Assembly (NCBI RefSeq): GCF_006538885.1
Contig: NZ_BJLY01000001.1
Span: 248,001-312,000, forward strand
Direction of reading: 5' to 3'
DNA: 64,000 nucleotides
From: Gluconobacter roseus NBRC 3990
Lineage (GTDB): Bacteria > Pseudomonadota > Alphaproteobacteria > Acetobacterales > Acetobacteraceae
Below, piece after piece: positions 1 through 64,000 of the stretch (positions within the stretch are counted from its first letter, which is position 1; every line of letters begins with the position of its first letter). A program made the position numbers and the translations under genes. Under the pieces are notes generated by a model that worked only from the letters and a program-made list of their open reading frames with translations, was not told where the DNA came from and ran no database searches.

Positions 1-1069
1 TGTTTACTATTTTGCCCAAAGTGGAGCGGACGTAAATCCGACGGAGTTTTATGTCGAAAGTCTGCAAAGTGGCGGATATTTCAAGGACAAGAACTATGCT
101 GCCTATGCGCAGGAAACCTATAATATCACCAAAAAACTGACATTTACGGCAGGTGTGCGTTACACGGAAGACAACAAAACTTTTACTCCTGATCAGTATA
201 TTACCAAAGTTATTGGTGCCCCCATCGTTTCCACGCCTGTTGGAACCCGCATTGTTCCGTATCAGTCCTATCACAACAACAATGCGCGCTGGACGCCAAT
301 GGTCAATCTTTCCTATCAGTTTACGCCGGAACTGATGGGATACACAACGTTCTCACAAGGGTTCAAGGGTGGCGGATTTACGCAGCGCCTGACGAATATT
401 ACCAATGCTCCTCCTTCATTTCGTCCGGAAAGCGTCAATACTTTCGAGGGTGGGCTGAAGTTTTACGGACTCAACCATCGTCTGCGTATCAGTGCCGCTG
501 GCTTTTTCACTTTTTATGATGACGTGCAGCTTCTGGTGTCTGATGCCACGCATATCGGACCATACTATACCAATGCAGGCAAAGCCCATATCTCGGGTTT
601 TGAACTTGAAGGTCAGTATGCGCTCGGAGACGGTTGGACGGTAAGTGGTTCCGTTGGGGAAACGGATGCGCATTACACGAGCCTAACCGCAAGTGTGCAG
701 GGACTTGGATTGAACTCCATGTTTGTCCTTGTGTCGAAATGGACGGCCAATGCTGGCGTTTCGAAGAGGATCGACCTGGGTCAGTATGGTAGCCTTACCC
801 CTCGGGTAGATGCCACCTATCGGTCCCGCTACAATGCCAATCTGAATGCCATCATGTACAACGCGCTGATACAGCCCAAGTATATAACGGTGAACATGAG
901 CGCGCGCTGGGTTAGTGCAAACCAGAAATATAACGCCATGGTTGGCTTGGATAACGCTTCGAACGAGAAATTCATGGCCTGGGGCAGCTATTCCGGAAGC
1001 TTTGGAAACTACCAGAAATCCTTCGACCGCGGTCGTCAGTGGTACATTCAGGGCGGGGTCGCATTCTGA
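1..1069 (+). CDS. TonB-dependent receptor, C-terminal part
   Basis: The reading frame is open from base 2, so the gene starts outside the window and only the last 355 residues are seen. They form alternating aromatic and polar beta strands of an outer-membrane barrel, with repeated motifs such as AGVRYTEDNK, GYTTFSQGFKGGGF and a terminal strand ending in Phe (WYIQGGVAF), the usual C-terminal signature for outer-membrane barrel insertion. The FSQGFKGGGF stretch is typical of receptors of the FecA/FyuA-like family in alphaproteobacteria. The plug domain and TonB box are not visible. A strong terminator follows the stop codon, so it is transcribed separately from the downstream catabolic operon, although it may import that pathway's substrate or iron for the Rieske enzyme. 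Family assignment is sure; substrate unknown. Confidence 0.9.
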   Translation, partial: VYYFAQSGADVNPTEFYVESLQSGGYFKDKNYAAYAQETYNITKKLTFTAGVRYTEDNKTFTPDQYITKVIGAPIVSTPVGTRIVPYQSYHNNNARWTPMVNLSYQFTPELMGYTTFSQGFKGGGFTQRLTNITNAPPSFRPESVNTFEGGLKFYGLNHRLRISAAGFFTFYDDVQLLVSDATHIGPYYTNAGKAHISGFELEGQYALGDGWTVSGSVGETDAHYTSLTASVQGLGLNSMFVLVSKWTANAGVSKRIDLGQYGSLTPRVDATYRSRYNANLNAIMYNALIQPKYITVNMSARWVSANQKYNAMVGLDNASNEKFMAWGSYSGSFGNYQKSFDRGRQWYIQGGVAF

Positions 1070-1073
1070 CACT

Positions 1074-1112
1074 TTTCCGCTGGGCTGCTTCCAGACACCA
1101 GCGGAAATTTTT
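1074..1112 (+). terminator. Rho-independent terminator of the TonB receptor gene
   Basis: A perfect 10-base inverted repeat, TTTCCGCTGG at 1074-1083 and CCAGCGGAAA at 1098-1107, is followed by a run of T (to about 1112). It begins five bases after the receptor stop codon. Confidence 0.85.
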
Positions 1113-1121
1113 GTGAAAAAG

Positions 1122-1139
1122 TAGTGGAATAATCCACTA
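1122..1139. promoter_or_regulatory. Palindrome, candidate operator of the catabolic operon
   Basis: TAGTGGA-ATAA-TCCACTA is a perfect 7-base inverted repeat with a 4-base spacer. It lies 68 bases before the first gene of the catabolic operon and after the receptor terminator, so it is in the right place for a regulator-binding site such as a MarR-type operator (iac operons of pseudomonads are controlled by the MarR-family IacR). There is no T-run. No MarR gene is seen in the window. Function is inferred from position and symmetry only. Confidence 0.4.
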
Positions 1140-1206
1140 AATGCCGATAGCGTAACAATCATGGATCGCCGCTGGAGCTAAAGCTGCTCCTGAACAAGGA
1201 CATCTG

Positions 1207-2364
1207 ATGTTGAAGCATGTTTCCGATGGGCAGTCAGGTGAACTCCTGAAAGATCCCGCACTCGCGCCACTGCTGGAAACGATCCGGGAGCGTGCGCTGG
1301 AATTCCGCAAAGCCCGCCGTATTCCGCAGGATATCGTTGAAGGGTTTCGCAAGGCGGGTGTTTATCGTGCACTTGTGGCACACTGCTTCGGAGGGCTTGA
1401 GGCTTCTCCGATGGCATTTCTCAGCCTGATCGAAACGATTGCCCACGCCGATGCCTCTGCAGGCTGGGTCGCAAGTTTTGGAGTTTCAGCAACCTATCTG
1501 GCTGCATTGCCCATATCGACGCTGGAAAAGATCTACGCGGATGGCCCCGATGTTGTTTTTGCCGGTGCCATTTTCCCTCCCCAGGCTGCGGAGCGCGTCG
1601 GCAATGATTTCATCGTCAACGGTCGTTGGCCTTATGCCAGCGGCAGCCCCGGAGCGTCACTGATCGGGGTTGGTATTGCCGTAGCTGGCGAGAGTGGCGG
1701 GTTGCCGCGTACCGCTGTCATGCCTGCCTCTTCCGTCCGGATCGAGGAAACCTGGGACACAATTGGCCTTGCCGGTACGGGTAGTCATGATGTCGTCGTT
1801 GAAAATGTCCCGGTAGCCGAGGAATGGACGTTCATTCGTGGCGGCAAGCCGATGCTGGACAAACCGATCTATCAGTATCCGTCTCTGGGACTGGCGGCAC
1901 AGGTGCTAACGGTCGTGGGGCTGGGCTGTGCACGTCGGGCGCTGGATGAAGTAACGGCGCTGGCAGCGGGACGCCGTTCCATTACTGGTGCGCCTACCAT
2001 GGCGGATCGTCCTCATGTCCAGGCTGTTGTTGGCGAAGCTGAAGCGCTGCTCTCGGCGGCGCGGGCTTTTTTCTACGGTGTAACAGAAGAAGCCTGGGGC
2101 CTGCTTCTGGATGGACAGACCGTACCCGAAACGCTTGCCAACCGTATTCGTCTGGCGGCCACGCATGCTGCCCAGGTGGCCGCGCAGGTCGCACGCATGT
2201 GCTTCGAGCTTGGTGGCATCGCTGCTGTGCAGAGTGAGCATATTCTGGGACGTTGCATGCAGGACTGCAGTGTCGTTGCACAGCATGCGTTCATGGCGAA
2301 AGGCAATTACGAAGCCGCGGGACGTGTCATTCTGGGGCGGGGAAACCGACCTGGTTATCCATGA
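1207..2364 (+). CDS. iacA: IacA-like flavin-dependent monooxygenase (acyl-CoA dehydrogenase fold)
   Basis: 385 residues with the three-part acyl-CoA dehydrogenase fold: a helical N-terminal domain to about residue 110 (SLIETIAHADASAGWV), a middle beta domain (VNGRWPYASGSPGA), and a C-terminal Acyl-CoA_dh_2-type helical domain. This is the HsaA/HpaB/IacA branch of FADH2- or FMNH2-dependent hydroxylases rather than a true acyl-CoA dehydrogenase. Start ATG 1207 is preceded by AAGGA at good spacing. It is the first gene of the operon, and a flavin reductase that could supply reduced flavin is encoded at 7572. In Pseudomonas putida, IacA is the enzyme that begins indole-3-acetate oxidation on the indole ring. 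The iacA name is inferred from the whole gene set as much as from the protein; another aromatic substrate is possible. Confidence 0.7.
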   Translation: MLKHVSDGQSGELLKDPALAPLLETIRERALEFRKARRIPQDIVEGFRKAGVYRALVAHCFGGLEASPMAFLSLIETIAHADASAGWVASFGVSATYLAALPISTLEKIYADGPDVVFAGAIFPPQAAERVGNDFIVNGRWPYASGSPGASLIGVGIAVAGESGGLPRTAVMPASSVRIEETWDTIGLAGTGSHDVVVENVPVAEEWTFIRGGKPMLDKPIYQYPSLGLAAQVLTVVGLGCARRALDEVTALAAGRRSITGAPTMADRPHVQAVVGEAEALLSAARAFFYGVTEEAWGLLLDGQTVPETLANRIRLAATHAAQVAAQVARMCFELGGIAAVQSEHILGRCMQDCSVVAQHAFMAKGNYEAAGRVILGRGNRPGYP

Positions 2365-2428
2365 ATTCCGCTTGTTCCTGAATTTCCGCGAAACATCATT
2401 GCAGACTATAACAAGGGAAATATTGCAC

Positions 2429-3695
2429 ATGCAGGGCCTGCCCGATCCCAAGAGCCTTCTGGACGACGACCGTGCCGATGGCTCGATCTACAGCAATCCG
2501 GATCTGTATGACATGGAGATGGATCGCATCTTCATGCACAACTGGATCTGGGTTGCGCATCGCAGTGATCTGCCGGCACCCGGTGACTTCATCACGACAT
2601 TCGTCGGGTCTCACCCGGTCATAGTGTCGCGTGATCGCAAGGGTGTGGTGCATGTCATGCTCAACCGCTGCCGGCATCGTGCCGCGACGGTATGTGAGCT
2701 CAAGCATGGCAAGACGGCCAGTTTCGTCTGCCCCTATCATGGCTGGGCATATGGTCTGGATGGTGCTCTTCGGGGGGGTTCCTCATCAGGAGGGCTATAC
2801 GGGGCAGCTGGACAAGTCCAAACTGCCGCTCATCTCCCTGAAGGTCGAGGAGTATAACGGGCTGATCTTTGCCAGTTTCGACAAGGATATCATGTCCCTC
2901 GATGAGTGGCTGGGCCGTGCGAAGCCCTGGATTGATCTCTTCATGAAGCAGGGGGCCGGCTGGCCGGTCAAGACGATGGGTGAACACAAGTTCACCTTCC
3001 CGGGCAACTGGAAGATCCAGCTCGAAAACACAACGGACGCCTATCACTTCCCGATCGTCCACAAGTCCTTTCTGGATTCCGTCGATGCGGAAACACAGAA
3101 TACGTTCGATTTCGTTGAAGGTGCAGGTTTTGTTGAAGACCTGGGGCATGGGCACTCGGTCATGGTCATGATTCCGGAGCTGGTTGATCTGGATGAAGGG
3201 CTTGATGCCCCTATTCCGGAGCGCTTTGCTGAATTGGCCGCGGAACTGGCCAAGGACTATCCTGACGAGCAGGTCCGCAAGATCGTACGTGCCGTAGGTG
3301 GATCGGGTTTCAATCTCAATCTTTTCCCGAACCTTGCCTGTTCCATGGCCTTTTTCCGGGTCCTGCGGCCTTTGAGTGTAACCGAGACCGAAATCCGCCA
3401 TATCGCCATTGGTATGGATGGCGGTCCTGATATTGCCAATGAAGTGCGTCTGCGGCTTCACGAACATTTTCAGGGTCCGATGGGCTTCGGAACTCCCGAT
3501 GATGCAGAAGCGTGGGACCGGGTGCAGCGCGGATCACTGGCGGGCAAGGATATTTCCATCCTGCTGAATCGTGGTCTTGGCCATGAAGCACGGCGTGAGG
3601 ATGGAAATCTGTTCAGCGACGTCAGTGCCGAAACAGGGATGCGGGCAGCCTACAGACAATGGCTGATTGCGATGTCGGAGGAGGCAGGGGCATGA
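2429..3695 (+). pseudogene. iacC: IacC-like Rieske dioxygenase alpha subunit, frameshifted
   Basis: Two overlapping frames together encode an aromatic-ring-hydroxylating dioxygenase large subunit of about 421 residues. The first frame (from ATG 2429) has the Rieske 2Fe-2S motif: C81-x-H83 and C101-x2-H104 (CRHR...CPYHGW). The second frame holds the mononuclear-iron site ENTTDAYHFPIVHKSF and ends at the TGA at 3693-3695. The break is in a run of seven G at 2772-2778; with six G the protein reads straight through as ALRG-VPHQEGY. All expected residues are intact apart from this one base. In iac pathways IacC/IacD with the reductase IacF oxidise the dioxindole-acetate intermediate towards catechol. 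Either a sequencing/assembly error, a slippery phase-variable tract, or a recent pseudogene. Confidence 0.8.
2772..2778 (+). other. G7 tract causing +1 frameshift in Rieske alpha gene
   Basis: Seven consecutive G between CTTC and TTCC. Deleting one G restores a full-length dioxygenase alpha subunit, with the total length then divisible by three (1266 bases). Confidence 0.85.
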
Positions 3696-4165
3696 GCATT
3701 ACGCTACAGGATGCCATTTCACTTATCACGCTCGAAGCTGACATGCTCGACCATGGCGATTTTCACGACTGGCTGAAACTCTATACGCCAGAAGGGCGCT
3801 ATGTCGTTCCGATTGACCCCGATGTGGAAGATTTCGAGAAGGTTCTGAATTACGCTTATGACGATGCCGAGATGCGTGAAAAGCGCGTCGTACGGCTGTT
3901 GAGCGGTCGTTCTATTTCTGCAGCGCCCCCGGCACGGACAGTCCGGCTTCTGTCGCGTTACCGGATGCTGGAGAGCAGTGACACGCATTGCACCCTGCGC
4001 TGCGCCCAGATGCTTCAGGAACTGCGGCAGGGCCGCGTTCATGACTATGCCGCCAACCTGAACTATCGTCTGGAAATGACTGAGGACGGGCTGAAAATCG
4101 CGCTCAAGGTCGTGCGTCTGCTGATCTCAACCGAGGCGCTGACCGCTGTGAGTTATATCCTTTGA
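3692..4165 (+). CDS. iacD: IacD-like ring-hydroxylating dioxygenase beta subunit
   Basis: 157 residues of the small NTF2-like subunit of ring-hydroxylating dioxygenases: LITLEADMLDHGDFHDWLKLYTPEGRYVVPID at the front, the RVVRLLSGRS and RTVRLLSRYRML strands in the middle, and YRLEMTEDGLKIALKVVRLL near the end. It forms the alpha3beta3 scaffold and has no catalytic residues of its own. Start ATG 3692 overlaps the alpha subunit stop (ATGA), showing translational coupling; an upstream in-frame ATG at 3659 would lie well inside the alpha gene and is unlikely. Intact. Its preservation next to a frameshifted alpha gene argues that the alpha frameshift is recent or artefactual. Confidence 0.85.
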   Translation: MSITLQDAISLITLEADMLDHGDFHDWLKLYTPEGRYVVPIDPDVEDFEKVLNYAYDDAEMREKRVVRLLSGRSISAAPPARTVRLLSRYRMLESSDTHCTLRCAQMLQELRQGRVHDYAANLNYRLEMTEDGLKIALKVVRLLISTEALTAVSYIL

Positions 4166-4896
4166 GCCGGGTTGCACTGGTCACAGGGGCTGCGCGGGGT
4201 CTGGGAGCCTGTATCGCCGGGCATCTTCTGTCAGAGGGATACAGGGTTGTTGCGGCTGATCTGGATCTTGATGCCGCGAAGGCTTCTGTTGCGGACTGGG
4301 GCGATCAGGCGTTTGCCCTGAAAATGGATGTTGCGTCCGAAGCTTCGGTTGAGGCCGGTCTGGATGCGGTGGAACGGCATTTCGGCCTGCCCTGGCTCGT
4401 GGTGAACAATGCCGCAGTCATGAAGGCGCAGAAGGTTCTCGAGATCGATATCAATACGTTCGATGCGGTCATGGCGGTCAATGTGCGCGGCACGTTTCTG
4501 GGATGTCAGCGGTTTGCGCGCAGGTTGCGAGCTCAGAATGCTCCGGGGCGGATCGTCAATATCGGGTCACTGGCCGGTGAAAACGGCGGCACAGCAACGG
4601 GTGCGCATTATGCAGCCTCGAAAGGTGCGATCCATACACTGACGAAAGTTTTCGCACGCGACCTCGCCCCCTTTGGCATCACGGTGAATGCGATTGCTCC
4701 GGGGCCGCTGGATCTTCCATCCGTGGCGGAGACAATCGGTGCCGAGAAAATGCCGGGGCTGATAGCCGGATTACCTACAGGGCAGCTCGGCAACCCGCTT
4801 TCCGTGGCGCGCATGGTCGCGGAACTGGCGCATCCCCTGTCAGGGGCTATCACGGGCTCCACAATCGACATCAACAGCGGATTGTACATGCGATGA
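4162..4896 (+). CDS. iacE: Short-chain dehydrogenase (IacE-like)
   Basis: 244 residues, classical SDR: NAD(P)-binding TGAARGLG (8-15), NNAA at 82-85, catalytic S136, Y150 and K154 (HYAASKGAI), and the IAPGPLDLPS segment after strand 6. The start is a TTG at 4162 overlapping the preceding stop codon (TTGA); no better start is available, and coupling explains the weak codon. In iac clusters the SDR IacE oxidises the hydroxylated indole-acetate intermediate; a cis-dihydrodiol dehydrogenase role is the alternative for an SDR beside a Rieske oxygenase. SDR family certain, iacE role inferred from context. Confidence 0.7.
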   Translation: MSRVALVTGAARGLGACIAGHLLSEGYRVVAADLDLDAAKASVADWGDQAFALKMDVASEASVEAGLDAVERHFGLPWLVVNNAAVMKAQKVLEIDINTFDAVMAVNVRGTFLGCQRFARRLRAQNAPGRIVNIGSLAGENGGTATGAHYAASKGAIHTLTKVFARDLAPFGITVNAIAPGPLDLPSVAETIGAEKMPGLIAGLPTGQLGNPLSVARMVAELAHPLSGAITGSTIDINSGLYMR

Positions 4897-5828
4897 GCAC
4901 ACAGACGATCGAAGTCCGTGTCGGATCATGTGAACTGATCGGGAAAGTCCTGTCTTTCGATCTGCTTCCCGTAACGGACGAACTGCCGCCCTGGGAGGCA
5001 GGTGCGCATATTGACCTGATTTTGGGAGATGACCTTGTTCGCCAGTACTCCCTGTGCGGCGATCCGGCGGATAAGACACGGTACTGTCTGGCCGTGCTCC
5101 TGGAAGAAAATTCCCGGGGCGGTTCACGCACCGTGCACGAAACAGTCAGGCCGGGTGCAGTGCTCAAAATCGGTGCACCCCGTAATCTGTTTCCACTGGT
5201 GCCGTCCGAAGGGCCTGATGTCCTGATTGGCGGCGGGATTGGAGTAACGCCTCTGATCGCCATGGCGCATGAGCTTGGCGACCGCAATGTGCCGTTCACC
5301 CTGCACTATGTCGCGCGCGATCCTGCTTTTGCAGCTTTCCTGCAGGCTTCGTCTTTTGCTGACCGTGTGCAGATACATGACCGGAGTAATCCGTCCACGT
5401 CCCGGCCTGATCTGTCTTCTGTGCTGCAGGGCATTGGACGTGGACATGTCTATACCTGTGGTCCGGTTGCATTGATGGATGGGGTGCAGGAGGCAGCCCT
5501 TGCTCTTGGCCTGACGGAAGCGCAGATCCACCGGGAAGCTTTTTCCGCACTTCCGATTAGTGGGGGAGAAACATTCGAGGTTCTGGCTGCAAAATCCGGC
5601 GTCCGGGTGCAGGTTGGTGCAGACGAACCCATTACTGCCGCTTTGGCACGGGCAGGCGTAAAGGTCACGGTCAGCTGCGAGCAGGGGATCTGCGGAACCT
5701 GTGTCGTTGACCTTCTTGAAGGGGACCCCGACCATCGGGACGAATATCTGACCGAAGATGAACGGACTGACCAGATCGCACTGTGCTGTTCGCGCGCAAA
5801 GTCGCCGTTGCTGGTTGTGGATCTGTAA
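4893..5828 (+). CDS. iacF: Phthalate-dioxygenase-type reductase (IacF-like), flavin and 2Fe-2S
   Basis: 311 residues. FNR-like flavin-binding domain with RQYSLCGDP (50-58), NAD-binding domain with GGGIGVTP (113-120) and YTCGP (187-191), then a C-terminal plant-type ferredoxin domain with cysteines C262, C267, C270 and C298/C299 (SCEQGICGTC ... ALCCS). This is the class IA layout of phthalate and vanillate oxygenase reductases, which pass electrons from NAD(P)H directly to the Rieske centre of the partner oxygenase (2429-3695). No separate ferredoxin is needed and none is seen. ATG 4893 overlaps the SDR stop (ATGA). Family assignment is strong. Confidence 0.85.
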   Translation: MSTQTIEVRVGSCELIGKVLSFDLLPVTDELPPWEAGAHIDLILGDDLVRQYSLCGDPADKTRYCLAVLLEENSRGGSRTVHETVRPGAVLKIGAPRNLFPLVPSEGPDVLIGGGIGVTPLIAMAHELGDRNVPFTLHYVARDPAFAAFLQASSFADRVQIHDRSNPSTSRPDLSSVLQGIGRGHVYTCGPVALMDGVQEAALALGLTEAQIHREAFSALPISGGETFEVLAAKSGVRVQVGADEPITAALARAGVKVTVSCEQGICGTCVVDLLEGDPDHRDEYLTEDERTDQIALCCSRAKSPLLVVDL

Positions 5829-6820
5829 TGGCAGGGCTGAAAATCTGCGTCGCAGGTGTTGGAGCGCTGGGGGGAACCCTGGCCGCGATGCTGGCGCGGA
5901 CAGAGGCCTCCCTTTCGGTCGTGGCGCGGGGTGCAACGCTTCAGGCACTGCACGAAAACGGGCTGGTTCTGGATGATGGACAGGACCGCAGTATCTGCCA
6001 TCCCATAGCGGATACGCGAGCGCCGGACTGTCATCAGGATGTGATCCTGCTGGCTGGAAAGTCTCACCAGTTACCTCAACTGGCTGAAACCGTCAGGCAT
6101 GCTGTTGGCCGTCAGACGCTTGTCATTCCGGTCGTGAATGGTCTGCCGTGGTGGATGGCCACCGACCCAAACGGAGCGTTTGAGGCAGCGGCACCTGTGC
6201 TGGATCCAGATGGACGCCTGTCAGACCTGTTTTCTCGCTCCTGCCTCGTCGGCGCCGTGGCTTATGCCATGACAGAACAGACGGCACCGGGAGTGGTGTC
6301 TTCCGCCCGCGCTCCGATGCTGGTTCTGGGGATGGTGGACGGCATGCCTGATGACAGGTTGAGCCATGTCCTTCATGTCCTGCAGCAGGCGGGGATTACG
6401 GCACGGTCCAGTCCGCAGATCCGATGCGATATCTGGAACAAGATTGCTGCCAATCTGGCGACCAATCCGCTTTCGGTGGTCTGTGAAGCCAGCCTTTCCA
6501 CTCTGGCAGGCGCAGTATCAACAGAGGCTGTTATTGCTGACATCCTTAAAGAAACCCTCGCAGTCGGGACTGCCTGCGGTCTTTCCAACCTGCATGACGT
6601 GGATGAGATCCGGGACACCATTGCGAAGGCAGGTCCACACCGTACCTCGATGCTTCAGGATTACTGTGCGGGGCGCACACTGGAGCTGGACGCAATCGGC
6701 TGGACAATTGCGAAAATCGGGCAGGCGCATGATGTGCCGATGCCCGTTACGTCAACCGTTCTTGAACTGGCAACCTTCAAGGCCGCACAACGCGTGCAGG
6801 CACAGGGAATACGATCATGA
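5828..6820 (+). CDS. Ketopantoate-reductase-like (ApbA/PanE) oxidoreductase
   Basis: 330 residues with an N-terminal Rossmann domain (GVGALGG, G10-x-G12-x2-G15) and a C-terminal helical domain containing CDIWNKIAANLATNPLS, where the Lys and Asn match the conserved catalytic region of 2-dehydropantoate 2-reductases. Start ATG 5828 overlaps the previous stop (TAATG). Embedded in a catabolic operon, it more likely reduces or oxidises a 2-oxo or hydroxy-acid intermediate than makes pantoate. It has no counterpart in the iac operon of Pseudomonas as I know it. The fold is secure; substrate unknown. Confidence 0.75.
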   Translation: MAGLKICVAGVGALGGTLAAMLARTEASLSVVARGATLQALHENGLVLDDGQDRSICHPIADTRAPDCHQDVILLAGKSHQLPQLAETVRHAVGRQTLVIPVVNGLPWWMATDPNGAFEAAAPVLDPDGRLSDLFSRSCLVGAVAYAMTEQTAPGVVSSARAPMLVLGMVDGMPDDRLSHVLHVLQQAGITARSSPQIRCDIWNKIAANLATNPLSVVCEASLSTLAGAVSTEAVIADILKETLAVGTACGLSNLHDVDEIRDTIAKAGPHRTSMLQDYCAGRTLELDAIGWTIAKIGQAHDVPMPVTSTVLELATFKAAQRVQAQGIRS

Positions 6821-7575
6821 CGATGGACATGACGACTGAAGAAATGCAGCTGAGAGTCCGGCTGGCCGAGTGCTATCATCTGATCAATTATTACGGCTGG
6901 ACGGAGATGATTTTCAATCATATTTCCGTCCGCCTTCCGGGCACGCCAACACGTTATCTCGTCAACCCGTTTGGTCTTAATTACGACGAGGTGACGCCTG
7001 ACAACCTGCTGGTCGTTAATGCCGACGGACAGTTGATCACCGAGGCGGAACACAAACCCAATCCTGCCGGCTTTGCCCTTCATGGCGCCATTCATACTGC
7101 CCGTGATGATATTCACTGTGTCATCCATACCCATACGAACGCAGTCTGTGCCGTGGCAATGAAGCAGGCCGGGTTCAGCCATGATAATTTTTACGGCGCG
7201 CAGCTCTTTGAGCGGGTGGGTTATCATGCCTTTGAAGGCATCACCCTTTATGACGAAGAGCGCCCCCGGATGCTCGAAAGCCTGGGCGACAAGCATGTTC
7301 TCGTTCTGCGCAATCATGGGATTGCCGTAGGAGAAGCTGATGTGGCGCGCACGTTCTTCCTGTTGTGGATCGTGCAGCGTGCTGCGGAAATTCAGTGCCA
7401 TGCAGGGCAGATTCCTGGTCCGGATGTGCTGATTTCCGACGATATCAAACGGGGATGCGCGCGAGACGCCGCCACCTTGATTTCCGGATCATCGGCGGCA
7501 GACAGGATGTTTGATGCCGCTGTGCGCAAGATGCGCAAGGAACGTGGACCGCTCTGGACAGGAGACAAGGCATGA
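6817..7575 (+). CDS. Class II aldolase/adducin family protein
   Basis: 252 residues with the metal-binding histidines of class II aldolases, H104 and H106 (CVIHTHTNAV) and H167 (VLRNHGIAVG). The Ser-Ser-Glu motif that carries the catalytic Glu in fuculose-phosphate aldolase is replaced by NPAGFALHG, as in many non-sugar members of the family, so the acid/base differs. ATG 6817 overlaps the previous stop (ATGA), and its own stop overlaps the flavin reductase start. In this operon a retro-aldol or decarboxylase step on a tertiary beta-hydroxy acid, such as 3-hydroxy-2-oxindole-3-acetate, is chemically plausible but is only inference. Confidence 0.75.
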   Translation: MTMDMTTEEMQLRVRLAECYHLINYYGWTEMIFNHISVRLPGTPTRYLVNPFGLNYDEVTPDNLLVVNADGQLITEAEHKPNPAGFALHGAIHTARDDIHCVIHTHTNAVCAVAMKQAGFSHDNFYGAQLFERVGYHAFEGITLYDEERPRMLESLGDKHVLVLRNHGIAVGEADVARTFFLLWIVQRAAEIQCHAGQIPGPDVLISDDIKRGCARDAATLISGSSAADRMFDAAVRKMRKERGPLWTGDKA

Positions 7576-8054
7576 CGAGCGTAACTTCAGACGTTTTTCG
7601 TAAGGCGATGGCGCATTTTGCGACAGGTGTCGCTGTGGTGACGGCAACTTCGGATGAGGGAGAGCAGGGGGCAACAATCAGTGCCCTGAGTTCCGTTTCA
7701 CTTGATCCGCTGACGCTGCTGGTCTGCCTGAACCGCAAAAGCGCGACATGCCGGGCTATCGAGCAGAGCCAGCGCTTTGGCATCAGTATTCTCACGAATT
7801 CGCAGGAAGGCATTGCCCGGCATTTCGCCATGCCGTCCCATGCCAAATCCATGGACGAACACTGTATCCGCCACGATGATGGTACGTGTTTTGTTCGTGA
7901 TGCCCTGGTGCAGATCGGGGTGGAAGTCATTGAGACCCTGCGGGGTGGAACACATGAAATCTTCCTCGCCCGTCCCGTGCACATCACAATGAACGAGGAT
8001 GGCGAGATGCCTCCTCTGCTTTATTATCGAGGCACGTTCGACCTTCTCGCCTGA
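7572..8054 (+). CDS. iacG: NADH:flavin reductase (HpaC/IacG-like)
   Basis: 160 residues of the flavin reductase (FMN-binding split barrel) domain: FRKAMAHFATGVAVVTA at the start, GATISALSSVSLDPLTLLVCLN, and FGISILTNSQEGIARHFA. Such enzymes release reduced flavin to a partner monooxygenase; the HpaB/IacA-like protein at 1207 is the obvious partner. ATG 7572 overlaps the aldolase stop (ATGA). Length is typical for the short HpaC-type reductases. Family certain; pairing inferred from operon membership. Confidence 0.8.
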   Translation: MTSVTSDVFRKAMAHFATGVAVVTATSDEGEQGATISALSSVSLDPLTLLVCLNRKSATCRAIEQSQRFGISILTNSQEGIARHFAMPSHAKSMDEHCIRHDDGTCFVRDALVQIGVEVIETLRGGTHEIFLARPVHITMNEDGEMPPLLYYRGTFDLLA

Positions 8055-8084
8055 ATTCTTCCCTATCCGGAAAAGAGGCTCCCG

Positions 8085-9339
8085 ATGAGCGAAAATACTC
8101 CCGATACTGCCACCGTTCTTCTGGCGCGGATTGAACGTCACGAAGCCAGCATTCAGGCTTTCAGTTCTTATGATCCGGTCCGCTTGCGTCATGACGCCGG
8201 TAATGCACCAAAGGGGCCGCTTTCGGGCCTCAGTGTCGGGGTGAAGGATATCATCGACACGGCCTATTACCCGACGGCGCATGGATCACCGATCTACGCA
8301 GGGCATCATACTCCCAATGATGCCGCATGTGTCACTCAGCTCAAGGCGGCCGGGGCCCTGTGTGTCGGCAAGACGGTGACAACGGAATTTGCTTTTTTCC
8401 GGGCTGGTCCGACAGTCAATCCCTATGATTTTTCACGCACGCCAGGGGGGGTCGTCGAGTGGCTCGGCGGCGGCTGTGGGAGCCGGCATGATCGATATCG
8501 GGCTGGCGTCCCAGACGGCGGCTTCTCTTACGCGGCCTGCATCCTATTGCGGCGTAGTGGGGTTCAAACCGTCTTATGGACGTTATGCCGGGGCGGGAAT
8601 CAAAGGGTTAGCACCGTCTTTTGATACGCTGGGCACAATTACGCCGGATGTTAAAACAGCGGTTCTTGCAGACAGCGTTTTAAAAGGGCCGGTTCCGACT
8701 GCCAGTACGGTGAAATCCGCTGTCCCGAAGCGGGTAGGAGTCTGTCGTACGCCCTGGTGGGATCAGGCTGAGGACTCGACCCGTATGGCTTTGCAAAAGG
8801 CAGGTGCCTGCCTGGGTGGAGAGACACCTGTTGAAGACGTCGATCTGTCTGCATTCAAAGCCGCGGCTGACCTGCATGTGACGATCATGAGCTACGAGGC
8901 CTGCCAGGCGCTGGGCTGGGAATATGCCGAGCAACGCGCCTTGCTCAGCAGCCAGATTGTCAGCTTGATCGAAGCGGGACGTGCGATCGGCTATGCGACG
9001 TATCGGCAGGCTCTCGCGGAAGCAGACAGGTTGCGTGCACAGATTGCCGATGTTTTTACGCGTTATGATCTGTTGCTGGCTCCTGCGGCTCCTGGGGAGG
9101 CGCCAAAGAAAGAAGACGGGACAGGCAGCCCGATTTTCAGCCGCATATGGACGCTTCTGCGTTTGCCAACCGTCACGCTTCCCGGCTTTACGGGTGTAAA
9201 CGGCCTGCCAGTCGGGATTCAGCTTCTGGGCGCATTTGGTGAGGATGAATCCCTGCTGGATTATGCCACATGGGCTGAAACGCTTTTTCCTGCACGCCCC
9301 GTTCCCTCCATTTGCGTGCAGGATACCGGTCATGAGTGA
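8085..9339 (+). pseudogene. iacH: IacH-like amidase, frameshifted
   Basis: Two frames together give an amidase-signature protein of about 417 residues. The front frame has the catalytic Lys K54 (GVKDIIDT); after the shift come GGSSSGSAAAVGAGM with the cis-Ser, and ASQTAASLTRPASYCGVVGFKPSYG with the probable nucleophile Ser147 (numbering of the repaired protein). The break is a run of seven G at 8445-8451; six G would give RTPGGSSSGSA, the family signature itself. Start ATG 8085 is preceded by AGAGG. In iac clusters IacH is an amidase family protein whose step is thought to open or hydrolyse an indole-derived amide. Same open question as for the Rieske gene: error, slippery tract or decay. Confidence 0.8.
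8445..8451 (+). other. G7 tract causing +1 frameshift in amidase gene
   Basis: Seven consecutive G inside the codons of the amidase signature GGSSS. With one G removed the coding length is 1254 bases, divisible by three, and every amidase motif falls in one frame. Confidence 0.85.
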
Positions 9340-9892
9340 ACTTCTGACGCGACTGGAAATACTGGAACAGCGTGTTGTCACACTGGAAGCAGAGGCTGAC
9401 ATCCGCAGGATCCAGGCGCGTTACATGTTCCTGTGCGACACACCCTGCCCTGAAGCTGATGTGAAAGACGATGGGCAGCGCGTGGACCGGATTATGGACC
9501 TGTATACTGAAGATGCAGTCTGGGAAGGTGTCGGCGAGTATTATGACAACCAGTTCGGCCGCTGCGTCGGCAAGAACGCAATTCGGTCGCATTTTCAGGC
9601 TTTCTGGGGCCAAAAGCGTGACCCCGAACTTCTGCTGAACGTGCATTATCTGACGTCGGAACAGATCCATGTTCACGGCGATCATGCGGACGGACAGTGG
9701 ATTCATTGCCAACCCTGGATCTTTAGTGATGGATCCTCGCTTCTACGGTCCAGCCGGCTGAACAACCTGTTCCGTCGTGAAGACGGGGTCTGGAAAATTG
9801 CTCGGACACGGACGGAAAACGTGTTTATTTCTCCCCTGAAAAGTGGATGGGCCGAGACATTTCCAAAGCACTCTGTTCTGATGAACCCCTAA
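9332..9892 (+). CDS. iacI: SnoaL/NTF2-like protein (IacI-like)
   Basis: 186 residues. A short N-terminal coiled coil (LLTRLEILEQRVVTLEAEADIRRIQARYM) leads into an NTF2-like fold with LYTEDAVWEG, GKNAIRSHFQAFW and LNNLFRREDGVWKIARTR, as in SnoaL_4-type polyketide-cyclase-like and dehydratase-like proteins. Start ATG 9332 overlaps the amidase by eight bases; a more distal start would lie deep in the amidase gene. A protein of this kind is present in iac clusters (IacI), where its role is unsettled; isomerase, dehydratase or lactonase chemistry is typical of the fold. Confidence 0.65.
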   Translation: MSELLTRLEILEQRVVTLEAEADIRRIQARYMFLCDTPCPEADVKDDGQRVDRIMDLYTEDAVWEGVGEYYDNQFGRCVGKNAIRSHFQAFWGQKRDPELLLNVHYLTSEQIHVHGDHADGQWIHCQPWIFSDGSSLLRSSRLNNLFRREDGVWKIARTRTENVFISPLKSGWAETFPKHSVLMNP

Positions 9893-9917
9893 TCTGTTTT
9901 TACGAAAGACCACGTTC

Positions 9918-10313
9918 ATGCAAAATACTGAAAGCGCTGCATCGGCAGAGATCATCGAACTTCATCGTCTGCTTCAGGACTGGTTTTGTGGAGTGGGCAG
10001 CAGTGATCCGAAGGATATTCTGGATCGCATGACGCCGGACTACATGATGGTGGGGGCGGCCGGGCGTCTGGTGACGTTCGAAATGTTTGCGAAAGTCTTA
10101 CCCTCGCTTCGTGGCAGTCGTCCGGGCCTGGTCATGGAAATCGAGGACGTGAAAGTTCTTCATGCTTTCGAGGGTGGGATGCTTGCATTCTATCGTGAAA
10201 TCCAGACACAGGGAGAGACCAGAACCGAGCGCTGGTCCAGCGTTCTGTTCTGTGCCGCCGGGCAGGGAGAACAACTGCTGTGGAAGCATCTGCAGGAAAC
10301 ATTCTGCTCATAA
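9918..10313 (+). CDS. Second SnoaL/DUF4440-like small protein
   Basis: 131 residues, predicted NTF2-like cone: an initial helix (AEIIELHRLLQDWFCGV), DPKDILDRMTPDYMMVGAAGRLVTFEMFAKVL, then strands IEDVKVLHAFEGGMLAFYREI and ERWSSVLFCA, ending LLWKHLQETFCS. This is a DUF4440/SnoaL pattern. It is the last gene of the catabolic operon, 25 bases after the previous stop, and is followed by a terminator. It may substitute for the small IacB protein of Pseudomonas clusters or act as a second isomerase; neither can be shown here. Confidence 0.6.
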   Translation: MQNTESAASAEIIELHRLLQDWFCGVGSSDPKDILDRMTPDYMMVGAAGRLVTFEMFAKVLPSLRGSRPGLVMEIEDVKVLHAFEGGMLAFYREIQTQGETRTERWSSVLFCAAGQGEQLLWKHLQETFCS

Positions 10314-10330
10314 ACCCAGGCAAGTTTTCC

Positions 10331-10359
10331 GGTTCTTTCTTTTAAAAAAGAACCTTTTT
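10331..10359. terminator. Terminator between the catabolic operon and the MFS gene
   Basis: GGTTCTTT (10331-10338) and AAAGAACC (10347-10354) form a stem followed by five T. It overlaps the stop codon of the convergent MFS gene, and A/T runs lie on both sides of the stem, so it can serve both strands. Confidence 0.75.
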
Positions 10360-11598
10360 ATCAAACCGGGTCGAGCCATAAAGTAGCAACGCCGCCAGCA
10401 GGCCGCCGCCACATGTTACCAACGGCAAGGAAATTGCGACGCCGGCCACATGGTCATCGAGATATCCGACCAGCATTGAGCCACCAGACAGACCAATTAG
10501 CGCATTACAGAAAAGCAGTACTGCCGAAAACTGGGATCGGAATGTTTTTGGAACCGACTGTTGTAAGACAATGGCTGACGGCGGCATCGGCAGTGCGGCA
10601 CAAAAGAACGACATCGCAAAGAGCATGATACCAAACGGGATATTCGGTGAAGCGATAGATCCCCAGAGCAATGCGGGGGCGGACAGGGCACCGGTAATGC
10701 CCATTGTGGCTGCTGGAAATGGATGATTGCGACGGCCAAGGAAATCAATAAGCCGCCCGCTGACATATGCTCCTGCACATCCGCAGAAAATCGCTGTCAG
10801 TCCCATAATTTCCCCGACGCTTTGATGGGAAAAATGTCTGTACCTTAAGAACAGCGCAGGCATCCAGCTCAGGAGGGAAAACAATATGATGGCTGTGGAG
10901 GAATAGCCGAGAAAGTGACAGGTAAAGAATTTCCAGTGAAGTCGAAAAAACCCCCAGGCTGTTTCCGAAGCTGTATCTTCCTTCTGAAAACTGGCGTGAC
11001 GTCTGCCAGGTTCGCGAACAGTCAGTGCAATAAGCAGGGCCAGAGGCAGGCCTGGCAATCCGACACACAGAAAACAGAGTTTCCAGGCAATGATGCCGTG
11101 CCATTCATGTGTCGTATGCAACAGGCCGATCAGCATTCCGCCGAACAGGAAAGCGATACCTGCTCCAATAAAGGAGCCAAGCGAAAACAGTGCGAGTGTC
11201 TGGCCGAGCTTATAAGGCGTGACAATATCAGCCAAAAAGGAATATACGGCTGGAACAAGGGCTGCCTCACCGACACCAACGGCCATACGGCATATGAAAA
11301 GTTGCCAGAAATTTTGTGCAAAACCACAGGAAATCGTTGCTACGCTCCAGATGATGATGCCAGCGACGATGATGGGGGGGCGGGCTATCCGATCACTGAG
11401 GGCTGCAATAGGCAGGCCGAGTATCGAGTACAGAAGCGAGAATGCCAGTCCATTAAGCAGGGCAAACTGAAAATCCGAAAGCAAAAGAGCGGTTTTGATA
11501 GGGCCAACCAGCAAAGCAAGAATTTGCCGGTCCACGAACGAGAGCACATAGGCGCTGGCGAATAACGCAATGATCCCTCGGGGAGAAGCCAAAACCAT
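10342..11598 (-). CDS. Major facilitator superfamily transporter
   Basis: 418 residues with about twelve hydrophobic helices. The N-terminal LSFVDRQILALLVGPIK and the loop LPIAALSDRIARPPIIVAG are typical of the spinster-like/aromatic-acid branch of the MFS, with GVGEAALVPAVYSFLADI in helix 4. It is convergent with the catabolic operon and is the only cytoplasmic-membrane importer in the accessory block, so it is the best candidate for substrate uptake (or export of a product). A poly-C/G7 tract at 11374-11380 inside this gene is in frame. Start ATG 11598 was chosen as the first codon before the first helix. Substrate is inferred. Confidence 0.75.
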   Translation of the reverse strand: MVLASPRGIIALFASAYVLSFVDRQILALLVGPIKTALLLSDFQFALLNGLAFSLLYSILGLPIAALSDRIARPPIIVAGIIIWSVATISCGFAQNFWQLFICRMAVGVGEAALVPAVYSFLADIVTPYKLGQTLALFSLGSFIGAGIAFLFGGMLIGLLHTTHEWHGIIAWKLCFLCVGLPGLPLALLIALTVREPGRRHASFQKEDTASETAWGFFRLHWKFFTCHFLGYSSTAIILFSLLSWMPALFLRYRHFSHQSVGEIMGLTAIFCGCAGAYVSGRLIDFLGRRNHPFPAATMGITGALSAPALLWGSIASPNIPFGIMLFAMSFFCAALPMPPSAIVLQQSVPKTFRSQFSAVLLFCNALIGLSGGSMLVGYLDDHVAGVAISLPLVTCGGGLLAALLLYGSTRFDKKVLF

Positions 11599-11980
11599 GC
11601 CCGCGTCCTTTTCTGTTCGGAAGCGATATGATATGAATATTCATGTGAAATATCCATAAGAACATTCCATTTTAATGTATAATCTTTTTCTAGGAAGAGA
11701 CCGGTTCCAGTGAGGTGGAAGGTCGTCTATCCATCCATAGAAATCGCTTGTTTTTAGGTTTTTTATGAAACCTGAATCAAATTCCTGCCTCCATATCGAC
11801 GGTATCCGCAGTTTTGGGGGATTAAAACAGCGGTAACTATTTTCTGGAGACTATGGGCCGCGTGCGCAATGATGTGCCGATCTGGCGACGAATAAAGCAG
11901 AACGGGGTGGGCAGAAGGCTGAAGAAACTGCGCATCTCTATGTGGCAGTAATCATATTGCATAAGAAATGATATGGACCC
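11599..11980. other. AT-rich intergenic region upstream of the MFS gene
   Basis: No gene is supported in this stretch of about 380 bases. It holds the MFS promoter region with the 12-base palindrome at 11633-11644, an inverted repeat AGGTTT/AAACCT at 11756-11773 without a T-run, and one 32-codon open frame at 11853-11951 with a GGAG in front but no recognisable product. Confidence 0.6.
11633..11644. promoter_or_regulatory. Palindrome ATGAATATTCAT upstream of MFS gene
   Basis: Perfect 12-base palindrome 34 bases upstream of the MFS start codon, inside an AT-rich segment that could hold the promoter. Candidate operator; it does not resemble the palindrome at 1122-1139. Confidence 0.3.
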
Positions 11981-12466
11981 TTATGTCCGGTCATCAGCGC
12001 GCTGGAAACGGATGAGGCTGCGGGACAGCCGTCCCTGAGCCCAGTTCGGCATCTTCCGCCACGGCGTCGTAACGTCTGCGGTTGTGCCGCTGACCACAAC
12101 GGTCCGGCGTTGTTCCGTGCCCACCCATTCTGGTGCCCAGGCTGTCTGAACCTGCGTAATCCACTGGTTTCCCTCGACGCGATAGCGCCCGATATAGGCC
12201 ACCAGCGTTTTCATAAGGGCCGGATAATCGGCTTCCGTTTCAGCTGGATGGCGATGGCTGCCCTCCAGGTTGAATGCCACCCATCCATCAGGCGTAAAAA
12301 TGACCCGTCCGCGTGGTGAAGGGCCCATCGCATTGATGAATGTTCCCGTATCCTTTTCCTCCACTCGGTAGGAAACGAGATTCCAGGTGCCGACAAGCTG
12401 ATCTTTCAGCGTTGGTTGTTTCGGATTTCCGTCATCGGATGTCGTGACTCGAAAGACTGAAGCCAT
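11981..12466 (-). CDS. Lipocalin-like domain protein
   Basis: 161 residues. The segment LVGTWNLVSYRVEEKDTG, followed by NAMGPSPRGRVIFTPDGWVAF, is the hallmark of the lipocalin-like (Lipocalin_5, PF13924) family of small beta-barrel proteins of unknown function. Downstream are YIGRYRVEGNQWITQVQTAWAPEW and a basic tail. No signal peptide is apparent. Start ATG 12466 gives the compact domain; a GTG at 12523 would add 19 residues, but its AAAGG touches the codon directly. Divergent from the LysR gene, whose product probably controls it. Some family members bind or isomerise small hydrophobic compounds. Confidence 0.7.
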   Translation of the reverse strand: MASVFRVTTSDDGNPKQPTLKDQLVGTWNLVSYRVEEKDTGTFINAMGPSPRGRVIFTPDGWVAFNLEGSHRHPAETEADYPALMKTLVAYIGRYRVEGNQWITQVQTAWAPEWVGTEQRRTVVVSGTTADVTTPWRKMPNWAQGRLSRSLIRFQRADDRT

Positions 12467-12604
12467 GCTGTTTTCCCGACCCTGTGTGGCGTTTCTGGGC
12501 GTTCTATAACGCAGGCCGATCACCTTTCAGTAGGCGCATCATCGGAAAGGGAATATTACGTCAGATGCAAGAATGAATCGAATTCCGCTTTTAGGGGGCT
12601 CAGG

Positions 12605-13516
12605 ATGCGCCATGACGAAACAGGGGACCTGCGCTTCTTCGCCCATCTTGTCGCCTCCGGCAGTCTGACCGTCTGTGCCCGCAATCTCCAGACATCGCCC
12701 GCGACTGTGTCCCGTCGTCTCGCCCGTCTGGAAAGCCGGCTGGGCAGCCTGCTGGTCGTCCGGAATACGCGGCATTTCGGGCTGAGTGAAAACGGGCGGA
12801 TCTACCATGAGCGCGCCGTGGAAATTCTCGCGCTCGTTGACAGTCTGGAAGAGGAGATTTCATCCAATACCAATATTCCCCGGGGAACGCTCGGGATCGG
12901 CGCTCCGGTAGAACTCGGGCGACGCCTGATAGCACCTTTTCTGGCCACTTTCAGTGCCACGCATCCGGACCTGCTGGTCAATCTGGCACTGGCCTCGGAA
13001 GGTTTTTATGACACCAGTGATTCTCTCGATGTCGTCCTGCGTCTGGGCCTTCCTGATTCTCCGGATGCGGTTGTCACCAGACTGGCCTCGACAGTGCGGG
13101 TCCTATGTGCATCGCCTGAGTATCTGGCCCGCCATCCCCCGCTGGTAACGCCGCAGGACCTGGCGACCCATCACTGTCTCTGTCTGAGGCGCAACAAGAC
13201 AATGGCCCTTCTTGACCGCTGGGTCATCGGTAACGATCTGCAGACGGAGATCATTACGGTCGAACCCCGTCTTTCGAGCACGAATGCTGAGATCATCCAT
13301 GACTGGGCGCTTTCGGGAGAAGGAATCGCCTACAAGCTCCTTTGCGATGTGAAGCATGATCTGGAACAGGGAAGGCTCATGCGGATTTTCCCTGATCTGC
13401 AAGGGGAGAAAATCGACCTTCATGCCGTGTTGCCCAACCGGAAATATACGCAGGCCAGTGTCCGCGCCTTCCTGCACAGTCTTAAGTCCCATCTGCGTGT
13501 TGCTGGTTTCTTTTAG
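12605..13516 (+). CDS. LysR-family transcriptional regulator
   Basis: 303 residues. N-terminal winged helix-turn-helix (LRFFAHLVASGSLTVCARNLQTSPATVSRRLARLESRLG...LLVVRNTRHFGLSENGR), linker helix, then a periplasmic-binding-protein-like effector domain beginning IPRGTLGIGAPVELGRRLIAPFLATF. The shape is that of the large group of LysR repressors/activators beside divergently transcribed oxidoreductase genes. AGGGGGC precedes ATG 12605. It is divergent from the lipocalin-like gene with 138 bases between, the usual arrangement for LysR and its target. It could also act on the catabolic block, but nothing in the sequence shows that. Confidence 0.85.
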   Translation: MRHDETGDLRFFAHLVASGSLTVCARNLQTSPATVSRRLARLESRLGSLLVVRNTRHFGLSENGRIYHERAVEILALVDSLEEEISSNTNIPRGTLGIGAPVELGRRLIAPFLATFSATHPDLLVNLALASEGFYDTSDSLDVVLRLGLPDSPDAVVTRLASTVRVLCASPEYLARHPPLVTPQDLATHHCLCLRRNKTMALLDRWVIGNDLQTEIITVEPRLSSTNAEIIHDWALSGEGIAYKLLCDVKHDLEQGRLMRIFPDLQGEKIDLHAVLPNRKYTQASVRAFLHSLKSHLRVAGFF

Positions 13517-13543
13517 GCGGATGCAAGCTCGCCCATCTCTTAC

Positions 13544-13681
13544 TCAGACGTGATATGACGCCTGTCTCTTGGTCGATCGAACAGGATTATTCTGATGCAG
13601 GGCAGCGGTGTTGGCGTTCTGGACAAGTGCACGGAGTTGATGCGCTGCCTGTTCGGGCGGCAACATGACGGTGAACCGCAT
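13544..13681 (-). CDS. Small open frame of 45 residues, unrecognised
   Basis: ATG 13681 to TGA 13544 encodes a 45-residue polar peptide beginning MRFTVMLPPEQAAHQL. I do not recognise it. It overlaps the tail of the decayed integrase in another frame and may be the end of the broken recombinase or a small gene carried by the former island. Confidence 0.25.
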   Translation of the reverse strand: MRFTVMLPPEQAAHQLRALVQNANTAALHQNNPVRSTKRQASYHV

Positions 13682-14335
13682 GGCTTTCGGACGTCACTGC
13701 GGCAAGCAGGCGGTCATATTCGCTGGCTTCTGTCATGTTGGGAGGAAAAGGGGGCGTTGGGCTCTCCGGAGCGTCTTCCTGCAGTCGTCGGTTGCGCTTG
13801 CGATCGGCGCCTGTCGGCCGCTTGATCATGCGTCCCGAAGCCGGGTTCAGCGAGAGCGGGACATCCCATTCGCTCATGGCATGATTGAGGATGGAGGCCA
13901 AGAGATTGAGCCGCTTGACGACTGTCGCAGCGGCCAGATCTTGCCCTGACGGTCGCGAAAGCCTCGAACTGCTGGAACTGTCAGGCGAGAGAGATTCAGG
14001 TCTGCGATGGGATCGCGAAGCAGTGCCGGGATATGGCCTGTCCGGTCAGCCTCGCGGTGAGCCATGCATTCGTCACGGTAGCGCTCAATCAGGGTTCGGA
14101 GCACGAGGCCATCCAGGGCCCGGACGTCGATATGACGCCCTTCGCGCACTTTGACCGAGGTTTCCTCGAGCCACGCGCGGGCAAGACGGGCGGTGTCAAA
14201 TGTTCTGGTGATCCGCTGGCCGCTGACCGGCTTGCGGGCCCTGTATTGCTTGGGCCCCCGGCAATTCACGCCATCAGGCAGAGGGCGTCCTGTTGCAGGA
14301 TCTTTGGCATTCTCGGCGGACTTTATACGGGCCAT
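13587..14335 (-). pseudogene. Tyrosine-type integrase remnant
   Basis: The first frame (from ATG 14335) encodes an integrase arm/N-terminal region: RTFDTARLARAWLEETSVKVREGRHIDV, then YRDECMAHREADRTG and LSRLTVPAVRGFRDRQGKI. Near 13931-13942 the frame shifts, and the core-binding helix continues in another frame (LAAATVVKRLNLLASILNHAMSEWDVPL, NPASGRMIKRPTGADRKRNRRL). The catalytic domain with R..H-x-x-R..Y is absent; the frame closes after EYDRLLAAVTSE. It sits about 110 bases from the 3' end of tRNA-Glu, transcribed away from it, the usual place for the integrase of an element inserted in a tRNA gene. Clearly non-functional as read. Confidence 0.75.
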
Positions 14336-14349
14336 GAGACGGAATCGTC

Positions 14350-14369
14350 ATTGGTCCAGAATTGGTCCA
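14350..14369. repeat. Direct repeat ATTGGTCCA x2
   Basis: ATTGGTCCA occurs at 14350-14358 and again at 14361-14369, one helical turn apart (11 bases), between the integrase remnant and tRNA-Glu. Candidate arm-type recombinase site or promoter element of the lost element. Confidence 0.4.
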
Positions 14370-14442
14370 AAATCGCTACTTAATTTTTTGGTTTTGGCGC
14401 CCGATATAGCTCTAAATTGCTGATATCATTACCAAAAAAATT

Positions 14443-14518
14443 TGGTGTCCCGTACGGGATTCGAACCCGTGTTGCCGCCGTGAAAGGGCGGTGTCCTAGG
14501 CCTCTAGACGAACGGGAC
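14443..14518 (-). tRNA. tRNA-Glu (UUC)
   Basis: Cloverleaf on the minus strand: acceptor GTCCCGT/ACGGGAC, anticodon stem CCGCC/GGCGG with loop CTTTCAC (anticodon TTC), T arm GGGTTCGAATCCC, and encoded ACCA end. 76 bases. The 3' end faces the integrase remnant, consistent with use as an attachment site. Confidence 0.95.
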
Positions 14519-14559
14519 TGGAGGCGTGAGCGGGTGTATAGGGGCGTCTTTCGGGGGCG

Positions 14560-16359
14560 TCAAGCCGGGGCAGCGTCAGAAATGAAAAAAGACAGATTTT
14601 TTCTCTCCTGCCATGTCTCGGCCCGCAATGTGCCTGCGACATGCACCAGAGGCATCGAGCGGTCTTCCAGCAGGGCGGCGAAGGGTTTGTCCGCTGCACG
14701 GAAGACCAGGCCGCGCAGGCGTGTGCCTCCATCCTCGCCTTGCAGGATGACGCGCAGGGTGTTGCCGTCCTTGCCGATACGCTCGCTTTTGACACAGCGG
14801 ACATTGCTGATGGCGAGGACCGGCTCTTCGTTGCCGGGACCGAAGGGTTCCAGCCGGGCGAGCTGGTCAGCGACCGCGATGGAGGCGCCGGCCAGCGTCA
14901 TGATGCCGTCGAGCTTCAGGGCGTCCTGTTTGGGGAGGGTGAGGGCGCCGGAAAGCTGGCTGTCGAGCCAGTTGTGGAATTCGTCGGCACGATCGGCAGA
15001 AAGCGAGAAGCCGGCGGCCATGGCGTGGCCACCGCCAGTGAGAAGCAGGCCGTTCTGGCGGGCGGCGATGATGGCGGTTCCGAGATCCAGTCCGGGGACG
15101 GAGCGGCCCGAGCCCTTGATGACGCCGTCCGTCAGGGCCGCGACGAGGGCGGGGCGGTTGTAGCGCTCTTTCAGGCGGCCTGCGACGATGCCGACGACGC
15201 CGGGGTGCCATGTTTCACCATGCAGGAAGATGACGGCGTGGCCCGCATCGAGCTGCTGCTGCGCCTGTTCCATGGCAGAATCGAGGATTGTGGATTCGAC
15301 GGTCTGACGCTGGCGGTTCACGCGGTCGAGCTGTTCGGCGAGGGCGCGGGCTTCCACGACATCATCGGACAGCAGGAGTTTCAGGCCCAGATCGGCCTGT
15401 GCGATGCGACCGCCAGCGTTGATGCGGGGACCGAGGGCAAAGCCGCAGGCCATGGCGCTGGCTTCTTCCTTCACGCCTGCGACGGAGGACAGCGTGGCCA
15501 GACCGAGACGCTCGCCGCGGGACATGACGCGCAGACCTTGCATGACCAGCGCGCGGTTCAGGCCGGTCAGGGGCATGACGTCGCAGATGGTCGCCAGCGC
15601 CGTGAGGTCGAGGCGTTTGAGCAGGTCGGGAATGACCTGGCCTTCGTCGAACCAGTTGGTGCGGCGCAGGTGGCGGATCGTGGCGACCATGGTGAGGAAG
15701 GCGACGGCCGTGGCGCAGATGCTGCCCAGCCCGGACGTGCAGTCCAGACGGTTCGGGTTGACCACGATGCCTTTCGGCAGCGCTGCGCCGTCGGGTTTGT
15801 GGTGGTCGAGCACGATGATGTCGGCGCGGTCGGTCAGGTCGTTGAGGATGTCGATCGCTGCTGTGCCGCAGTCGATACACACTAGAAGCGTGGCGCCCTG
15901 GGAGAGCAGGTTCTCGAGGGCTGCAGTGTTGGGGCCGTAGCCTTCAGTCAGGCGGTCGGGAATGTGGGTGCTGACGGTGCAGCCCAGTTCGCGCAGCATG
16001 TCGCAGACGAGAGCAGTTCCGCAGGCGCCGTCCACATCGTAGTCGCCGAACAGGCCGACATGCTCGCGGTTGCGCACGGCCTGTGCGAGGCGTTCGGCGG
16101 CCTGATCCATATCCTGCAGGCAGGACGGGTCGGGCATGGCGTCGCGCAGGCGGGGATTGAGGAAGGAGGAGGCGTCGTGTGATGCGACGCCTCGTGCCGA
16201 GAGAATACGGGCCAGAAGTTCAGGAATGCCGGCCTGCTGGGCCAGACCGAGAGCCAGACGGTTGTCAGCTTCCGCCAGGCGGGGATCCCGCCAGATCCAG
16301 CGGCGGTGTCCTGCACTTCGGGTTACGCCGAGGACGGCACCCGTATCATCTGCGAGCAT
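14560..16359 (-). CDS. recJ: Single-stranded-DNA-specific exonuclease RecJ
   Basis: 599 residues. DHH-family phosphoesterase core with D106-Y-D108-x-D110 (GLFGDYDVDG), D163 (LVCIDCG), and L-D185-H186-H187 (VLDHHKPDGA), then the DHHA1 domain with GRSVPGLDLGTAI and LTGGGHAMAAGFSL, and a C-terminal OB-fold region. Degrades 5' ends of single-stranded DNA in recombination and mismatch repair. Last gene of the minus-strand chain alaC-like, hom, glpX, recJ; ten bases after glpX. Length normal. Start ATG 16359 gives the usual N-terminus. Confidence 0.95.
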   Translation of the reverse strand: MLADDTGAVLGVTRSAGHRRWIWRDPRLAEADNRLALGLAQQAGIPELLARILSARGVASHDASSFLNPRLRDAMPDPSCLQDMDQAAERLAQAVRNREHVGLFGDYDVDGACGTALVCDMLRELGCTVSTHIPDRLTEGYGPNTAALENLLSQGATLLVCIDCGTAAIDILNDLTDRADIIVLDHHKPDGAALPKGIVVNPNRLDCTSGLGSICATAVAFLTMVATIRHLRRTNWFDEGQVIPDLLKRLDLTALATICDVMPLTGLNRALVMQGLRVMSRGERLGLATLSSVAGVKEEASAMACGFALGPRINAGGRIAQADLGLKLLLSDDVVEARALAEQLDRVNRQRQTVESTILDSAMEQAQQQLDAGHAVIFLHGETWHPGVVGIVAGRLKERYNRPALVAALTDGVIKGSGRSVPGLDLGTAIIAARQNGLLLTGGGHAMAAGFSLSADRADEFHNWLDSQLSGALTLPKQDALKLDGIMTLAGASIAVADQLARLEPFGPGNEEPVLAISNVRCVKSERIGKDGNTLRVILQGEDGGTRLRGLVFRAADKPFAALLEDRSMPLVHVAGTLRAETWQERKNLSFFISDAAPA

Positions 16360-16369
16360 GGTTCTCCGT

Positions 16370-17371
16370 TCAGGAAGCGGCTTTTGCCTTCGGTTTGAAG
16401 GTATGATGGCTTTCTATATAGCGCACCGTGCCGGATTTTGAACGCATGACGATGGAATGTGTGCGGGCCCGGGTCGGGCTCGGACGTTCCACGCCCTTCA
16501 GCAGCGGGCCGGATGTGACGCCTGTTGCGGAGAACAGGACGTGACCGGAGGCCATGTCGTGCAGGAAGAGCTTGCGGGCCGGATCGAGGCCATTGGCCAT
16601 TTCGCGGGCACGCTCGCGCTGGCTGTCATCCTCGAACAGGAGGCGGCCCTGCATCTGGCCTTCCATGCAGCGGATGGCTGCGGCGGCCAGAACGCCTTCG
16701 GGAGCGCCGCCCGAACCGGCATAGAGATCCACGCCACTGCCATCGATACAGGTGGCGATGGCAGCCGCCACGTCACCGTCGCTCAGGAGCATGACGCGTG
16801 CGCCGGCTTCGCGAGCATGGGCGATGAGTTCTTCATGTCTTTCGCGGTCAAGTGCGCAGAGAACCATGTCCGAGACATCGCGCTTCTTGGCCTTGGCCAG
16901 CGAACGGAGGTTGTTGCCGATAGAGGCATCCAGATCCACCACGCCTTCGGGCAGGTCGGGGCCGACGACGATCTTTTCCATGTAGATGTCAGGCGCGTGC
17001 AGGAACTTGCCGCGTTCGGCGAGGGCCACGACCGTCAGGGCGTTGGGCAGGCTCTTGGCGCACAGATTGGTGCCTTCGAGCGGATCGACCGCGATGTCCA
17101 TGGCCGGGCCGCCGGAGCCGACCTTTTCACCGATATAGAGCATCGGTGCTTCGTCCATCTCGCCTTCGCCGATGGTGACGACACCGTCGATGGCGACGGT
17201 GTCGAATGCAGCGCGCATGGCCTGAACGGCGGCGCCGTCGGCTTCGTTCTTCTGGCCGCGGCCGGTCCAGTGGGCGGAGGCGATCGCGGCTGCTTCCGTT
17301 ACGCGGACGAGCTCGAGAGCAAGATTGCGGTCAGTGACGCGGTACGGGAGAACATTCTGAGGGTCGATCAC
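16370..17371 (-). CDS. glpX: Class II fructose-1,6-bisphosphatase GlpX
   Basis: 333 residues of the GlpX family: VTIGEGEMDEAPMLYIGEK and D96-P-L-E99-G-T metal and phosphate-binding motifs, plus YAGSGGAPEGVLAAAA. It hydrolyses fructose-1,6-bisphosphate to fructose-6-phosphate, feeding the pentose phosphate pathway that dominates sugar metabolism in acetic acid bacteria. Its ATG overlaps the stop of hom by four bases, so it is translationally coupled to homoserine dehydrogenase, a linkage seen across alphaproteobacteria. A class I aldolase is encoded separately at 39696. Confidence 0.95.
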   Translation of the reverse strand: MIDPQNVLPYRVTDRNLALELVRVTEAAAIASAHWTGRGQKNEADGAAVQAMRAAFDTVAIDGVVTIGEGEMDEAPMLYIGEKVGSGGPAMDIAVDPLEGTNLCAKSLPNALTVVALAERGKFLHAPDIYMEKIVVGPDLPEGVVDLDASIGNNLRSLAKAKKRDVSDMVLCALDRERHEELIAHAREAGARVMLLSDGDVAAAIATCIDGSGVDLYAGSGGAPEGVLAAAAIRCMEGQMQGRLLFEDDSQRERAREMANGLDPARKLFLHDMASGHVLFSATGVTSGPLLKGVERPSPTRARTHSIVMRSKSGTVRYIESHHTFKPKAKAAS

Positions 17372-18657
17372 GCAAGGGGATCCTCGATTTTGAGCACCAG
17401 AGGCTTTCCTGTCACGACAGGAAGGACCGCGAGCGCTGTGGCAGCTGCATGGATGGCCTTTTCAGGAACCTGATGGGTTACGATCGCCAGGTCAGCACAT
17501 CCTGTTGCAGCATCATGCTGGGAGACAAAGTGAACGGAGACATCATGGTCCCGAAGAACAGATGTCAGGTCAGCCATTACGCCCGGACGGTCCTGAACGT
17601 TCAGACGTAAATAGAATGCGCTGTTCAAATCAGCGAGATTTGCGCAGGTGGCGGGGGCCGGAACGGACTGCGTGCCCCAGACGGGAATGGCGGTTCCCCG
17701 CGCCAGATCGATCAGATCGGCGACCACGGCGCTGGCGGTCGGGCCTTCGCCGGCACCGCGACCGGAGATGGTCATGGGACCGCTGAAGACGCCCTGTGTG
17801 GAGACGGCATTGAAGACGCCCTCAACGCTGGCGATGGGGGCGCTGGCCGGGACGAGGCACGGACGCACCCAGGCGGCGACGGTGCCGTTTTCGGCGTGCC
17901 GGGCCATGCCGAGGAGCTTGATGCGGTATCCGAGCTGATCGGCGAATTTCAGGTCGGTCGCCGTGATGTCGCGGATGCCCTGAACGGACAGGGTGTCGAA
18001 GGCTATGGGCTGGAAAGCCAGACCGGCGAGGATGGCCAGCTTGTGCGCCGTGTCCCAACCATCCACGTCCGTGGAGGGTTCGGCTTCGGCATAGCCCTTG
18101 GCCTGTGCTTCGGTCAGGACGTCGGTGAAGTCCCGGCCCGTGGCGCGCATTTCTGTCAGGATGTAGTTGCAGGTGCCGTTCAGGATGCCGCCAACGCTGA
18201 GGAGGCGGTCGGCGGCCAGTCCTTCGCGGACGAGCTTGATGGCGGGGATGCCCCCGGCCACAGCCGCCTCGAACAGGAGGGGGGCATTTTTTTCCGAAGA
18301 CAGGCGGCTGAGGCGGTCGCCATGCAGGGCCACGAGTGCCTTGTTGGCGGTCACGACCGGCAGGCCGCGTTCGAGCGCGGTGCGCACCATGTCACGTGCC
18401 GGGCCTTCGGAGCCGCCGATGAGTTCGACGGCGACGTCAATCTCCGGGTCCTGCGCCACGGCGGTGGCGCTGTCGTGCCAGCGCATGGCGGACAGGTCCA
18501 CGCCGCGGTCGCGGGTGCGGTCCCGGGCCGTGATGGCCACGACTTCGATCGGGCGGCCAGCCCGGGCGGTAATCATGTCAGCGTTCTCACGCAGGAGACG
18601 AATGACACCGATCCCGACAGTCCCGAGTCCAGCCAGTCCGATCCGCAGTGGTTTCAC
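17368..18657 (-). CDS. hom: Homoserine dehydrogenase
   Basis: 429 residues. NAD(P)-binding GLAGLGTVGIGV near the start, catalytic-domain motifs GGILNGTCNYILTEM and EAQAKGYAEAEPSTDVDGWDTAHKLAILA, and a C-terminal ACT domain (about 350-429, RPGVMADLTSVLRDHDVSVHFVSQ) that normally confers threonine feedback inhibition. Converts aspartate semialdehyde to homoserine for threonine and methionine. Four-base overlaps join it to the upstream aminotransferase and the downstream glpX. Confidence 0.95.
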   Translation of the reverse strand: MKPLRIGLAGLGTVGIGVIRLLRENADMITARAGRPIEVVAITARDRTRDRGVDLSAMRWHDSATAVAQDPEIDVAVELIGGSEGPARDMVRTALERGLPVVTANKALVALHGDRLSRLSSEKNAPLLFEAAVAGGIPAIKLVREGLAADRLLSVGGILNGTCNYILTEMRATGRDFTDVLTEAQAKGYAEAEPSTDVDGWDTAHKLAILAGLAFQPIAFDTLSVQGIRDITATDLKFADQLGYRIKLLGMARHAENGTVAAWVRPCLVPASAPIASVEGVFNAVSTQGVFSGPMTISGRGAGEGPTASAVVADLIDLARGTAIPVWGTQSVPAPATCANLADLNSAFYLRLNVQDRPGVMADLTSVLRDHDVSVHFVSQHDAATGCADLAIVTHQVPEKAIHAAATALAVLPVVTGKPLVLKIEDPLA

Positions 18658-19880
18658 GATGATGCAGCTCCAAGAAGATCAGCGGTTCCGGCCCCGGCGC
18701 CGTGCCGGGACATGAAGCCCTTGATGGCCCGCGTCGCCTGACGCAGCCGCTGGGTGTTTTCGACAAGTCCGATCCGGACAAAGCCCTCGCCGTATTCCCC
18801 GAATCCGAGGCCGGGCGCAACCGCCACGCCGGCTTCCTTGAGAAGCAGCTTGGAGAAGGCGACACTGCCCATTTCGGCGAAAGCGGGGGGAATGGGGGCC
18901 CAGGCGAACATCGATCCTGCGGGCGCGGGGACGTCCCATCCGGCGCTCTGAAGGCCGCGCAGGAGAACGTCCCGGCGGTCCTTGTACATGGCGCGGATTT
19001 CGGAAACGTAGTTTTGCGGGCCGTTCAGGGCGGCGACGGAGGCGACCTGGATCGGGGTGAAGGCGCCGTAATCCAGATAGGACTTGATGCGTGTGAGGGC
19101 CTGGATCAGGCGCGGATTGCCGACCGCAAAGCCCATGCGCCAGCCTGCCATGGAATAGGTCTTGGACATGGACGTGAACTCAACAGCTACGTCCTTTGCG
19201 CCCGGAACGGCGAGGAGGGACGGGGGCGGTTCGTTCTCGTTGAAATAGATTTCCGCATAGGCCAGATCGGACAGGATCCAGATCTCTTCCCGGCGCGCGA
19301 AGGCCACGAGTTCCTTGTAGAAATCGAGATTTGCGACAAATGCTGTCGGGTTGGACGGGAAGTTGACGATCAGGGCTGTCGGCTTGGGGACCGAGTGCCG
19401 GACGGCACGCTCGAGCGCGCGGAGCATGTCCTCGTCCGGTGTGGCCGGGATCGAGCGGACGGAGGCGCCGGCGATGATGAAGCCGAACTGGTGGATCGGG
19501 TAGGACGGGTTCGGGACTAGGATCGTGTCGCCGGGGCTCGTGATGGCGGCGGCCAGATTGGCCAGACCTTCCTTGGAGCCAAGGGTTGCGATGACTTCGG
19601 TTTCCGGGTCCAGCGAGACGTTGAAGCGGCGCTCGTAATAGTTCGCCATGGCCTTGCGCAGGCCCGGGATGCCGCGGCTGACGGAATAGCCGTGCGCGCG
19701 CGGATTGCCGACTGTCTCGATCAGCTTCTGCACGACGTGAGCCGGGGGCGCGCTGTCGGGGTTGCTCATGCCCAGATCGATGATGTCGTCACCGGCGGCT
19801 CGCGCGGCGGCCTTGGCCTTGTTCACTTCAGCGAACACGTAGGGCGGCAGGCGGCGGATGCGGTGGAACTCTTCGGTCAT
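18654..19880 (-). CDS. alaC: Class I/II aminotransferase (AlaC-like)
   Basis: 408 residues, fold-type I PLP enzyme: NPSYPIHQFGFIIAGA, NFPSNPTA, ILSDLAYAEIYF, and PLP lysine K240 in TSMSKTYSMAGWRMGF, all closely as in the YfdZ/AlaC glutamate-pyruvate transaminases. The related LL-diaminopimelate aminotransferases are less likely in a proteobacterium. First gene of the operon with hom, glpX and recJ, where hom neighbours it in many alphaproteobacteria. Start ATG 19880 gives a normal N-terminus (MTEEFHRIRRLPPYVF). Confidence 0.85.
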   Translation of the reverse strand: MTEEFHRIRRLPPYVFAEVNKAKAAARAAGDDIIDLGMSNPDSAPPAHVVQKLIETVGNPRAHGYSVSRGIPGLRKAMANYYERRFNVSLDPETEVIATLGSKEGLANLAAAITSPGDTILVPNPSYPIHQFGFIIAGASVRSIPATPDEDMLRALERAVRHSVPKPTALIVNFPSNPTAFVANLDFYKELVAFARREEIWILSDLAYAEIYFNENEPPPSLLAVPGAKDVAVEFTSMSKTYSMAGWRMGFAVGNPRLIQALTRIKSYLDYGAFTPIQVASVAALNGPQNYVSEIRAMYKDRRDVLLRGLQSAGWDVPAPAGSMFAWAPIPPAFAEMGSVAFSKLLLKEAGVAVAPGLGFGEYGEGFVRIGLVENTQRLRQATRAIKGFMSRHGAGAGTADLLGAASS

Positions 19881-19998
19881 GACCAGCTCTGGGACAGAAG
19901 GTGAAAGGGAGCAGCGACGATAGACAGGTTTTTTCAGGAGTGGAACAGTCTGACTGCGCCTGATTTCACAATGTCATCTTCCAGCCATTTTCCGGGCA

Positions 19999-21033
19999 TC
20001 AGCCTCCGATCGTGACGCGGACGCCGTCGCCGATGGCTTCGGCCTTGAGGACGATCGCAGAAGCGGGGACGCCGCGCTCGATCAGGGCGCGGGCAACGAC
20101 CCGGGCCCGCAGCAGGCCGAGCGCAATCTCCCGATTCTGGTCTGCTGGCGCGAGGGCCGCGTCTGCGCTCATGAAGGCGCCAAAGCCGCGGATGGTCAGG
20201 CGCTGGTTTCCGCGCTGGGAAATGATGTGCTGGTACTCGCCCTGCGGGTTGCCGGCGACGTGATCGGTTGCCGGCTGAAAGCGGATCAGCGTGCCTTCGG
20301 GCGTCGAGGTGTCGATGTCCGGACGGATGGGGTCGCTGACCATGGCATCGCGCGGAAGGTCGAAACCGGGGAACTGCGGCGGGGGCGGAGGCAGGTCACC
20401 GATCTGCGGGAACTCGCCCGGCGGGGTCGGGGGAATGGATTTTGTGACCACGGCGGGAAGTTCGGCTTCCGGTGCCGGTGGCGGGGCGGCAGGTTTCTTC
20501 GCGGGAGCGGGTTTAGTGGCCGGTGCTGGTGTGGGCGTTGGTGCTGGAGCCGCAGCGGGGGGCTCGGTTGGGAGGTTCGGGGCCGGGTTGACGGCAGACG
20601 GGGATTCCGGAGCCGGAGTTTCGGGCTGTCCGACTGCGGTCATGGTCATGCCGCTCTGTTCGGTGTCCGCCGTCGTCGCAGGCGTTGCCGGGGCCGGTTT
20701 GGGCGGCGGGGGAATGGTCGGCAGGGCGCCCTGTGCCGCGCTTTCGCGCTGAGCCAGATTGCGCTGGGCTTCGAGCTGGGTTGTCAGCGACAGCCGGGCC
20801 TCGGGAGTGGGGAGATCCGGAGCCTTTGTCGGTGTGCGGCCGACATGGGGGTAGCGCAGGTTTTCGCCCGGCGGCGGGGCGCGCAGCTTGGCGATCTCGC
20901 CGCCTTCAAAACCGTGCCACCAGCCGGTTACGGTGTCGGTCATGTCCTGATGCTGGCAGCCCGCCAGCAGTGGTGCGGTCATCAGCACGAGAAAGGGAAT
21001 TTTTCCCGCAGTCCTGCGTGTTGCCGCTGTCAT
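19999..21033 (-). CDS. OmpA-like peptidoglycan-associated lipoprotein
   Basis: 344 residues. A lipobox PLLAGC places the lipidated Cys at residue 26 after a basic and hydrophobic leader. A long Pro/Ala-rich linker (repeats of PAP, PTP and PPPP, about 115-235) leads to a C-terminal OmpA-like segment (IRGFGAFMSADAALAPADQNREIALGLLRARVVARALIERGVPASAI), where the NREIALGLLRARVVARAL helix matches the peptidoglycan-binding fold. Likely an outer-membrane lipoprotein that spans to the wall. Start ATG 21033 is chosen because the leader begins there; the frame is open further upstream but runs antisense to clpP. Divergent from clpP. Confidence 0.75.
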   Translation of the reverse strand: MTAATRRTAGKIPFLVLMTAPLLAGCQHQDMTDTVTGWWHGFEGGEIAKLRAPPPGENLRYPHVGRTPTKAPDLPTPEARLSLTTQLEAQRNLAQRESAAQGALPTIPPPPKPAPATPATTADTEQSGMTMTAVGQPETPAPESPSAVNPAPNLPTEPPAAAPAPTPTPAPATKPAPAKKPAAPPPAPEAELPAVVTKSIPPTPPGEFPQIGDLPPPPPQFPGFDLPRDAMVSDPIRPDIDTSTPEGTLIRFQPATDHVAGNPQGEYQHIISQRGNQRLTIRGFGAFMSADAALAPADQNREIALGLLRARVVARALIERGVPASAIVLKAEAIGDGVRVTIGG

Positions 21034-21210
21034 GGGCTGCCTGCTGTTCCCTGGGACCACTGTGCCGTTCCTGCCGTCTTTAGAATGTCGAAACGCGGCG
21101 GAGCCTAGCGGTTCGTGACAGGGATGGCGAGAGTTCCTGTCAGGCCTGATCGGAAGCCCGGTCCGAAGGAGGACTTGGCACCGACGAAAACGAGGCGCAG
21201 GATAGGGGAT

Positions 21211-21888
21211 ATGAACATGCATGCTGGATCTGGAAACGATATGGATATCACCAGAATGACCCCGACCCGCCTGGACGACGAGCCGGATGCTCCGGAGCCC
21301 GAAACCAAAGAAGACGACAACAAGACGCTGAACGGCCCGATCAGCGAGCTTGAAGGCCGTCTGTTCGATCAGCGGAAAGTTCTGATTTTCGGCGGTATCA
21401 ACGACAAGATCGCCCGCGACGTCACAGGCCGCCTGCTGGCGCTGGCCGGGACGTCCGACAAGCCGATCGATGTGTATGTGAACTCGCCGGGCGGTCATGT
21501 GGAGAGTGGTGACACCATCCATGACATGATCCGCTTCGTGGATTCGATCGCGCCGATCAACATGATCGGAACCGGCTGGGTCGCGTCCGCCGGTGCGTTG
21601 ATCTATGCCGCCGGTCGTCCGGAGCGGCGTGTCTGCCTGCCGAACACGCGCTTTCTGCTGCATCAGCCGATGGGCGGCGTGCGTGGTCCGGCAACGGATA
21701 TCGACATCGAGGCCCGCGAGATCATCAAGATGCGCGAGCGTCTGAACCGGATCTTCGCGAAGGAAACCGGGCAGCCTTACGAAAAGGTCGCCAAGGACAC
21801 GGACCGGAATTACTGGATGTCGGCCAATGAAGCCATTGCCTATGGCCTCGTGAACCGCATCATCCACTCGGCAACCGAACTCAAGTAA
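21211..21888 (+). CDS. clpP: ATP-dependent Clp protease proteolytic subunit homologue
   Basis: 225 residues. ClpP fold with catalytic S127 ([14 protein letters not shown]), H151 (FLLHQPMGG) and D196 ([20 protein letters not shown]). An acidic N-terminal extension of some 45 residues ([16 protein letters not shown]) and TGWVASAGA in place of the usual MGQAASMGA mark it as the second, ClpP2-type paralogue common in alphaproteobacteria rather than the housekeeping ClpP beside clpX. AGGGG precedes ATG 21211. Downstream, with a hairpin between, lies a ferritin-like gene. Confidence 0.85.
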
Positions 21889-21910
21889 AAACTACAAGCT
21901 CCAAGGGGCA

Positions 21911-21933
21911 CGGCGTGCCTTTCCGGCACGCCG
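21911..21933 (+). terminator. Hairpin after clpP, no T-run
   Basis: CGGCGTGCC (21911-21919) and GGCACGCCG (21925-21933) form a perfect 9-base stem with a TTTCC loop, 11 bases before the next start codon. Without a U tract it may be a pause, processing or attenuating hairpin rather than a true terminator. Confidence 0.4.
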
Positions 21934-21944
21934 CGAACACAGTC

Positions 21945-22919
21945 ATGAAAAGCCTGGCCGAAATCTATTCCCATCTTCCCGACGCACCGTCGGAGAAGAC
22001 GCTCGAGCGCGTTGATTACGAAGCGCGCCACTGGAGCAGCCCGATCCAGGGGCCGCTCAAGCCCGGTACGGAAGAGCACAAACGGGCCGTCGCCGCGATG
22101 TTCCGTGATACGTTCAATCCTTACAAGCCGTCCGTGATCGACTGGCCGAAGCTGGATCCGGAGACGCTGCATCGCATCACGTCGCTGCCGATCTGGGATA
22201 TTGCGGTCCAGACTGAGGGCAAGGCCCGTCTACGCATGGCCGCCTATGCGGATATGATCACCGACCCGGACATGAAGGATGCGCTGTCGCGCAATGCCTG
22301 GGAAGAGAACCGGCACAAGGAAGTCCTGACCAAGCTGGTCGAGGCCTATAACATTCCGATGGCGCCGGAGCCTCCGTATGTCACGCCGAAGGATACGGAA
22401 TGGGCGTATCTGGTCACGGGTTTCTCGGAATGTGTGGACAGCTTCTTTGCGTTCGGTCTGTTCGCGCTGGCCGAGCGTGCCGGGCTGTTCCCGCAGGAAC
22501 TGATCGAGACGTTTGAGCCGGTGATGCAGGAAGAGTGCCGCCATATCCTGCTATTCGCGAACTGGCTGGCCTGGCACCGGGCGACCATGCCGTTCTGGAA
22601 GCGGCCGTGGTTCGAGCTGCGTGTGATCGGGGTCTGGCTGTTCCTGGCCTATGAGCGCATGGGGCTGGCCCGCTCGATTGACGAGAACGGGGAAGAGCAC
22701 ACCCAGGACAACAATTTCACGGTCACAGGTGCCAAGGACATGACGACAATGGACATCAGTCTTCCGGACCTGATGCAGCTCTGTCTGGACGAGGATGACC
22801 GCCGGTTCTCCGGCTATGACCCGCGTCTGCTGCGGCCGACGACGACGCCGGCAATTGCGCGTGCGATCATCAAGGGGGCAAAGCTCTGGGATCGTGTCCG
22901 GAGCAAGATCGCTGCCTGA
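21945..22919 (+). CDS. Ferritin-like diiron protein
   Basis: 324 residues, mostly helical. Spaced carboxylate-histidine motifs fit a four-helix diiron site: E91 (VQTEGKARLRM), E121-x2-H124 (EENRHKEV), E162 (GFSECVDSF) and E197-x2-H200 (EECRHILLFANWLAWHR). The length and pattern match the ferritin-like domain proteins of unknown function in alphaproteobacteria. A hydrophobic WFELRVIGVWLFLAYERMG segment follows. Start ATG 21945 (MKSLAEIY) lies just after the hairpin; an upstream GTG would sit inside the hairpin. Oxidase, monooxygenase or iron-handling roles are possible. Confidence 0.6.
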   Translation: MKSLAEIYSHLPDAPSEKTLERVDYEARHWSSPIQGPLKPGTEEHKRAVAAMFRDTFNPYKPSVIDWPKLDPETLHRITSLPIWDIAVQTEGKARLRMAAYADMITDPDMKDALSRNAWEENRHKEVLTKLVEAYNIPMAPEPPYVTPKDTEWAYLVTGFSECVDSFFAFGLFALAERAGLFPQELIETFEPVMQEECRHILLFANWLAWHRATMPFWKRPWFELRVIGVWLFLAYERMGLARSIDENGEEHTQDNNFTVTGAKDMTTMDISLPDLMQLCLDEDDRRFSGYDPRLLRPTTTPAIARAIIKGAKLWDRVRSKIAA

Positions 22920-22950
22920 GCGACCTTCTTCACGACAGTCACACGGCATA

Positions 22951-22980
22951 AAAAAAGGGCTCCGGAAGGAGCCCTTTTTC
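22951..22980. terminator. Bidirectional terminator between ferritin-like gene and recA
   Basis: GGGCTCC (22957-22963), loop GGAA, GGAGCCC (22968-22974), flanked by six A and five T. It serves both the plus-strand gene and recA, which ends at 22984. Confidence 0.9.
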
Positions 22981-22983
22981 GTT

Positions 22984-24021
22984 TCAGTCTTCTGGGTTGC
23001 CGTCTGCGTCGGGCTCCGGATCTGTCATCAGAGCGTCGGAAAGGACGCCGGCTTCTGCGCGGATGCGACGCTCGATCTCGGAGGCCATCTCCGGATGCTC
23101 GCGCAGGAACTGCTTGGCGTTTTCACGGCCCTGTCCGATGCGCTGGCTGTCGAAGGAGAACCATGCGCCGGACTTCTCGACGATGTTGCCCTTCACGCCC
23201 AGATCGAGCAGTTCGCCCATCTTGCTGATGCCTTCGCCGTACATGATGTCGAACTCGACCTGACGGAACGGAGGCGCCATCTTGTTCTTCACGACCTTGA
23301 CGCGCGTCTGGTTGCCGACGACTTCGTCCTTGTCCTTGATGGACCCGATGCGGCGGATATCCAGACGGATGGATGAGTAGAATTTCAGCGCATTACCGCC
23401 CGTCGTCGTTTCCGGATTGCCGAACATCACGCCGATCTTCATGCGGATCTGGTTCAGGAAGATCACGAGCGTATTGGAGCGCGAGACCGTTCCCGTGAGC
23501 TTGCGCAGGGCCTGGCTCATGAGACGGGCATGCAGACCGACATGGCTGTCGCCCATATCGCCTTCAAGCTCGGCGCGGGGAACGAGGGCCGCCACGGAGT
23601 CCACGACCAGCACGTCAACAGCACCGGAGCGGACCAGCGTGTCGGCAATTTCCAGCGCCTGTTCGCCGGCATCGGGCTGGCTGAGCAGAAGATCGTCGAT
23701 ATTGACACCCAGCTTGCGGGCATAGCCGGGGTCGAGCGCATGTTCGGCGTCGACGAAGGCCACGGTGCCGCCCTTCTTCTGGGCTTCGGCCAAGACATGC
23801 AGGGCAAGAGTGGTCTTGCCCGAGCTTTCCGGACCATAGATCTCCACGATACGACCGCGCGGCAGGCCGCCGATCCCGAGAGCGATATCCAGCCCGATGG
23901 AGCCGGTGGAAATCACATTGGCTTCCACCTTCGGACGCTGGCCCATGCGCATGATCGAGCCCTTGCCGAAGGCGCGCTCGATCTGGCTGAGTGCGCCTTC
24001 AAGCGCCTTGGTCTTGTCCAT
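22984..24021 (-). CDS. recA: Recombinase RecA
   Basis: 345 residues with Walker A GPESSGKT (63-70), the [21 protein letters not shown] segment, loop L2 [30 protein letters not shown], and an acidic C-terminus ([12 protein letters not shown]). Central to homologous recombination and SOS induction. Single gene followed by a shared terminator. Upstream lie a perfect 9+9 inverted repeat (24141-24161) and three GTTC words in the region where regulators may bind. Confidence 0.98.
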
Positions 24022-24140
24022 TCAATCCTCGCAATAGGTTGGGGCTGGCGTTTACAGGATACGATAGACCGGGTGGCCATTCTCGCAAAGAGCCGTGATT
24101 TCTGCGGCTGCCAGCGTTCCATGTTCACAAATGTTCTTGT

Positions 24141-24161
24141 GGCAGACATATCATGTCTGCC
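24141..24161. promoter_or_regulatory. Perfect inverted repeat upstream of recA
   Basis: GGCAGACAT (24141-24149), ATC, ATGTCTGCC (24153-24161). Arms of nine bases match perfectly. It lies between flhB (upstream, same strand) and recA, 120 bases before the recA start. No T-run follows on either strand, so an operator or transcript-processing hairpin is as likely as a terminator. GTTC words at 24116, 24123 and 24133 lie between it and recA, but their spacing does not give the alphaproteobacterial GTTC-N7-GTTC SOS box. Confidence 0.4.
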
Positions 24162-24225
24162 CCCGGTCACGCCAAGGGGGAGGAAGGCTTTGGAGGAAGA
24201 TTTTTTCCTGCGGGCGGACCCCTGG

Positions 24226-25302
24226 TTATCTTAGAGGTGCAGAACGGTTGGCAGGCCGTTTGAGTTTCCAGACATAGGCGATGATTGCCGCGACAACCTT
24301 GAAATGCTCGGCTGGAATTTCACTGTCGAGCGGGAGCGTGAAAAGCGCGCGGGCCAGGGGCGGATTGGCAACGATTGGGATGCGGTTGTCCTGTGCAATT
24401 TCTCTGATACGCGCTGCGACATCATCCATGCCCTTGGCTACGATCTTTGGTGCCCCGCCGCCTCCGCGTTCATAGACAAGGGCGACGGCGTAGTGCGTGG
24501 GGTTGGTCACGACGACTGTTGAGGTTTTGACGGCGTCCATCATGCGCTGTTTGGCCGCTTTGGCACGCAGGGCTTTCTGGCGGCCTTTGACGTGTGGGTC
24601 GCCTTCCGTGTTTTTGTATTCGTCCTTGAGGTCTTCGCGGCTCATTTTCAGTTTGGAGATGTGACGGAAGCGCATCCAGAAAATGTCGGCCCCTGCGATG
24701 ACCAACTGGGCGCCGATCATGGCGGCAGCCGCCCGGAAGCCCAGATCCGACATCATTTTCAGAAGGGGACCGGGTTCCAGTCCGACCATCCGTGCTGCCG
24801 TAGGGATGGCGTTTCTGGAGATGTTCCACATGATGATGGCGAAGACAGCGAATTTTGCGAGAGCCTTGAACGTGTCCGGCAGTGTTCCGCCGCCTGCAAT
24901 GCGTTTGAAGCCTGCGAGCGGAGAGATGCGCTCAAACTTCGGCAGCAGCGAACCGGGATGGATGAGGAAGCCGGTCTGCAGGAAGCCTGCGGCGAGGCAG
25001 AATACGGCAACGGTTGCGGCGATCGGGACGGCCAGGGACAGGCCGGCCTCAATGGCGTGATTCGTGCTGTTGAGCAGGCCGCCCTGCGCCATCGGGACCG
25101 TGCCTGCATTGGCCATGAGCGCCCGCATGCTGTGGACGAAATCAGCTACAAGATAGGGCAGGAGCATGAAGATCCCGGTAAAGCCACCGAGGAGTGCCAC
25201 GAAGCTCATGGCCTCGCGTGACATGACGATCTGGCCGTCATCACGCGCTTTCTGGAGCCGTTGGGCTGACGGGGCTTCTGTCTTGTCGTCAGAATCAGAC
25301 AT
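24226..25302 (-). CDS. flhB: Flagellar export protein FlhB
   Basis: 358 residues. Four N-terminal membrane helices, then a cytoplasmic domain with the autocleavage motif N267-P-T-H270 and DVAARIREIAQDNRIPIVANPPLARALF. Switches export specificity from rod/hook to filament substrates in the flagellar type III apparatus. The N-terminus has the usual DDKTEAPSAQRLQKARDDGQI. Three bases after fliR; last gene of the flgB-flgC-fliE-fliQ-fliR-flhB chain. Confidence 0.95.
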   Translation of the reverse strand: MSDSDDKTEAPSAQRLQKARDDGQIVMSREAMSFVALLGGFTGIFMLLPYLVADFVHSMRALMANAGTVPMAQGGLLNSTNHAIEAGLSLAVPIAATVAVFCLAAGFLQTGFLIHPGSLLPKFERISPLAGFKRIAGGGTLPDTFKALAKFAVFAIIMWNISRNAIPTAARMVGLEPGPLLKMMSDLGFRAAAAMIGAQLVIAGADIFWMRFRHISKLKMSREDLKDEYKNTEGDPHVKGRQKALRAKAAKQRMMDAVKTSTVVVTNPTHYAVALVYERGGGGAPKIVAKGMDDVAARIREIAQDNRIPIVANPPLARALFTLPLDSEIPAEHFKVVAAIIAYVWKLKRPANRSAPLR

Positions 25303-25305
25303 CGT

Positions 25306-26160
25306 TCAGAGGCCGGGCAGGGCGCGGAGCACGTCGAAAACCTGTCCCTGCCAAACCGCGATCATGGTGCTGAGGGTCAGTCCAAGAAGGGCGATGCCGC
25401 CCAGAAGCTGAAGGGGGCTTGCGGCATTGTAGATCTGAAGCGTGGGGAGCAGGCGCGTCATGATGCCGAGCATGCCCTGCCAGACGAGCGACAGGATCAG
25501 GAAAGGCGCGCTGAGTTCCAGTCCGAGGGCAAAGCTGTGCTCGGTAAGCTGGATGATGCCCTGGGCGGAGTCTCCCAGCAGGTTCCAGTGAGCATGGCTG
25601 GCGGTGAGCAACAGCGCGCCGCCCGGCGGGATGATGTTGTAGCTGCCGAGGATTGCGCGGATGGGAAGAATGTATGCGCCGGTGACGAGAAGCACGAGAG
25701 GTGCCAGCAGGTTCAGGAAGCGGGCGGGGGCGGAGCTGCCCGAACCGAGATCGGGATCCGGCTGGAGCACGCTGGAAATGCCCATGCAGACTGCGATGAT
25801 CTGGCCGGCGATCGGCAAGGCCATGCAGATCAATCGGGCCATCCAGCCGATCAGGACACCTGCGAAGAGTTCAACGGCAATCATGCCTCCCAGTGCAATA
25901 GGAGCGAGGGTGTCGAGATGCGCCTGCATCAGCAAAGGTGCGACAAGCGGAAGCAGCAGGGCAGTGAGGGTGATGGCGCATCCCGCGCGCATCATCATGG
26001 GCATGGATTGCTCGCCAAGGCCCGGCATGACCATGACAACCGCGCCGGTACGGGAGAGGACCAGAACGAAAGCCAGGGCCCAGATACTCAGGGCCGGGCC
26101 GCTGAGGTCCAGACCCGGCATGGTGGACGCTCCGGCAGTGTCTGCAAGGCCAGAGTTCAC
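25306..26160 (-). CDS. fliR: Flagellar export protein FliR
   Basis: 284 residues with six predicted membrane helices; ALAFVLVLSRTGAVVMVMPGLGEQSMPMMMRAG at the front and PFLILSLVWQGMLGIMTRLLPTLQIYNAASPLQ near the end are characteristic of FliR. Part of the export gate with FliP, FliQ and FlhB in the basal body. Separated from fliQ by about 76 bases, within which no gene is seen. Confidence 0.95.
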   Translation of the reverse strand: MNSGLADTAGASTMPGLDLSGPALSIWALAFVLVLSRTGAVVMVMPGLGEQSMPMMMRAGCAITLTALLLPLVAPLLMQAHLDTLAPIALGGMIAVELFAGVLIGWMARLICMALPIAGQIIAVCMGISSVLQPDPDLGSGSSAPARFLNLLAPLVLLVTGAYILPIRAILGSYNIIPPGGALLLTASHAHWNLLGDSAQGIIQLTEHSFALGLELSAPFLILSLVWQGMLGIMTRLLPTLQIYNAASPLQLLGGIALLGLTLSTMIAVWQGQVFDVLRALPGL

Positions 26161-26236
26161 CGGGACGCGTCTTTCAGGTTGGATTGTCTGAGCACGGACA
26201 CGTTGGCAAACTCCGGATTTAAAAGGCGGCGTGGTT

Positions 26237-26509
26237 TCAGGTCGTGCCGACGAGGATCAACTGATCGAAAAGATGCCGGGTGAAGCCGACGAGTGTGGCC
26301 GTCATGAAGGAACCGGCCATGACCATGACGGCGCCAATGGCCAGAACCTTCGGGACGAAGGACAGTGTGGCCTCGTTGAGCTGGGTGACGGCCTGCACGA
26401 GCGAGACCAGAAGGCCGACCCCGAGCGCGGTCAGGAGAGCAGGAGCACTCAGCTTGAGAGCGACAAGGAAGGTCTGCTCCAAAATGGCGCCGAGATCGAT
26501 GGCCTGCAT
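26237..26509 (-). CDS. fliQ: Flagellar export protein FliQ
   Basis: 90 residues, two membrane helices (LKLSAPALLTALGVGLLVSLVQAVTQLNEATLSFVPK and IGAVMVMAGSFMTATLVGFT). Standard length and motif LVSLVQAVTQ for FliQ of the export gate. Two bases separate it from fliE, so the rod and gate genes are co-transcribed. Confidence 0.93.
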   Translation of the reverse strand: MQAIDLGAILEQTFLVALKLSAPALLTALGVGLLVSLVQAVTQLNEATLSFVPKVLAIGAVMVMAGSFMTATLVGFTRHLFDQLILVGTT

Positions 26510-26511
26510 GG

Positions 26512-26859
26512 TCAGATCGTCATTTTCATCACGTCCTGATACGCCTGGACCATGCGGTCGCGGATCACGGTCGTGGTCTGGAGGGCAAGCTGGGCATTGG
26601 AGACCGCTGTGACGATCTGCGTCATGTCACCGCCGCCTGTCAGGCCCTGTGCGGCCTTGGTTTCGGCATCATGGCCACCGTCGATGACGCTGCCGATAGA
26701 CTGGGACAGAACCGAGCCGAAATCCGTGCCGGAGCTGCTGTCGCTGGTGGAGGCGGAGGAGCGGATACCGTCATCGACGTCATCCGTGACGTCCTGAAGG
26801 CGGCTCTGGAGGCTCTGGACGGCGTAGGCATTGTGGGCCTGGGAGAGGGATGTGAGCAT
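26512..26859 (-). CDS. fliE: Flagellar hook-basal body protein FliE
   Basis: 115 residues. The C-terminal half, MTQIVTAVSNAQLALQTTTVIRDRMVQAYQDVMKMTI, is the conserved FliE region that links the MS ring to the rod; the N-terminal half is Ser/Thr-rich (RSSASTSDSSSGTDFG) and variable. Five bases downstream of flgC. Confidence 0.92.
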   Translation of the reverse strand: MLTSLSQAHNAYAVQSLQSRLQDVTDDVDDGIRSSASTSDSSSGTDFGSVLSQSIGSVIDGGHDAETKAAQGLTGGGDMTQIVTAVSNAQLALQTTTVIRDRMVQAYQDVMKMTI

Positions 26860-26864
26860 CAGGG

Positions 26865-27272
26865 TTATTTCAGAAGGTCAAGCGTGCGGGACAGCATGGT
26901 CCGGGTGCTTGAAAGGGCGTTGAGGTTGGCTTCGTAGGAGCGTTCGGCTTCACGCATGTCCATCATCTCGGTCATGGAATCCACGTTGGAAACCTTGACA
27001 TAGCCGCGTTCATCAGCGGCCGGATGCGAGGGATCATAGCGTGTATCGAAGTCCGACATGTCCTGTCCGACATTCTGGACATCCACGGTTGAAGCGCCCG
27101 TTTCGTCGTCTACATGTTCGGCGAAGGTGATGGTCTTGCGGCGATAGGGATCCGCGCCGGGCTGGGAGCCGGTCGTATCCTGATTGGCGAGGTTTTCCGC
27201 GACGATGCGCAGGCGCTGGGCCTGTGCATCCATGCCGCTTGCGGAAATGCCGATGGTGGTGGACAGGTTCAT
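26865..27272 (-). CDS. flgC: Flagellar basal-body rod protein FlgC
   Basis: 135 residues. N-terminal SASGMDAQAQRLRIVAENLANQDTTG and C-terminal ANVDSMTEMMDMREAERSYEANLNALSSTRTMLSRTLDLLK-type helix (here starting SNVDS) are the rod-protein signatures. Proximal rod component exported by the type III apparatus. Twelve bases after flgB. Confidence 0.94.
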   Translation of the reverse strand: MNLSTTIGISASGMDAQAQRLRIVAENLANQDTTGSQPGADPYRRKTITFAEHVDDETGASTVDVQNVGQDMSDFDTRYDPSHPAADERGYVKVSNVDSMTEMMDMREAERSYEANLNALSSTRTMLSRTLDLLK

Positions 27273-27284
27273 CCGTCAGGCTCC

Positions 27285-27677
27285 TTACTTGCCGAGTGCC
27301 GTCTGGAACATGCTCAGGTATTTCGAATAGACGTTCACGGCGAGATGCTGCTGGTCGTTCACGTCCGCGACCTGTTCCATCTGCTGGTCCAGGGAAATCT
27401 GATTGCCGTCCAGGGACTGTTCGGATGTGGTCTCGATGGTGTGGGTGCCTGAGGCGTTGTAACCGATATGACCGGGCTGGGTGACAGTGGGCGTGATGTC
27501 GAACTCGCTCATCGCCGCCTCGAACGGGGATACGTCCTTGGCCTGATAGTCCGGTGTGTCGGAATTGGCGATGTTGCCGGCCAGCACCTGCTGGCGCGCC
27601 TGAAGCCAGTTCATGCGGTCACGGCCCAGAGAAAAAAGGTCGGTGCCGCCTGCGCTGGTTGGGTCGATGTTACGCAT
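27285..27677 (-). CDS. flgB: Flagellar basal-body rod protein FlgB
   Basis: 130 residues. LFSLGRDRMNWLQARQQVLAGNIANSDTPDYQAKDV is the FlgB N-terminal signature, and DGNQISLDQQMEQVADVNDQQHLAVNVYSKYLSMFQTALGK the C-terminal rod helix. Start ATG 27677 is preferred because GGAG lies nine bases before it; an ATG six codons upstream (27695) has no such site. First gene of the rod/export operon; no clear sigma-54 promoter is seen in the 100 bases upstream. Confidence 0.92.
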   Translation of the reverse strand: MRNIDPTSAGGTDLFSLGRDRMNWLQARQQVLAGNIANSDTPDYQAKDVSPFEAAMSEFDITPTVTQPGHIGYNASGTHTIETTSEQSLDGNQISLDQQMEQVADVNDQQHLAVNVYSKYLSMFQTALGK

Positions 27678-27803
27678 CGAGACAGTCTCCATCATGCAGG
27701 TGCCGGAAAAATCCCGGCGAAGCGCATGATGGCGCGAAATCTTTAATAAATGGTTGCTTGAGCCATCGATTCTGCGGCGGGGGAAGAGTGTGAGGGGATC
27801 TCG

Positions 27804-28724
27804 TCAGGCTTCGTAGTCGTTACCGGGCGTAGAGCGATTCATAGCCTCTTCTAAAGTCTTTCCGGTGCTGTCTTTCCACTTCGTCCAGCCGTTGACTGAA
27901 TGTCCCAGCAGGGCGGTGGCCGCAGGACTTGGGGCTTTGAACAGTACGTCGCGGGTGAAATAAATGCGGTCGCCTTCAATGCGGAGAAGACCTTGCTCCA
28001 GCATGGCCTGTCGCTTCTGAGCATAATTAAAACTGCTAGAAACTTCAGCGCGGCCATAAGAGCCTGCCAGTACCACCAGTCCTTCTTGCGTATACTGGGC
28101 GCGTCCGTCCACGCCGGATGCGTGACAATAAAATTCGGTTGGGATGGACTGTTTCTGTGAATCCAGAACAGGTTCAGTCGTCTGAGTGACAGCGACAGGA
28201 TTGCGGTTACGTATGAGGGGTTCGAAAATCGGGTATCCCAGGGTCGTCAGCAGGATGTCGATCGTTTCGAAGACTTCGCGGCATTCTGCCTCCAGCGCGG
28301 GAAGGGTATGGGGTCTTGTGCCGCCTGTGCCGTTGTCCATTTCAAAGCGCTGGGCCTGTGCGGCATGGCTGAGGGCGAGCCATTCCAGATAGTGCGCGTG
28401 TGTGACGGTCAGGCTTTGGGTGAGCGAGAAGGCGACGACAGCCCGGTTCCACCAGAGGCCCTTCTTCTCGTTGTGCTGCTTCAGGCGGTTTCCGAAATTT
28501 CCGGTCTGTCCGACATAGGCTTTCGGCCGTTCCGTCTCGTCGTTTTCACCGAACAGGATGTAGATGCCAACCGAGTTGGCTTCGGGCCGCTTCAGAAATT
28601 CCTCCAGTCGCAGGCGGGGGATTTCGACAACCTGCACGATCCGGGTGGTGATGGAGGCGGTACGGATTCCCTGTGGATCGCCGGAGGGAAGGAAAATCTG
28701 GATCGTCTGGGGGTGGGCGTTCAC
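27804..28724 (-). CDS. GIY-YIG nuclease-like protein with DUF4357 domain
   Basis: 306 residues. GIY-YIG core: GIY at 53-55, YVG at 70-72 (V for I), R80 in FGNRLKQH, and a conserved ETIDILLTTLGYPIF helix after it. The C-terminus (SPAATALLGHSVNGWTKWKDSTGKTLEE) is a DUF4357 domain, often found with GIY-YIG nucleases and restriction-like proteins. No partner gene is nearby: it stands between two flagellar gene groups on its own transcription unit. Could be a stand-alone endonuclease of defence or repair type; role unknown. Confidence 0.75.
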   Translation of the reverse strand: MNAHPQTIQIFLPSGDPQGIRTASITTRIVQVVEIPRLRLEEFLKRPEANSVGIYILFGENDETERPKAYVGQTGNFGNRLKQHNEKKGLWWNRAVVAFSLTQSLTVTHAHYLEWLALSHAAQAQRFEMDNGTGGTRPHTLPALEAECREVFETIDILLTTLGYPIFEPLIRNRNPVAVTQTTEPVLDSQKQSIPTEFYCHASGVDGRAQYTQEGLVVLAGSYGRAEVSSSFNYAQKRQAMLEQGLLRIEGDRIYFTRDVLFKAPSPAATALLGHSVNGWTKWKDSTGKTLEEAMNRSTPGNDYEA

Positions 28725-28894
28725 GACGTCTGGTCCTGCGCAGAAACATTGAGAAAAATATCTGTGACAGGGACAGGGCGCTCAGGACAGGGGCTTTCTG
28801 CTTTTTGGGCAGTATCTTTGGCAAAACTGATGGGCAATTAAGCGGTCATTAACCGGTCTTGGGCATCATGCCGGGGAATGAGGATGACTGACCT

Positions 28895-29200
28895 ATGACC
28901 CTGCATGAGTGCGTGAACGCGATTGCCGCTCTGATTTTCATTATCGTGCTGATTTTCTGTGCGCGGCCACTTCTCCGTTTGCTGGAGCAGAAAAAGAGCG
29001 GGGCGCGGGACGGGCAGGCTGGGCTGTCGCTGGTAGGGCAGATGGCTCTGGACCGGACGCGGCGTCTTTCGGTCGTGCGGTATGGCGCGCGCGAAGTGCT
29101 GGTTCTGACGGGCGGCAATCAGGACATCCTGATGGACTGGACGGAGCGCGAGACCTTTGCGTCGGCGCTGGATGCGTCGGACGCGGAGGACGTGGCATGA
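28895..29200 (+). CDS. fliO: Flagellar biosynthesis protein FliO
   Basis: 101 residues: one N-terminal membrane helix (NAIAALIFIIVLIFCARPLLRLL), then a small soluble domain LSLVGQMALDRTRRLSVVRYGAREVLVLTGGNQDILMDW typical of FliO. It assists FliP assembly. Its stop overlaps the fliP ATG (ATGA). Confidence 0.8.
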   Translation: MTLHECVNAIAALIFIIVLIFCARPLLRLLEQKKSGARDGQAGLSLVGQMALDRTRRLSVVRYGAREVLVLTGGNQDILMDWTERETFASALDASDAEDVA

Positions 29201-29964
29201 GGAAGATGGCCTGCGTTCTTCGGGTTCTGCTGCCGGTTCTGGTGCTGCTGGCGTGTCTGGGGATGCCGCATCTGGCGCATGCCCAGGCCGTGAGTATCGA
29301 TCTGGGGCAGAATGGTGCTTCTGGTGGTGCGGGGACGACCAGTCGGCTGGTGCAGCTGACGGCGCTGATCACTGTTCTGTCGCTGGCGCCGAGCCTGCTG
29401 GTGATGATTACGGCGTTTACGCGGATCGTGATCGTGCTGTCGCTGCTGCGCAGTGCGCTGGGCGCGCAGGGGACGCCACCCAATACGGTTCTGATCGGGC
29501 TGGCGCTGTTTCTGACGCTGTTCGTGATGCAGCCGACGCTGCAGAAATCCTGGGATGCCGGGATCGAGCCGATGATGGCGGGTCGGGTCGGGGAAATGGA
29601 AGGTCTGACGGCAGCGGCCCAGCCGTTCCATGATTTCATGGCTGTGACGGCGCGGCCTGCGGATGTGGCGACATTCCTGAACATTGCGCATGAGAAGCCG
29701 CCGGCGAAGGTCAGTGATACGCCCTGGCGGGTGCTGGTGCCTGCGTTCATGATTGGCGAACTTCGCCGCGGGTTCGAGATGGGATTTCTGCTTTATCTGC
29801 CGTTTCTGGTCATCGATCTGGTGGTGTCCAGCGTGTTGATGAGCCTTGGCATGATGATGCTGCCGCCGAGTACGGTGTCCCTGCCGTTCAAGCTGATCTT
29901 TTTCGTCGTAGTCGACGGGTGGTCGCTTGTGGCGGGAAGTCTGGTGCGAAGTTTTACCGGATAA
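29197..29964 (+). CDS. fliP: Flagellar export protein FliP
   Basis: 255 residues. Cleavable N-terminal signal (LPVLVLLACLGMPHLAHAQA), then LVMITAFTRIVIVLSLLRSALGAQGTPPNTVLIGLALFLTLFVMQP and the C-terminal VLVPAFMIGELRRGFEMGFLLYLPFLVIDLVVSSVLMSLGMMMLPP, all FliP signatures. ATG 29197 (the fliO overlap) is chosen over an earlier in-frame ATG that would read through fliO. Encoded apart from its partners FliQ and FliR, which lie 2.7 kb away on the other strand. Confidence 0.96.
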   Translation: MRKMACVLRVLLPVLVLLACLGMPHLAHAQAVSIDLGQNGASGGAGTTSRLVQLTALITVLSLAPSLLVMITAFTRIVIVLSLLRSALGAQGTPPNTVLIGLALFLTLFVMQPTLQKSWDAGIEPMMAGRVGEMEGLTAAAQPFHDFMAVTARPADVATFLNIAHEKPPAKVSDTPWRVLVPAFMIGELRRGFEMGFLLYLPFLVIDLVVSSVLMSLGMMMLPPSTVSLPFKLIFFVVVDGWSLVAGSLVRSFTG

Positions 29965-29980
29965 AGGTCTGGATCAGGGA

Positions 29981-30017
29981 AAAGCCCCGACAGTCTGAAA
30001 GTGGCGGGGCTTTTTTT
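29981..30017. terminator. Terminator between fliP and the GGT-like gene
   Basis: AAAGCCCCG (29981-29989) pairs with CGGGGCTTT (30005-30013), followed by a run of T to 30017. It separates two convergent genes, and the A-run on the other side lets it work both ways. Confidence 0.85.
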
Positions 30018-30018
30018 G

Positions 30019-31437
30019 TCAGTTCCGGCTGTCGTTCGTGGTGCCTGCGGCGAGGCCGGCGGCGCAGGGGTCCGTGGAACCGCGGCACGAATCGTTGCCA
30101 TGGCAGAGGATGGCGTTGATGCGACCGGCGCCTTCATGCGGGATCGGGGTGTCATGCGCGGCAGCACGGGCAGCGTCTCCGACGGCATCGGCGGCTTCGT
30201 TCTGGCCGGAGGCTGCGATGACGGCGCGCAGGTTGCGCTGGTCACGCAGGACGGCGGCGGAGAGCAGGGGCTGCGGCGTGCGGGCCGGGGACGCGCCGAG
30301 GACGACGCCTGTGCTGCCGGCAATGCGGCCCGTACCGAACAGGTTGTTTTCGCTCACGGCGCAGGCGACGGCCATGCCGGAGTGATCCGTCACGACGAAG
30401 GACGTCGAGGCGGGAAGAGCCGGGAGGGTGCCATTGCCGGAATGGCCGCTGTCGAGCGCGGCCTGTGCGGCGGCCAGCGTGGTATTGCCGGAAGCGCGCC
30501 ATGCGGCGACAGCCCCTTGGGCTGAAGCGCCGGTCGTATAGCGCAGGGCCGCGCCGAGGCCGCCATCGGCGGGCGGGGCCAGAAAGGAGGCGTCCACACC
30601 GCCCTGACGGGTTGTGAGGGTAGCCGTCTGGACCGGCAGGGTCTGGCGCATGTCCTCGTCGTTCAGACCGCCGCCAGCCTTCTGGGCAGCGGTGACGTAA
30701 ACATCGGCGAGGGCACCGTTATAGAGATCGCCGACACCTGCGACGCGGATGCGTTCGAGGAAGCCTGCGAGACGGGGCTGGGCTAGACTGTCACCTGCGG
30801 CCACGGTCGTGGCCTCGCCACGTCCGAAGATGGCGCGGGCGTTGTCGTCGGCCAGAAGTGCCGGGCGGACGGCAGCCAGATCGGCGGCGAGCGTGCGGCT
30901 GACAGTGATGCCGGTGCTGGCGAGATTCAGGGCTGGAGCAACGAGATCGTTGAAATCGACGGTGCCGTAATGGAGCTGCATCAGGTACAGGCCACGGAAC
31001 TCGGCGGCTGTTCCAGCCGGACGGTCGCCGCCTTTGCTGGTGCCGGGGCGGGGCAGGAAGGTGATGGCCTGGGCGGGTTCGCCGGGACGGCTGACAAGAC
31101 AGGCGCCACCGCCGCCGAAGGAGGCACGGGACGGCAGGGTCACGCCGAGGGCAAGGGCCGTGGCGGTTGCGGCGTCGGCGGCATTGCCTCCGCGGGCGAG
31201 GACGTCATGACCGATCAGAGCGGCCTGGGGCTCGTCTGCAACCACCGTGCCGATGCTGCCACCTGCGGGAGCGGCGGTTTCGTTGTTGCTGATGAACTGG
31301 ACACCGGGCATCCACGAGCAGGCGCCCAGCAGAAGGCCTGAGGCAGCCGTGGCCATCAGCGCGGCCGGGAAGCGGGAAGACACGCGACGGCCCTGTGGGG
31401 CGTCCGGGGTGGAAATCTGGTGCTGACGATGCGCCAC
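30019..31437 (-). CDS. Gamma-glutamyltransferase-like lipoprotein
   Basis: 472 residues from a GTG start at 31437, preceded by GGAG. A long n-region and the lipobox GLLLGAC give lipidated C40. The body follows the GGT family: ARGGNAADAATATALALGVT, FGGGGACLVSR, and the processing site STSFVVTDHSGMAVACAVSENNLFGTGR, where the Thr of TSFVVTD would be the nucleophile. The DFRE-x-AP motif with the substrate-binding Arg of true GGTs is replaced by ITFLPRPGTS. A later ATG inside the leader would leave too short a signal. Enzymatic competence is uncertain. Divergent from the DsbA-like gene. Confidence 0.75.
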   Translation of the reverse strand: MAHRQHQISTPDAPQGRRVSSRFPAALMATAASGLLLGACSWMPGVQFISNNETAAPAGGSIGTVVADEPQAALIGHDVLARGGNAADAATATALALGVTLPSRASFGGGGACLVSRPGEPAQAITFLPRPGTSKGGDRPAGTAAEFRGLYLMQLHYGTVDFNDLVAPALNLASTGITVSRTLAADLAAVRPALLADDNARAIFGRGEATTVAAGDSLAQPRLAGFLERIRVAGVGDLYNGALADVYVTAAQKAGGGLNDEDMRQTLPVQTATLTTRQGGVDASFLAPPADGGLGAALRYTTGASAQGAVAAWRASGNTTLAAAQAALDSGHSGNGTLPALPASTSFVVTDHSGMAVACAVSENNLFGTGRIAGSTGVVLGASPARTPQPLLSAAVLRDQRNLRAVIAASGQNEAADAVGDAARAAAHDTPIPHEGAGRINAILCHGNDSCRGSTDPCAAGLAAGTTNDSRN

Positions 31438-31669
31438 CTGGCGTTTCTCCGTTGTCTGGTCACGACTGTCCGGCCTCGTGGCCTTTGCGGGTGACGGGCG
31501 CGGGCAGACGGGTCTGCGCCGTGGGTCCGGTCCGGCTGTTATTCCCTCATAACGGTAATCTGTAGTTTGTGGGAGGGGCGAGTTGGTGTCTTCTCTTTGC
31601 CTCGTGCGTTCTTTATGGCGTATGGACCTGAAGTCGTCTTTTCCACCCAGCTGAACCGGAGCGTCCTCC

Positions 31670-32428
31670 TTGAGACACCATCTTCTTGCCACGGCCTGCG
31701 CCGTTGTTGCCGGAATGGCCTTTTTCGTAGGCGGTCAGGCTCTGGCGGCGCCGACAGAGTCCTTCACGCCAGCCCAGCGGGCGGAGATCGTCGGCATCAT
31801 GCGTGAGGCTCTGCAGAACGATCCGACCATCCTGACGGATGCCATCCGTTCGATCCGTGAAAAGGCCGAAGAGCAGAAGCAGGATTCGACGCTTGCGGCC
31901 GTGCGGGCGCATCAGAGCGAGTTACAGACTGCGCCTGCTTTTGCGATCCGGGGCAATCCGCATGGCAAGATCACGGTTGTGGAATTCTATGATCCGCGCT
32001 GCTCGTACTGCCGGTCCATGATGGGCGAGGTGGACAGTTTCCTTAACCGTCACCCGGATGTGCGGCTGGTCGAGAAGGTCGTGCCGGTTCTGGGTAACAA
32101 CAGTGTGCTGGATACGCGGGCCATTTTCGCGGCCAGCATGCAGGGCAAGTATGAAGCCATGCGCAAGGCGCTGATGGAAGATACCACCAAGCCGAGCATG
32201 GAGCGGATTGCCGAACTGGCTCAGGCCAATGGCATTGATGCGAAGAAGCTGGCAGCTGACATGAACTCGCCGCAGACGATCACGCTGATCAACACCAATC
32301 TGGATCAGGGACGGTCCGTCGGTCTGGACGGAACGCCGACCTTCATTTTTGGTACGGCCGCCGTGGCCCCTGGTGCGCTTGAGCCGGACCAGATGGATGC
32401 GTTTCTGGATCGCGCCCGGAAGGCCTGA
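31670..32428 (+). CDS. DsbA-family thiol oxidoreductase
   Basis: 252 residues. N-terminal signal peptide (LLATACAVVAGMAFFVGGQALAA), a short helical dimerisation-like region, then a thioredoxin fold with active site C111-S-Y-C114 (FYDPRCSYCRSM) and cis-Pro loop GTPTFIFG. This is the DsbA/Com1-type layout of alphaproteobacteria. Start is TTG 31670 with GGAG eight bases before; no in-frame ATG upstream of the signal peptide exists. Acts in the periplasm, making or shuffling disulphides. Confidence 0.85.
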   Translation: MRHHLLATACAVVAGMAFFVGGQALAAPTESFTPAQRAEIVGIMREALQNDPTILTDAIRSIREKAEEQKQDSTLAAVRAHQSELQTAPAFAIRGNPHGKITVVEFYDPRCSYCRSMMGEVDSFLNRHPDVRLVEKVVPVLGNNSVLDTRAIFAASMQGKYEAMRKALMEDTTKPSMERIAELAQANGIDAKKLAADMNSPQTITLINTNLDQGRSVGLDGTPTFIFGTAAVAPGALEPDQMDAFLDRARKA

Positions 32429-32448
32429 GGCCTGCGGGCGCGGCGGTT

Positions 32449-32799
32449 TCAGCGCTTTTCGCTGTCTGCGCCTGAGCCGTCCATATCTCCGTTGCCGTCA
32501 ACGATTCCGGCTCGGGACGGTGCATCAGAGCCCGGCTGAACCGTGCGGGTGATGGCTGCGACTTCTTCATCCGATGCGGGTGGGGGCGGTCTGTGGCCAC
32601 GGCCTGCCGGGCTGTCACTGTCGCGCTGCAGGACATTGGCAAGAGCTTCGGGATCCGTATGCTCGGCCTCGTCCAGCAGACGCTCGGCCAGAGTGTTGTC
32701 TCCGCTATCGCGGGCGCGGAGGGCGGCTTCCGCCTCTGCGGTGGCTACACGGTACTTGCGGTCTTCACCCTCGAAAGCGGTGTCATCAATGCGGGACAT
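32449..32799 (-). CDS. Hypothetical hydrophilic protein, 116 residues
   Basis: Starts at ATG 32799 with AAAGGAGAG in front. Sequence is rich in Asp, Glu, Ala and Arg: MSRIDDTAFEGEDRKYRV, then an alanine-rich helix (ATAEAEAALRARDSGDNTLAERLLDEAEHTDPEALANVL), then a proline and acidic tail. Probably a soluble, partly disordered protein. No family recognised. Convergent with the DsbA-like gene. Confidence 0.55.
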   Translation of the reverse strand: MSRIDDTAFEGEDRKYRVATAEAEAALRARDSGDNTLAERLLDEAEHTDPEALANVLQRDSDSPAGRGHRPPPPASDEEVAAITRTVQPGSDAPSRAGIVDGNGDMDGSGADSEKR

Positions 32800-33026
32800 A
32801 GGGTCTCTCCTTTCTCTGGGACGGGGACCGTCGCTGGTCTGACAACACAGTGATGCTCCGGAGGTTCCCGGTGGCAACTCCGGTAACGGGCTGGCCGTTA
32901 AAATTCCGTGTTCCGGGTTTGGGGAACAGCGTTTTTACGGGTATGGTTCCTGACCTTCGAAGGAATGGTCTTCCGGTCCGGGTGACCGTTTCAGGCTTTC
33001 GACGTGCTCCACTGGTATGACGGTGT

Positions 33027-35558
33027 ATGACAGACGACAGAGGTCCCGGCGCAGGGAGCAGCGCCGGAAAGGGGAAAGAACCGGAAGATCCGGCTGCGGA
33101 TGGCCCGGGGACAGGTGGCGGTTTCAGGGCCTGGGGGCGGCGGTCCCTGCTGCTGCGATGGGTGGCATTCCGGTTTCTCCGCGGCCATCGCGGCGGGGTG
33201 CTGGCGCCACAGGTTCCGACGCATCTGCAAAGCGCTTTCAAGGGGCGCCAGTTACGAACGCTGCGGCTGCTTCTTCCCTTGCATCTTCTGGCTCAGGCCG
33301 TCAGCGCGCCGGTCGTGGCGCTGGGCGTGTGGTCTTCAGGCTGCTGGCTGGCTGCGGTGCCGCTTTTAGGTGTCTGGGGAGCGTTGCTGGTCTGGATTCT
33401 TGCCATTCAGCCCAGAATTCAGAGACTGCGGGACTATTCATGCGCAGATGACCGCTCGGTCCGGCGGGCTCTTCGGCAACTGAATGGTGCTCTGGGCATC
33501 GTCTGGTTCGTCTTCATCATTCTGGCATTCCGGCTGCATCGGGAAGACGTTCATGTGCTGACGATCGGCGTATGTGCGGGTCTCATGGCGCCGTTGCTGC
33601 TCTGTGCTCCTGTGGCGGGGGCGGTTGAGGCCATGATGGTCCCGATCCTGGCGGGAATGTATGGCGCGTTGCTGGAGGGATGCCTGCACCGTTCCCTGCC
33701 GTTTACGGCGTCTTTTGTCATTGAGGTGACGGTCTGCGGACTGTTTGTCGCCGGGGTCAGCCGGCTGGTGAACGTCCTGCTGTGGCGCATGCAGATGACG
33801 CGGCTGAAAGAGCGGGAACAGTCGGAGATCCTGTCACTTCTCATGCCACGGTCTGTATCACAGGGTGGTGGCTGGCTGTGGGAGACGGATGAAGAGGGAC
33901 GCCTGCGCAATCCGTCCGCAGGGTTGTGTCAGATGCTGGGGCGGGTCGAAGCGGAGGTTGCGGGGCAAAGTCTGTACACTGTGCTGGGGCTTCCGGATTC
34001 AGCTCCTGGGAATACGCTCCTCAGGGCGGAACTCTCTGGTGCGATGTCACCGGATCTGCATCTGGCGCATTGTCTGGGCAACAGGCTTGCATTCCGGGAA
34101 CTGGCGGTCAGGGCGCTGCCTGCGGGGAAATGGTGGATGCTGACGGGGCAGCCGGTGTTCCGGGAAGGGATCTTTCGAGGCTATCGGGGCGTGGGAATGG
34201 ATGTCACGGCCCTGCAGGCGACACGGGAGCAGCATTTTCATCGGGTCAGGGTCGATGCACCTACAGGACTGCCGAACCGTCTTGCCTGTCTGGAACATGT
34301 CCAGAGAAGACTGCTGGAAGTGACGCGTGGGGCACAGGACTTTGTGCTTGCACTGGTATCGCTGGATGTTTCAGGACCGGAAGGCCGGCATGAAGTTTGT
34401 GCCGAAGAAGCGGCTTATCTTCTGCAGGTCAGCGCGTCGCGACTTGGGGCGCTGCCTGAGCAACGGGGTGAGGATCATGCCGGGGCGGGGAACCGCTTTG
34501 TGGCGCGGCACGGCGTAATGGATCTGGCAGTTATGGTGGATGTGCCGCGCGACGGAAAGGGACGCTTCCCGGCGGCGCTGGCGCAGGAAATGCTGTCAGT
34601 TCTGAGTGGCGTGGTAAAGGTTCCGGGCGGCGCTGTGGTGACGCTGGAGCCGGCGATCGGCATGGCCGTCTCGGGTGTGGAGAACGGGGATGCGCTTGTG
34701 GAGGCCGCAGAGACGGCTCTGAAAGATGCGCGGCGCGAGCGGGTCGGGCGCTACAGTATTTTCGACCCGTGCGGTGAACTGGCGGACAGTCGTCAGAAGA
34801 ACCTGTTCCGGGATGTGCGTCAGGCGCTTCAGATGAAGGCGTTCGCGCTCGTCTATCAGCCGATCGCCAGTGCCCGGACGGGTCAGGTCGTTGGTTTTGA
34901 GGCGCTGTGCCGGTGGAAAGGGTCGTCTCACGGATATCTGTCGATCGAGAAAGTCATCGACATAATCATCGAGACCGGGAACGGGCTGGAGTTTGATTTC
35001 TGGGTTCTGGAGACGGCATGTCGCACGGCGCGGCAATGGCCTTTGTCCCTGTGGGTGTCGGTCAACATGACGGCGACGCATTTTTCGCTTCCCGATATTG
35101 CGGATCGCATCTTTGATGTTCTGGAGCGGACCGGGCTGCCGCCGCAGCGCTTGCAGGTTGAAGTAACGGAAACCCGGGCGCTTGAAGCCGGGCCACTTGC
35201 CTATCATGCGTTCCGGGAACTGGAGCGCCGGGGCGTCCGGATTGCGCTGGATGATTTTGGCAAAGGCTTTTCCACGCTGATGTATCTGCGGCAGTTTCCC
35301 TTTTCCAAGATCAAACTGGATGCGGCCTTTATCCAGGATATGCTTCAGGATGCGCGCAGTGCGGCAGTGGTGCGGAACGTGATCGAACTGGCGATGGATC
35401 TGGGAATTGCGGTGACAGCGGAGGGTGTGTCTTCACCGGAGCATTACCGGCATCTGCAGGAGCATGGCTGCACGGAGGTGCGGGGGTTCTTTCTGGGACC
35501 ACCTGTGCCGGAAGAGACTGTGCCCCTGTGCTGGAGACGGAATGTGGCGGGTCTGTGA
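33027..35558 (+). CDS. Membrane PAS-GGDEF-EAL protein, probable c-di-GMP phosphodiesterase
   Basis: 843 residues. Several membrane helices (about 65-240), a PAS-like domain (about 275-400, GGGWLWETDEEGRLRNPSAGLCQMLG), a GGDEF-like domain whose signature is lost (AGAGNRFVARHG), then an EAL domain with E625-A-L627 in VVGFEALCRW, NMTATHF, EVTETRAL, IALDDFGKGFSTL and AEGV. All EAL metal residues appear present, so c-di-GMP hydrolysis is expected, with the degenerate GGDEF possibly regulatory. Start ATG 33027 has only a weak ribosome site. It lies just before folP (11 bases), and the flagellar and che genes nearby fit a motility role. Confidence 0.85.
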   Translation: MTDDRGPGAGSSAGKGKEPEDPAADGPGTGGGFRAWGRRSLLLRWVAFRFLRGHRGGVLAPQVPTHLQSAFKGRQLRTLRLLLPLHLLAQAVSAPVVALGVWSSGCWLAAVPLLGVWGALLVWILAIQPRIQRLRDYSCADDRSVRRALRQLNGALGIVWFVFIILAFRLHREDVHVLTIGVCAGLMAPLLLCAPVAGAVEAMMVPILAGMYGALLEGCLHRSLPFTASFVIEVTVCGLFVAGVSRLVNVLLWRMQMTRLKEREQSEILSLLMPRSVSQGGGWLWETDEEGRLRNPSAGLCQMLGRVEAEVAGQSLYTVLGLPDSAPGNTLLRAELSGAMSPDLHLAHCLGNRLAFRELAVRALPAGKWWMLTGQPVFREGIFRGYRGVGMDVTALQATREQHFHRVRVDAPTGLPNRLACLEHVQRRLLEVTRGAQDFVLALVSLDVSGPEGRHEVCAEEAAYLLQVSASRLGALPEQRGEDHAGAGNRFVARHGVMDLAVMVDVPRDGKGRFPAALAQEMLSVLSGVVKVPGGAVVTLEPAIGMAVSGVENGDALVEAAETALKDARRERVGRYSIFDPCGELADSRQKNLFRDVRQALQMKAFALVYQPIASARTGQVVGFEALCRWKGSSHGYLSIEKVIDIIIETGNGLEFDFWVLETACRTARQWPLSLWVSVNMTATHFSLPDIADRIFDVLERTGLPPQRLQVEVTETRALEAGPLAYHAFRELERRGVRIALDDFGKGFSTLMYLRQFPFSKIKLDAAFIQDMLQDARSAAVVRNVIELAMDLGIAVTAEGVSSPEHYRHLQEHGCTEVRGFFLGPPVPEETVPLCWRRNVAGL

Positions 35559-35569
35559 AAGGGGTGGCA

Positions 35570-36382
35570 ATGGGGAAGCATTGGAAGATCCCGTCTGAAA
35601 ATGGATCTGTGGCGGTGATGGGAATCGTGAATGTCACCCCGGATTCTTTTTCCGATGGGGGGCAGTTTTTGCGGCCCGAGGCTGCGCTTGAGCATGGGCG
35701 CGCCCTGCTGGCGGACGGGGCGGATCTGCTGGATCTGGGAGCGGAATCCACGCGGCCGGGTTTTGAACCGGTATCCGCAGAGGAGGAATGGGCGCGGCTT
35801 TCGCCTGTTGTGGGAACGCTGGTGGGGGAAGGGGCCGTCGTTTCAGTGGATACGACCAAGGCGTTCGTCGCAAAGCAGGCGCTGGAGGCTGGTGCTACGG
35901 TTATCAATGATGTGTGGGGGCTGCAGGCTGATCCGGAAATGGCATCTGTGGTGGCGGATTCGGATGCGGTGGCCGTGCTGATGCATAACCGGCATGAGGT
36001 GGATGCGGCGCTTGATCTGCGCGCGGACTGGCGACGGTTTTTCGACCGATCACTGGAGCTGGCGGAGGGGGCCGGGCTGGCGCGGAAGCGGATCGTGCTC
36101 GATCCCGGTGTCGGGTTTGGCAAGACGCAGGCTCAGAATGTCGAGGCTGTGGCACGGCTTGGGGAGTTGCGGTCCGAATATGGACTGCCGGTTCTGCTGG
36201 GGGTGTCTCGCAAGTCGATGTTCGGGCATTTTCTGGGGCGCGCGGCGTCCGAGCGGCTGGCGGGAACGCTGGCGACCAATCTGTATGGAGCGGAGCAGGG
36301 AGCCGCGATCCTGCGGGTGCATGACGTGCGCGAACATGTGGATGCGCTGAAAATGCGCCAGATTCTGAAGGATGTCCGATGA
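35570..36382 (+). CDS. folP: Dihydropteroate synthase
   Basis: 270 residues. VMGIVNVTPDSFSDGG, LGAESTRPG, INDVWGLQ and LDPGVGFGKT-x-QN are the pterin- and diphosphate-binding loops of FolP, with VSRKSMFG for the C-terminal Lys-Ser phosphate contact. Condenses 6-hydroxymethyl-dihydropterin diphosphate with p-aminobenzoate. Start ATG 35570 has AAAGGGG at good spacing; the frame is open a little further upstream but overlaps the EAL gene. First of folP-folBK-folE. Confidence 0.95.
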   Translation: MGKHWKIPSENGSVAVMGIVNVTPDSFSDGGQFLRPEAALEHGRALLADGADLLDLGAESTRPGFEPVSAEEEWARLSPVVGTLVGEGAVVSVDTTKAFVAKQALEAGATVINDVWGLQADPEMASVVADSDAVAVLMHNRHEVDAALDLRADWRRFFDRSLELAEGAGLARKRIVLDPGVGFGKTQAQNVEAVARLGELRSEYGLPVLLGVSRKSMFGHFLGRAASERLAGTLATNLYGAEQGAAILRVHDVREHVDALKMRQILKDVR

Positions 36383-37278
36383 TCGTTCCTGCCCTGACTT
36401 CTGTTTTCGTGCGGGATCTGTGTCTGTTTGGCTATCACGGTGTGCTGCCGGAAGAGACGCGGATCGGGCAGCGCTTTGTGGTCGATATCGAGATCCGGGC
36501 CGATCTGTCAGGCGCGATTGCGGGCGATGATTACGAGCAGGCCGTCTGTTACGGGACGCTGTGCGATATCGCTTCGGCCATCGTGACGGGACAGCCTCTT
36601 CAGCTCATCGAAACAGTGGCGGGGCGTATCGCCGAGATGGTGCTGGCGGGGTTGGAGCGTGTGGAATGGGTGCGGGTCGAGGTGCGCAAGCCTTCCGCGC
36701 CAGTGCCTTATGCGGTTTCAGGGACGGCGGTGTCCGTGGAGCAGGCCCGGGTGCATGAGGTTGCGTTCTCGCTGGGAAGCAATCTGGGGGAGCGCGAGGC
36801 TGTTCTGGCGGCGGCGGTGGATCGGCTGTCGCTTGTGAACGGGCTTGAGATTACGGATGTGTCGTCACTGTATGACAGCGCGCCCTGGGGCGGGGTGGAG
36901 CAGCCGGCATTTGTGAATATCTGCGCCACCGGGCGGACGACGCTGGAGCCTCATGCGCTTCTGCGGGTCTGCAAGGCGATCGAGGCCGATCTGGGGCGTG
37001 TGCCGGGTGTGCGCTGGGGCGCGCGGGCTGTTGATATCGACATTCTTTATTATGGAGCGCGGGACGTCCGGGACCGGGTTCTGACCCTGCCGCATGCGTA
37101 TCTGTTCGAGCGGGCTTTTGTGCTCGAGCCCCTTGCAGAAATTGATCCAGATCACGTCATTGGTGGACGTCGCGTGCGGGACGCGCTAGCAGTCCTGCCG
37201 CGGAGCCTGGGGGATGTGACCCGGCGCGCACCTGACGGCACCGGCCGTTGGGGCATCAAGGAGCCTGAACCCGCATGA
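36379..37278 (+). CDS. folKB: Fused dihydroneopterin aldolase and HPPK (FolB-FolK)
   Basis: 299 residues. Residues 1-120 are FolB ([66 protein letters not shown]). Residues 127-299 are FolK ([81 protein letters not shown]). The fusion couples two consecutive steps of pterin synthesis. ATG overlaps the folP stop by four bases. Note that FolB comes before FolK. Confidence 0.93.
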
Positions 37279-37949
37279 CCAACCTGAACGCCACGATCAT
37301 GACCGCCGCCTCGGCACGTCTGTCGGACAGTCAGGACAGCCTTTCTTCCGAAGAACTGCGTCCCATGGGAGCATTGCCGCTGCCAGCGGATGCGGAAGTG
37401 CGGATTGCGGGTGCCGTGCGGGAGATCCTTGAGGCACTGGGCGAAAATCCGGAGCGTGAAGGCCTGCTCGATACGCCGCAGCGCGTGGCGAAGATGTATC
37501 TCGAAGTTTTCAGTGGCCTGCATCAGGACCCGCGGGATCATCTGAAGACGCAGTTTTCGGCGGATCGGCATCATGGCGCGGTGATCGTCAAGGACATCCG
37601 CTTCCATTCCATGTGCGAGCATCATCTGCTGCCGGTCTATGGCAAGGCGCATGTTGCCTATCTGCCAGCAGGTGGCCGCCTGACAGGGTTGAGCAAGATT
37701 GCACGGCTGGTCGAGGGCTTTGCCCGTCGTCCGCAGCTTCAGGAGCGCCTGACGGACCAGATCGCGCAGGGCATGGAAGATGTGCTCGCGCCGGAAGCCG
37801 TGCTGGTCGTGATCGAGGCCGAGCATATGTGCATGAGCATGCGCGGCGTGCGCTCGCCCGGGTCCACGACCGTGACCTCCATTGCGCGGGGCACCTGGCT
37901 GCGGGATAGCGCAGCCAGAATGGAAATCATGTCGCTTCTGCGGGGCTGA
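37275..37949 (+). CDS. folE: GTP cyclohydrolase I
   Basis: 224 residues. Zn ligands C114 and H117 ([19 protein letters not shown]) and C186 ([22 protein letters not shown]). Makes dihydroneopterin triphosphate from GTP, the first step of folate synthesis and, through QueD (40616), of queuosine synthesis. Its ATG overlaps the folB-folK stop by four bases. N-terminal extension of about 40 residues is poorly conserved. Confidence 0.95.
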
Positions 37950-37965
37950 GACAGCTCTTCCGGCT

Positions 37966-38808
37966 TCAGACCGGCGTGGCAGGCTTGATGTCGTAGGCCT
38001 TCTGCACGAGTTCGGGACGCTTGCCGAGGCCGTCCGTCACCTTCTGGCTCCAGATGGCGTCCAGCTGTTCGCGCTGCTGGGGAATGATCTCTTTCGGTTC
38101 CACGTTCCGGTAGGTGTCGATGGCACCAGTCAGGACGCCGATTGTCGTCTCAAAGACGGGTTCCGGATCGTACTGCTCGTGCGGGAAGGCAATCTTGCTG
38201 TAATCGAACAGGCGCCGGGCAGGATCGTCCTGCCAGCTCTTCCATGTTTCAAACATGCGGTCGTTGAAGCCGGTGAGAAACGGACCCGGATTGACGGTGG
38301 CCACCTCGATTCCAAACTCCTTCACTTCCTGGCTCAGCGCGGAGGCAATGGCTTCCAGGGCGTGTTTGGACGATGAATAGGCTCCGGCGAACGGGTCTGT
38401 AGTCAGACCGGCGACGGAAGACATGAAGACAACGCGGCCCTTCTTCTTCGCGACCATTTTCCGCAGTATGAGCTGCGTGAGCATGACGGGGCCAATGATA
38501 TTGACTTCGTACTGACGGCGGAGGTTTTCGGCTGGAATGTCGGCGACGGAGCCGCCTTCGGAAATACCGGCATTGTTGAGCAGGATGTCCACGTCCCAGT
38601 CTGCGGCTTTCTGGCGATCACCTTCGCAGGTCACATCGAGCTTCTCGACCCGCAGGGAGACGCCGCGTTTTTTTGCGTCTTCGGAAACGGCATGGACCTG
38701 TGCGGCGATTTCTACGCCCGCGATGACGTTAAATCCTTTTGCAGCCAGTCGCAGGGCGACTTCATGCCCGAATCCGGTGCCTGCGCCTGTGATGAGGATG
38801 GTTTTCAT
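37966..38808 (-). CDS. Short-chain dehydrogenase/reductase
   Basis: 280 residues, classical SDR: TGAGTGFG at 7-14, NNAG at 78-81, Ser near 130, Y144 and K148 (AYSSSKHALEAIASAL), and NPGPFLTGFNDRMFE after strand 6. The C-terminus is extended with a helical region (IIPQQREQLDAIWSQK). Stands alone, convergent with folE and divergent from the acetyltransferase. Substrate unknown; a carbonyl or alcohol substrate is likely. Confidence 0.8.
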   Translation of the reverse strand: MKTILITGAGTGFGHEVALRLAAKGFNVIAGVEIAAQVHAVSEDAKKRGVSLRVEKLDVTCEGDRQKAADWDVDILLNNAGISEGGSVADIPAENLRRQYEVNIIGPVMLTQLILRKMVAKKKGRVVFMSSVAGLTTDPFAGAYSSSKHALEAIASALSQEVKEFGIEVATVNPGPFLTGFNDRMFETWKSWQDDPARRLFDYSKIAFPHEQYDPEPVFETTIGVLTGAIDTYRNVEPKEIIPQQREQLDAIWSQKVTDGLGKRPELVQKAYDIKPATPV

Positions 38809-38933
38809 GCTGTTCTTTCCTGACCTGAGGAGGTTACCCTTATCCCAACGCGCCGGTCAGTTCCGTCGTTCCGTTTCTTCTGCCCCGGTTGGCAGGTCCG
38901 GATGTCCGGCATCAGAATGAAGGAGTGATGCCC

Positions 38934-39539
38934 ATGTCCTTTGGAAACAACGTTTTTCAGGCTCTGACGCGCTATGCGCTGGCGGCCCAGATTGATGAAT
39001 GGGGCTGGGATATTGGCCCGCACACCTATGGTGCGCCTACGGTTCTGGAAGTGGGGGAGGCCGGGCTCAGGATGGGCGATTACTGTTCGATCGGGCCGAA
39101 TGTCACGATTGTTCTGGGTAACCATCGCGCCGATCTGGTCAGCACCTATCCGTTTAAAACGCTTTCAAATTTCTGGCCGCCGGCTGCGGAAGGGCAGGAG
39201 GATCATTCGTCGAAAGGCGATGTGGTCATCGGTAATGATGTCTGGCTGGGGGCGCATGCCACGATCATGTCGGGAGTGACGATCGGGGACGGGGCGGTCA
39301 TTGCCGCGCAGGCGCTCGTGACGAAACCGGTGCCGCCTTATGCGATTGTCGGCGGGAATCCCGCAAAAGTGATCCGCTACCGGTTTTCTGAATCCGTGAT
39401 CTCCCGACTGCTGGCGCTGGCCTGGTGGGAGTGGCCGGAAGAGGTCGTGAAAGAGCGGTCTGCTGGATTGATGAGCGACGATATCGAGGCGTTTCTGGAT
39501 CTGTATGAGGCGCCGCAGGAGAACGAGGCAGAGCCCTGA
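38934..39539 (+). CDS. CatB-type hexapeptide O-acetyltransferase
   Basis: 201 residues. Left-handed beta-helix repeats: MGDYCSIGPNVTIVLGNHRADLVSTYPF, the loop GDVVIGNDVWLGAHATIMSGVTIGDGAVIAAQALVTKPVPPYAIVGGNPAKVIRYRF, typical of the xenobiotic/CatB and virginiamycin acetyltransferase family, with the catalytic His in NHRADL. Start ATG 38934 is preferred: AGGAG lies eight bases upstream, whereas ATG 38928 is too close. Target sugar or xenobiotic unknown. Confidence 0.8.
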   Translation: MSFGNNVFQALTRYALAAQIDEWGWDIGPHTYGAPTVLEVGEAGLRMGDYCSIGPNVTIVLGNHRADLVSTYPFKTLSNFWPPAAEGQEDHSSKGDVVIGNDVWLGAHATIMSGVTIGDGAVIAAQALVTKPVPPYAIVGGNPAKVIRYRFSESVISRLLALAWWEWPEEVVKERSAGLMSDDIEAFLDLYEAPQENEAEP

Positions 39540-39695
39540 GGGGACTTTGCCGTACGGTTTTTTGAAGCGGGGGCGCAGGAACCATTCCAAGTGCTGGCGC
39601 GATTGGCTCCTGTCGGGAAACGTGCCGCGACATGGGGCGATCGGTCTGGTCCTTCGGAAGTGGTGACGGTTTTCCCTGTATCGAAGGGGATCTTG

Positions 39696-40595
39696 ATGAG
39701 CACCGCGGAAACGATGATGTCGCAGATGGCGGAAAAAGGGGGCTTCATTGCTGCTCTGGACCAGAGCGGGGGCTCCACGCCCGGTGCGTTGAAGCAGTAT
39801 GGCATCCCGGAAAGTGACTATTCCGGCGAGAACGAGATGTTCGCGCTCATGCATGAAATGCGGGTGCGGATCATCACGGCGCCTGCGTTTACCGGGGACA
39901 AGGTGATCGGGGCCATCCTGTTTGAGCGCACAATGGATGGCGACGTGAACGGCGAGCCTGTCCCGGCCTATCTGTGGCGGGAGCGGGGTGTTGTTCCGTT
40001 CGTGAAGATTGACAAGGGGCTGGAAGCGGAGGCGGACGGTGTTCAGCTGATGAAGCCGATGCCGGGGCTGGATGATCTGCTGGAGCGGGCTGTAAAGCTG
40101 GGCGTTTATGGGACGAAGGAGCGGTCTACGATCCGTCTGCCTTCTGAAAGCGGGATCCGGGCCGTTGTGCAGCAGCAGTTTGCCGTGGCGGAGCAGGTCC
40201 GCAAGCATGGGCTGGTGCCCATCCTTGAGCCGGAAGTGCTCATCAAGAGCCCGGACAAGAAAGCCTGTGAGCAGCTTTTGCATGACTGTGTTCTGGAAGA
40301 GCTTCAGAAGCTTCCCGAAGACGCCCGGATCATGCTGAAGGTGACGATCCCGGAAGTTGCGGATCTGTATGACGATATTGCCCGTGATCCGCGTATGGTC
40401 CGGGTTGTGGCGTTGTCTGGCGGGTATCCGCTGGATCAGGCCTGCGAGAAGCTGCGGCACAATCACTGGATGATTGCGAGCTTCTCCCGTGCCCTGATTG
40501 GCGATCTGCGGCATCAGATGGATGATGCGCAGTTCGATACGACGCTCGCAGAGGCGATCGACGAGATCTACGAGGCGTCGGTCAACAAGGTCTGA
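39696..40595 (+). CDS. fda: Class I fructose-bisphosphate aldolase
   Basis: 299 residues of the class I aldolase type found in bacteria. FIAALDQSGGSTPGALKQYG, VPFVKIDKGLE, LEPEVLIKSPDKKACEQLLHDC, and Schiff-base K215 in MLKVTIPE. Cleaves or forms fructose-1,6-bisphosphate, pairing with GlpX (16370) for gluconeogenic flux to the pentose phosphate pathway. AAGGGG precedes ATG 39696. Monocistronic as far as seen. Confidence 0.9.
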   Translation: MSTAETMMSQMAEKGGFIAALDQSGGSTPGALKQYGIPESDYSGENEMFALMHEMRVRIITAPAFTGDKVIGAILFERTMDGDVNGEPVPAYLWRERGVVPFVKIDKGLEAEADGVQLMKPMPGLDDLLERAVKLGVYGTKERSTIRLPSESGIRAVVQQQFAVAEQVRKHGLVPILEPEVLIKSPDKKACEQLLHDCVLEELQKLPEDARIMLKVTIPEVADLYDDIARDPRMVRVVALSGGYPLDQACEKLRHNHWMIASFSRALIGDLRHQMDDAQFDTTLAEAIDEIYEASVNKV

Positions 40596-40615
40596 GGCAG
40601 GCCTTTGGCCGGATG

Positions 40616-41143
40616 TCAGGAAATGCTGGCGTCCGGCCGGTTCCACCAGCACTGTTCGGGTGGGCGGGATACGGCGGGCAGATAATGCTGCGGGTTGCCG
40701 CCGAGGCGCACGGTGTTGGTCGGGGTTTCTTCCAGTTCGATCTCGTGCACGCGCAGAATATCGCCCTGATCCGCAAGGATGGCGGTTAATTTGGCGAGCA
40801 TGAGAGCGGCCATAAGCTCGGTTGTCGGATCACCTGGCGTGACGACGATCCGGCTGGCGCGCTCGGGTTCGTTCTCACGGAACCATGCGAGGAGCGGATC
40901 GGTTTCCGAAAGTTGGAGTGCGTGATCGAGGCTGTTATCCACGAAATGGTGCCAGCGCGTCTTGGCCTCGGCGAAAGGCAGGATCATGTTCGCATGGCCG
41001 TCCAGCCGGGCCTGTTTCGCCGGGCGCAGCGTCACGCGGACATATTCGTTATGGCCGTGCGGGATGGCGCAGCGTTCGCTGGCGCCCGTGATAAGCCGGT
41101 GTCCCATGCAGAAGCGACGGGTGAAGACCAGTTCAGCGGTCAT
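40616..41143 (-). CDS. queD: 6-carboxytetrahydropterin synthase QueD-like
   Basis: 175 residues, 6-pyruvoyl-tetrahydropterin-synthase fold. Zn-binding H15 (RFCMGHRL), H29 and H31 ([14 protein letters not shown]), catalytic Cys C25, and [12 protein letters not shown] near the end. Somewhat longer than E. coli QueD. Converts dihydroneopterin triphosphate, the FolE product, to 6-carboxytetrahydropterin for queuosine. Its ATG overlaps the queC stop by four bases; order on the minus strand is queE, queC, queD. Confidence 0.88.
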
Positions 41144-41865
41144 GCGGCGCCTCCCTCAGAGCGGTTCTGCTGGTAACGGCGCCAGCCCTCGGCACGCAGA
41201 TTGCAGGCCGGGCAGGTGCCGCAGCCGTAACCCCAGTCATGCCGGTGCGTGCGGTCGCCCATATAGCAGGAATGACTGTCACGATTGATGACATCTACGA
41301 GTTTCTGGCCGCCGAGTTCTTCGGTCAGATCCCAGGTCTGGGCCTTGTCGATCCACATCAGGGGTGTGTGCAGGACGAAGCGCTGGTCCATGCCGAGGTT
41401 CAGGGCGACCTGAAGCGCCTTGATCGTGTCGTCCCGGCAGTCTGGATAGCCGGAATAATCGGTTTCGCAGACACCGGTGACGATATGGCGCGCATTGCGG
41501 CGGACGGCAAGGGCGGCAGCGAAGGTCAGGAAGATGATATTGCGGCCCGGTACGAAGGTGTTGGGCAGGCCGTTTTCGCTCAGGCCGATCTCGGCCTCGC
41601 GGGTCAGGGCCGTTTCGGACAGGGCGCCGAGGGAGGCGAGGTCGATCGTGTGATCTTCGCCGAGGCGTGCTTTCCAGTCCGGCGAAAAGGCAGCCATCTC
41701 GTTACGCAGGGTTTCGCGGCATTCGAGTTCGATGGCGTGGCGCTGTCCGTAGGCGTACCCGACCGTTTCGATACGGTCGAAGCGGGAGAGGGCCCAGGCG
41801 AGGCAGGTTGCGGAATCCTGACCGCCGGAAAACAGGACAAGAGCAGTGTTGCTGCTGATGGTCAT
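41140..41865 (-). CDS. queC: 7-cyano-7-deazaguanine synthase QueC
   Basis: 241 residues, PP-loop ATPase with S13-G-G-Q-D-S18 ([17 protein letters not shown]) and a C-terminal Zn-cysteine cluster ([25 protein letters not shown], cysteines spread over 30 residues). Converts 7-carboxy-7-deazaguanine to preQ0 at the expense of ATP and ammonia. Two bases after queE. Confidence 0.95.
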
Positions 41866-41867
41866 GG

Positions 41868-42509
41868 TCAGGGGATTCCGATCAGCTTGTGGGTCTGGAG
41901 CGACAGGCGCCAGCGCGGATGACGCAGGCAGTAGGCGACGGCGGCCTGTGTGTTGGCGATGCGGTCGGGGCCGTCCATCGGCTGGAGCCAGAAATGACGG
42001 AAGGAAAGCTGTTCGAACAGCTCGGGCGGGAGTTCCGGCTGGGGATAGACCAGCTTGAGTTCCGCGCCTTCGGTCTGCACGAGTGTACCGCCCGGTTTGG
42101 GGCTGACGCAGACCCAGTCGATTCCCGCGGGGGCCGCGATGGTGCCGTTGGTTTCCACAGCAATCTCGAAGCCGCGGGCCTTTACGGCGGCGATCAGGGC
42201 GTCATCGAGCTGGAGCAGGGGTTCGCCGCCCGTGAAGACGACATAGCGCCGGCCGCTGTCATCGGCCGTACCAGTCCAGCAGGCTGCAATAGTATCGGCC
42301 AAGGCTTCGGCGGTCTCGAAACGCCCGCCGCCTTCACCGTCCGTGCCGATGAAATCGGTATCACAGAACGTGCAGGCGGCCGTGGCGCGATCCTGCTCGC
42401 GGCCCGACCACAGGTTGCAGCCGGCGAAGCGGCAGAACACCGACGCGCGGCCTGTCTGTGCACCCTCGCCCTGGAGGGTCACGAACATTTCCTTCACAGC
42501 ATATGACAT
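41868..42509 (-). CDS. queE: 7-carboxy-7-deazaguanine synthase QueE
   Basis: 213 residues. Radical SAM enzyme with the expanded CX14CX2C cluster motif of one QueE subgroup (C31, C46, C49) rather than the usual CX3CX2[35 protein letters not shown] and [25 protein letters not shown] are QueE features. Start ATG 42509 gives [10 protein letters not shown]; the frame is open further upstream without family similarity. No preQ1 riboswitch is recognisable in the 130 bases upstream. Confidence 0.93.
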
Positions 42510-42642
42510 GACCGCAGCATGTCGGCGAGGTTGGCGCCGGATGCAAGGGAAATCATCAACTCGGGTCGATGCAGCGCCACAAGAGGGATGTTTCGGCGGC
42601 AGGGGGGATGGGCAGGGCCCGCTTTCATGGTAGGGAGAGCGC

Positions 42643-43482
42643 ATGGAAGACATGAATGCCCGTTCTCCTGTTCTGACGCTTGAGCCCCTTCGGGGCTGGG
42701 GGCTTGTCCGCGCCGCCTGGAGTGATCTGAAGGCAGGGCTGCAACTGCTGCCGCTTGCCGTGACGCTCGGCTGGCTGGATATCAAGATGCGGTATCGCGG
42801 GTCCATTCTGGGGCCGCTCTGGCTGACGCTGTCCACGGCCGTGATGATCGGTGCGATGGGTGTGGTTTATGGCTATCTGTTCCATACGGATCTGAAAGCC
42901 TATCTGCCTTTCCTGTCGCTCTCGCTCGTGCTGTGGGGATATGGCGGGACGGTCGTCAATGATGCCGGAACGGTGTTTACGCAGAATACGTCCCTATTCC
43001 ATTCGATGCGGATTCCAGTCAGTCTGCCTGTCATGCAGGTAATCGTCAGGAATCTGCTGATCCTGCTTCACAACATGGTTGTTGTCGTTGTCGTATTTGC
43101 GATCTTCCATGTCTGGCCGCATGAGATCTGGAGCCTGCTGTTCAGTCTGCCGATCTGGATTTTGGACAGTTTCTGCGTGATCCTGCTGATCGGGATGCTG
43201 GGTGCGCGCTTTCGGGACATTGCGCCGATCGTGGCGTCCCTGATGCAGATTTTCTTCTTTGTCACGCCGGTCATCTGGAAGCCGGAACTGATTACGACGG
43301 GGCGTAAATATCTGCTGTTCGATCCGTTTTATCCGCTTCTCGAAATCGTCCGCGCGCCTCTCCTGGGGCAGACGGTGGACCCGGTGATCTGGGAGGCCGC
43401 TCTCGGGCACAGTGTGCTTCTATGGCTTCTGGCGGCCATCCTGTTCTGCCGGATGCGCTCGCGTATTCCTTACTGGATCTGA
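42643..43482 (+). CDS. ABC-2 type polysaccharide/LPS export permease
   Basis: 279 residues with six predicted membrane helices. LGWLDIKMRYRGSILGPLWLTLSTAVMIGAMGVVYGYLF and IPVSLPVMQVIVRNLLILLHNM are typical of the Wzm/KpsM/RfbA permeases that export lipid-linked O-antigen or capsule. Partner ATPase follows four bases later. No glycosyltransferase genes are nearby, so its glycan is made elsewhere. GGGAG precedes ATG 42643. Confidence 0.88.
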   Translation: MEDMNARSPVLTLEPLRGWGLVRAAWSDLKAGLQLLPLAVTLGWLDIKMRYRGSILGPLWLTLSTAVMIGAMGVVYGYLFHTDLKAYLPFLSLSLVLWGYGGTVVNDAGTVFTQNTSLFHSMRIPVSLPVMQVIVRNLLILLHNMVVVVVVFAIFHVWPHEIWSLLFSLPIWILDSFCVILLIGMLGARFRDIAPIVASLMQIFFFVTPVIWKPELITTGRKYLLFDPFYPLLEIVRAPLLGQTVDPVIWEAALGHSVLLWLLAAILFCRMRSRIPYWI

Positions 43483-43486
43483 CGTC

Positions 43487-44257
43487 ATGCCCGGTATTGT
43501 TGTCGACCGTCTCTGTATTGATTTTCCGCTGTATCACGGCCAGAGCCGCTCCCTGAAGCGGCAGGTTGGCAAGACGCTGGCCCGGTTTGCACCATCCTCG
43601 CCTTCGGCTCATCTGATGCACGATATGCGGGAACGCACCATTGTCAGTGTGCTGCGGGAAATCAGTTTCACACTGCATTCGGGCGAACGGCTGGGGCTGA
43701 TCGGCAGCAATGGTGCCGGCAAGACGACGCTTCTGCGGGCGCTGGCGGGAATATACGAGCCTGTCGCCGGGCAGGTCCGGCTCAAGGGGACGATGCGGAC
43801 GCTGCTGGACAGCAGTCTGGGCATGAATCCGGAACTGACCGGACGTGAAAACATCCGTCTCAAGGGACGGTATGAAGGACTGTCCCGCCAGCAGATCGAC
43901 CGGATCGAGCAGGATGTGCAGGATTTTGCCGAGCTTGGGCCGTATATGGATATGCCGGTCAAGGCTTACAGTGCGGGCATGAGCGTGCGTCTGGCGTTCG
44001 GACTTGCGACGGCGTCCTCTCCGCAGATCCTGCTGATGGATGAGTGGTTTCTGGCGGGCGACGGGGTCTTCATGAACAAGGCCAAGGCCCGGCTGGAAGA
44101 GCTTGTCGAGCAGGCTGAAATCCTGGTGCTCTCGACCCATCAGCCGGAAATCATGCGGCAGTGGTGCACACGTGTAATCTGGCTTGAGAACGGACATATC
44201 CGGATGGATGGTACGCCGGATGAAGTTCTGGACGTCTATCTGGAAGAGGCTGGCTGA
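43487..44257 (+). CDS. ABC transporter ATPase for polysaccharide export
   Basis: 256 residues. Walker A GSNGAGKTT (73-81), signature AYSAGMSVRLAF, Walker B ILLMDEWFLAGD. The long front segment before the first strand (LKRQVGKTLARFAPSSPSAHLMHDMRERTIVSVLREIS) and the LKGTMRTLLDSSLGMNPELTGRENIRL region are shared with Wzt/KpsT-type exporters. No C-terminal carbohydrate-binding domain, so O-antigen recognition of the Wzt-extended type is absent. ATG 43487 follows the permease by four bases. Confidence 0.88.
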   Translation: MPGIVVDRLCIDFPLYHGQSRSLKRQVGKTLARFAPSSPSAHLMHDMRERTIVSVLREISFTLHSGERLGLIGSNGAGKTTLLRALAGIYEPVAGQVRLKGTMRTLLDSSLGMNPELTGRENIRLKGRYEGLSRQQIDRIEQDVQDFAELGPYMDMPVKAYSAGMSVRLAFGLATASSPQILLMDEWFLAGDGVFMNKAKARLEELVEQAEILVLSTHQPEIMRQWCTRVIWLENGHIRMDGTPDEVLDVYLEEAG

Positions 44258-44272
44258 TTTCTGTTATCAGCC
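44252..44272. terminator. Hairpin spanning two convergent stop codons
   Basis: GGCTGAT (44252-44258) and ATCAGCC (44266-44272), loop TTCTGTT. The arms contain the stop codons of the ABC ATPase and of the DUF3147 gene. No T-run, so function as a terminator is only possible. Confidence 0.4.
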
Positions 44273-44617
44273 GCCTGAACCAAAACGGGTCAGGGCCCAG
44301 TTCGTGCCGAGATACAGGATAATCGTCAGGGCACAGCCTGCTGTCAGGACAAGCCAAAAAGGCAGCCCTGTGCGGAGCAGACGCGGGATCAGCAGAAACA
44401 TTGGAAGGGATGGAAGCACGTACCAGAACGTTGCTTCGGCGTGCCGGCTCATGATGAGACGGTCAGGTTTTTCCATCCAGAGCCAGATCATGCCCAAGAC
44501 CGAGACCAGAGGCAGGGACGCAATCAGGGCTCCGGCTGCGGGATAGCGACGGGCGACGCCTGAAGCCGCTGCGATCAGAAGCCCCGAAATCAGACATTTC
44601 AGAATGAAGAAAACCAT
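44267..44617 (-). CDS. DUF3147-type membrane protein
   Basis: 116 residues with four hydrophobic helices (LISGLLIAAASGVARRYPAAGALIASLPLVSVLGMIWLWME, then LPSLPMFLLIPRLLRTGLPFWLVLTAGCALTIILYLG). Length and pattern match the DUF3147 family, of unknown function. A 17-base palindrome GCTTACCTAAGGTAAGC ends just before its ATG (44617), and the only Shine-Dalgarno-like AGG lies inside it. Convergent with the ABC ATPase. Confidence 0.65.
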   Translation of the reverse strand: MVFFILKCLISGLLIAAASGVARRYPAAGALIASLPLVSVLGMIWLWMEKPDRLIMSRHAEATFWYVLPSLPMFLLIPRLLRTGLPFWLVLTAGCALTIILYLGTNWALTRFGSGG

Positions 44618-44619
44618 AC

Positions 44620-44636
44620 GCTTACCTAAGGTAAGC
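44620..44636 (-). promoter_or_regulatory. Palindrome covering the ribosome-binding site of the DUF3147 gene
   Basis: GCTTACCT-A-AGGTAAGC on the plus strand, eight-base arms with a one-base centre, ending two bases from the start codon at 44617. In the mRNA the AGG that would pair with 16S rRNA is in the 3' arm, seven bases before AUG. It can be a protein operator or an RNA structure that hides the ribosome site. Confidence 0.5.
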
Positions 44637-44690
44637 CATCGTTTTCGGGAATTATTTTCTGGGAGAAAGTGGCCAACTCCTCAAGGGGAG

Positions 44691-44767
<77 letters not shown>

Positions 44768-44966
44768 AAGGTTGCTTTTCAGCATCCTGGGGCCTTCCGT
44801 TTGGAAGCTGTTTGGCTTCCTCTCGGTCGGTGGCGGTGATGTATCAGCCTGCCCGGGGGGTGGCAATAGGGGATTTGGAAAAAAATGCGATTTGAGTTGA
44901 AAAAACTGTCTTGCCCGCTGCTGGAAGACTGTGTCCCTTGTAACGAAACGATACGTGGAGGCGGGT

Positions 44967-45896
44967 ATGAGGCTCGGTCGACTGGGGGCGCTGCTGGTAA
45001 CGGGAGCGCTGCTTACCGGATGTCAAAGCGGACCGCGTCAGTGCAAGCTGATTGTAAGTGGGGACATGCCCATCCTGAATGACTGGGGCAGTCCGATCGT
45101 CCGGGCTTCGATCAATGGGCATCCTGTCGCGCTTGTCATTGATACAGGTGCATTTTCTACGACGATCGGACAGAGTTTCATCGAACCACTTGGTCTGAAT
45201 GATACGGGCGGATCCGTGTTCGTGCGCGGTGTGGGAGGCGCGGATTACGGGCGTGTCGTGACGATCGACACACTGGATATGGGAAGTTCCAAGGCACGCA
45301 ATGTTGCGGTTGCAGGGGTTGGTAAATTTACCAGGCAGATTGCCGGCCTTCCGATTGTAGGACTGTTCGGACGCGATTTTCTGGGACGGTATGATACCGT
45401 CGTGGATATGCCGGGGCACCGGGTGCGCCTGGTCGAGACGGAAGACTGTGGCACGCCAACCCCCGGGTGGACGGGACGCATTCATGCGGTTCCGATTGAT
45501 CATCCCTATAACGATGGTCACAGCACTACGCTGAATATCCGGCTGAACGGGCATGTTACGGAAGCAGTTCTGGATACGGGGGCCGCGACAACCCTGATCA
45601 GTCGTGATGCGGCCCGCGCTGCAGGTGTCACCCGTGCCATGCTTGAGAAAGATCCGATGACGATCGGATATGGGCTGACACGCGATCCGGTCAAAAATTA
45701 CGGGCATCATTTTGAGACCCTTCAGGTGGGCGACATCACGTTCCGGGATGTCATGCTGAAGGTCACTGGTGCTCTTCCTGATACGGATGCGTTGCTGGGG
45801 GCGGATGTTTTGAAGCACTACCGGATCTGGATCCCACGTGAAGGCAGCCGCATGTTTGTCCAGCATGATGTCGATATTCCTCCTGCGTCTCCCTGA
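44967..45896 (+). CDS. Lipoprotein with two retropepsin-like aspartic protease domains
   Basis: 309 residues. Lipobox LLTGC gives lipidated C19. Two aspartyl-protease motifs in one chain: D59-T-G-A62 (LVIDTGAFSTTIG) and D203-T-G-A206 (AVLDTGAATTLIS), each followed by a hydrophobic flap-like region and GLFGRDFLG or LLGADVL, so the chain resembles two single-domain retropepsins joined, like a one-chain pseudo-dimer. GGAGG lies five bases before ATG 44967. Probably periplasmic. Separate from the che operon that begins 117 bases later. Confidence 0.8.
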   Translation: MRLGRLGALLVTGALLTGCQSGPRQCKLIVSGDMPILNDWGSPIVRASINGHPVALVIDTGAFSTTIGQSFIEPLGLNDTGGSVFVRGVGGADYGRVVTIDTLDMGSSKARNVAVAGVGKFTRQIAGLPIVGLFGRDFLGRYDTVVDMPGHRVRLVETEDCGTPTPGWTGRIHAVPIDHPYNDGHSTTLNIRLNGHVTEAVLDTGAATTLISRDAARAAGVTRAMLEKDPMTIGYGLTRDPVKNYGHHFETLQVGDITFRDVMLKVTGALPDTDALLGADVLKHYRIWIPREGSRMFVQHDVDIPPASP

Positions 45897-46012
45897 GATT
45901 GTCTGAGCGGGCATTAACGGAGTTTCAATCAACTGTTCTCTAGGAAGGAAAGCATCTGGTCGGCTGCGTGTGGCTGCCGGGATGTGATCTGAGTTTCTGG
46001 AGGCGGTCTGGC

Positions 46013-47488
46013 ATGTCCGACATACGCGACGTTCCCATGCAAAGGAGTTTCTCTCTGCGCAGGAGGCTGCTTATGGCATTCGTTGTGCCAGTGCTGCTCT
46101 GTGTCGGTGGGATCGGGTGGGAACTGACGGCGGGTGGCATGTCTGTCGAAAGTGCCCGGCACTCGGTTTTTCCTGAAATTACGATTGTAGGGCTGTTTCT
46201 GGTCGCCATTGTCGTGGCCTATTTCCAGACGGCTGCTTGTGGTGATGAGCTGACTGGTGCCGTCAGGCAGCTGGCCGCCAAGGGAACGCTGCCGCGTAAC
46301 GTGAGGGAATCCAGCCTCATTCGGTTGCAGGTCATGCTCGGGGAAGCCCGGACAAATTCTGAACGAAGCGAAGTCATGGCGTCGCAGGCGCAGTCTGCTC
46401 TGGCGGCTGCCCGGATTGAAGCCGAGGAAGCCCGACAGTCGGCGCAGGACGAGGCAGCCGAGCATGAACGGGTCATTGGTATTCTGGGGAACGCCATCAC
46501 CGGTCTTCGGGACGGGGAACTGGGATTTCGCCTCGAGGAGGCTCTGCCGGCCCGTTATGAGCGGCTGCGGGAAGATTTCAATGATACGGCTGCGACGTTG
46601 CAGAAGGTCATGGTTTCGCTGAACGACAGCATTTCGACCATTTCTTCCGGCTCTGCGGAAATTGCATCTGCAGCAGATGATCTGGCACGTCGGACAGAGC
46701 TGCAGGTTGCCCGCCTTGAAGAGACCACAGTTTCGGTCGGGAACGTCACGGAAACCGTTCGCAAGACTGCTGCGGCATCTGTGCATGCAAGCGAAGTGGC
46801 CAGCCAGACGCGGGACCGGGCGGAGCGGTCCGGCGAAGTCATGACCGCTGCCACGGCGGCCATGCAGGATATCCAGCAGTCTTCGATCCATATCGCGCAG
46901 ATCCTCGGGCTGATCGACGATATCGCATTCCAGACAAACCTTCTGGCGCTGAATGCAGGTGTCGAGGCTGCGCGGGCAGGTGACGCCGGCAAAGGGTTTG
47001 CTGTCGTGGCCGCTGAGGTGCGTGCTCTCGCCCAGCGCTCCGCAGACGCTGCCAAGGAGATAAAGGGGCTGATTACCTCAAGTACGCAGCAGGTCAGCCG
47101 AGGAACTTCCCTGGTCGAAGAAACGGGGATTGCAATGAAATCCATCGTGGAAAACGTCAGCGAAATCAGCGTTCTGATTGGAGAGATCGCGACGGCGGCG
47201 CGTAGTCAGGCCAATGATCTGTCGGAAATCAGTGTTGCGGTCAGCCAGATGGACCAGAACACGCAGCAGAATGCCGCGATGGTGGAAGAAGCTACGGCCG
47301 CCAGCCACAATCTGAGTGCGGAAGCCAAGGAACTTGTCGGTAGTTTGCAACGGTTTCATCTGCAGGGAAATCAGGATGAAGGCGAGCCGGCTTTTGACGG
47401 AGAAGCATCAGACGCAGCGCTTCCGTCTTTGCAGTGGGGCAGCAATTCCTTTCAGACTTCGGATGAAGGATGGGAGGAGTTTCGCTGA
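46013..47488 (+). CDS. Methyl-accepting chemotaxis protein without ligand domain
   Basis: 491 residues. Two membrane helices (about 19-36 and 56-72) separated by only some 20 residues, so no periplasmic sensor domain. A long coiled coil follows, with the conserved signalling tip [51 protein letters not shown]. The C-terminus ends in GWEEF-R (486-491), matching the xWxxF pentapeptide that tethers CheR and CheB. GGAGG precedes ATG 46013. First gene of the che operon; its stop overlaps the STAS gene start (TGATG). Confidence 0.92.
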
Positions 47489-47757
47489 TGGACGTTCTGG
47501 TCCTGCCTGAAATGCTGGATACTGGCTATGCCGTTCCTTTTTCAGAACTCCTTAAAAACGAGGACAAAGGCTTCTGTCTGGATGGGAGCCATGTGGCTCG
47601 CGTGGGGGGGCTCTGCTTTCAGTTGATGGTGTCAGCCTATCGTACGGCACAGCAGCAGAATGCCAGCTTTGAAATCAGAAATGCTTCGGATGCCATGAGA
47701 GAAAGTCTTCGCATTATGGGGGGAGATTTTCTTCTGACTGCAGGAGAAAAGGCATGA
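47488..47757 (+). CDS. STAS-domain chemotaxis protein
   Basis: 89 residues. LPEMLDTGYAVPFSELL, LDGSHVARVGGLCFQLMVSAYRTAQQQNASFEIRNASDAMRESLRIMG is the pattern of stand-alone STAS (anti-anti-sigma-like) proteins found at this position in many alphaproteobacterial che operons. The GGGGGGG at 47604-47610 is in frame here. Overlaps both the MCP stop and the cheY start. Role in the chemotaxis array is not established. Confidence 0.7.
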   Translation: MDVLVLPEMLDTGYAVPFSELLKNEDKGFCLDGSHVARVGGLCFQLMVSAYRTAQQQNASFEIRNASDAMRESLRIMGGDFLLTAGEKA

Positions 47758-48113
47758 ATATTCTGGTGGTTGATGACTCCCGGACCATGCGGGATCTCGT
47801 CAGTCGAGAGCTTCGCAAAGACGGTTATGATGTAGAAACGTCAGAAGATGGTGTTGATGCGCTCGACAAGATCGGCAGCTTTTCGCCCGCTGTCATCATA
47901 ACAGATCTGAACATGCCACGCATGGACGGGCTGGAGCTGACGAAAGCGTTGCGGGCACGGGCAGAGACAAAATATGTCCCGATTATCTTTCTGACGACAG
48001 AATCCGGGGACGAGCTTCGTCGTGCCGCGCGGGAAGCTGGAGCGACCGGATGGATTGTGAAGCCGTTTGATGGTCCCAAGCTGCTTGCGGCAGTGAGGCG
48101 TGTCAGCTCATGA
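47754..48113 (+). CDS. cheY: Chemotaxis response regulator CheY
   Basis: 119 residues, single receiver domain: acidic pocket D7-D8, phosphoacceptor D51 (VIITDLNMPRMDG), Thr of FLTTES and Lys of IVKPFDG. Phosphorylated by CheA and binds the flagellar switch or acts as phosphate sink beside the second CheY at 52495. Four-base overlaps on both sides. Confidence 0.9.
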   Translation: MNILVVDDSRTMRDLVSRELRKDGYDVETSEDGVDALDKIGSFSPAVIITDLNMPRMDGLELTKALRARAETKYVPIIFLTTESGDELRRAAREAGATGWIVKPFDGPKLLAAVRRVSS

Positions 48114-50164
48114 GCGCAGAAGATTTCTCCGATGATATGGACGCAATCCGGCAGATCTTTTTTGATGAGTGTGACGAGCAGCTTGCCCTTCTCGAAGAAG
48201 AACTGACGACACTTGGAGACGAACCGGAGAACGGAGAGAAGATCAATACGATCTTCCGCTGTGTTCATTCCATCAAAGGAGGCGCCGCTGCCTTTGGAAT
48301 GGACGATCTGGTAAAGTTTTCCCATCTCTTTGAAAGCGTACTCGACCGGTTCAGATCTGGCGCATGTACTGTGGATGCCGATAGCATCGCGACTTTCTTG
48401 AAATGCAAGGATGCGCTGTACGACATTGTTGCTGCGTTCAAAAGCGGTGCGCAAAGCTATGAAGTCGATCCCGGCACAACCGCTGAATTGGAGCAATATC
48501 TCCATTCGGACGCTCCCGTTGTCGAACCGGAGCCTGAAAATGTCGAAATGGATGATATTTTCGGACTATCCTTTGCTCCCGTTAAAATCGAGATTGATGA
48601 GCCCACAGAGCAGCAGTATTCGATTGTCATGACGGTGTCGCCACAGCTCTATGAGCGTGGCGATGACGTGCGGAATATTCTCATTGCTCTTGATGGGCTG
48701 GGACAGTGTCAGGTCACGGTAGATATAGATCCTGTTCCTGAACTCGGTGATATTTCACCGTGTCAGAGCTATCTGGTATGGGAAATCCTGCTTTCGACGG
48801 CAGAACCGCGCGCGAGTATCGATGAGATTTTCGAGTGGTCTGGTGATGACGTGCATGCGGTTATTACCCGGCTGCCCGATCATGCTGAAGCCGAAGCAGT
48901 TGCCGTACCGTCTTCTGCTCCACGGGAGGAAAAGCCGGATCCTCAGGTAAAAAACCCGGTTGAGCGTAAGGATTCTGCGACAGTTCGGGTTGATATCCAG
49001 CGGATCGACAAACTTGTCGATCTGATTGGTGAACTGGTGATCAACCAGGGGGCGATCCAGTCACAGATGCGCCGTAACAAGGTTCTGGGAGATTCAATTC
49101 TTGGAAATGTGGTGACCGCCCAGGAACAGCTCATTCATGAGCTGCAGGAGAACGTCATCACGATGCGGGCCTATCCGATCAAGACGGTTTTCCAGAAGCT
49201 GGGGCGGGTTGTGCGGGAAACGGCCAGACTGACAGGCAAGCAGGTTCGGCTTGTGCTGGAAGGTGAGGATACGGAAGTCGATCGCTCCATTCTGGAAAAG
49301 CTGTCTGACCCGCTGACGCATATGGTTCGTAATGCGATTGACCATGGCATTGAGGAAGCAGAGACCAGGGCTCAGGCGGGGAAAGATCCGGAAGGGTTGC
49401 TCAGGCTCCGGGCTTTTCAGCGCTCGGGTCGGATCATTGTGGAAATTCAGGATGATGGTGCGGGTCTGGATCCGGACCGGATTTATAAAAAAGCTGTTGA
49501 AAAGAAGATTATCGAGCAGGGGCAGAGACTGGATCGTGAAGAGATCTATTCCCTGATTTTTGAACCGGGATTTTCGACGGTCGCAGAAGTCACGGACGTT
49601 TCGGGTCGGGGCGTCGGGATGGATGTTGTCAAACAAAGCCTCCAGCAGATCAATGGACGTATTTTCATCAGCTCGGCGAAAGGAAAGGGGACGACTTTTT
49701 CAATTTCCCTGCCTTTTACCCTGTCTGTGATTGAAGGAATTATCTTCAAAGCCGAAGGGCAGGATTTTGTTATTCCAGTAAATAATGTTTTGGAAACGAT
49801 AATCTATGATGCCACGAAGGCCTTTCACATTGGAGAAGGAAAGTATGGCTATCCCTATAGGGATGGCTATCTGTCCGTCATTTATGCGGCGGAAATTCTT
49901 GGTTCAGTCCCTGATGGGAAAAGCCAGAAAATATGCTTCGTTATTGAGAACGAAAACGAAGAAAAAACCGCTTTTATTGTAGACAAGATTATAGATCATT
50001 CGAGATTTGTCGTGAAGAATCTTGAGGAGAACTATAGAAAGATTTCCTGCTTTTCGACGGCGACAATTCTCGGCGACGGAAATGTGGCTTTCATTCTGGA
50101 TGTAGAATTTCTCTTTGGCGAGCTTCTGAAGAAAAGAGAAAGTTTGTTGGAGGAGACAGTATAA
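48110..50164 (+). CDS. cheA: Chemotaxis histidine kinase CheA
   Basis: 684 residues. P1 Hpt domain with phospho-His H53 (RCVHSIKGGAAAFGM), a P2-like central region (about 165-260), P3 dimerisation helices (IDKLVDLIGELVINQGAIQSQMRR), P4 kinase with N box HMVRNAIDHGIEEAE, G1 DDGAGLDPDRIYKKA and G2 GRGVGMDVVKQSLQQINGRI, and a C-terminal CheW-like P5 domain. All catalytic features present. Overlaps cheY by four bases. Confidence 0.97.
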   Translation: MSAEDFSDDMDAIRQIFFDECDEQLALLEEELTTLGDEPENGEKINTIFRCVHSIKGGAAAFGMDDLVKFSHLFESVLDRFRSGACTVDADSIATFLKCKDALYDIVAAFKSGAQSYEVDPGTTAELEQYLHSDAPVVEPEPENVEMDDIFGLSFAPVKIEIDEPTEQQYSIVMTVSPQLYERGDDVRNILIALDGLGQCQVTVDIDPVPELGDISPCQSYLVWEILLSTAEPRASIDEIFEWSGDDVHAVITRLPDHAEAEAVAVPSSAPREEKPDPQVKNPVERKDSATVRVDIQRIDKLVDLIGELVINQGAIQSQMRRNKVLGDSILGNVVTAQEQLIHELQENVITMRAYPIKTVFQKLGRVVRETARLTGKQVRLVLEGEDTEVDRSILEKLSDPLTHMVRNAIDHGIEEAETRAQAGKDPEGLLRLRAFQRSGRIIVEIQDDGAGLDPDRIYKKAVEKKIIEQGQRLDREEIYSLIFEPGFSTVAEVTDVSGRGVGMDVVKQSLQQINGRIFISSAKGKGTTFSISLPFTLSVIEGIIFKAEGQDFVIPVNNVLETIIYDATKAFHIGEGKYGYPYRDGYLSVIYAAEILGSVPDGKSQKICFVIENENEEKTAFIVDKIIDHSRFVVKNLEENYRKISCFSTATILGDGNVAFILDVEFLFGELLKKRESLLEETV

Positions 50165-50166
50165 TC

Positions 50167-50589
50167 ATGGAAAAAGCTCTGGTTTTTTCTTTGGGTGATC
50201 AGGAATTTTCCGTCCAGATTTCTGCCGTGAAAGAAATCAAGGAATGGGCGCAGGCCACGCCTTTTCCTGCGGCCCCGCCTTTTGTTGAAGGGGTGGTCAA
50301 TGTCCGCGGAGCCGTGATTCCGCTTGTCGATATGGCACAGATGATGGGCGTTTCTGAAGAGAAGCGCGAAAAGAAAGCCATTATTTTCCTGAAAAACGGC
50401 AGTAAAATCATTGGTTTTTCGGTTACGAACGTGACGGATATTTCTGATGTTGATGAAGCGGATTTCAGATCTCTTCCGGAATTATCCAGTGATAATCTCA
50501 AATATTTTTCAAACGGAATTCAGTCGCTGGGCGACCGCATGATCTTTTCCGTGAACGTCTCCTCGCTGTTCGAAGGAAGCCTGCAGTGA
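50167..50589 (+). CDS. cheW: Chemotaxis coupling protein CheW
   Basis: 140 residues, CheW fold: FSLGDQEFSVQISAVKEIKEWAQATPFPAAPPFVEGVVNVRGAVIPLVDMAQMMG is the standard signature joining receptors to CheA. Three bases after cheA; its stop overlaps the cheR start (GTGA). Confidence 0.95.
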   Translation: MEKALVFSLGDQEFSVQISAVKEIKEWAQATPFPAAPPFVEGVVNVRGAVIPLVDMAQMMGVSEEKREKKAIIFLKNGSKIIGFSVTNVTDISDVDEADFRSLPELSSDNLKYFSNGIQSLGDRMIFSVNVSSLFEGSLQ

Positions 50590-51443
50590 CGGTGATCAAC
50601 GCACCGGAAGCGGATGCGATTTCGGACGAAAATTTCCAGATCATTGTCAGAATTGCGAAGAGCTACGCTGGAATTGCCCTGTCGGAAAAGAAAAAAAGCC
50701 TGGTCTATTCGAGGATTTCCCGTCGGGTCCGGCAGGAGGGATTTGGCTCTTTTGACGCGTATTGTGCTTTTCTGGTGAGTGATGCAGGTGTTGACGAGCG
50801 TCAGCATCTGGTTTCGGCATTGACGACGAATGTCACCAGTTTTTATCGCGAAAAACATCATTTTGCGTATCTGGAGCGTCTGCTCCGTCAGAAAATGTAC
50901 CGTCGTATTGAACGTGGCGAAGAACTCAGGATCTGGTCGGCAGCCTGCTCGAGTGGCGAAGAAGCTTATTCGATCGCCATGACGGTCATGAAGTGTCTGT
51001 CCATGGTTCCGGGCCTGAAAGCGAAGATTCTGGCGACGGATATTGATTCCGATATTCTGACCCAGGCCAGAACAGGATGTTATGATTCCTCGGAATCCGA
51101 AGCCCTGTTTGATGAAGGAGGGCAGGCATTCTGTCGGCTTGAGGGCGACCGGGTTGTCATGTCTGAAAAGCTGCGGGACATGATCCGTTTCCGGCGGCTC
51201 AATCTGGTTGAGCCCTGGCCGTTTTCTTCCCGTTTCCATGCTATTTTCTGTCGGAATGTCGCGATCTATTTTGACCGCGAAACGCAGGACAGGCTGTGGC
51301 GCAATCTGGCCGAACGGATTTTCCCGGGTGGGGAGCTTTATCTGGGACATTCGGAGCGCATCGCGCATCCCGAGCGGTTCGGGCTGGAGAGCATCGGCTA
51401 CAATGCCTATCGTAAGATCTCGTTCGGGGAGACTGACTCTTGA
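50586..51443 (+). CDS. cheR: Chemotaxis methyltransferase CheR
   Basis: 285 residues. N-terminal helical domain, then SAM-binding core: IWSAACSSGEEAYSIAMTVM, KILATDIDSDILTQAR, IFCRNVAIYFDRETQ. Methylates receptor glutamates, docking on the GWEEF tail of the MCP at the head of the operon. GTG start 50586 overlaps the cheW stop. Confidence 0.95.
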   Translation: MTVINAPEADAISDENFQIIVRIAKSYAGIALSEKKKSLVYSRISRRVRQEGFGSFDAYCAFLVSDAGVDERQHLVSALTTNVTSFYREKHHFAYLERLLRQKMYRRIERGEELRIWSAACSSGEEAYSIAMTVMKCLSMVPGLKAKILATDIDSDILTQARTGCYDSSESEALFDEGGQAFCRLEGDRVVMSEKLRDMIRFRRLNLVEPWPFSSRFHAIFCRNVAIYFDRETQDRLWRNLAERIFPGGELYLGHSERIAHPERFGLESIGYNAYRKISFGETDS

Positions 51444-52498
51444 GCGGGACGATACCCCTGACTGTCGTTGTCGTCGATGATTCGCTGACTACGCGTGCCC
51501 TGATCACGGCCGCACTCAAACGTGACGGCCGGGTCAAAGTTGTGGGAACGGCCAGCACGCCTTTTGAGGCGCGGGACCTGATCGTGCGTTTAAATCCGGA
51601 TGTGCTCACGCTCGATTTCGAAATGCCGTCCATGAACGGGCTGCAGTTTCTTGAGAAGATCATGAGGTTGCGCCCGATGCCGGTCGTGATGGTGTCGGGT
51701 CATCTGGCCAGTCGAAAAGGGCTGGTTGAACAGGCGCTCCGGATGGGGGCAGCCGAATGGTATTCGAAAGTGGCCCCTGAGGGCGGGACGGATCCGTTTG
51801 CAGGGCTGGGCGATGCGATTGTTCGGGCGGCAGACACGAAATCGCTGCCTCCCGTCGCAGTGGTGAGTCCGGAAGACAGGACCGTTGCTGTCGCGAAAAC
51901 CGGTGTGGTTGTCGGAATTGGTGCATCGACTGGAGGGGTGGAAGCCCTGACGGAAGTCCTGGAGCATTTCCCCGAGGACTGCCCGGCGACGGTCATCGTC
52001 CAGCATATGCCCCGGCAGTTTTCGGAGAGCTTTGCCCGTCGTCTGAACCGGATCGTAAAGCCTGAGGTCAGACTGGCCGAGGACGGCGATGTTCTGCAGG
52101 CGGGTCGGGTTTATGTCGCATCAGGTGGGGAGCGCCATCTGCGCGTCAGGCCGGGAGCCCGGCGTGGCGAGTATATCTGCCAGCTGATTGCTGCGCCGCC
52201 CGTCAATGGTCATCGGCCATCGGTGGACGAACTTTTTTATTCTCTGGCCAAGACGGTCGGAAAGAATGCTGTGGGAGTGATCCTGACCGGGATGGAATGT
52301 GACGGGGCGCAGGGGCTTTTGGCCATGCGGCATGCCGGTGCATCCACGATCGGTCAGGACCGGGCCAGTTCGGTCATCTACGGCATGCCAAGAGCTGCGT
52401 TCGAACTGGGTGCGGTCGAAACGCAGCTTCCCCTTTCCGCCATTGGCCAGGCCATTCTCAATCGGTGTGAACGCCGTTCTCTGGAGACGTACCCATGA
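51440..52498 (+). CDS. cheB: Chemotaxis methylesterase CheB
   Basis: 352 residues. Receiver domain with D59 (VLTLDFEMPSMNG), linker, then esterase domain with catalytic triad S163 (GIGASTGGVEAL), H189 (VIVQHMPRQFSESFA) and D288 (TGMECDGAQGL). TTG start 51440 overlaps the cheR stop (TTGA). Removes methyl groups and deamidates receptors. Confidence 0.95.
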   Translation: MSGTIPLTVVVVDDSLTTRALITAALKRDGRVKVVGTASTPFEARDLIVRLNPDVLTLDFEMPSMNGLQFLEKIMRLRPMPVVMVSGHLASRKGLVEQALRMGAAEWYSKVAPEGGTDPFAGLGDAIVRAADTKSLPPVAVVSPEDRTVAVAKTGVVVGIGASTGGVEALTEVLEHFPEDCPATVIVQHMPRQFSESFARRLNRIVKPEVRLAEDGDVLQAGRVYVASGGERHLRVRPGARRGEYICQLIAAPPVNGHRPSVDELFYSLAKTVGKNAVGVILTGMECDGAQGLLAMRHAGASTIGQDRASSVIYGMPRAAFELGAVETQLPLSAIGQAILNRCERRSLETYP

Positions 52499-52890
52499 TT
52501 TCCGCATCTTCCATGTCTGTTCTTCTGGTCGACGATCAGACATCCATTCGCTCGATCCTGCGGAACACGCTTGTCCAGATCGGGTTTGCCCAGATCGCCG
52601 GGGTTCGGAACGGGGTCGAAGCTCTGGAACATCTCAAGAGCAATCCGGTCCACCTGATCATTTCCGATTTCAATATGCCGGATATGGATGGGCTTGAGCT
52701 GCTCAAGGCCGTCAGGGGCAATCCGCATACTGCAAAGACAGGTTTCATTATGCTGACCGGACAGGCCAGCAAGGATCTGGTGCAGCAGGCGATTGCAGAA
52801 GGGGTGAACAATTTCCTTGCTAAACCTTTTACGGCCAGCTCGCTCAAATCCCGTATTGAAGCCGTTTTCGGGCCGATCTGCAGTGCCTGA
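52495..52890 (+). CDS. Second CheY-type response regulator
   Basis: 131 residues. Receiver domain with D13-D14, phosphoacceptor D58 (LIISDFNMPDMDG), Thr in MLTGQ and Lys in LAKPF. A short N-terminal extension (MISASSM) precedes the fold. Overlaps cheB by four bases and the following gene by eight. Either the motor-binding CheY or the phosphate sink of the pair. Confidence 0.9.
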   Translation: MISASSMSVLLVDDQTSIRSILRNTLVQIGFAQIAGVRNGVEALEHLKSNPVHLIISDFNMPDMDGLELLKAVRGNPHTAKTGFIMLTGQASKDLVQQAIAEGVNNFLAKPFTASSLKSRIEAVFGPICSA

Positions 52891-53221
52891 GGTACCGGAT
52901 ACTCTCTCGTTAAGTCAGGTTCTGGACGGGATGGGCGTTCAGCTTGCCGTAAGTCTTCAGGACCTGCGCAGGCTGGAAGCAGTCTGTCTGGAGATGTTGC
53001 CTGCTGAAAACAGGTCAGAGCTTCAGGGCTTTGACCGGATCATGCAGGTTCTGGGACAGCTGGCGCAGGGTTGCGAGAAGCTCAGTCTCGAAAGTGGCGT
53101 GAAGGACCTCCATGTTGGACGGCGCATTGTGGATGAACTGACACTTGAAGAGATGCGTCAGCGTTTGGTGGGGCAGACTTCCCGGTCCTGTGTTGAGCCG
53201 GGAGATGTGGAGCTCTTCTGA
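52883..53221 (+). CDS. Small helical che-operon protein, possible CheZ-like phosphatase
   Basis: 112 residues from GTG 52883. Predicted mainly helical. A D51-R-I-M-Q55 segment (GFDRIMQVLGQLAQGCEKL) has the D-x3-Q spacing of the CheZ catalytic Asp/Gln, and the tail EPGDVELF is acidic then hydrophobic, like the CheY-binding C-terminal peptide of CheZ. It directly follows the second CheY, overlapping it by eight bases. No classical CheZ exists in the operon. Assignment is an inference from motifs and position only. Confidence 0.45.
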   Translation: MPEVPDTLSLSQVLDGMGVQLAVSLQDLRRLEAVCLEMLPAENRSELQGFDRIMQVLGQLAQGCEKLSLESGVKDLHVGRRIVDELTLEEMRQRLVGQTSRSCVEPGDVELF

Positions 53222-53243
53222 CGGTGCAGCGAAGCGCCGTCAG
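53218..53243. terminator. Hairpin at the end of the che operon
   Basis: CTGACGGTGC (53218-53227) pairs with GCGCCGTCAG (53234-53243), one G-U pair, loop of six. It includes the stop codons of both convergent genes. No T-run follows, so it is a weak terminator candidate. Confidence 0.4.
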
Positions 53244-53635
53244 CTTGGCTGGCTGGCATCGTGGGGATTGGAGCGGATCATGGTGCGCTGTTTCTGCAGG
53301 CCGCGAATGATCTGCTCGACATCCTGCGGGCCGAACACAACGCCGACCGGTCCATAGGCCGGATGCTGGAAGGCCAGCATGGAGCCTTCGGTCAGGGCGT
53401 CGATCTGCAGGGCCCAGTTTGTCGTATAGACAGGGGTAAAGCGTGCCCCCTCAATCGGTGGGGGCGGGCGTTTTTCGACAAGGCTGGCATGGGCCAGACC
53501 GAGACTGGTGATCAGCTGGGAGAGCTGGGCTTCGTCTAGGGAAAGGCTTCCCGAGACACCACTGCCTTCGAGAAAAGTCAGGACGACGGTTTTGCCGTCT
53601 TCTGCGCGTGTGACCTGCATGCGTGGCGCTGTCAT
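53240..53635 (-). CDS. Conserved hypothetical protein, 131 residues
   Basis: Start ATG 53635 with GGAG nine bases before. Strand-rich: MQVTRAEDGKTVVLTFLEGSGVSGSLSLDEAQLSQLITSLGLAHASLVEKRPPPPIEG, then FTPVYTTNWALQIDALTEGSMLAFQHPAYGPVGVVFGPQDVEQIIRGL. The GFxxxxPxxGPxGVxFxPxxVxxLxxxL-type end resembles small bacterial proteins of unknown function. No catalytic motif recognised. Divergent or unlinked to ispE, which is upstream on the same strand with 32 bases between. Confidence 0.55.
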   Translation of the reverse strand: MTAPRMQVTRAEDGKTVVLTFLEGSGVSGSLSLDEAQLSQLITSLGLAHASLVEKRPPPPIEGARFTPVYTTNWALQIDALTEGSMLAFQHPAYGPVGVVFGPQDVEQIIRGLQKQRTMIRSNPHDASQPS

Positions 53636-53667
53636 GATGTCCGACTCCCTGCTGTATTTTGTTGGGA

Positions 53668-54612
53668 TCAGGTAGAAGATCCAGTGTGGTGGAAACCGCC
53701 CGCCCATGTCCACCAACCCAGACGTGCGCTCTGTTCACTGAGGATGCGGGCGGCGTTGAGGGCGCTTTCAGGGTTCGGGAAAATGCCGAAGCATGTGGCG
53801 CCGGAGCCGCTCATGCGACTGAGCAGGCAGTCTGGAAGGCTTGCGATTGAGGCCAGGACCGTGCCGATCACGGGACACTGGGATAACGCCGGAGCCTGCA
53901 GATCGTTCGTGGTGGCGTTCAGATCGGCGACCATGTCCTGCGCGGTGCTCCAGCGTTCCGGAAGAAACGCCTCGGGGCGTTCGACAATGCCACCGCCTGC
54001 GGCAAAAGCCCGGAAGACATCCGGGGTCGAGACGCCGACGCCGGGATTGACCAGCAGCAGACCAGCGTCGGGCAGGATCGGGGCGGGGGCGAGGATTTCG
54101 CCGATACCCTGCATGCGGGTTGCACGCTGGGCGACGCAGACGGGGACGTCGGCACCCAGCTTTTCGGCAATCGGAAAAAGTGTCGCCTGATCGACATTCC
54201 ATTCCCGTGCCAGCAGGCGCAGTGTTGCAGCAGCGTCGGCCGAACCACCGCCGATCCCGGAAGAGACGGGAAGGTTTTTCTCCAGTTCCAACCGGAAATT
54301 TTCCGTCAGTCCGTTGAACGATGGGCTGGCCTGAACCTGAAGGGCGCGGGCGGCGCGGAGAACGAGGTTCTGGTCGTCTGCTTCCAGACCCTGTCCGAAT
54401 GGTCCGTTGATCGTGAGCGACATCGTGTCGCTGGGGCCAGCCAGCGTGACGTGGTCGGCTGCGCCTGCGAAAACGGCGAGGCTGTCGAGCAGATGGTAGC
54501 CATCGTCACGGCGGCCGGTGATGTGCAGGAACAGATTGATCTTGGCGTGGGCTGTGGCCTGTGCCGTGGTCTGGGTGGAAGCAGTGCTGGGCATCGTCTC
54601 TGAAAAGGTCAT
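53668..54612 (-). CDS. ispE: 4-diphosphocytidyl-2-C-methyl-D-erythritol kinase IspE
   Basis: 314 residues, GHMP kinase: [31 protein letters not shown]-binding [21 protein letters not shown], and C-terminal [18 protein letters not shown] isoprenoid pathway step in the cytoplasm. A longer N-terminus than E. coli IspE. Its ATG overlaps the stop of the TPR gene upstream (four bases). Confidence 0.95.
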
Positions 54613-56384
54613 TGTTTCTGTTCGAAAGCTGCGAGATGGGGACCGCCATTCTGGAGCGCCTGCATTAGAAGAGCGCGGTCCTGCGGCTGGGGACTATCGT
54701 CGAGAGCCTGGTTCCACTGGTCCTGTGCTTCGGTATGCCGTCCGAGATACCAATAAGCAACGCCAAGATGGTAGCCGATCTCGGCGTCGGTAGGGGCGTG
54801 TTCGGCAGCCTGCACGAGAATGGGCAGCGCGGTTTTGAGGTCTGCACGGTATTTCAGCAGGGCCCAGGCGTAGCTGTCCTGAATGGAGGCGTCAGCGGGC
54901 TGGAGATCGACGGCCTTCTTGAGCATGGCGAGGGCGTTCGCCTGATCGGCGTCGTGCTCGATATTGGCATAGCCGACGAAATTGAGAACTTCGGGCTGAT
55001 CCGGGGCAAGTTCGAGCGCATGCTTCATGTCATCCTGCACCATCGCCCAGTTGCCGCTCTCTTCCGCAGCCATCGCACGGCCCAGCAGGATGGGCCACAG
55101 GACTTCCTTGCGGGGCGGGGAGGCCTTGAGCGCGCGGGTATAGAGATCGATGGCCTCGGCATGTCTGCCACGCTGGTCTTCGACCTCGGCAAGCTGGATC
55201 AGGAACTCGGGATTGTCCGGGCGCAGGGTCAGGGCGCGATGCAGGGCATCAGCTTCCCGTTCCAGATCGCCTGAGCGCAGGGCGAGATTGACCCGTTCCT
55301 GCGCGGCCAGGGCAGCGAGGGGATCGGAGGCAGTGATGCCGTCCAGTTCCTTGAGGCCGCTGTCGATCTGGTTGGCTTCGCGGAAGGTGTCGGCCAGGAA
55401 GATACGCGCGATTGTCAGGCTGGGGTCGAGAAAAATGGCCTGTTGCAGGGCGATGATGGCCGGGTCCCGGGGGATGCCGTCCTGCTGGATGGCGTCCGTG
55501 ACCATCAGGGCGATCTGCAGATTGAGAATGGCGCCGCCAAGGGCCGGGGTGGGAGCCTTGAAGTGTGGCAGGGCCTGCTGGAGCGGACCGATGACGAGGG
55601 ACGCCAGCGGGGACGTCACCCCAAGAGCGGCGATGGTGTCACTGGCCTCCTTGTGGTGACCGTGTCGTTCAAGCCAGCCGCCATAAAGCTGCGCGTACAG
55701 GATCTGGAGCGTCAGCGGATCACCGGACGCATTTCCCGTGCGGTGATAGAGCTGTCCTGCGAGCTGCGGTGTGGGGAGGCGCTCGGCGACCATGGCGGCG
55801 TGCAGAAGATAGAGTCTGCGGGTCGCGGGCTGGGCGGCGGCCTGTGCGAGCAGGTTCAGGGCCTTGTCGGTGTGTCCTTCGGCCGCGAGGCTCCAGGCCA
55901 TGAGAGCGGGGGCCGAGATCGCGACGAGGGGACCGTGATGGGGATTGCGGGTCAGGATGCGGCGCATCTCGGCCCAGTCCTGCCGGGAGAAGGCGTCCTG
56001 CGCGAGAATGAGCGTACCGATATCGCTGCCGGAGTCGTGGTCCGGGAGTGCATTGGCCAGTTTGACGGCCTCGGCCTGCTGACCGGCCATTGCGGCATAG
56101 CGCAATGCGTCCTGCTGCAACCGAAGATTGTGCGGGGCGAGTGGCAGAGCGTGGGAGAGAGCCAGATTGGCAGCCGGGACGTCGCCGCGCTCCATCATGA
56201 CGGTGGCGGCCATCATCCAGCCGGTCAGGGAGTGCTCCGGATTGACGGCTGGCAGCAGGGCAGGCGGAACGGCGGCCACAGCGGCTCCCGTCAGGCAGCT
56301 GCCCAGCGCAAGAGCGGGAAGCGCCAGACGGAGCGGACGGGAAAAATCCTCGAATGATCTGGGCCAGCCGCGTGTGATCTGCAT
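54609..56384 (-). CDS. Exported TPR-repeat protein
   Basis: 591 residues. N-terminal signal-like segment ([21 protein letters not shown]), then successive tetratricopeptide helices, clearest at the C-terminus ([97 protein letters not shown]). Likely a periplasmic scaffold in envelope assembly. Position directly before ispE is widespread in alphaproteobacteria. Start ATG 56384 is preferred over an upstream TTG, although its ribosome site is weak. Confidence 0.85.
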
Positions 56385-56483
56385 AATGGACGAAACTCTA
56401 GCCCTCTTGGCCCCCCACGCCAACTGGCATCCCTTTCGGGAGCCTGTGACGGAGGGGCGGGAGGCAACCAGAACGGATAGACC

Positions 56484-57326
56484 ATGACGCCCCAGCCAGT
56501 CGTGAGCCGGGCCGAACTGCTGGCCGCGCTCCAGCTACAGTATGAATGGGGAGCCGACGAGGCTCTGTGCGAACTGCCGGTGGACCGCCTTTCCGAGGCG
56601 CCGCCGCAGCTGCCTCCACGCATGGGGGATGCACAGGAAGCGTCTGCTCGGGGTTCGCAGGATGTGGCTGCGGGGCAGGGGGGCAGGCGTCCAGCCGTGG
56701 CGAGAACGGGAGGCGCATCGACAACGGCGGCCCGTCTGCGTGCAGTGGAAGAAGCGACTGATCTTCCGACGTTGATGAAGTTGACGGAGGCGCCTGACGA
56801 TCTGTTTCTGGCCCGGACCGCGACGCATCGGCTGGAGCCAGTCTTTGTGGAGAACGCGCCTTTTATGCTGATCGGTGAGGCTCCGGATGCGGATGAAGAC
56901 CGCTCAGGGACGCTTTTTGCAGGGGAAGCGGGCACGCTGCTGGAAAAGATGCTGCGTTCGGTCGGGATGGATCGGGGGCAGATCTCGATGGCGCCGGCTC
57001 TGCCCTGGCGTCCTCCGGGTGGGCGCACGCCGAGTGATACGGAGATGCAGGCCTGTCATCCGCTGCTGCTGCGGACAATTGCCCTGTGTCGGCCGCGCTA
57101 TCTGGTGACGATGGGTGTGACGCCGCTGAAGATGCTGCTGGGGCCGGATGCGGCTGTCGGACGGTTGCGGGGGAAGTGGACGGAGGTTCCGGTTCCCGGG
57201 CTTGCGACTCCGGTACCGCTCCTGCCGATGCGGCATCCGCTTCAGCTGCGGGCAAGTGCGGCTGCACGGCGGAATGCCTGGCAGGATCTCCTGATTTTGA
57301 TGGAGAAACTCCATCCGGGAGAATGA
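56484..57326 (+). CDS. Family-4-like uracil-DNA glycosylase lacking Fe-S cysteines
   Basis: 280 residues. The core LIGEAPDADEDRSGTLFAGEAGTLLEKMLRSVG and PALPWRPPGGRTPSDTEMQACHPLLLRTIALCRPRYLVTMGVTPLKMLLG follow the family 4 UDG fold. At the place of the first Cys pair of the 4Fe-4S cluster (C-x2-C-PL) it reads KLTEAPDDLFLARTATH instead. The first 100 residues are variable and Ala/Gly-rich. It may bind or excise uracil without a cluster, or be inactive. Start ATG 56484, after AACGGATAGACC, is divergent from the TPR gene. Confidence 0.8.
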   Translation: MTPQPVVSRAELLAALQLQYEWGADEALCELPVDRLSEAPPQLPPRMGDAQEASARGSQDVAAGQGGRRPAVARTGGASTTAARLRAVEEATDLPTLMKLTEAPDDLFLARTATHRLEPVFVENAPFMLIGEAPDADEDRSGTLFAGEAGTLLEKMLRSVGMDRGQISMAPALPWRPPGGRTPSDTEMQACHPLLLRTIALCRPRYLVTMGVTPLKMLLGPDAAVGRLRGKWTEVPVPGLATPVPLLPMRHPLQLRASAAARRNAWQDLLILMEKLHPGE

Positions 57327-57508
57327 GGACCAATCGGGTACAAATCCTGGCGTTAAAAAACTTCGAGAAAACGTAAAAAAACGCGCGAAGACAGGTGTTT
57401 GCCACTGGATTGTTTTGGGGTTGGGTTATATCATTGCCCAGTCCAAGGATGTGCGAAACTTAACAAGTTCTTGCCAATCGTATGCAAAGCAGGTAGCAAC
57501 CCGCTGCT

Positions 57509-59473
57509 ATGCGAAGGATACCCCCTTTCATTTCAGGCAGTACCGCACGGGCAATGCTCGTCAGCGTGCTGATTCTGGCTGGCGGCTCACTGTCGGCAGC
57601 GCGTGCGGAGAGCACACGAAACCTCCCTCCCCAGCCGGAGCGGGTGGGGGATGAAACCGCTTTTGCCGAAGCCCGTCCCGCCCTTGGTGGCGATGGCGTC
57701 GTCTCGCTGCCTCATCCACTGACTGCGGCCATGGCCAGCCGTTACCGGCTGATCTTTCAGGCCCAGCGGGAGGGTAATGCCCGTATCGTTCAGGACCAGA
57801 TGCGTCTGGTGACGGATCATGTCCTGCTGTCGGATGTGCTGGCCGAGCGTTATCTGGCGCCGGGCGCGCATCCGGCTGCCGAACAGCTCCGGTCATGGCT
57901 TCATGACTATGCTTCCCAACCCGATGCGGCGAATATTCAGGCGTTGCTTCTGAAGGTTGCGCTTCCGGGGACGGTGCAGCCGCAGTCCTTCATTCGGCCG
58001 CTCGCGCCTGATGCGCGGGCTGATGATGTAAAGGGAACGTCTGCACCGGCCGATCCGCTGATGCATGCCTTTGCACGCAATCCGCTGCTGGACCGGACAG
58101 TTCAGGAGCGGGTGCAGACAGGCGTGCGTGGTGCGGAAAGTGCGCTGCATCTTGTGGATATTACGCCGGGAATGACGGCGCCTTATGCGGCCCAGCTTTA
58201 CGGCGAGGTCGCGCTTGGTCTGCTGTCACAGGGCGAGACGCTTCTGGCTCTGCGGCAGGGCAGTGCAGGATTCAGTCGTGGGAACAGCCAGGTGGGCCTG
58301 CCGGCCTATGTGGCCGGGCTTGCGGCCTGGCGCGAGGGCCATATCGAGGCGGCTTACGATCTGTTCCAGTCTGCGGCCAATGCTCCTGTTACGGCAATCG
58401 AGCTTCGTGCGGCGGCTGCCTTCTGGGCGGCACGTGCCGAGGGCCGTCGTCATGACATGACGGGATATGTGAAGTGGCTGCATCGCGCTGCCATCCATCA
58501 CGAGACATTCTACGGTATTCTGGCGGCCCAGACGCTTGAGCTTGGGCGTCATGGGCATGCACGTCTGCCGGATGGCGGCGTAGAGGTCACGCTGCATGAT
58601 CCCGTACCTGTCCTTGCGGAAATCGATGTCGAGGCTGTGGGCGCCCTTCCGCAGGGGCGTCAGCTTTATGCGCTGCTGCAGGTTGGCGAGCGGATGCGGG
58701 CCGAGAACCTGATCCGTCGCATGTGGATGGATGTTGCGGCTGACAGTGCGCGGTCCCGTTCCCTTCAGCTTGTGGCTCAGGCCGCGGGTTATGAGGATCT
58801 GTCCGAACAGCTCGCCTCTCTCATCATGCATCAGGAAGCGCAGGTGACGAAGCCGACGCCGCTTCCCCTGCCGTCCCTGAAGCCCACCCATGGCTTCCGG
58901 ATGAATCCGGCGCTGGTTTATGCCCTGACGCGGGTTGAATCCAATTTCGATCCATCCGCGACTTCGGGGGCTGGTGCCCATGGTCTCATGCAGATCCGTC
59001 CCGTCACGGCCAGTTTCGTCACCACATCGCACATGACGTATGACGCGCATGGTGTGGCAGTGATCCCGGTGGCGCCGGATATGGTCAACCGTCTGCATAA
59101 CCCATCCTCCAATCTGGAGATCGGTCAGCTTTACGTCCTGTATCTGGCGACACAGTCGAGCCGGGTTGCAGCTGTCCGTCCGCCTGAGGGTGGGGATCTC
59201 GTGCGGGTTCTGGCGTCCTATAACGCAGGACCTGGGGCCATTGCCCGTTGGGAAGGCGCGCAGAAGGCGGATATGCATGATCCACTGTTCTTCATGGAGA
59301 CGCTCCCCAATGGTGAGACGCGTGATTATGTCCATCGCGCGCTGACCTACACCTGGCTTTATGCGCGTCGTATGGGGCTGCCCTCTCCATCGCTGAAGGC
59401 GCTGACGCGGTCTGAGTGGCCGTCTTTCAGGGAAGAACAGGCCATGGCGCATGAGCGTATGGCGCTGAACTGA
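57509..59473 (+). CDS. Lytic transglycosylase (SLT family)
   Basis: 654 residues. N-terminal signal region (TARAMLVSVLILAGGSLSAARA), a long alpha-superhelical region of TPR-like repeats, then a C-terminal SLT lysozyme-like domain with catalytic E477 (YALTRVESNFDPSATSGAGAHGLMQIRPVTASF) and GDLVRVLASYNAGPGAIARW. Cleaves peptidoglycan glycan strands in the periplasm, Slt70-like. Strong terminator follows. Intact. Confidence 0.92.
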   Translation: MRRIPPFISGSTARAMLVSVLILAGGSLSAARAESTRNLPPQPERVGDETAFAEARPALGGDGVVSLPHPLTAAMASRYRLIFQAQREGNARIVQDQMRLVTDHVLLSDVLAERYLAPGAHPAAEQLRSWLHDYASQPDAANIQALLLKVALPGTVQPQSFIRPLAPDARADDVKGTSAPADPLMHAFARNPLLDRTVQERVQTGVRGAESALHLVDITPGMTAPYAAQLYGEVALGLLSQGETLLALRQGSAGFSRGNSQVGLPAYVAGLAAWREGHIEAAYDLFQSAANAPVTAIELRAAAAFWAARAEGRRHDMTGYVKWLHRAAIHHETFYGILAAQTLELGRHGHARLPDGGVEVTLHDPVPVLAEIDVEAVGALPQGRQLYALLQVGERMRAENLIRRMWMDVAADSARSRSLQLVAQAAGYEDLSEQLASLIMHQEAQVTKPTPLPLPSLKPTHGFRMNPALVYALTRVESNFDPSATSGAGAHGLMQIRPVTASFVTTSHMTYDAHGVAVIPVAPDMVNRLHNPSSNLEIGQLYVLYLATQSSRVAAVRPPEGGDLVRVLASYNAGPGAIARWEGAQKADMHDPLFFMETLPNGETRDYVHRALTYTWLYARRMGLPSPSLKALTRSEWPSFREEQAMAHERMALN

Positions 59474-59490
59474 AGTCTCAGAGTCAAAGA

Positions 59491-59518
59491 AGCCCCGGTT
59501 CAGGCCGGGGCTTTTTTT
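59491..59518 (+). terminator. Rho-independent terminator after the transglycosylase
   Basis: AGCCCCGG (59491-59498), loop TTCAGG, CCGGGGCT (59505-59512), seven T in a row. Confidence 0.9.
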
Positions 59519-59614
59519 GTTCTGAAGATTTAAGGCTGTCTGAAAAACTGTGGATCCGCTCACAAGTGGCGAAAGCTGTTGTGAGCGGAACCGGTAGGAG
59601 TCTTTTCTGAAGCA

Positions 59615-61459
59615 TCAGGCCCGCAGGGCAGTCTGTTCCTGTTCCGCAAACACGTCTGTGGAATAGGTGCCGGTTGCCAGAATGGTGACGGAGAGAACGC
59701 CGAAATGGAGCGGCGCCCGATTGCCCAGTGGGATGAGGGCATTGCCGGTTGTCCAGCGGCAGTGTGCCTTCTCGGGTTCTGCCCAGCCATCGAGGGGCTG
59801 ATTTTCCATATGGGCTTCGAGATCGACTGTGGACCCGGAATCGAAGAACACGATATCCCCGACCAGAACGCCACGGACACGGCGGTCATCAACGAACGGC
59901 CCGATCATGTCGCATGGACGCGATGTGCGGGACATGAGCCTGACTGAACTGATGCCTGGCGGGATCATGAACAGGGTCCGGTCCTTTGTCTGTCGCATTG
60001 GATAGATGACCTGCCCATCTGATGCGACAAGGTGCAGATCGGGATCGTTCGTGGTTTGGGGCGTGTGAGCGCTGTCGGTTGCCGGCTCATGCTGCTGGCA
60101 GTCGGTGTGAGTGTATGCACGGGCCTCGATCTGCCGATACAGGGGTTCAACAACAGCCCGGCTGACTTCGAGGGGCGCTGCAGCATCCGCCCAGCTCTTG
60201 TGCTGGCCACCGATGGAAAGGATTTTTCCGTCCTGCCGGAACGTGTGCCGGTTGCCTGTATCGAGATAGCTTTCGGTCAGCATTCCGTCGGCCATGATGA
60301 CGGAATGGTCCTTGGTCTCGACATGGAAGTATTCATAGGAGGTCAGGGAACGGTCGTAGAAGATCGATTTGCCGTTGACCAGCATTCTGGCGGGGATGAA
60401 GCATCCGTCCATGAACAGGCAGTGCTCTGCTGTGATCAGCATGTCCTTGTGAGGGACATTGTCTGCAATGGCATTGGCGAGAATACGGATGGGATAGCCA
60501 GCCTGGTCATCCGGAAGGGCCGGGTTGGTGGTGGCCTGCCGACGGCCGGTCCAGATGAGTTTGCGGGCTGTGGGAGCGCCCTCGTGCCATGCCAGGATTT
60601 CGTCACCTGTGCGGAGATCCTGGATCGGTGTTTCACCGGATGGCGTACGGATCATGGAGTCAGCAAGGAAGCAGACACCAACATAGGTGTTGCCCTTGGA
60701 ATAGGTGATGCTGAGTGGGTTATTGCTCGAGCTCAGGGCATTATAGGTGCCGGCCTTGAGTGTAACGCCACTGGCAAGTGTTACGGTATAGGTCGCGATC
60801 TGAGTATTGTTGTTGCCACCAAACAGCGTAATGGTGCGCGCCGATCCGGTGCCGGAAATTGTATACCCGCTGATTGAGGTAACTGTATTCTGCAGCTCGA
60901 TCGTGTCTTTGGCTGGATTGTAGTTGGTGATGCTTGTTCCGCTCAGGTTGATGAGCGTTCCGCCACCATTCAGGACCAGTGTGCCACCGCCATTCCCGAA
61001 GCTGATTGTAGAGCCTGTCAGGACGCTGGCGAGATTGGAGCCGGAAACATAGGTTCCGCCTTCACTGATGTTGATTGTGGAGCCCTGCAGCGCGCTGGCA
61101 ACAAGTCCACTGGAAAAACTCAGCTGGCCGCCAATAACATTCAGCGTCAGTCCCGAGACTGCACTGACGCCCAGAGAAACAGTCGTGTCGCCGCCAATAT
61201 AGAAATTAACGGAACTCAGGGCATTCAGAAGAATATTGATGTCACCGGTTGATCCGGGAACGCTGACATAAGTCCCGCTCAGAAGACTTGCAAGAACATT
61301 TACTGAGCTATCCCCAGTAATGATGTTTCCTGTTGGGACATTTGAAAGAGTCTGGAGGGTGCTGCCTGAACTATCCTGTATGATTACAGTGCTTGTGAGG
61401 CCCAGGAAACCATTCTGCGTGACGGTATAAGTAGCATCAGCATCGCTATACGAAGTCAT
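59615..61459 (-). CDS. Beta-repeat surface protein with C-terminal Hint domain
   Basis: 614 residues. Residues 1-255 are Ser/Thr/Gly-rich, strand-forming repeats (VNVLASLLSGTYVSV, INILLNALSSVNFYI, SGLVASALQGSTINISEGG, SGSNLASVLTGSTISFGNGG) without Cys. From C263 begins a Hedgehog/intein (Hint_2-type) domain: V-C263-FLADSMIRTPSGETPIQDLRTGDEIL, with TAEHCLFMDG as its Thr-x-x-His motif. Hint modules cut themselves off or esterify their own N-terminal part; proteins of this layout are common in acetic acid bacteria and presumably secreted. GGGGA precedes ATG 61459. Confidence 0.85.
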   Translation of the reverse strand: MTSYSDADATYTVTQNGFLGLTSTVIIQDSSGSTLQTLSNVPTGNIITGDSSVNVLASLLSGTYVSVPGSTGDINILLNALSSVNFYIGGDTTVSLGVSAVSGLTLNVIGGQLSFSSGLVASALQGSTINISEGGTYVSGSNLASVLTGSTISFGNGGGTLVLNGGGTLINLSGTSITNYNPAKDTIELQNTVTSISGYTISGTGSARTITLFGGNNNTQIATYTVTLASGVTLKAGTYNALSSSNNPLSITYSKGNTYVGVCFLADSMIRTPSGETPIQDLRTGDEILAWHEGAPTARKLIWTGRRQATTNPALPDDQAGYPIRILANAIADNVPHKDMLITAEHCLFMDGCFIPARMLVNGKSIFYDRSLTSYEYFHVETKDHSVIMADGMLTESYLDTGNRHTFRQDGKILSIGGQHKSWADAAAPLEVSRAVVEPLYRQIEARAYTHTDCQQHEPATDSAHTPQTTNDPDLHLVASDGQVIYPMRQTKDRTLFMIPPGISSVRLMSRTSRPCDMIGPFVDDRRVRGVLVGDIVFFDSGSTVDLEAHMENQPLDGWAEPEKAHCRWTTGNALIPLGNRAPLHFGVLSVTILATGTYSTDVFAEQEQTALRA

Positions 61460-61907
61460 GCCAATTCCCCTGTGTTAGGATTGCACTAACATAATATCCT
61501 GCCTCTAAGATGTGATGTTCAGCATTTGGAAACAGGATGTAGTTACTTCGTACTTTGCGGCGATTCTAATCAATAAAAAATTAACTCAAATAGAAGTTAC
61601 TCTAAGATTCATTTTGACTTGAAAGAATTTGATTGTTTTTGACAAACAGAATATTTCGATGCTGTTTGGGGTATTATTGCAATCTATAGGGGGCTTGATT
61701 GCAGGTTTGTTCCTGCTCTACTGCTCGGTCTAAATATTTGATTTATGGAAATTTTTTGACACAGACTTGCTAACGCAAAATTAACAGATATGCGACGTGT
61801 TTTGACGATATCTGTTGTTTTGCTGTGTGTGGGTTTTCTGAAATGCGGCGTAAAACGCTCAGGAATGGCGCAAAAACAGACCGCATTCATAACGATTAAA
61901 TTAATTT
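61460..61907. other. AT-rich 450-base region upstream of the Hint gene
   Basis: Nothing coding is supported. Clearly more AT-rich than its surroundings. It contains an inverted repeat AACAGATAT (61783-61791)/ATATCTGTT (61808-61816) with a 16-base spacer, and ATTGCA words at several places. Probably the long promoter/leader of the Hint-protein gene, perhaps bound by nucleoid proteins. Confidence 0.5.
61783..61816. repeat. Inverted repeat in AT-rich region
   Basis: AACAGATAT and ATATCTGTT, nine-base perfect arms, 16-base spacer. Possible operator or cruciform; no T-run. Confidence 0.4.
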
Positions 61908-62486
61908 TTAGAGAAGCTCGATTAACGCGATTCCAAGCGTAATGAGGATCAGCGCCGCCATAAGGACCAGAGCCAGACGTTTCTCGATGAAGTCACGGAT
62001 CGGTTCGCCGAAGGTGCGGAGCAGGGCGGCTTCGAGGAAGAAGCGGGCCCCACGGGTGACGATGCTGGCCGCGATGAATGGTAGCAGGGAGAAGTGGGCG
62101 GCCCCGGCGGCGAGTGTGACGAATTTGTAGGGGAGTGGGGTCAGGCCCTTGGCGAGAATGATCCAGACGCCGTAATGGCGGAACATGGCTTCCAGATTCA
62201 GGATGCGCTGGTCGGCATGATAGAAATGGGCGATCGGCATGCCGACATGCTCCATCAGGAATGCGCCGAGGATCCAGCCGATCAGCCCGCCTCCGACGCT
62301 GGCCAGTGTGCAGACGAATGCCAGAAACCAGGCCCGTTCGCGGTTGGCGAGCAGCATGGGTACGAGCATCAGGTCTACGGGAAGCGGGAAGACGGACGCT
62401 TCCGCCATGGCCACGACGATCAGCCACCATACGGCGCGCGGAGAGGCAGCCAGTTCGGTCACGCGGTTGTAAAGCAGTGTCAGCAT
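61908..62486 (-). CDS. DedA/YqaA-type membrane protein
   Basis: 192 residues. VWWLIVVAMAEASVFPLPVDLMLVPMLLANRERAWFLAFVCTLASVGGGLIGWILGAFLMEHVG and GVWIILAKGLTPLPYKFVTLAAGAAHFSLLPFIAASIVTRGARFF carry the SNARE-associated/DedA-type core with several membrane helices. Start ATG 62486 is chosen; the frame is open further but the extra part is not hydrophobic. Probably a lipid scramblase-like or membrane homeostasis protein. Divergent from cytochrome b561. Confidence 0.82.
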   Translation of the reverse strand: MLTLLYNRVTELAASPRAVWWLIVVAMAEASVFPLPVDLMLVPMLLANRERAWFLAFVCTLASVGGGLIGWILGAFLMEHVGMPIAHFYHADQRILNLEAMFRHYGVWIILAKGLTPLPYKFVTLAAGAAHFSLLPFIAASIVTRGARFFLEAALLRTFGEPIRDFIEKRLALVLMAALILITLGIALIELL

Positions 62487-62631
62487 GGCGGTCGGGTATT
62501 CCTGTAAGAGCCTGGGTGCTGTCCTACCCGCCTTGTGGGCGCTTGAAAATCCGTAACCCGGCGTCATGTGTGTTTCGTCGGGGGAACGGGTTATAGGAAA
62601 CGGAACCGTTCTTCCGGAGTGCTGCCGTTTC

Positions 62632-63180
62632 ATGGACAAGACCCTTCCGCCGTTCCAGCGTTATTCCCTTGTGGCCAGGATGTTTCACTGGAGCATGGCG
62701 GCGATCATCATTCCGCTGTGGCTGCTGGGGTTTTATGTCGGTCGGATCATGCCGCACGCGGCGACGCCGCAGAAGGCGCTTCTGCTGCTGATCCATAAGG
62801 AGATCGGACCGTTCATCATTGTCCTCACGGTCCTGCGGCTTGTCTGGCGGGCGACGCATCGACCGCCCTCCATGTCATCGGATATTCCGGAAGAAGAGCG
62901 TCTGGCGGTTCAGGCCGGGCATTTCGGGCTGTATGCGATGATGCTGATCGTGCCGCTGACGGGATGGGTACGGAGTTCCGTTCATGGGTTGCCGATCCCG
63001 ATGATGTGGGTCGTGAATCTGCCGCCACTGGCGCATAAGGCTCCGGTTTTCGTGCCGCTGGTGAATGTGCTGCACCAGTTCTCGTCATGGATTCTGGGCG
63101 TGCTGATTGCCGGGCATGTGATTGCGGCGCTGCTGCATCGTTATGGCCGCAGGGACAGGGTCATGGACCGGATGCTCTGA
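62632..63180 (+). CDS. Cytochrome b561
   Basis: 182 residues, four membrane helices with heme-ligand histidines H19 (RMFHWSMA), H55 (LIHKEIGP), H97 (AGHFGLYA) and H162 (AGHVIAALLH) at conserved places. YceJ/CybB-type b561 that moves electrons between quinol and periplasmic acceptors. ATG 62632 gives the usual N-terminus; the GGAG lies 13 bases before it, further than normal. Convergent with ccmB. Confidence 0.88.
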   Translation: MDKTLPPFQRYSLVARMFHWSMAAIIIPLWLLGFYVGRIMPHAATPQKALLLLIHKEIGPFIIVLTVLRLVWRATHRPPSMSSDIPEEERLAVQAGHFGLYAMMLIVPLTGWVRSSVHGLPIPMMWVVNLPPLAHKAPVFVPLVNVLHQFSSWILGVLIAGHVIAALLHRYGRRDRVMDRML

Positions 63181-63209
63181 AAGCTCCCGTATTGAATTGC
63201 AAAACCGGT

Positions 63210-63875
63210 TCAGCCCACGGCGGCTTTCAGGCCCTGTCCGGCGGCGAGGGGGCATAGCGGCAGGCAGGCGAACAAGCACGCTCCCAGCAGATCCAGACTG
63301 GCGGCAGGCGATGTTGCAAGCTGCCCGGCATAGGAGGAGGCCGCGCCGAAAATCAGCACAGGGGTTGCGAGTGGCAGAACCAGCAGCGGCAGAAGCACGC
63401 CACCCCGCCGCGCACCCAGGACGATCGAAGCTGCCATGCCGCCGAGGAGCGAGAGGGACATCGTACCCATCGCAAGGCCGAGCAGCAGGAGCGGAAGTTC
63501 CGAGCCTTTGACGCCGAGCATGATACCGAGCGGGATACTGGCGATCAGCAGCGGCAGGCCGGTCGTCAGCCAGTGGGCCGCCATCTTGGCAAAGGCTACG
63601 GCGGCCGGAGCCGGGCCGGTCAGCATCAGCAGGTCGAGGGAGCCGTCCTCAAGTTCTGCTCCGAACAGCCGATCCAAAGGCAGGAGGCAGGCGAGCAGGG
63701 CACAGACCCAGATGATGCCCGGCCCCATATGGCGCAGCAGGTCGGGCGAGGGGCCGAGCGCAAGCGGGAACAGGCTGCCGCATAAGATAAAGAACAGCAG
63801 TGACGCCAGCGTGTCGGCGCCGAAGCGGAACGCCAGACGGAGGTCACGGTCAATCAGGGCAAGAAAAGCGGTCAT
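63210..63875 (-). CDS. ccmB: Heme exporter CcmB
   Basis: 221 residues with six membrane helices: LALIDRDLRLAFRFGADTLASLLFFILCGSLFPLALGPSPDLLRHMGPGIIWVCALLACLLPLDRLFGAELEDGSLDLLM is the CcmB signature. Permease of the CcmABCD cytochrome c maturation complex. Its ATG overlaps the ccmA stop (ATGA). Confidence 0.95.
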   Translation of the reverse strand: MTAFLALIDRDLRLAFRFGADTLASLLFFILCGSLFPLALGPSPDLLRHMGPGIIWVCALLACLLPLDRLFGAELEDGSLDLLMLTGPAPAAVAFAKMAAHWLTTGLPLLIASIPLGIMLGVKGSELPLLLLGLAMGTMSLSLLGGMAASIVLGARRGGVLLPLLVLPLATPVLIFGAASSYAGQLATSPAASLDLLGACLFACLPLCPLAAGQGLKAAVG

Positions 63876-64000
63876 GACAGCCAGAAGGACTCTACATGTG
63901 CGAGCGAGGGCAGCTCGTGCGAACGGGTGTTGTCGAGGGGAAGCGGAACATGCGTCGTGACGATCATGGCGCCCCCCTTGGCGCGATGGGCTGCCATGAC
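63872..64000 (-). CDS. ccmA: Heme exporter ATPase CcmA, 3' end
   Basis: The last 42 residues of an ABC ATPase: AHRAKGGAMIVTTHVPLPL fits the H-loop of CcmA (here T-T-H). The gene begins beyond the right end of the window. Four-base overlap with ccmB. Confidence 0.85.
   Translation of the reverse strand, partial: VMAAHRAKGGAMIVTTHVPLPLDNTRSHELPSLAHVESFWLS

Follow-up and report, generated by a model that had tools for sequence, protein, structure and literature searches.

A genomic island at a tRNA-Glu gene of Gluconobacter roseus NBRC 3990 carries an iac-type gene set together with genes for an alcohol dehydrogenase (ADH) and an aldehyde dehydrogenase (ALDH), and we favor, with a probability of roughly 55%, that it specifies auxin catabolism with its own front end, leading from tryptophol to indole-3-acetate (IAA) and on to the degradation of the latter. 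Tryptophol (indole-3-ethanol) is an alcohol secreted by yeasts, the periplasmic oxidation of alcohols is a hallmark of acetic acid bacteria (AAB), and the iac cluster, as in Pseudomonas putida 1290, Acinetobacter baumannii and Caballeronia glathei, converts IAA to catechol. If our reading is correct, a yeast alcohol could allow bacteria associated with yeasts, fruit and insects to produce auxin as well as to destroy it, and yeast signaling, plant hormone level and oxidative fermentation would be tied in one horizontally moved unit.

Island Borders and Operon Content

The island spans 22.4 kb and is enclosed by a perfect direct repeat (48/48 bases) of the 3′ end of tRNA-Glu, the left copy being at G000:C1:239984-240031 and the right one in the window, which is the whole stretch of 64,000 nt that was analysed (Table 1). 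The whole joined empty site was found in 0 of 26 genomes, and genome G352 retains 48 bases left of the repeat. Insertion at tRNA-Glu is established for this genome only, because no tRNA was found beside the other AAB loci in the 14 stretches scanned.

Pfam and NCBIfam scans confirmed that the genes named in a previous, sequence-only reading of this DNA are co-directional and tightly packed (positions 1207-10313). All of them are present, but that reading missed the PanE-like reductase and the class II aldolase inside the operon, and the frame breaks in the Rieske alpha and the amidase, each of which spans two frames. It also drew the unit too small, since immediately upstream, for the most part beyond the window, come the genes for a MarR regulator, the ALDH, a PQQ ADH and a TonB receptor, and it overlooked both the island borders and the ADH/ALDH front end.

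Table 1. Features of the island in the window (positions of the window; strand as read).
Feature	Positions	Strand	Basis or remark
TonB-dependent receptor gene, 3′ part	1..1069	+	Pfam; whole gene G000:C1:246697-249069
Perfect palindrome TAGTGGA-N4-TCCACTA, candidate operator	1122..1139		85 bases before iacA
iacA, flavin-dependent monooxygenase	1207..2364	+	family scans, tree
iacC, Rieske oxygenase alpha	2429..3695	+	two frames, break in G run 2772-2778
iacD, Rieske oxygenase beta	3692..4165	+	Pfam, identity to iac loci
iacE, short-chain dehydrogenase	4162..4896	+	Pfam, identity to iac loci
iacF, ferredoxin-type reductase	4893..5828	+	Pfam, identity to iac loci
PanE-like ketoacid reductase	5828..6820	+	family scans
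Class II aldolase/adducin-family protein	6817..7575	+	Pfam; 66% identity to protein adjoining Thioclava iac
Flavin reductase at iacG position	7572..8054	+	family scans
Amidase, not canonical IacH	8085..9339	+	two frames, break in G run 8445-8451
SnoaL-like protein, alternative IacI subfamily	9332..9892	+	profile comparison
Protein X, predicted NTF2 fold	9918..10313	+	after SnoaL-like gene; structure model
MFS transporter	10342..11598	-	family scan
Lipocalin-like protein	11981..12523	-	family scan
LysR-type regulator	12605..13516	+	family scans
Integrase remnant	13874..14335	-	weak match to phrog_1 integrase (E 1e-4); no Pfam match
48-bp repeat, right island end	14443..14490	-	3′ part of tRNA-Glu (14443-14518)

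The Core Enzymes Group with iac Loci

In a tree of 79 rows (out of 104), IacA falls inside the Iac clade with a support of 100. Among the best 80 of 542 confirmed related stretches, it is 99% identical to IacA from G. sphaericus NBRC 12467, in agreement with the assignment of this DNA, a Gluconobacter sequence, to an acetic acid bacterium. IacC, D, E, and F show 44–69% identity to other iac loci (49% for iacE and 44% for iacF with their Thioclava counterparts), and iacC, frame-split in the assembly, is adjacent to iacD. The iac assignment made in the sequence-only reading stands for A (by the tree), C, D, E, F, an IacI-like protein and, outside the window, the regulator, but not for IacH; of the three proteins for which that reading considered a place in some other pathway, A and C fall with iac whereas H does not. 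Judged from these comparisons, the operon is genuine and of the iac type.

The iad locus of Variovorax and Bradyrhizobium japonicum, which leads from IAA to anthranilate, has in common with the island a Rieske oxygenase and a MarR regulator. The island differs from it in having IacA and, among the proteins scanned, no member of the indolepyruvate ferredoxin oxidoreductase-type family, given as an iad marker in PMC9613470, and an iad-type pathway was rejected on these grounds.

Departures from Canonical iac Clusters

The island shares with the iac clusters of P. putida 1290, A. baumannii and C. glathei the genes iacA, C, D, E, and F and the IacI-like SnoaL protein, as well as a flavin reductase, an amidase and an IacR-type MarR. 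It differs from them in the lack of IacB, with protein X instead, in its amidase and IacI subfamily, and in the additional PanE, class II aldolase, ADH/ALDH front end and TonB receptor, the last also found upstream of iacA in several other AAB loci.

No match to IacB, which like IacI serves as a marker of iac clusters, was found within the window, and this protein is missing from 13 of the 14 AAB loci (the window, its near-copy L034 and others). Our locus comparison comprised 90 loci (the window, L022-L026, L029-L032, and L034-L113), our search for related loci having kept the best 80 of the 542 confirmed stretches; we retained the 62 that have A, C, D, and E and dropped 28 as cut contigs or IacA-only loci, and Bradyrhizobium loci whose IacA has no C-D-E-F genes in its vicinity did not enter the counts. 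Among these 62 loci, protein X was restricted to those without IacB; Fisher values from this comparison overstate the evidence, because related loci are not independent. One further comparison used 42 of the 80 loci (12 from AAB and 30 others). Protein X was discarded as a distant IacB, with a profile probability of 2% and different models (NTF2 fold for X, alpha/beta for IacB).

The amidase is 40–42% identical to the second amidase of Marinobacterium, from loci that also carry canonical IacH, vs. ≤35% to canonical IacH, and its nearest solved relative is malonamidase E2. The flavin reductase belongs to the same family as IacG, with 25–35% identity to its best non-AAB matches, and the IacI-like protein matches canonical IacI with a profile probability of 100% and 35% identity, although it is from a different subfamily. 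The same IacI subfamily (71–75% identity) occurs in six loci from Bradyrhizobium, Methylobacterium and Rhodopseudomonas (L056, L064, L071, L088, L093, and L094), which, like the island, have no IacB and in five cases contain X; unlike the island, their IacA is 55–58% identical and there is no such PQQ ADH within the stretches examined.

As here, an aldolase and a 2-dehydropantoate reductase, described as of unknown function in a section of PMC11373566, adjoin iac in Marinomonas sp. NFXS50. According to the same section, this strain contains, unlike the island, iacB and catechol pathway genes, and an alpha-hydroxy-acid dehydrogenase adjoins its iac cluster. In our own comparison, such a gene also stands beside iac in the G. 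thailandicus and Nguyenibacter loci, but not here. The mutually exclusive pairs (IacB or X, and the two IacI forms), along with the aldolase and PanE, could help in approaching the conversion of dioxindole-3-acetate to catechol, a step that part of PMC7225977 calls unfilled.

With IacB missing and an amidase and a flavin reductase unlike those from iac, the operon might act on another substrate, either an aryl acetate or an indole or other N-heterocycle different from IAA. However, IacA, C, D, E, and F all group with iac loci, and the MarR regulator, encoded outside the window, has as its best solved match 7KUA, IacR from P. putida; its nearest solved relatives are IAA-binding regulators, and Tyr, Trp, and Arg are kept at the contact positions. 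We consider another substrate quite improbable.

A Proposed Alcohol and Aldehyde Dehydrogenase Front End

The genes for MarR, ALDH, and PQQ ADH are inside the island, just upstream of the window. The ADH is closest, in family and in solved structure (8gy2), to the membrane-bound PQQ ADH of AAB (AdhA), yet it is a separate paralogue that forms its own group in the tree and is 61–63% identical to the copy present in most Gluconobacter. The best family model for the ALDH is StyD (phenylacetaldehyde dehydrogenase), with a score below the model cut-off; since the ALDH is of the phenylacetaldehyde type by this model, 2-phenylethanol is equally possible as the alcohol.

The locus could be a plain iac operon acting on plant-derived IAA, with the ADH and ALDH serving other alcohols (ethanol, 2-phenylethanol) outside the pathway. 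The presence of the Iac core genes, the relatedness of the ADH to the ordinary AAB enzyme, the best score of the ALDH, as a phenylacetaldehyde dehydrogenase, and the lack of ADH and ALDH within the stretches examined at L036, L041, and L044, out of 13 AAB loci besides the window, are in favor of this. Conversely, the pair adjoins iac in this island and is near iac in the remaining 10 of those 13 loci, staying with it even where inverted or moved, and the island ADH type and the AAB-type IacA occur in the same four of 299 family genomes, and in no others, as well as in the same three of 26 Gluconobacter genomes (for the 299 genomes, scoring the best three candidates per genome in one scan and the best six in the other). 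One island holds both operons, and both have the palindrome in common: besides the copy preceding iacA, a second one with two mismatches (G000:C1:242524-242541) lies ahead of the ALDH gene. A plain iac operon is therefore unlikely in our view, and we prefer a front end belonging to the pathway.

Across loci, the palindrome precedes iacA in 7/12 and follows marR in 7/9; of 496 shuffled half-sites, none reached these counts. The number of sites is in itself unremarkable, with three genome sites at ≤2 mismatches vs. seven for the reversed control, and a match at ≤3 mismatches in 51 of 100 shuffled versions of the window.

A Putative Route from Tryptophol and the Fate of the Ring

In the preferred reading, the periplasmic PQQ/haem ADH would oxidize tryptophol to indole-3-acetaldehyde, which an ALDH of the arylacetaldehyde type would convert to IAA. 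IacA with the flavin reductase would then hydroxylate IAA, IacE would yield dioxindole-3-acetate, and the IacCD Rieske oxygenase with IacF, aided by the amidase and the IacI-like protein, would produce an aromatic compound, ammonia and a C4 side-chain acid; in known iac systems the aromatic product is catechol. The class II aldolase may release the side chain by a retro-aldol reaction, and reduction of the ketoacid may fall to the PanE-like enzyme. The IacR-type MarR would repress both operons through the one palindrome and be released upon binding IAA.

The absence of catechol-cleavage genes, noticed before for the window, extends genome-wide to intradiol catechol dioxygenases and close catechol 2,3-dioxygenases, none of which were found (one of the catechol dioxygenase scans took 18 genomes). 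This differs, for the intradiol enzyme, from the three iac systems above, and the aromatic ring would probably be left uncleaved for want of such a dioxygenase. More tentatively, the whole could be a mobile, IacR-controlled island joining periplasmic alcohol oxidation to auxin catabolism, from tryptophol through IAA to the release of side-chain carbon and nitrogen, with X and the other amidase replacing IacB and IacH and the ring excreted as a phenol.

The claim that such a pathway is not known from AAB holds in that our literature search, which stopped short of the genus list of PMC9613470, retrieved no paper on iac genes in these bacteria. It does not hold entirely, since a passage of PMC5053998 already leaves room for an IAA catabolic pathway in Gluconacetobacter diazotrophicus.

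State of the Island in This Strain

Three genes (iacC, the amidase and the ADH) are each split in the assembly by a frame break in a run of 7–8 G, with seven in the two runs of the window, making the function of the pathway in this strain uncertain. The breaks could be real and the island decaying, with the pathway not running, as three of them in a single island and an integrase likewise reduced to a remnant might indicate; we regard this as a serious possibility, if short of an even chance. Phase variation by a G-run switch was set aside as an improbable origin of the breaks, runs of 7–8 being rather short for it. Against decay, all three breaks are in runs of a length in which base-calling errors are common; the comparison with G. 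sphaericus showed seven synonymous changes and one nonsynonymous in iacC, and 22 and eight, respectively, in the amidase gene; and the Rieske alpha gene is in a single frame in 13/13 other AAB loci.

Content of the Operon and Frame Breaks

The source genome (2.88 Mb, 12 contigs; the window is C1:248001-312000) contains a single operon for IacA, Rieske alpha (two pieces), Rieske beta, SDR, reductase, PanE-like reductase, class II aldolase, flavin reductase, amidase (two pieces), a SnoaL-like protein and another small protein (X), in this order, with genes overlapping by 1-8 bases or separated by at most 65 bases. All the proteins that the sequence-only reading had grouped in one operon (IacA, Rieske alpha and beta, SDR, reductase, flavin reductase, amidase and SnoaL-like protein) were recovered there. 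The IacA is 99% identical to that of G. sphaericus NBRC 12467 and 83% to that of G. thailandicus; judged by sequence, the source organism is a Gluconobacter.

The Rieske alpha and amidase genes each shift frame within a run of seven G, and the alcohol dehydrogenase (ADH) gene just upstream of the window does so within a run of eight. Rieske alpha is in a single frame in all 13 other loci from acetic acid bacteria (AAB), as is the amidase in 11 of the 13, the remaining two being cut by contig ends. Most differences from G. sphaericus in the broken genes are silent: over 420 codons iacC has 7 synonymous changes and 1 nonsynonymous change, and the amidase has 22 and 8 among 416 codons. Both a base-calling error and a very recent loss fit the breaks. 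The four G7 runs of the window (two at the break sites, one in an intact gene, one in no long frame) give no gauge of the assembly error rate.

Features of the iac unit and its surroundings (G000:C1, source contig; other positions are those of the window)
Feature	Coordinates	Remark
tRNA-Glu 3' end repeat, first copy	G000:C1:239984-240031	48 bp, perfect
MFS transporter	G000:C1:240618-241907	directly upstream of window
MarR	G000:C1:241957-242424	directly upstream of window
Aldehyde dehydrogenase (ALDH)	G000:C1:242591-244105	directly upstream of window
PQQ/haem ADH, two pieces	G000:C1:244057-245352, 245144-246199	directly upstream of window
TonB receptor	G000:C1:246697-249069	
Inverted repeat	1074-1107	probable terminator
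iac operon	1207-10313, + strand	
G7 run, Rieske alpha	2772-2778	frame shift
G7 run, amidase	8445-8451	frame shift
Small protein X	9918-10313	modelled as NTF2 fold
tRNA-Glu 3' end repeat, second copy	14443-14490	48 bp, perfect

Relationship to Canonical iac Clusters

A tree was built from 79 IacA-family sequences; several of its deep branches are long, which the program flagged. Its Iac group comprised 65 rows (support 100), separate from other Acetobacteraceae members, and the 14 AAB rows formed one group within that group (support 100). Sphingomonas Root720 falls in the Iac group too, as does the A. baumannii locus; according to PMC11630574, the Sphingomonas strains of that study degrade indole-3-acetate (IAA) and have a complete iac-like operon, Root720 being named in a supplement legend. 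Identity to Thioclava IacC is 57 and 65% for the two pieces of Rieske alpha, and D, E and F are 47, 49 and 44% identical to their Thioclava counterparts; the intact IacC from G. sphaericus reaches 66-69% with its best non-AAB matches. Flavin reductase (26%) and amidase (27%) were weak matches in the Thioclava comparison, and the nearest relative of the amidase is the second amidase of two Marinobacterium loci that also carry canonical IacH (40-42% vs. at most 35%). IacB is missing from 13 of the 14 AAB loci and present in one (L029, genome G169). The proposal that this is the iac set is partly supported: it stands for the core, by the tree and the C-F identities, and for the regulator, but not for IacH. 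The locus is iac-like in core, regulator and proposed chemistry, yet is no canonical member, because it lacks IacB and its amidase is not the usual IacH.

Fifteen Bradyrhizobium loci (L065, L066, L069, L072, L078, L079, L081-L083, L089, L091, L092, L095, L098, and L110) encode IacA homologues 53-57% identical, and no iacC, D, E or F was found within their compared stretch; IacA perhaps has another use there.

Among the loci listed, 62 have A, C, D and E. IacB (41 loci) and X (18) never coincide in them, three having neither, and the same holds for the IacI subfamily of the window (24) and the canonical form (33), with five loci having neither. PanE and aldolase accompany each other in 11 of 48 non-AAB loci, among which neither occurs alone. 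The X model (pLDDT 94.7) matches 1tp6 (TM 0.90, 35% identity), while the model of IacB from Root720 (pLDDT 85.8) is that of an alpha/beta protein and retrieved no match at E 0.001.

Regulator and Proposed Oxidative Front End

The iac unit extends beyond the window. Its MarR protein best matched the solved structure 7KUA, followed by 7L19 and 7L1I; in PMC9613470, 7KUA is named P. putida IacR and the other two appear in the deposit list. The printed segments of 7L1I match the MarR encoded at L022, the A. baumannii locus, and we infer that 7L19 is E. soli IacR. Across 57 aligned regulators, the Tyr at IacR Tyr44 (our own numbering, from the IacR construct) is kept in 57, a Trp in 52 and an Arg in 56; this Tyr is not diagnostic, because 3cjn also has it.

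The best family model for the ALDH is StyD, phenylacetaldehyde dehydrogenase (625 of 850 bits, below the cut-off), and a phenylacetaldehyde dehydrogenase also ranks second among its matches to solved structures. The ADH, nearest to structure 8gy2, scored above the cut-off for the PQQ methanol/ethanol family and its N-terminus looks like a signal peptide. Just 3' of the TonB receptor gene, a probable terminator (a perfect inverted repeat of 10 bp around a 14-base loop, then a run of T) lies between this gene and the iac operon.

The proposed front end (ALDH and ADH) and iac go together. In 10 of the 13 other AAB loci, iacA has both genes within 10 kb, in several cases inverted or moved; no pair was found in the compared stretch of L036, L041, and L044, two of which are whole 12-kb contigs. 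Among 26 Gluconobacter genomes, three have IacA and the same three the island ADH type (84-100%), the best match in the others being 61-63%. Likewise, among 299 Acetobacteraceae genomes an ADH of at least 70% identity occurs in four, the same four that have an IacA of 71-100%, and the next best ADH reaches 67%; three further genomes have IacA at 54-60% without an ADH of at least 70%. The ADH alignment in G169 crosses one stop codon. In a 21-row tree, the island ADHs form one group, separate from the paralogues of ten Gluconobacter genomes lacking iacA.

A canonical iac cluster on a plasmid of Martelella sp. AD-3 has an ALDH (51% identical to the AAB ALDH) and a GMC oxidoreductase upstream of it (L023:629-3965), which may represent a second front end for alcohol oxidation, independent of the first.

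Borders of the Island

The two copies of the tRNA-Glu repeat are spaced 22.4 kb apart, the GC content being 0.50-0.59 between them and 0.59-0.66 outside, and an integrase remnant (a weak match) adjoins the tRNA. A joined empty site was found in none of 26 relatives, one of which retains 48 bases left of the repeat, and no tRNA was found beside iac loci in 14 other stretches scanned.

A Shared Palindrome

A perfect palindrome, TAGTGGA-N4-TCCACTA, starts 85 bases before iacA, and a second copy with two mismatches lies between marR and the ALDH gene. Counts of this palindrome alone prove nothing: at up to two mismatches the genome has three sites vs. seven for the reversed control, 51 of 100 shuffled windows contain a hit at up to three mismatches, and the two hits in L033 were matched by 3 of 200 shuffles. 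The evidence is its placing, within 200 bases before iacA in 7 of 12 named AAB loci and within 250 bases after marR in 7 of 9, counts that include the near-copy L034 and use a pattern derived from the window locus itself; among 496 shuffled half-sites the highest counts were 2 and 5, short of 7 in both cases. In 68 non-AAB loci (1.33 Mb) there were 15 hits, counted without a control, five of them at or adjoining a MarR gene with 1-3 mismatches (L107:18475, L090:9867, L046:9780, L062:8120, and L063:5194). Because these weak copies adjoin MarR genes in other iac loci, the candidate operator may be common to iac loci outside AAB.

Proposed Chemistry and Fate of the Ring

PMC7225977 has C. glathei IacA forming 2-oxo-IAA and IacE dioxindole-3-acetate without IacB, and terms the step to catechol unfilled. 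By our own chemical reasoning, if the lactam is opened, an ipso-dioxygenation of the two carbons that bear the amino group and the side chain would give a beta-hydroxyketone, whose retro-aldol cleavage would yield catechol and oxaloacetate. Such a scheme would provide a task for the class II aldolase and a substrate for the ketoacid reductase; the two enzymes are not always needed, since some iac clusters lack both. The Marinomonas iac cluster has, like the window, an aldolase and PanE-type pair, whose function there is called unknown in PMC11373566.

The sequence-only reading had noted no catechol-cleavage gene in the window, and a search of the whole source genome agreed, finding no intradiol dioxygenase. 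This enzyme occurs in 3 of 12 AAB iac genomes vs. 27 of 30 other iac genomes, and we read the adjacent intradiol pairs in two of those three as protocatechuate enzymes. For catechol 2,3-dioxygenase, nothing exceeded the cut-off in the source and AAB genomes, with matches below it in 3 of 12 AAB. The source genome has seven generic glyoxalase-fold matches and one LigB-family protein, for which the best model, DOPA dioxygenase, scored below its cut-off; the genome possibly contains an unrecognised extradiol enzyme.

Among the papers listed in our literature search, none deals with iac genes in AAB. 'Acetobacter' does not occur in the main text of PMC9613470 (its figure of 221 genera and its supplements aside) or PMC11630574, and only once in PMC11676955, within a list of plant-growth-promoting genera. 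On the suggestion that the pathway is new to AAB physiology, PMC5053998 reports anthranilate and holds that IAA catabolism in Gluconacetobacter diazotrophicus cannot be discarded. A title cited there describes cytochrome c biogenesis mutants of this species as deficient in IAA synthesis, which would fit a haem-PQQ route.

Because the ADH, an arylacetaldehyde-type ALDH and iac share one island, we propose tryptophol, a yeast signal according to the abstract of PMC10701894, as the starting alcohol. In G. thailandicus and Nguyenibacter, but not in the window locus, marR is followed by a gene for an FMN-dependent alpha-hydroxy-acid dehydrogenase (L035:2397-3593, L036:960-2144). This enzyme might feed in indole-3-lactate or work on the side chain.
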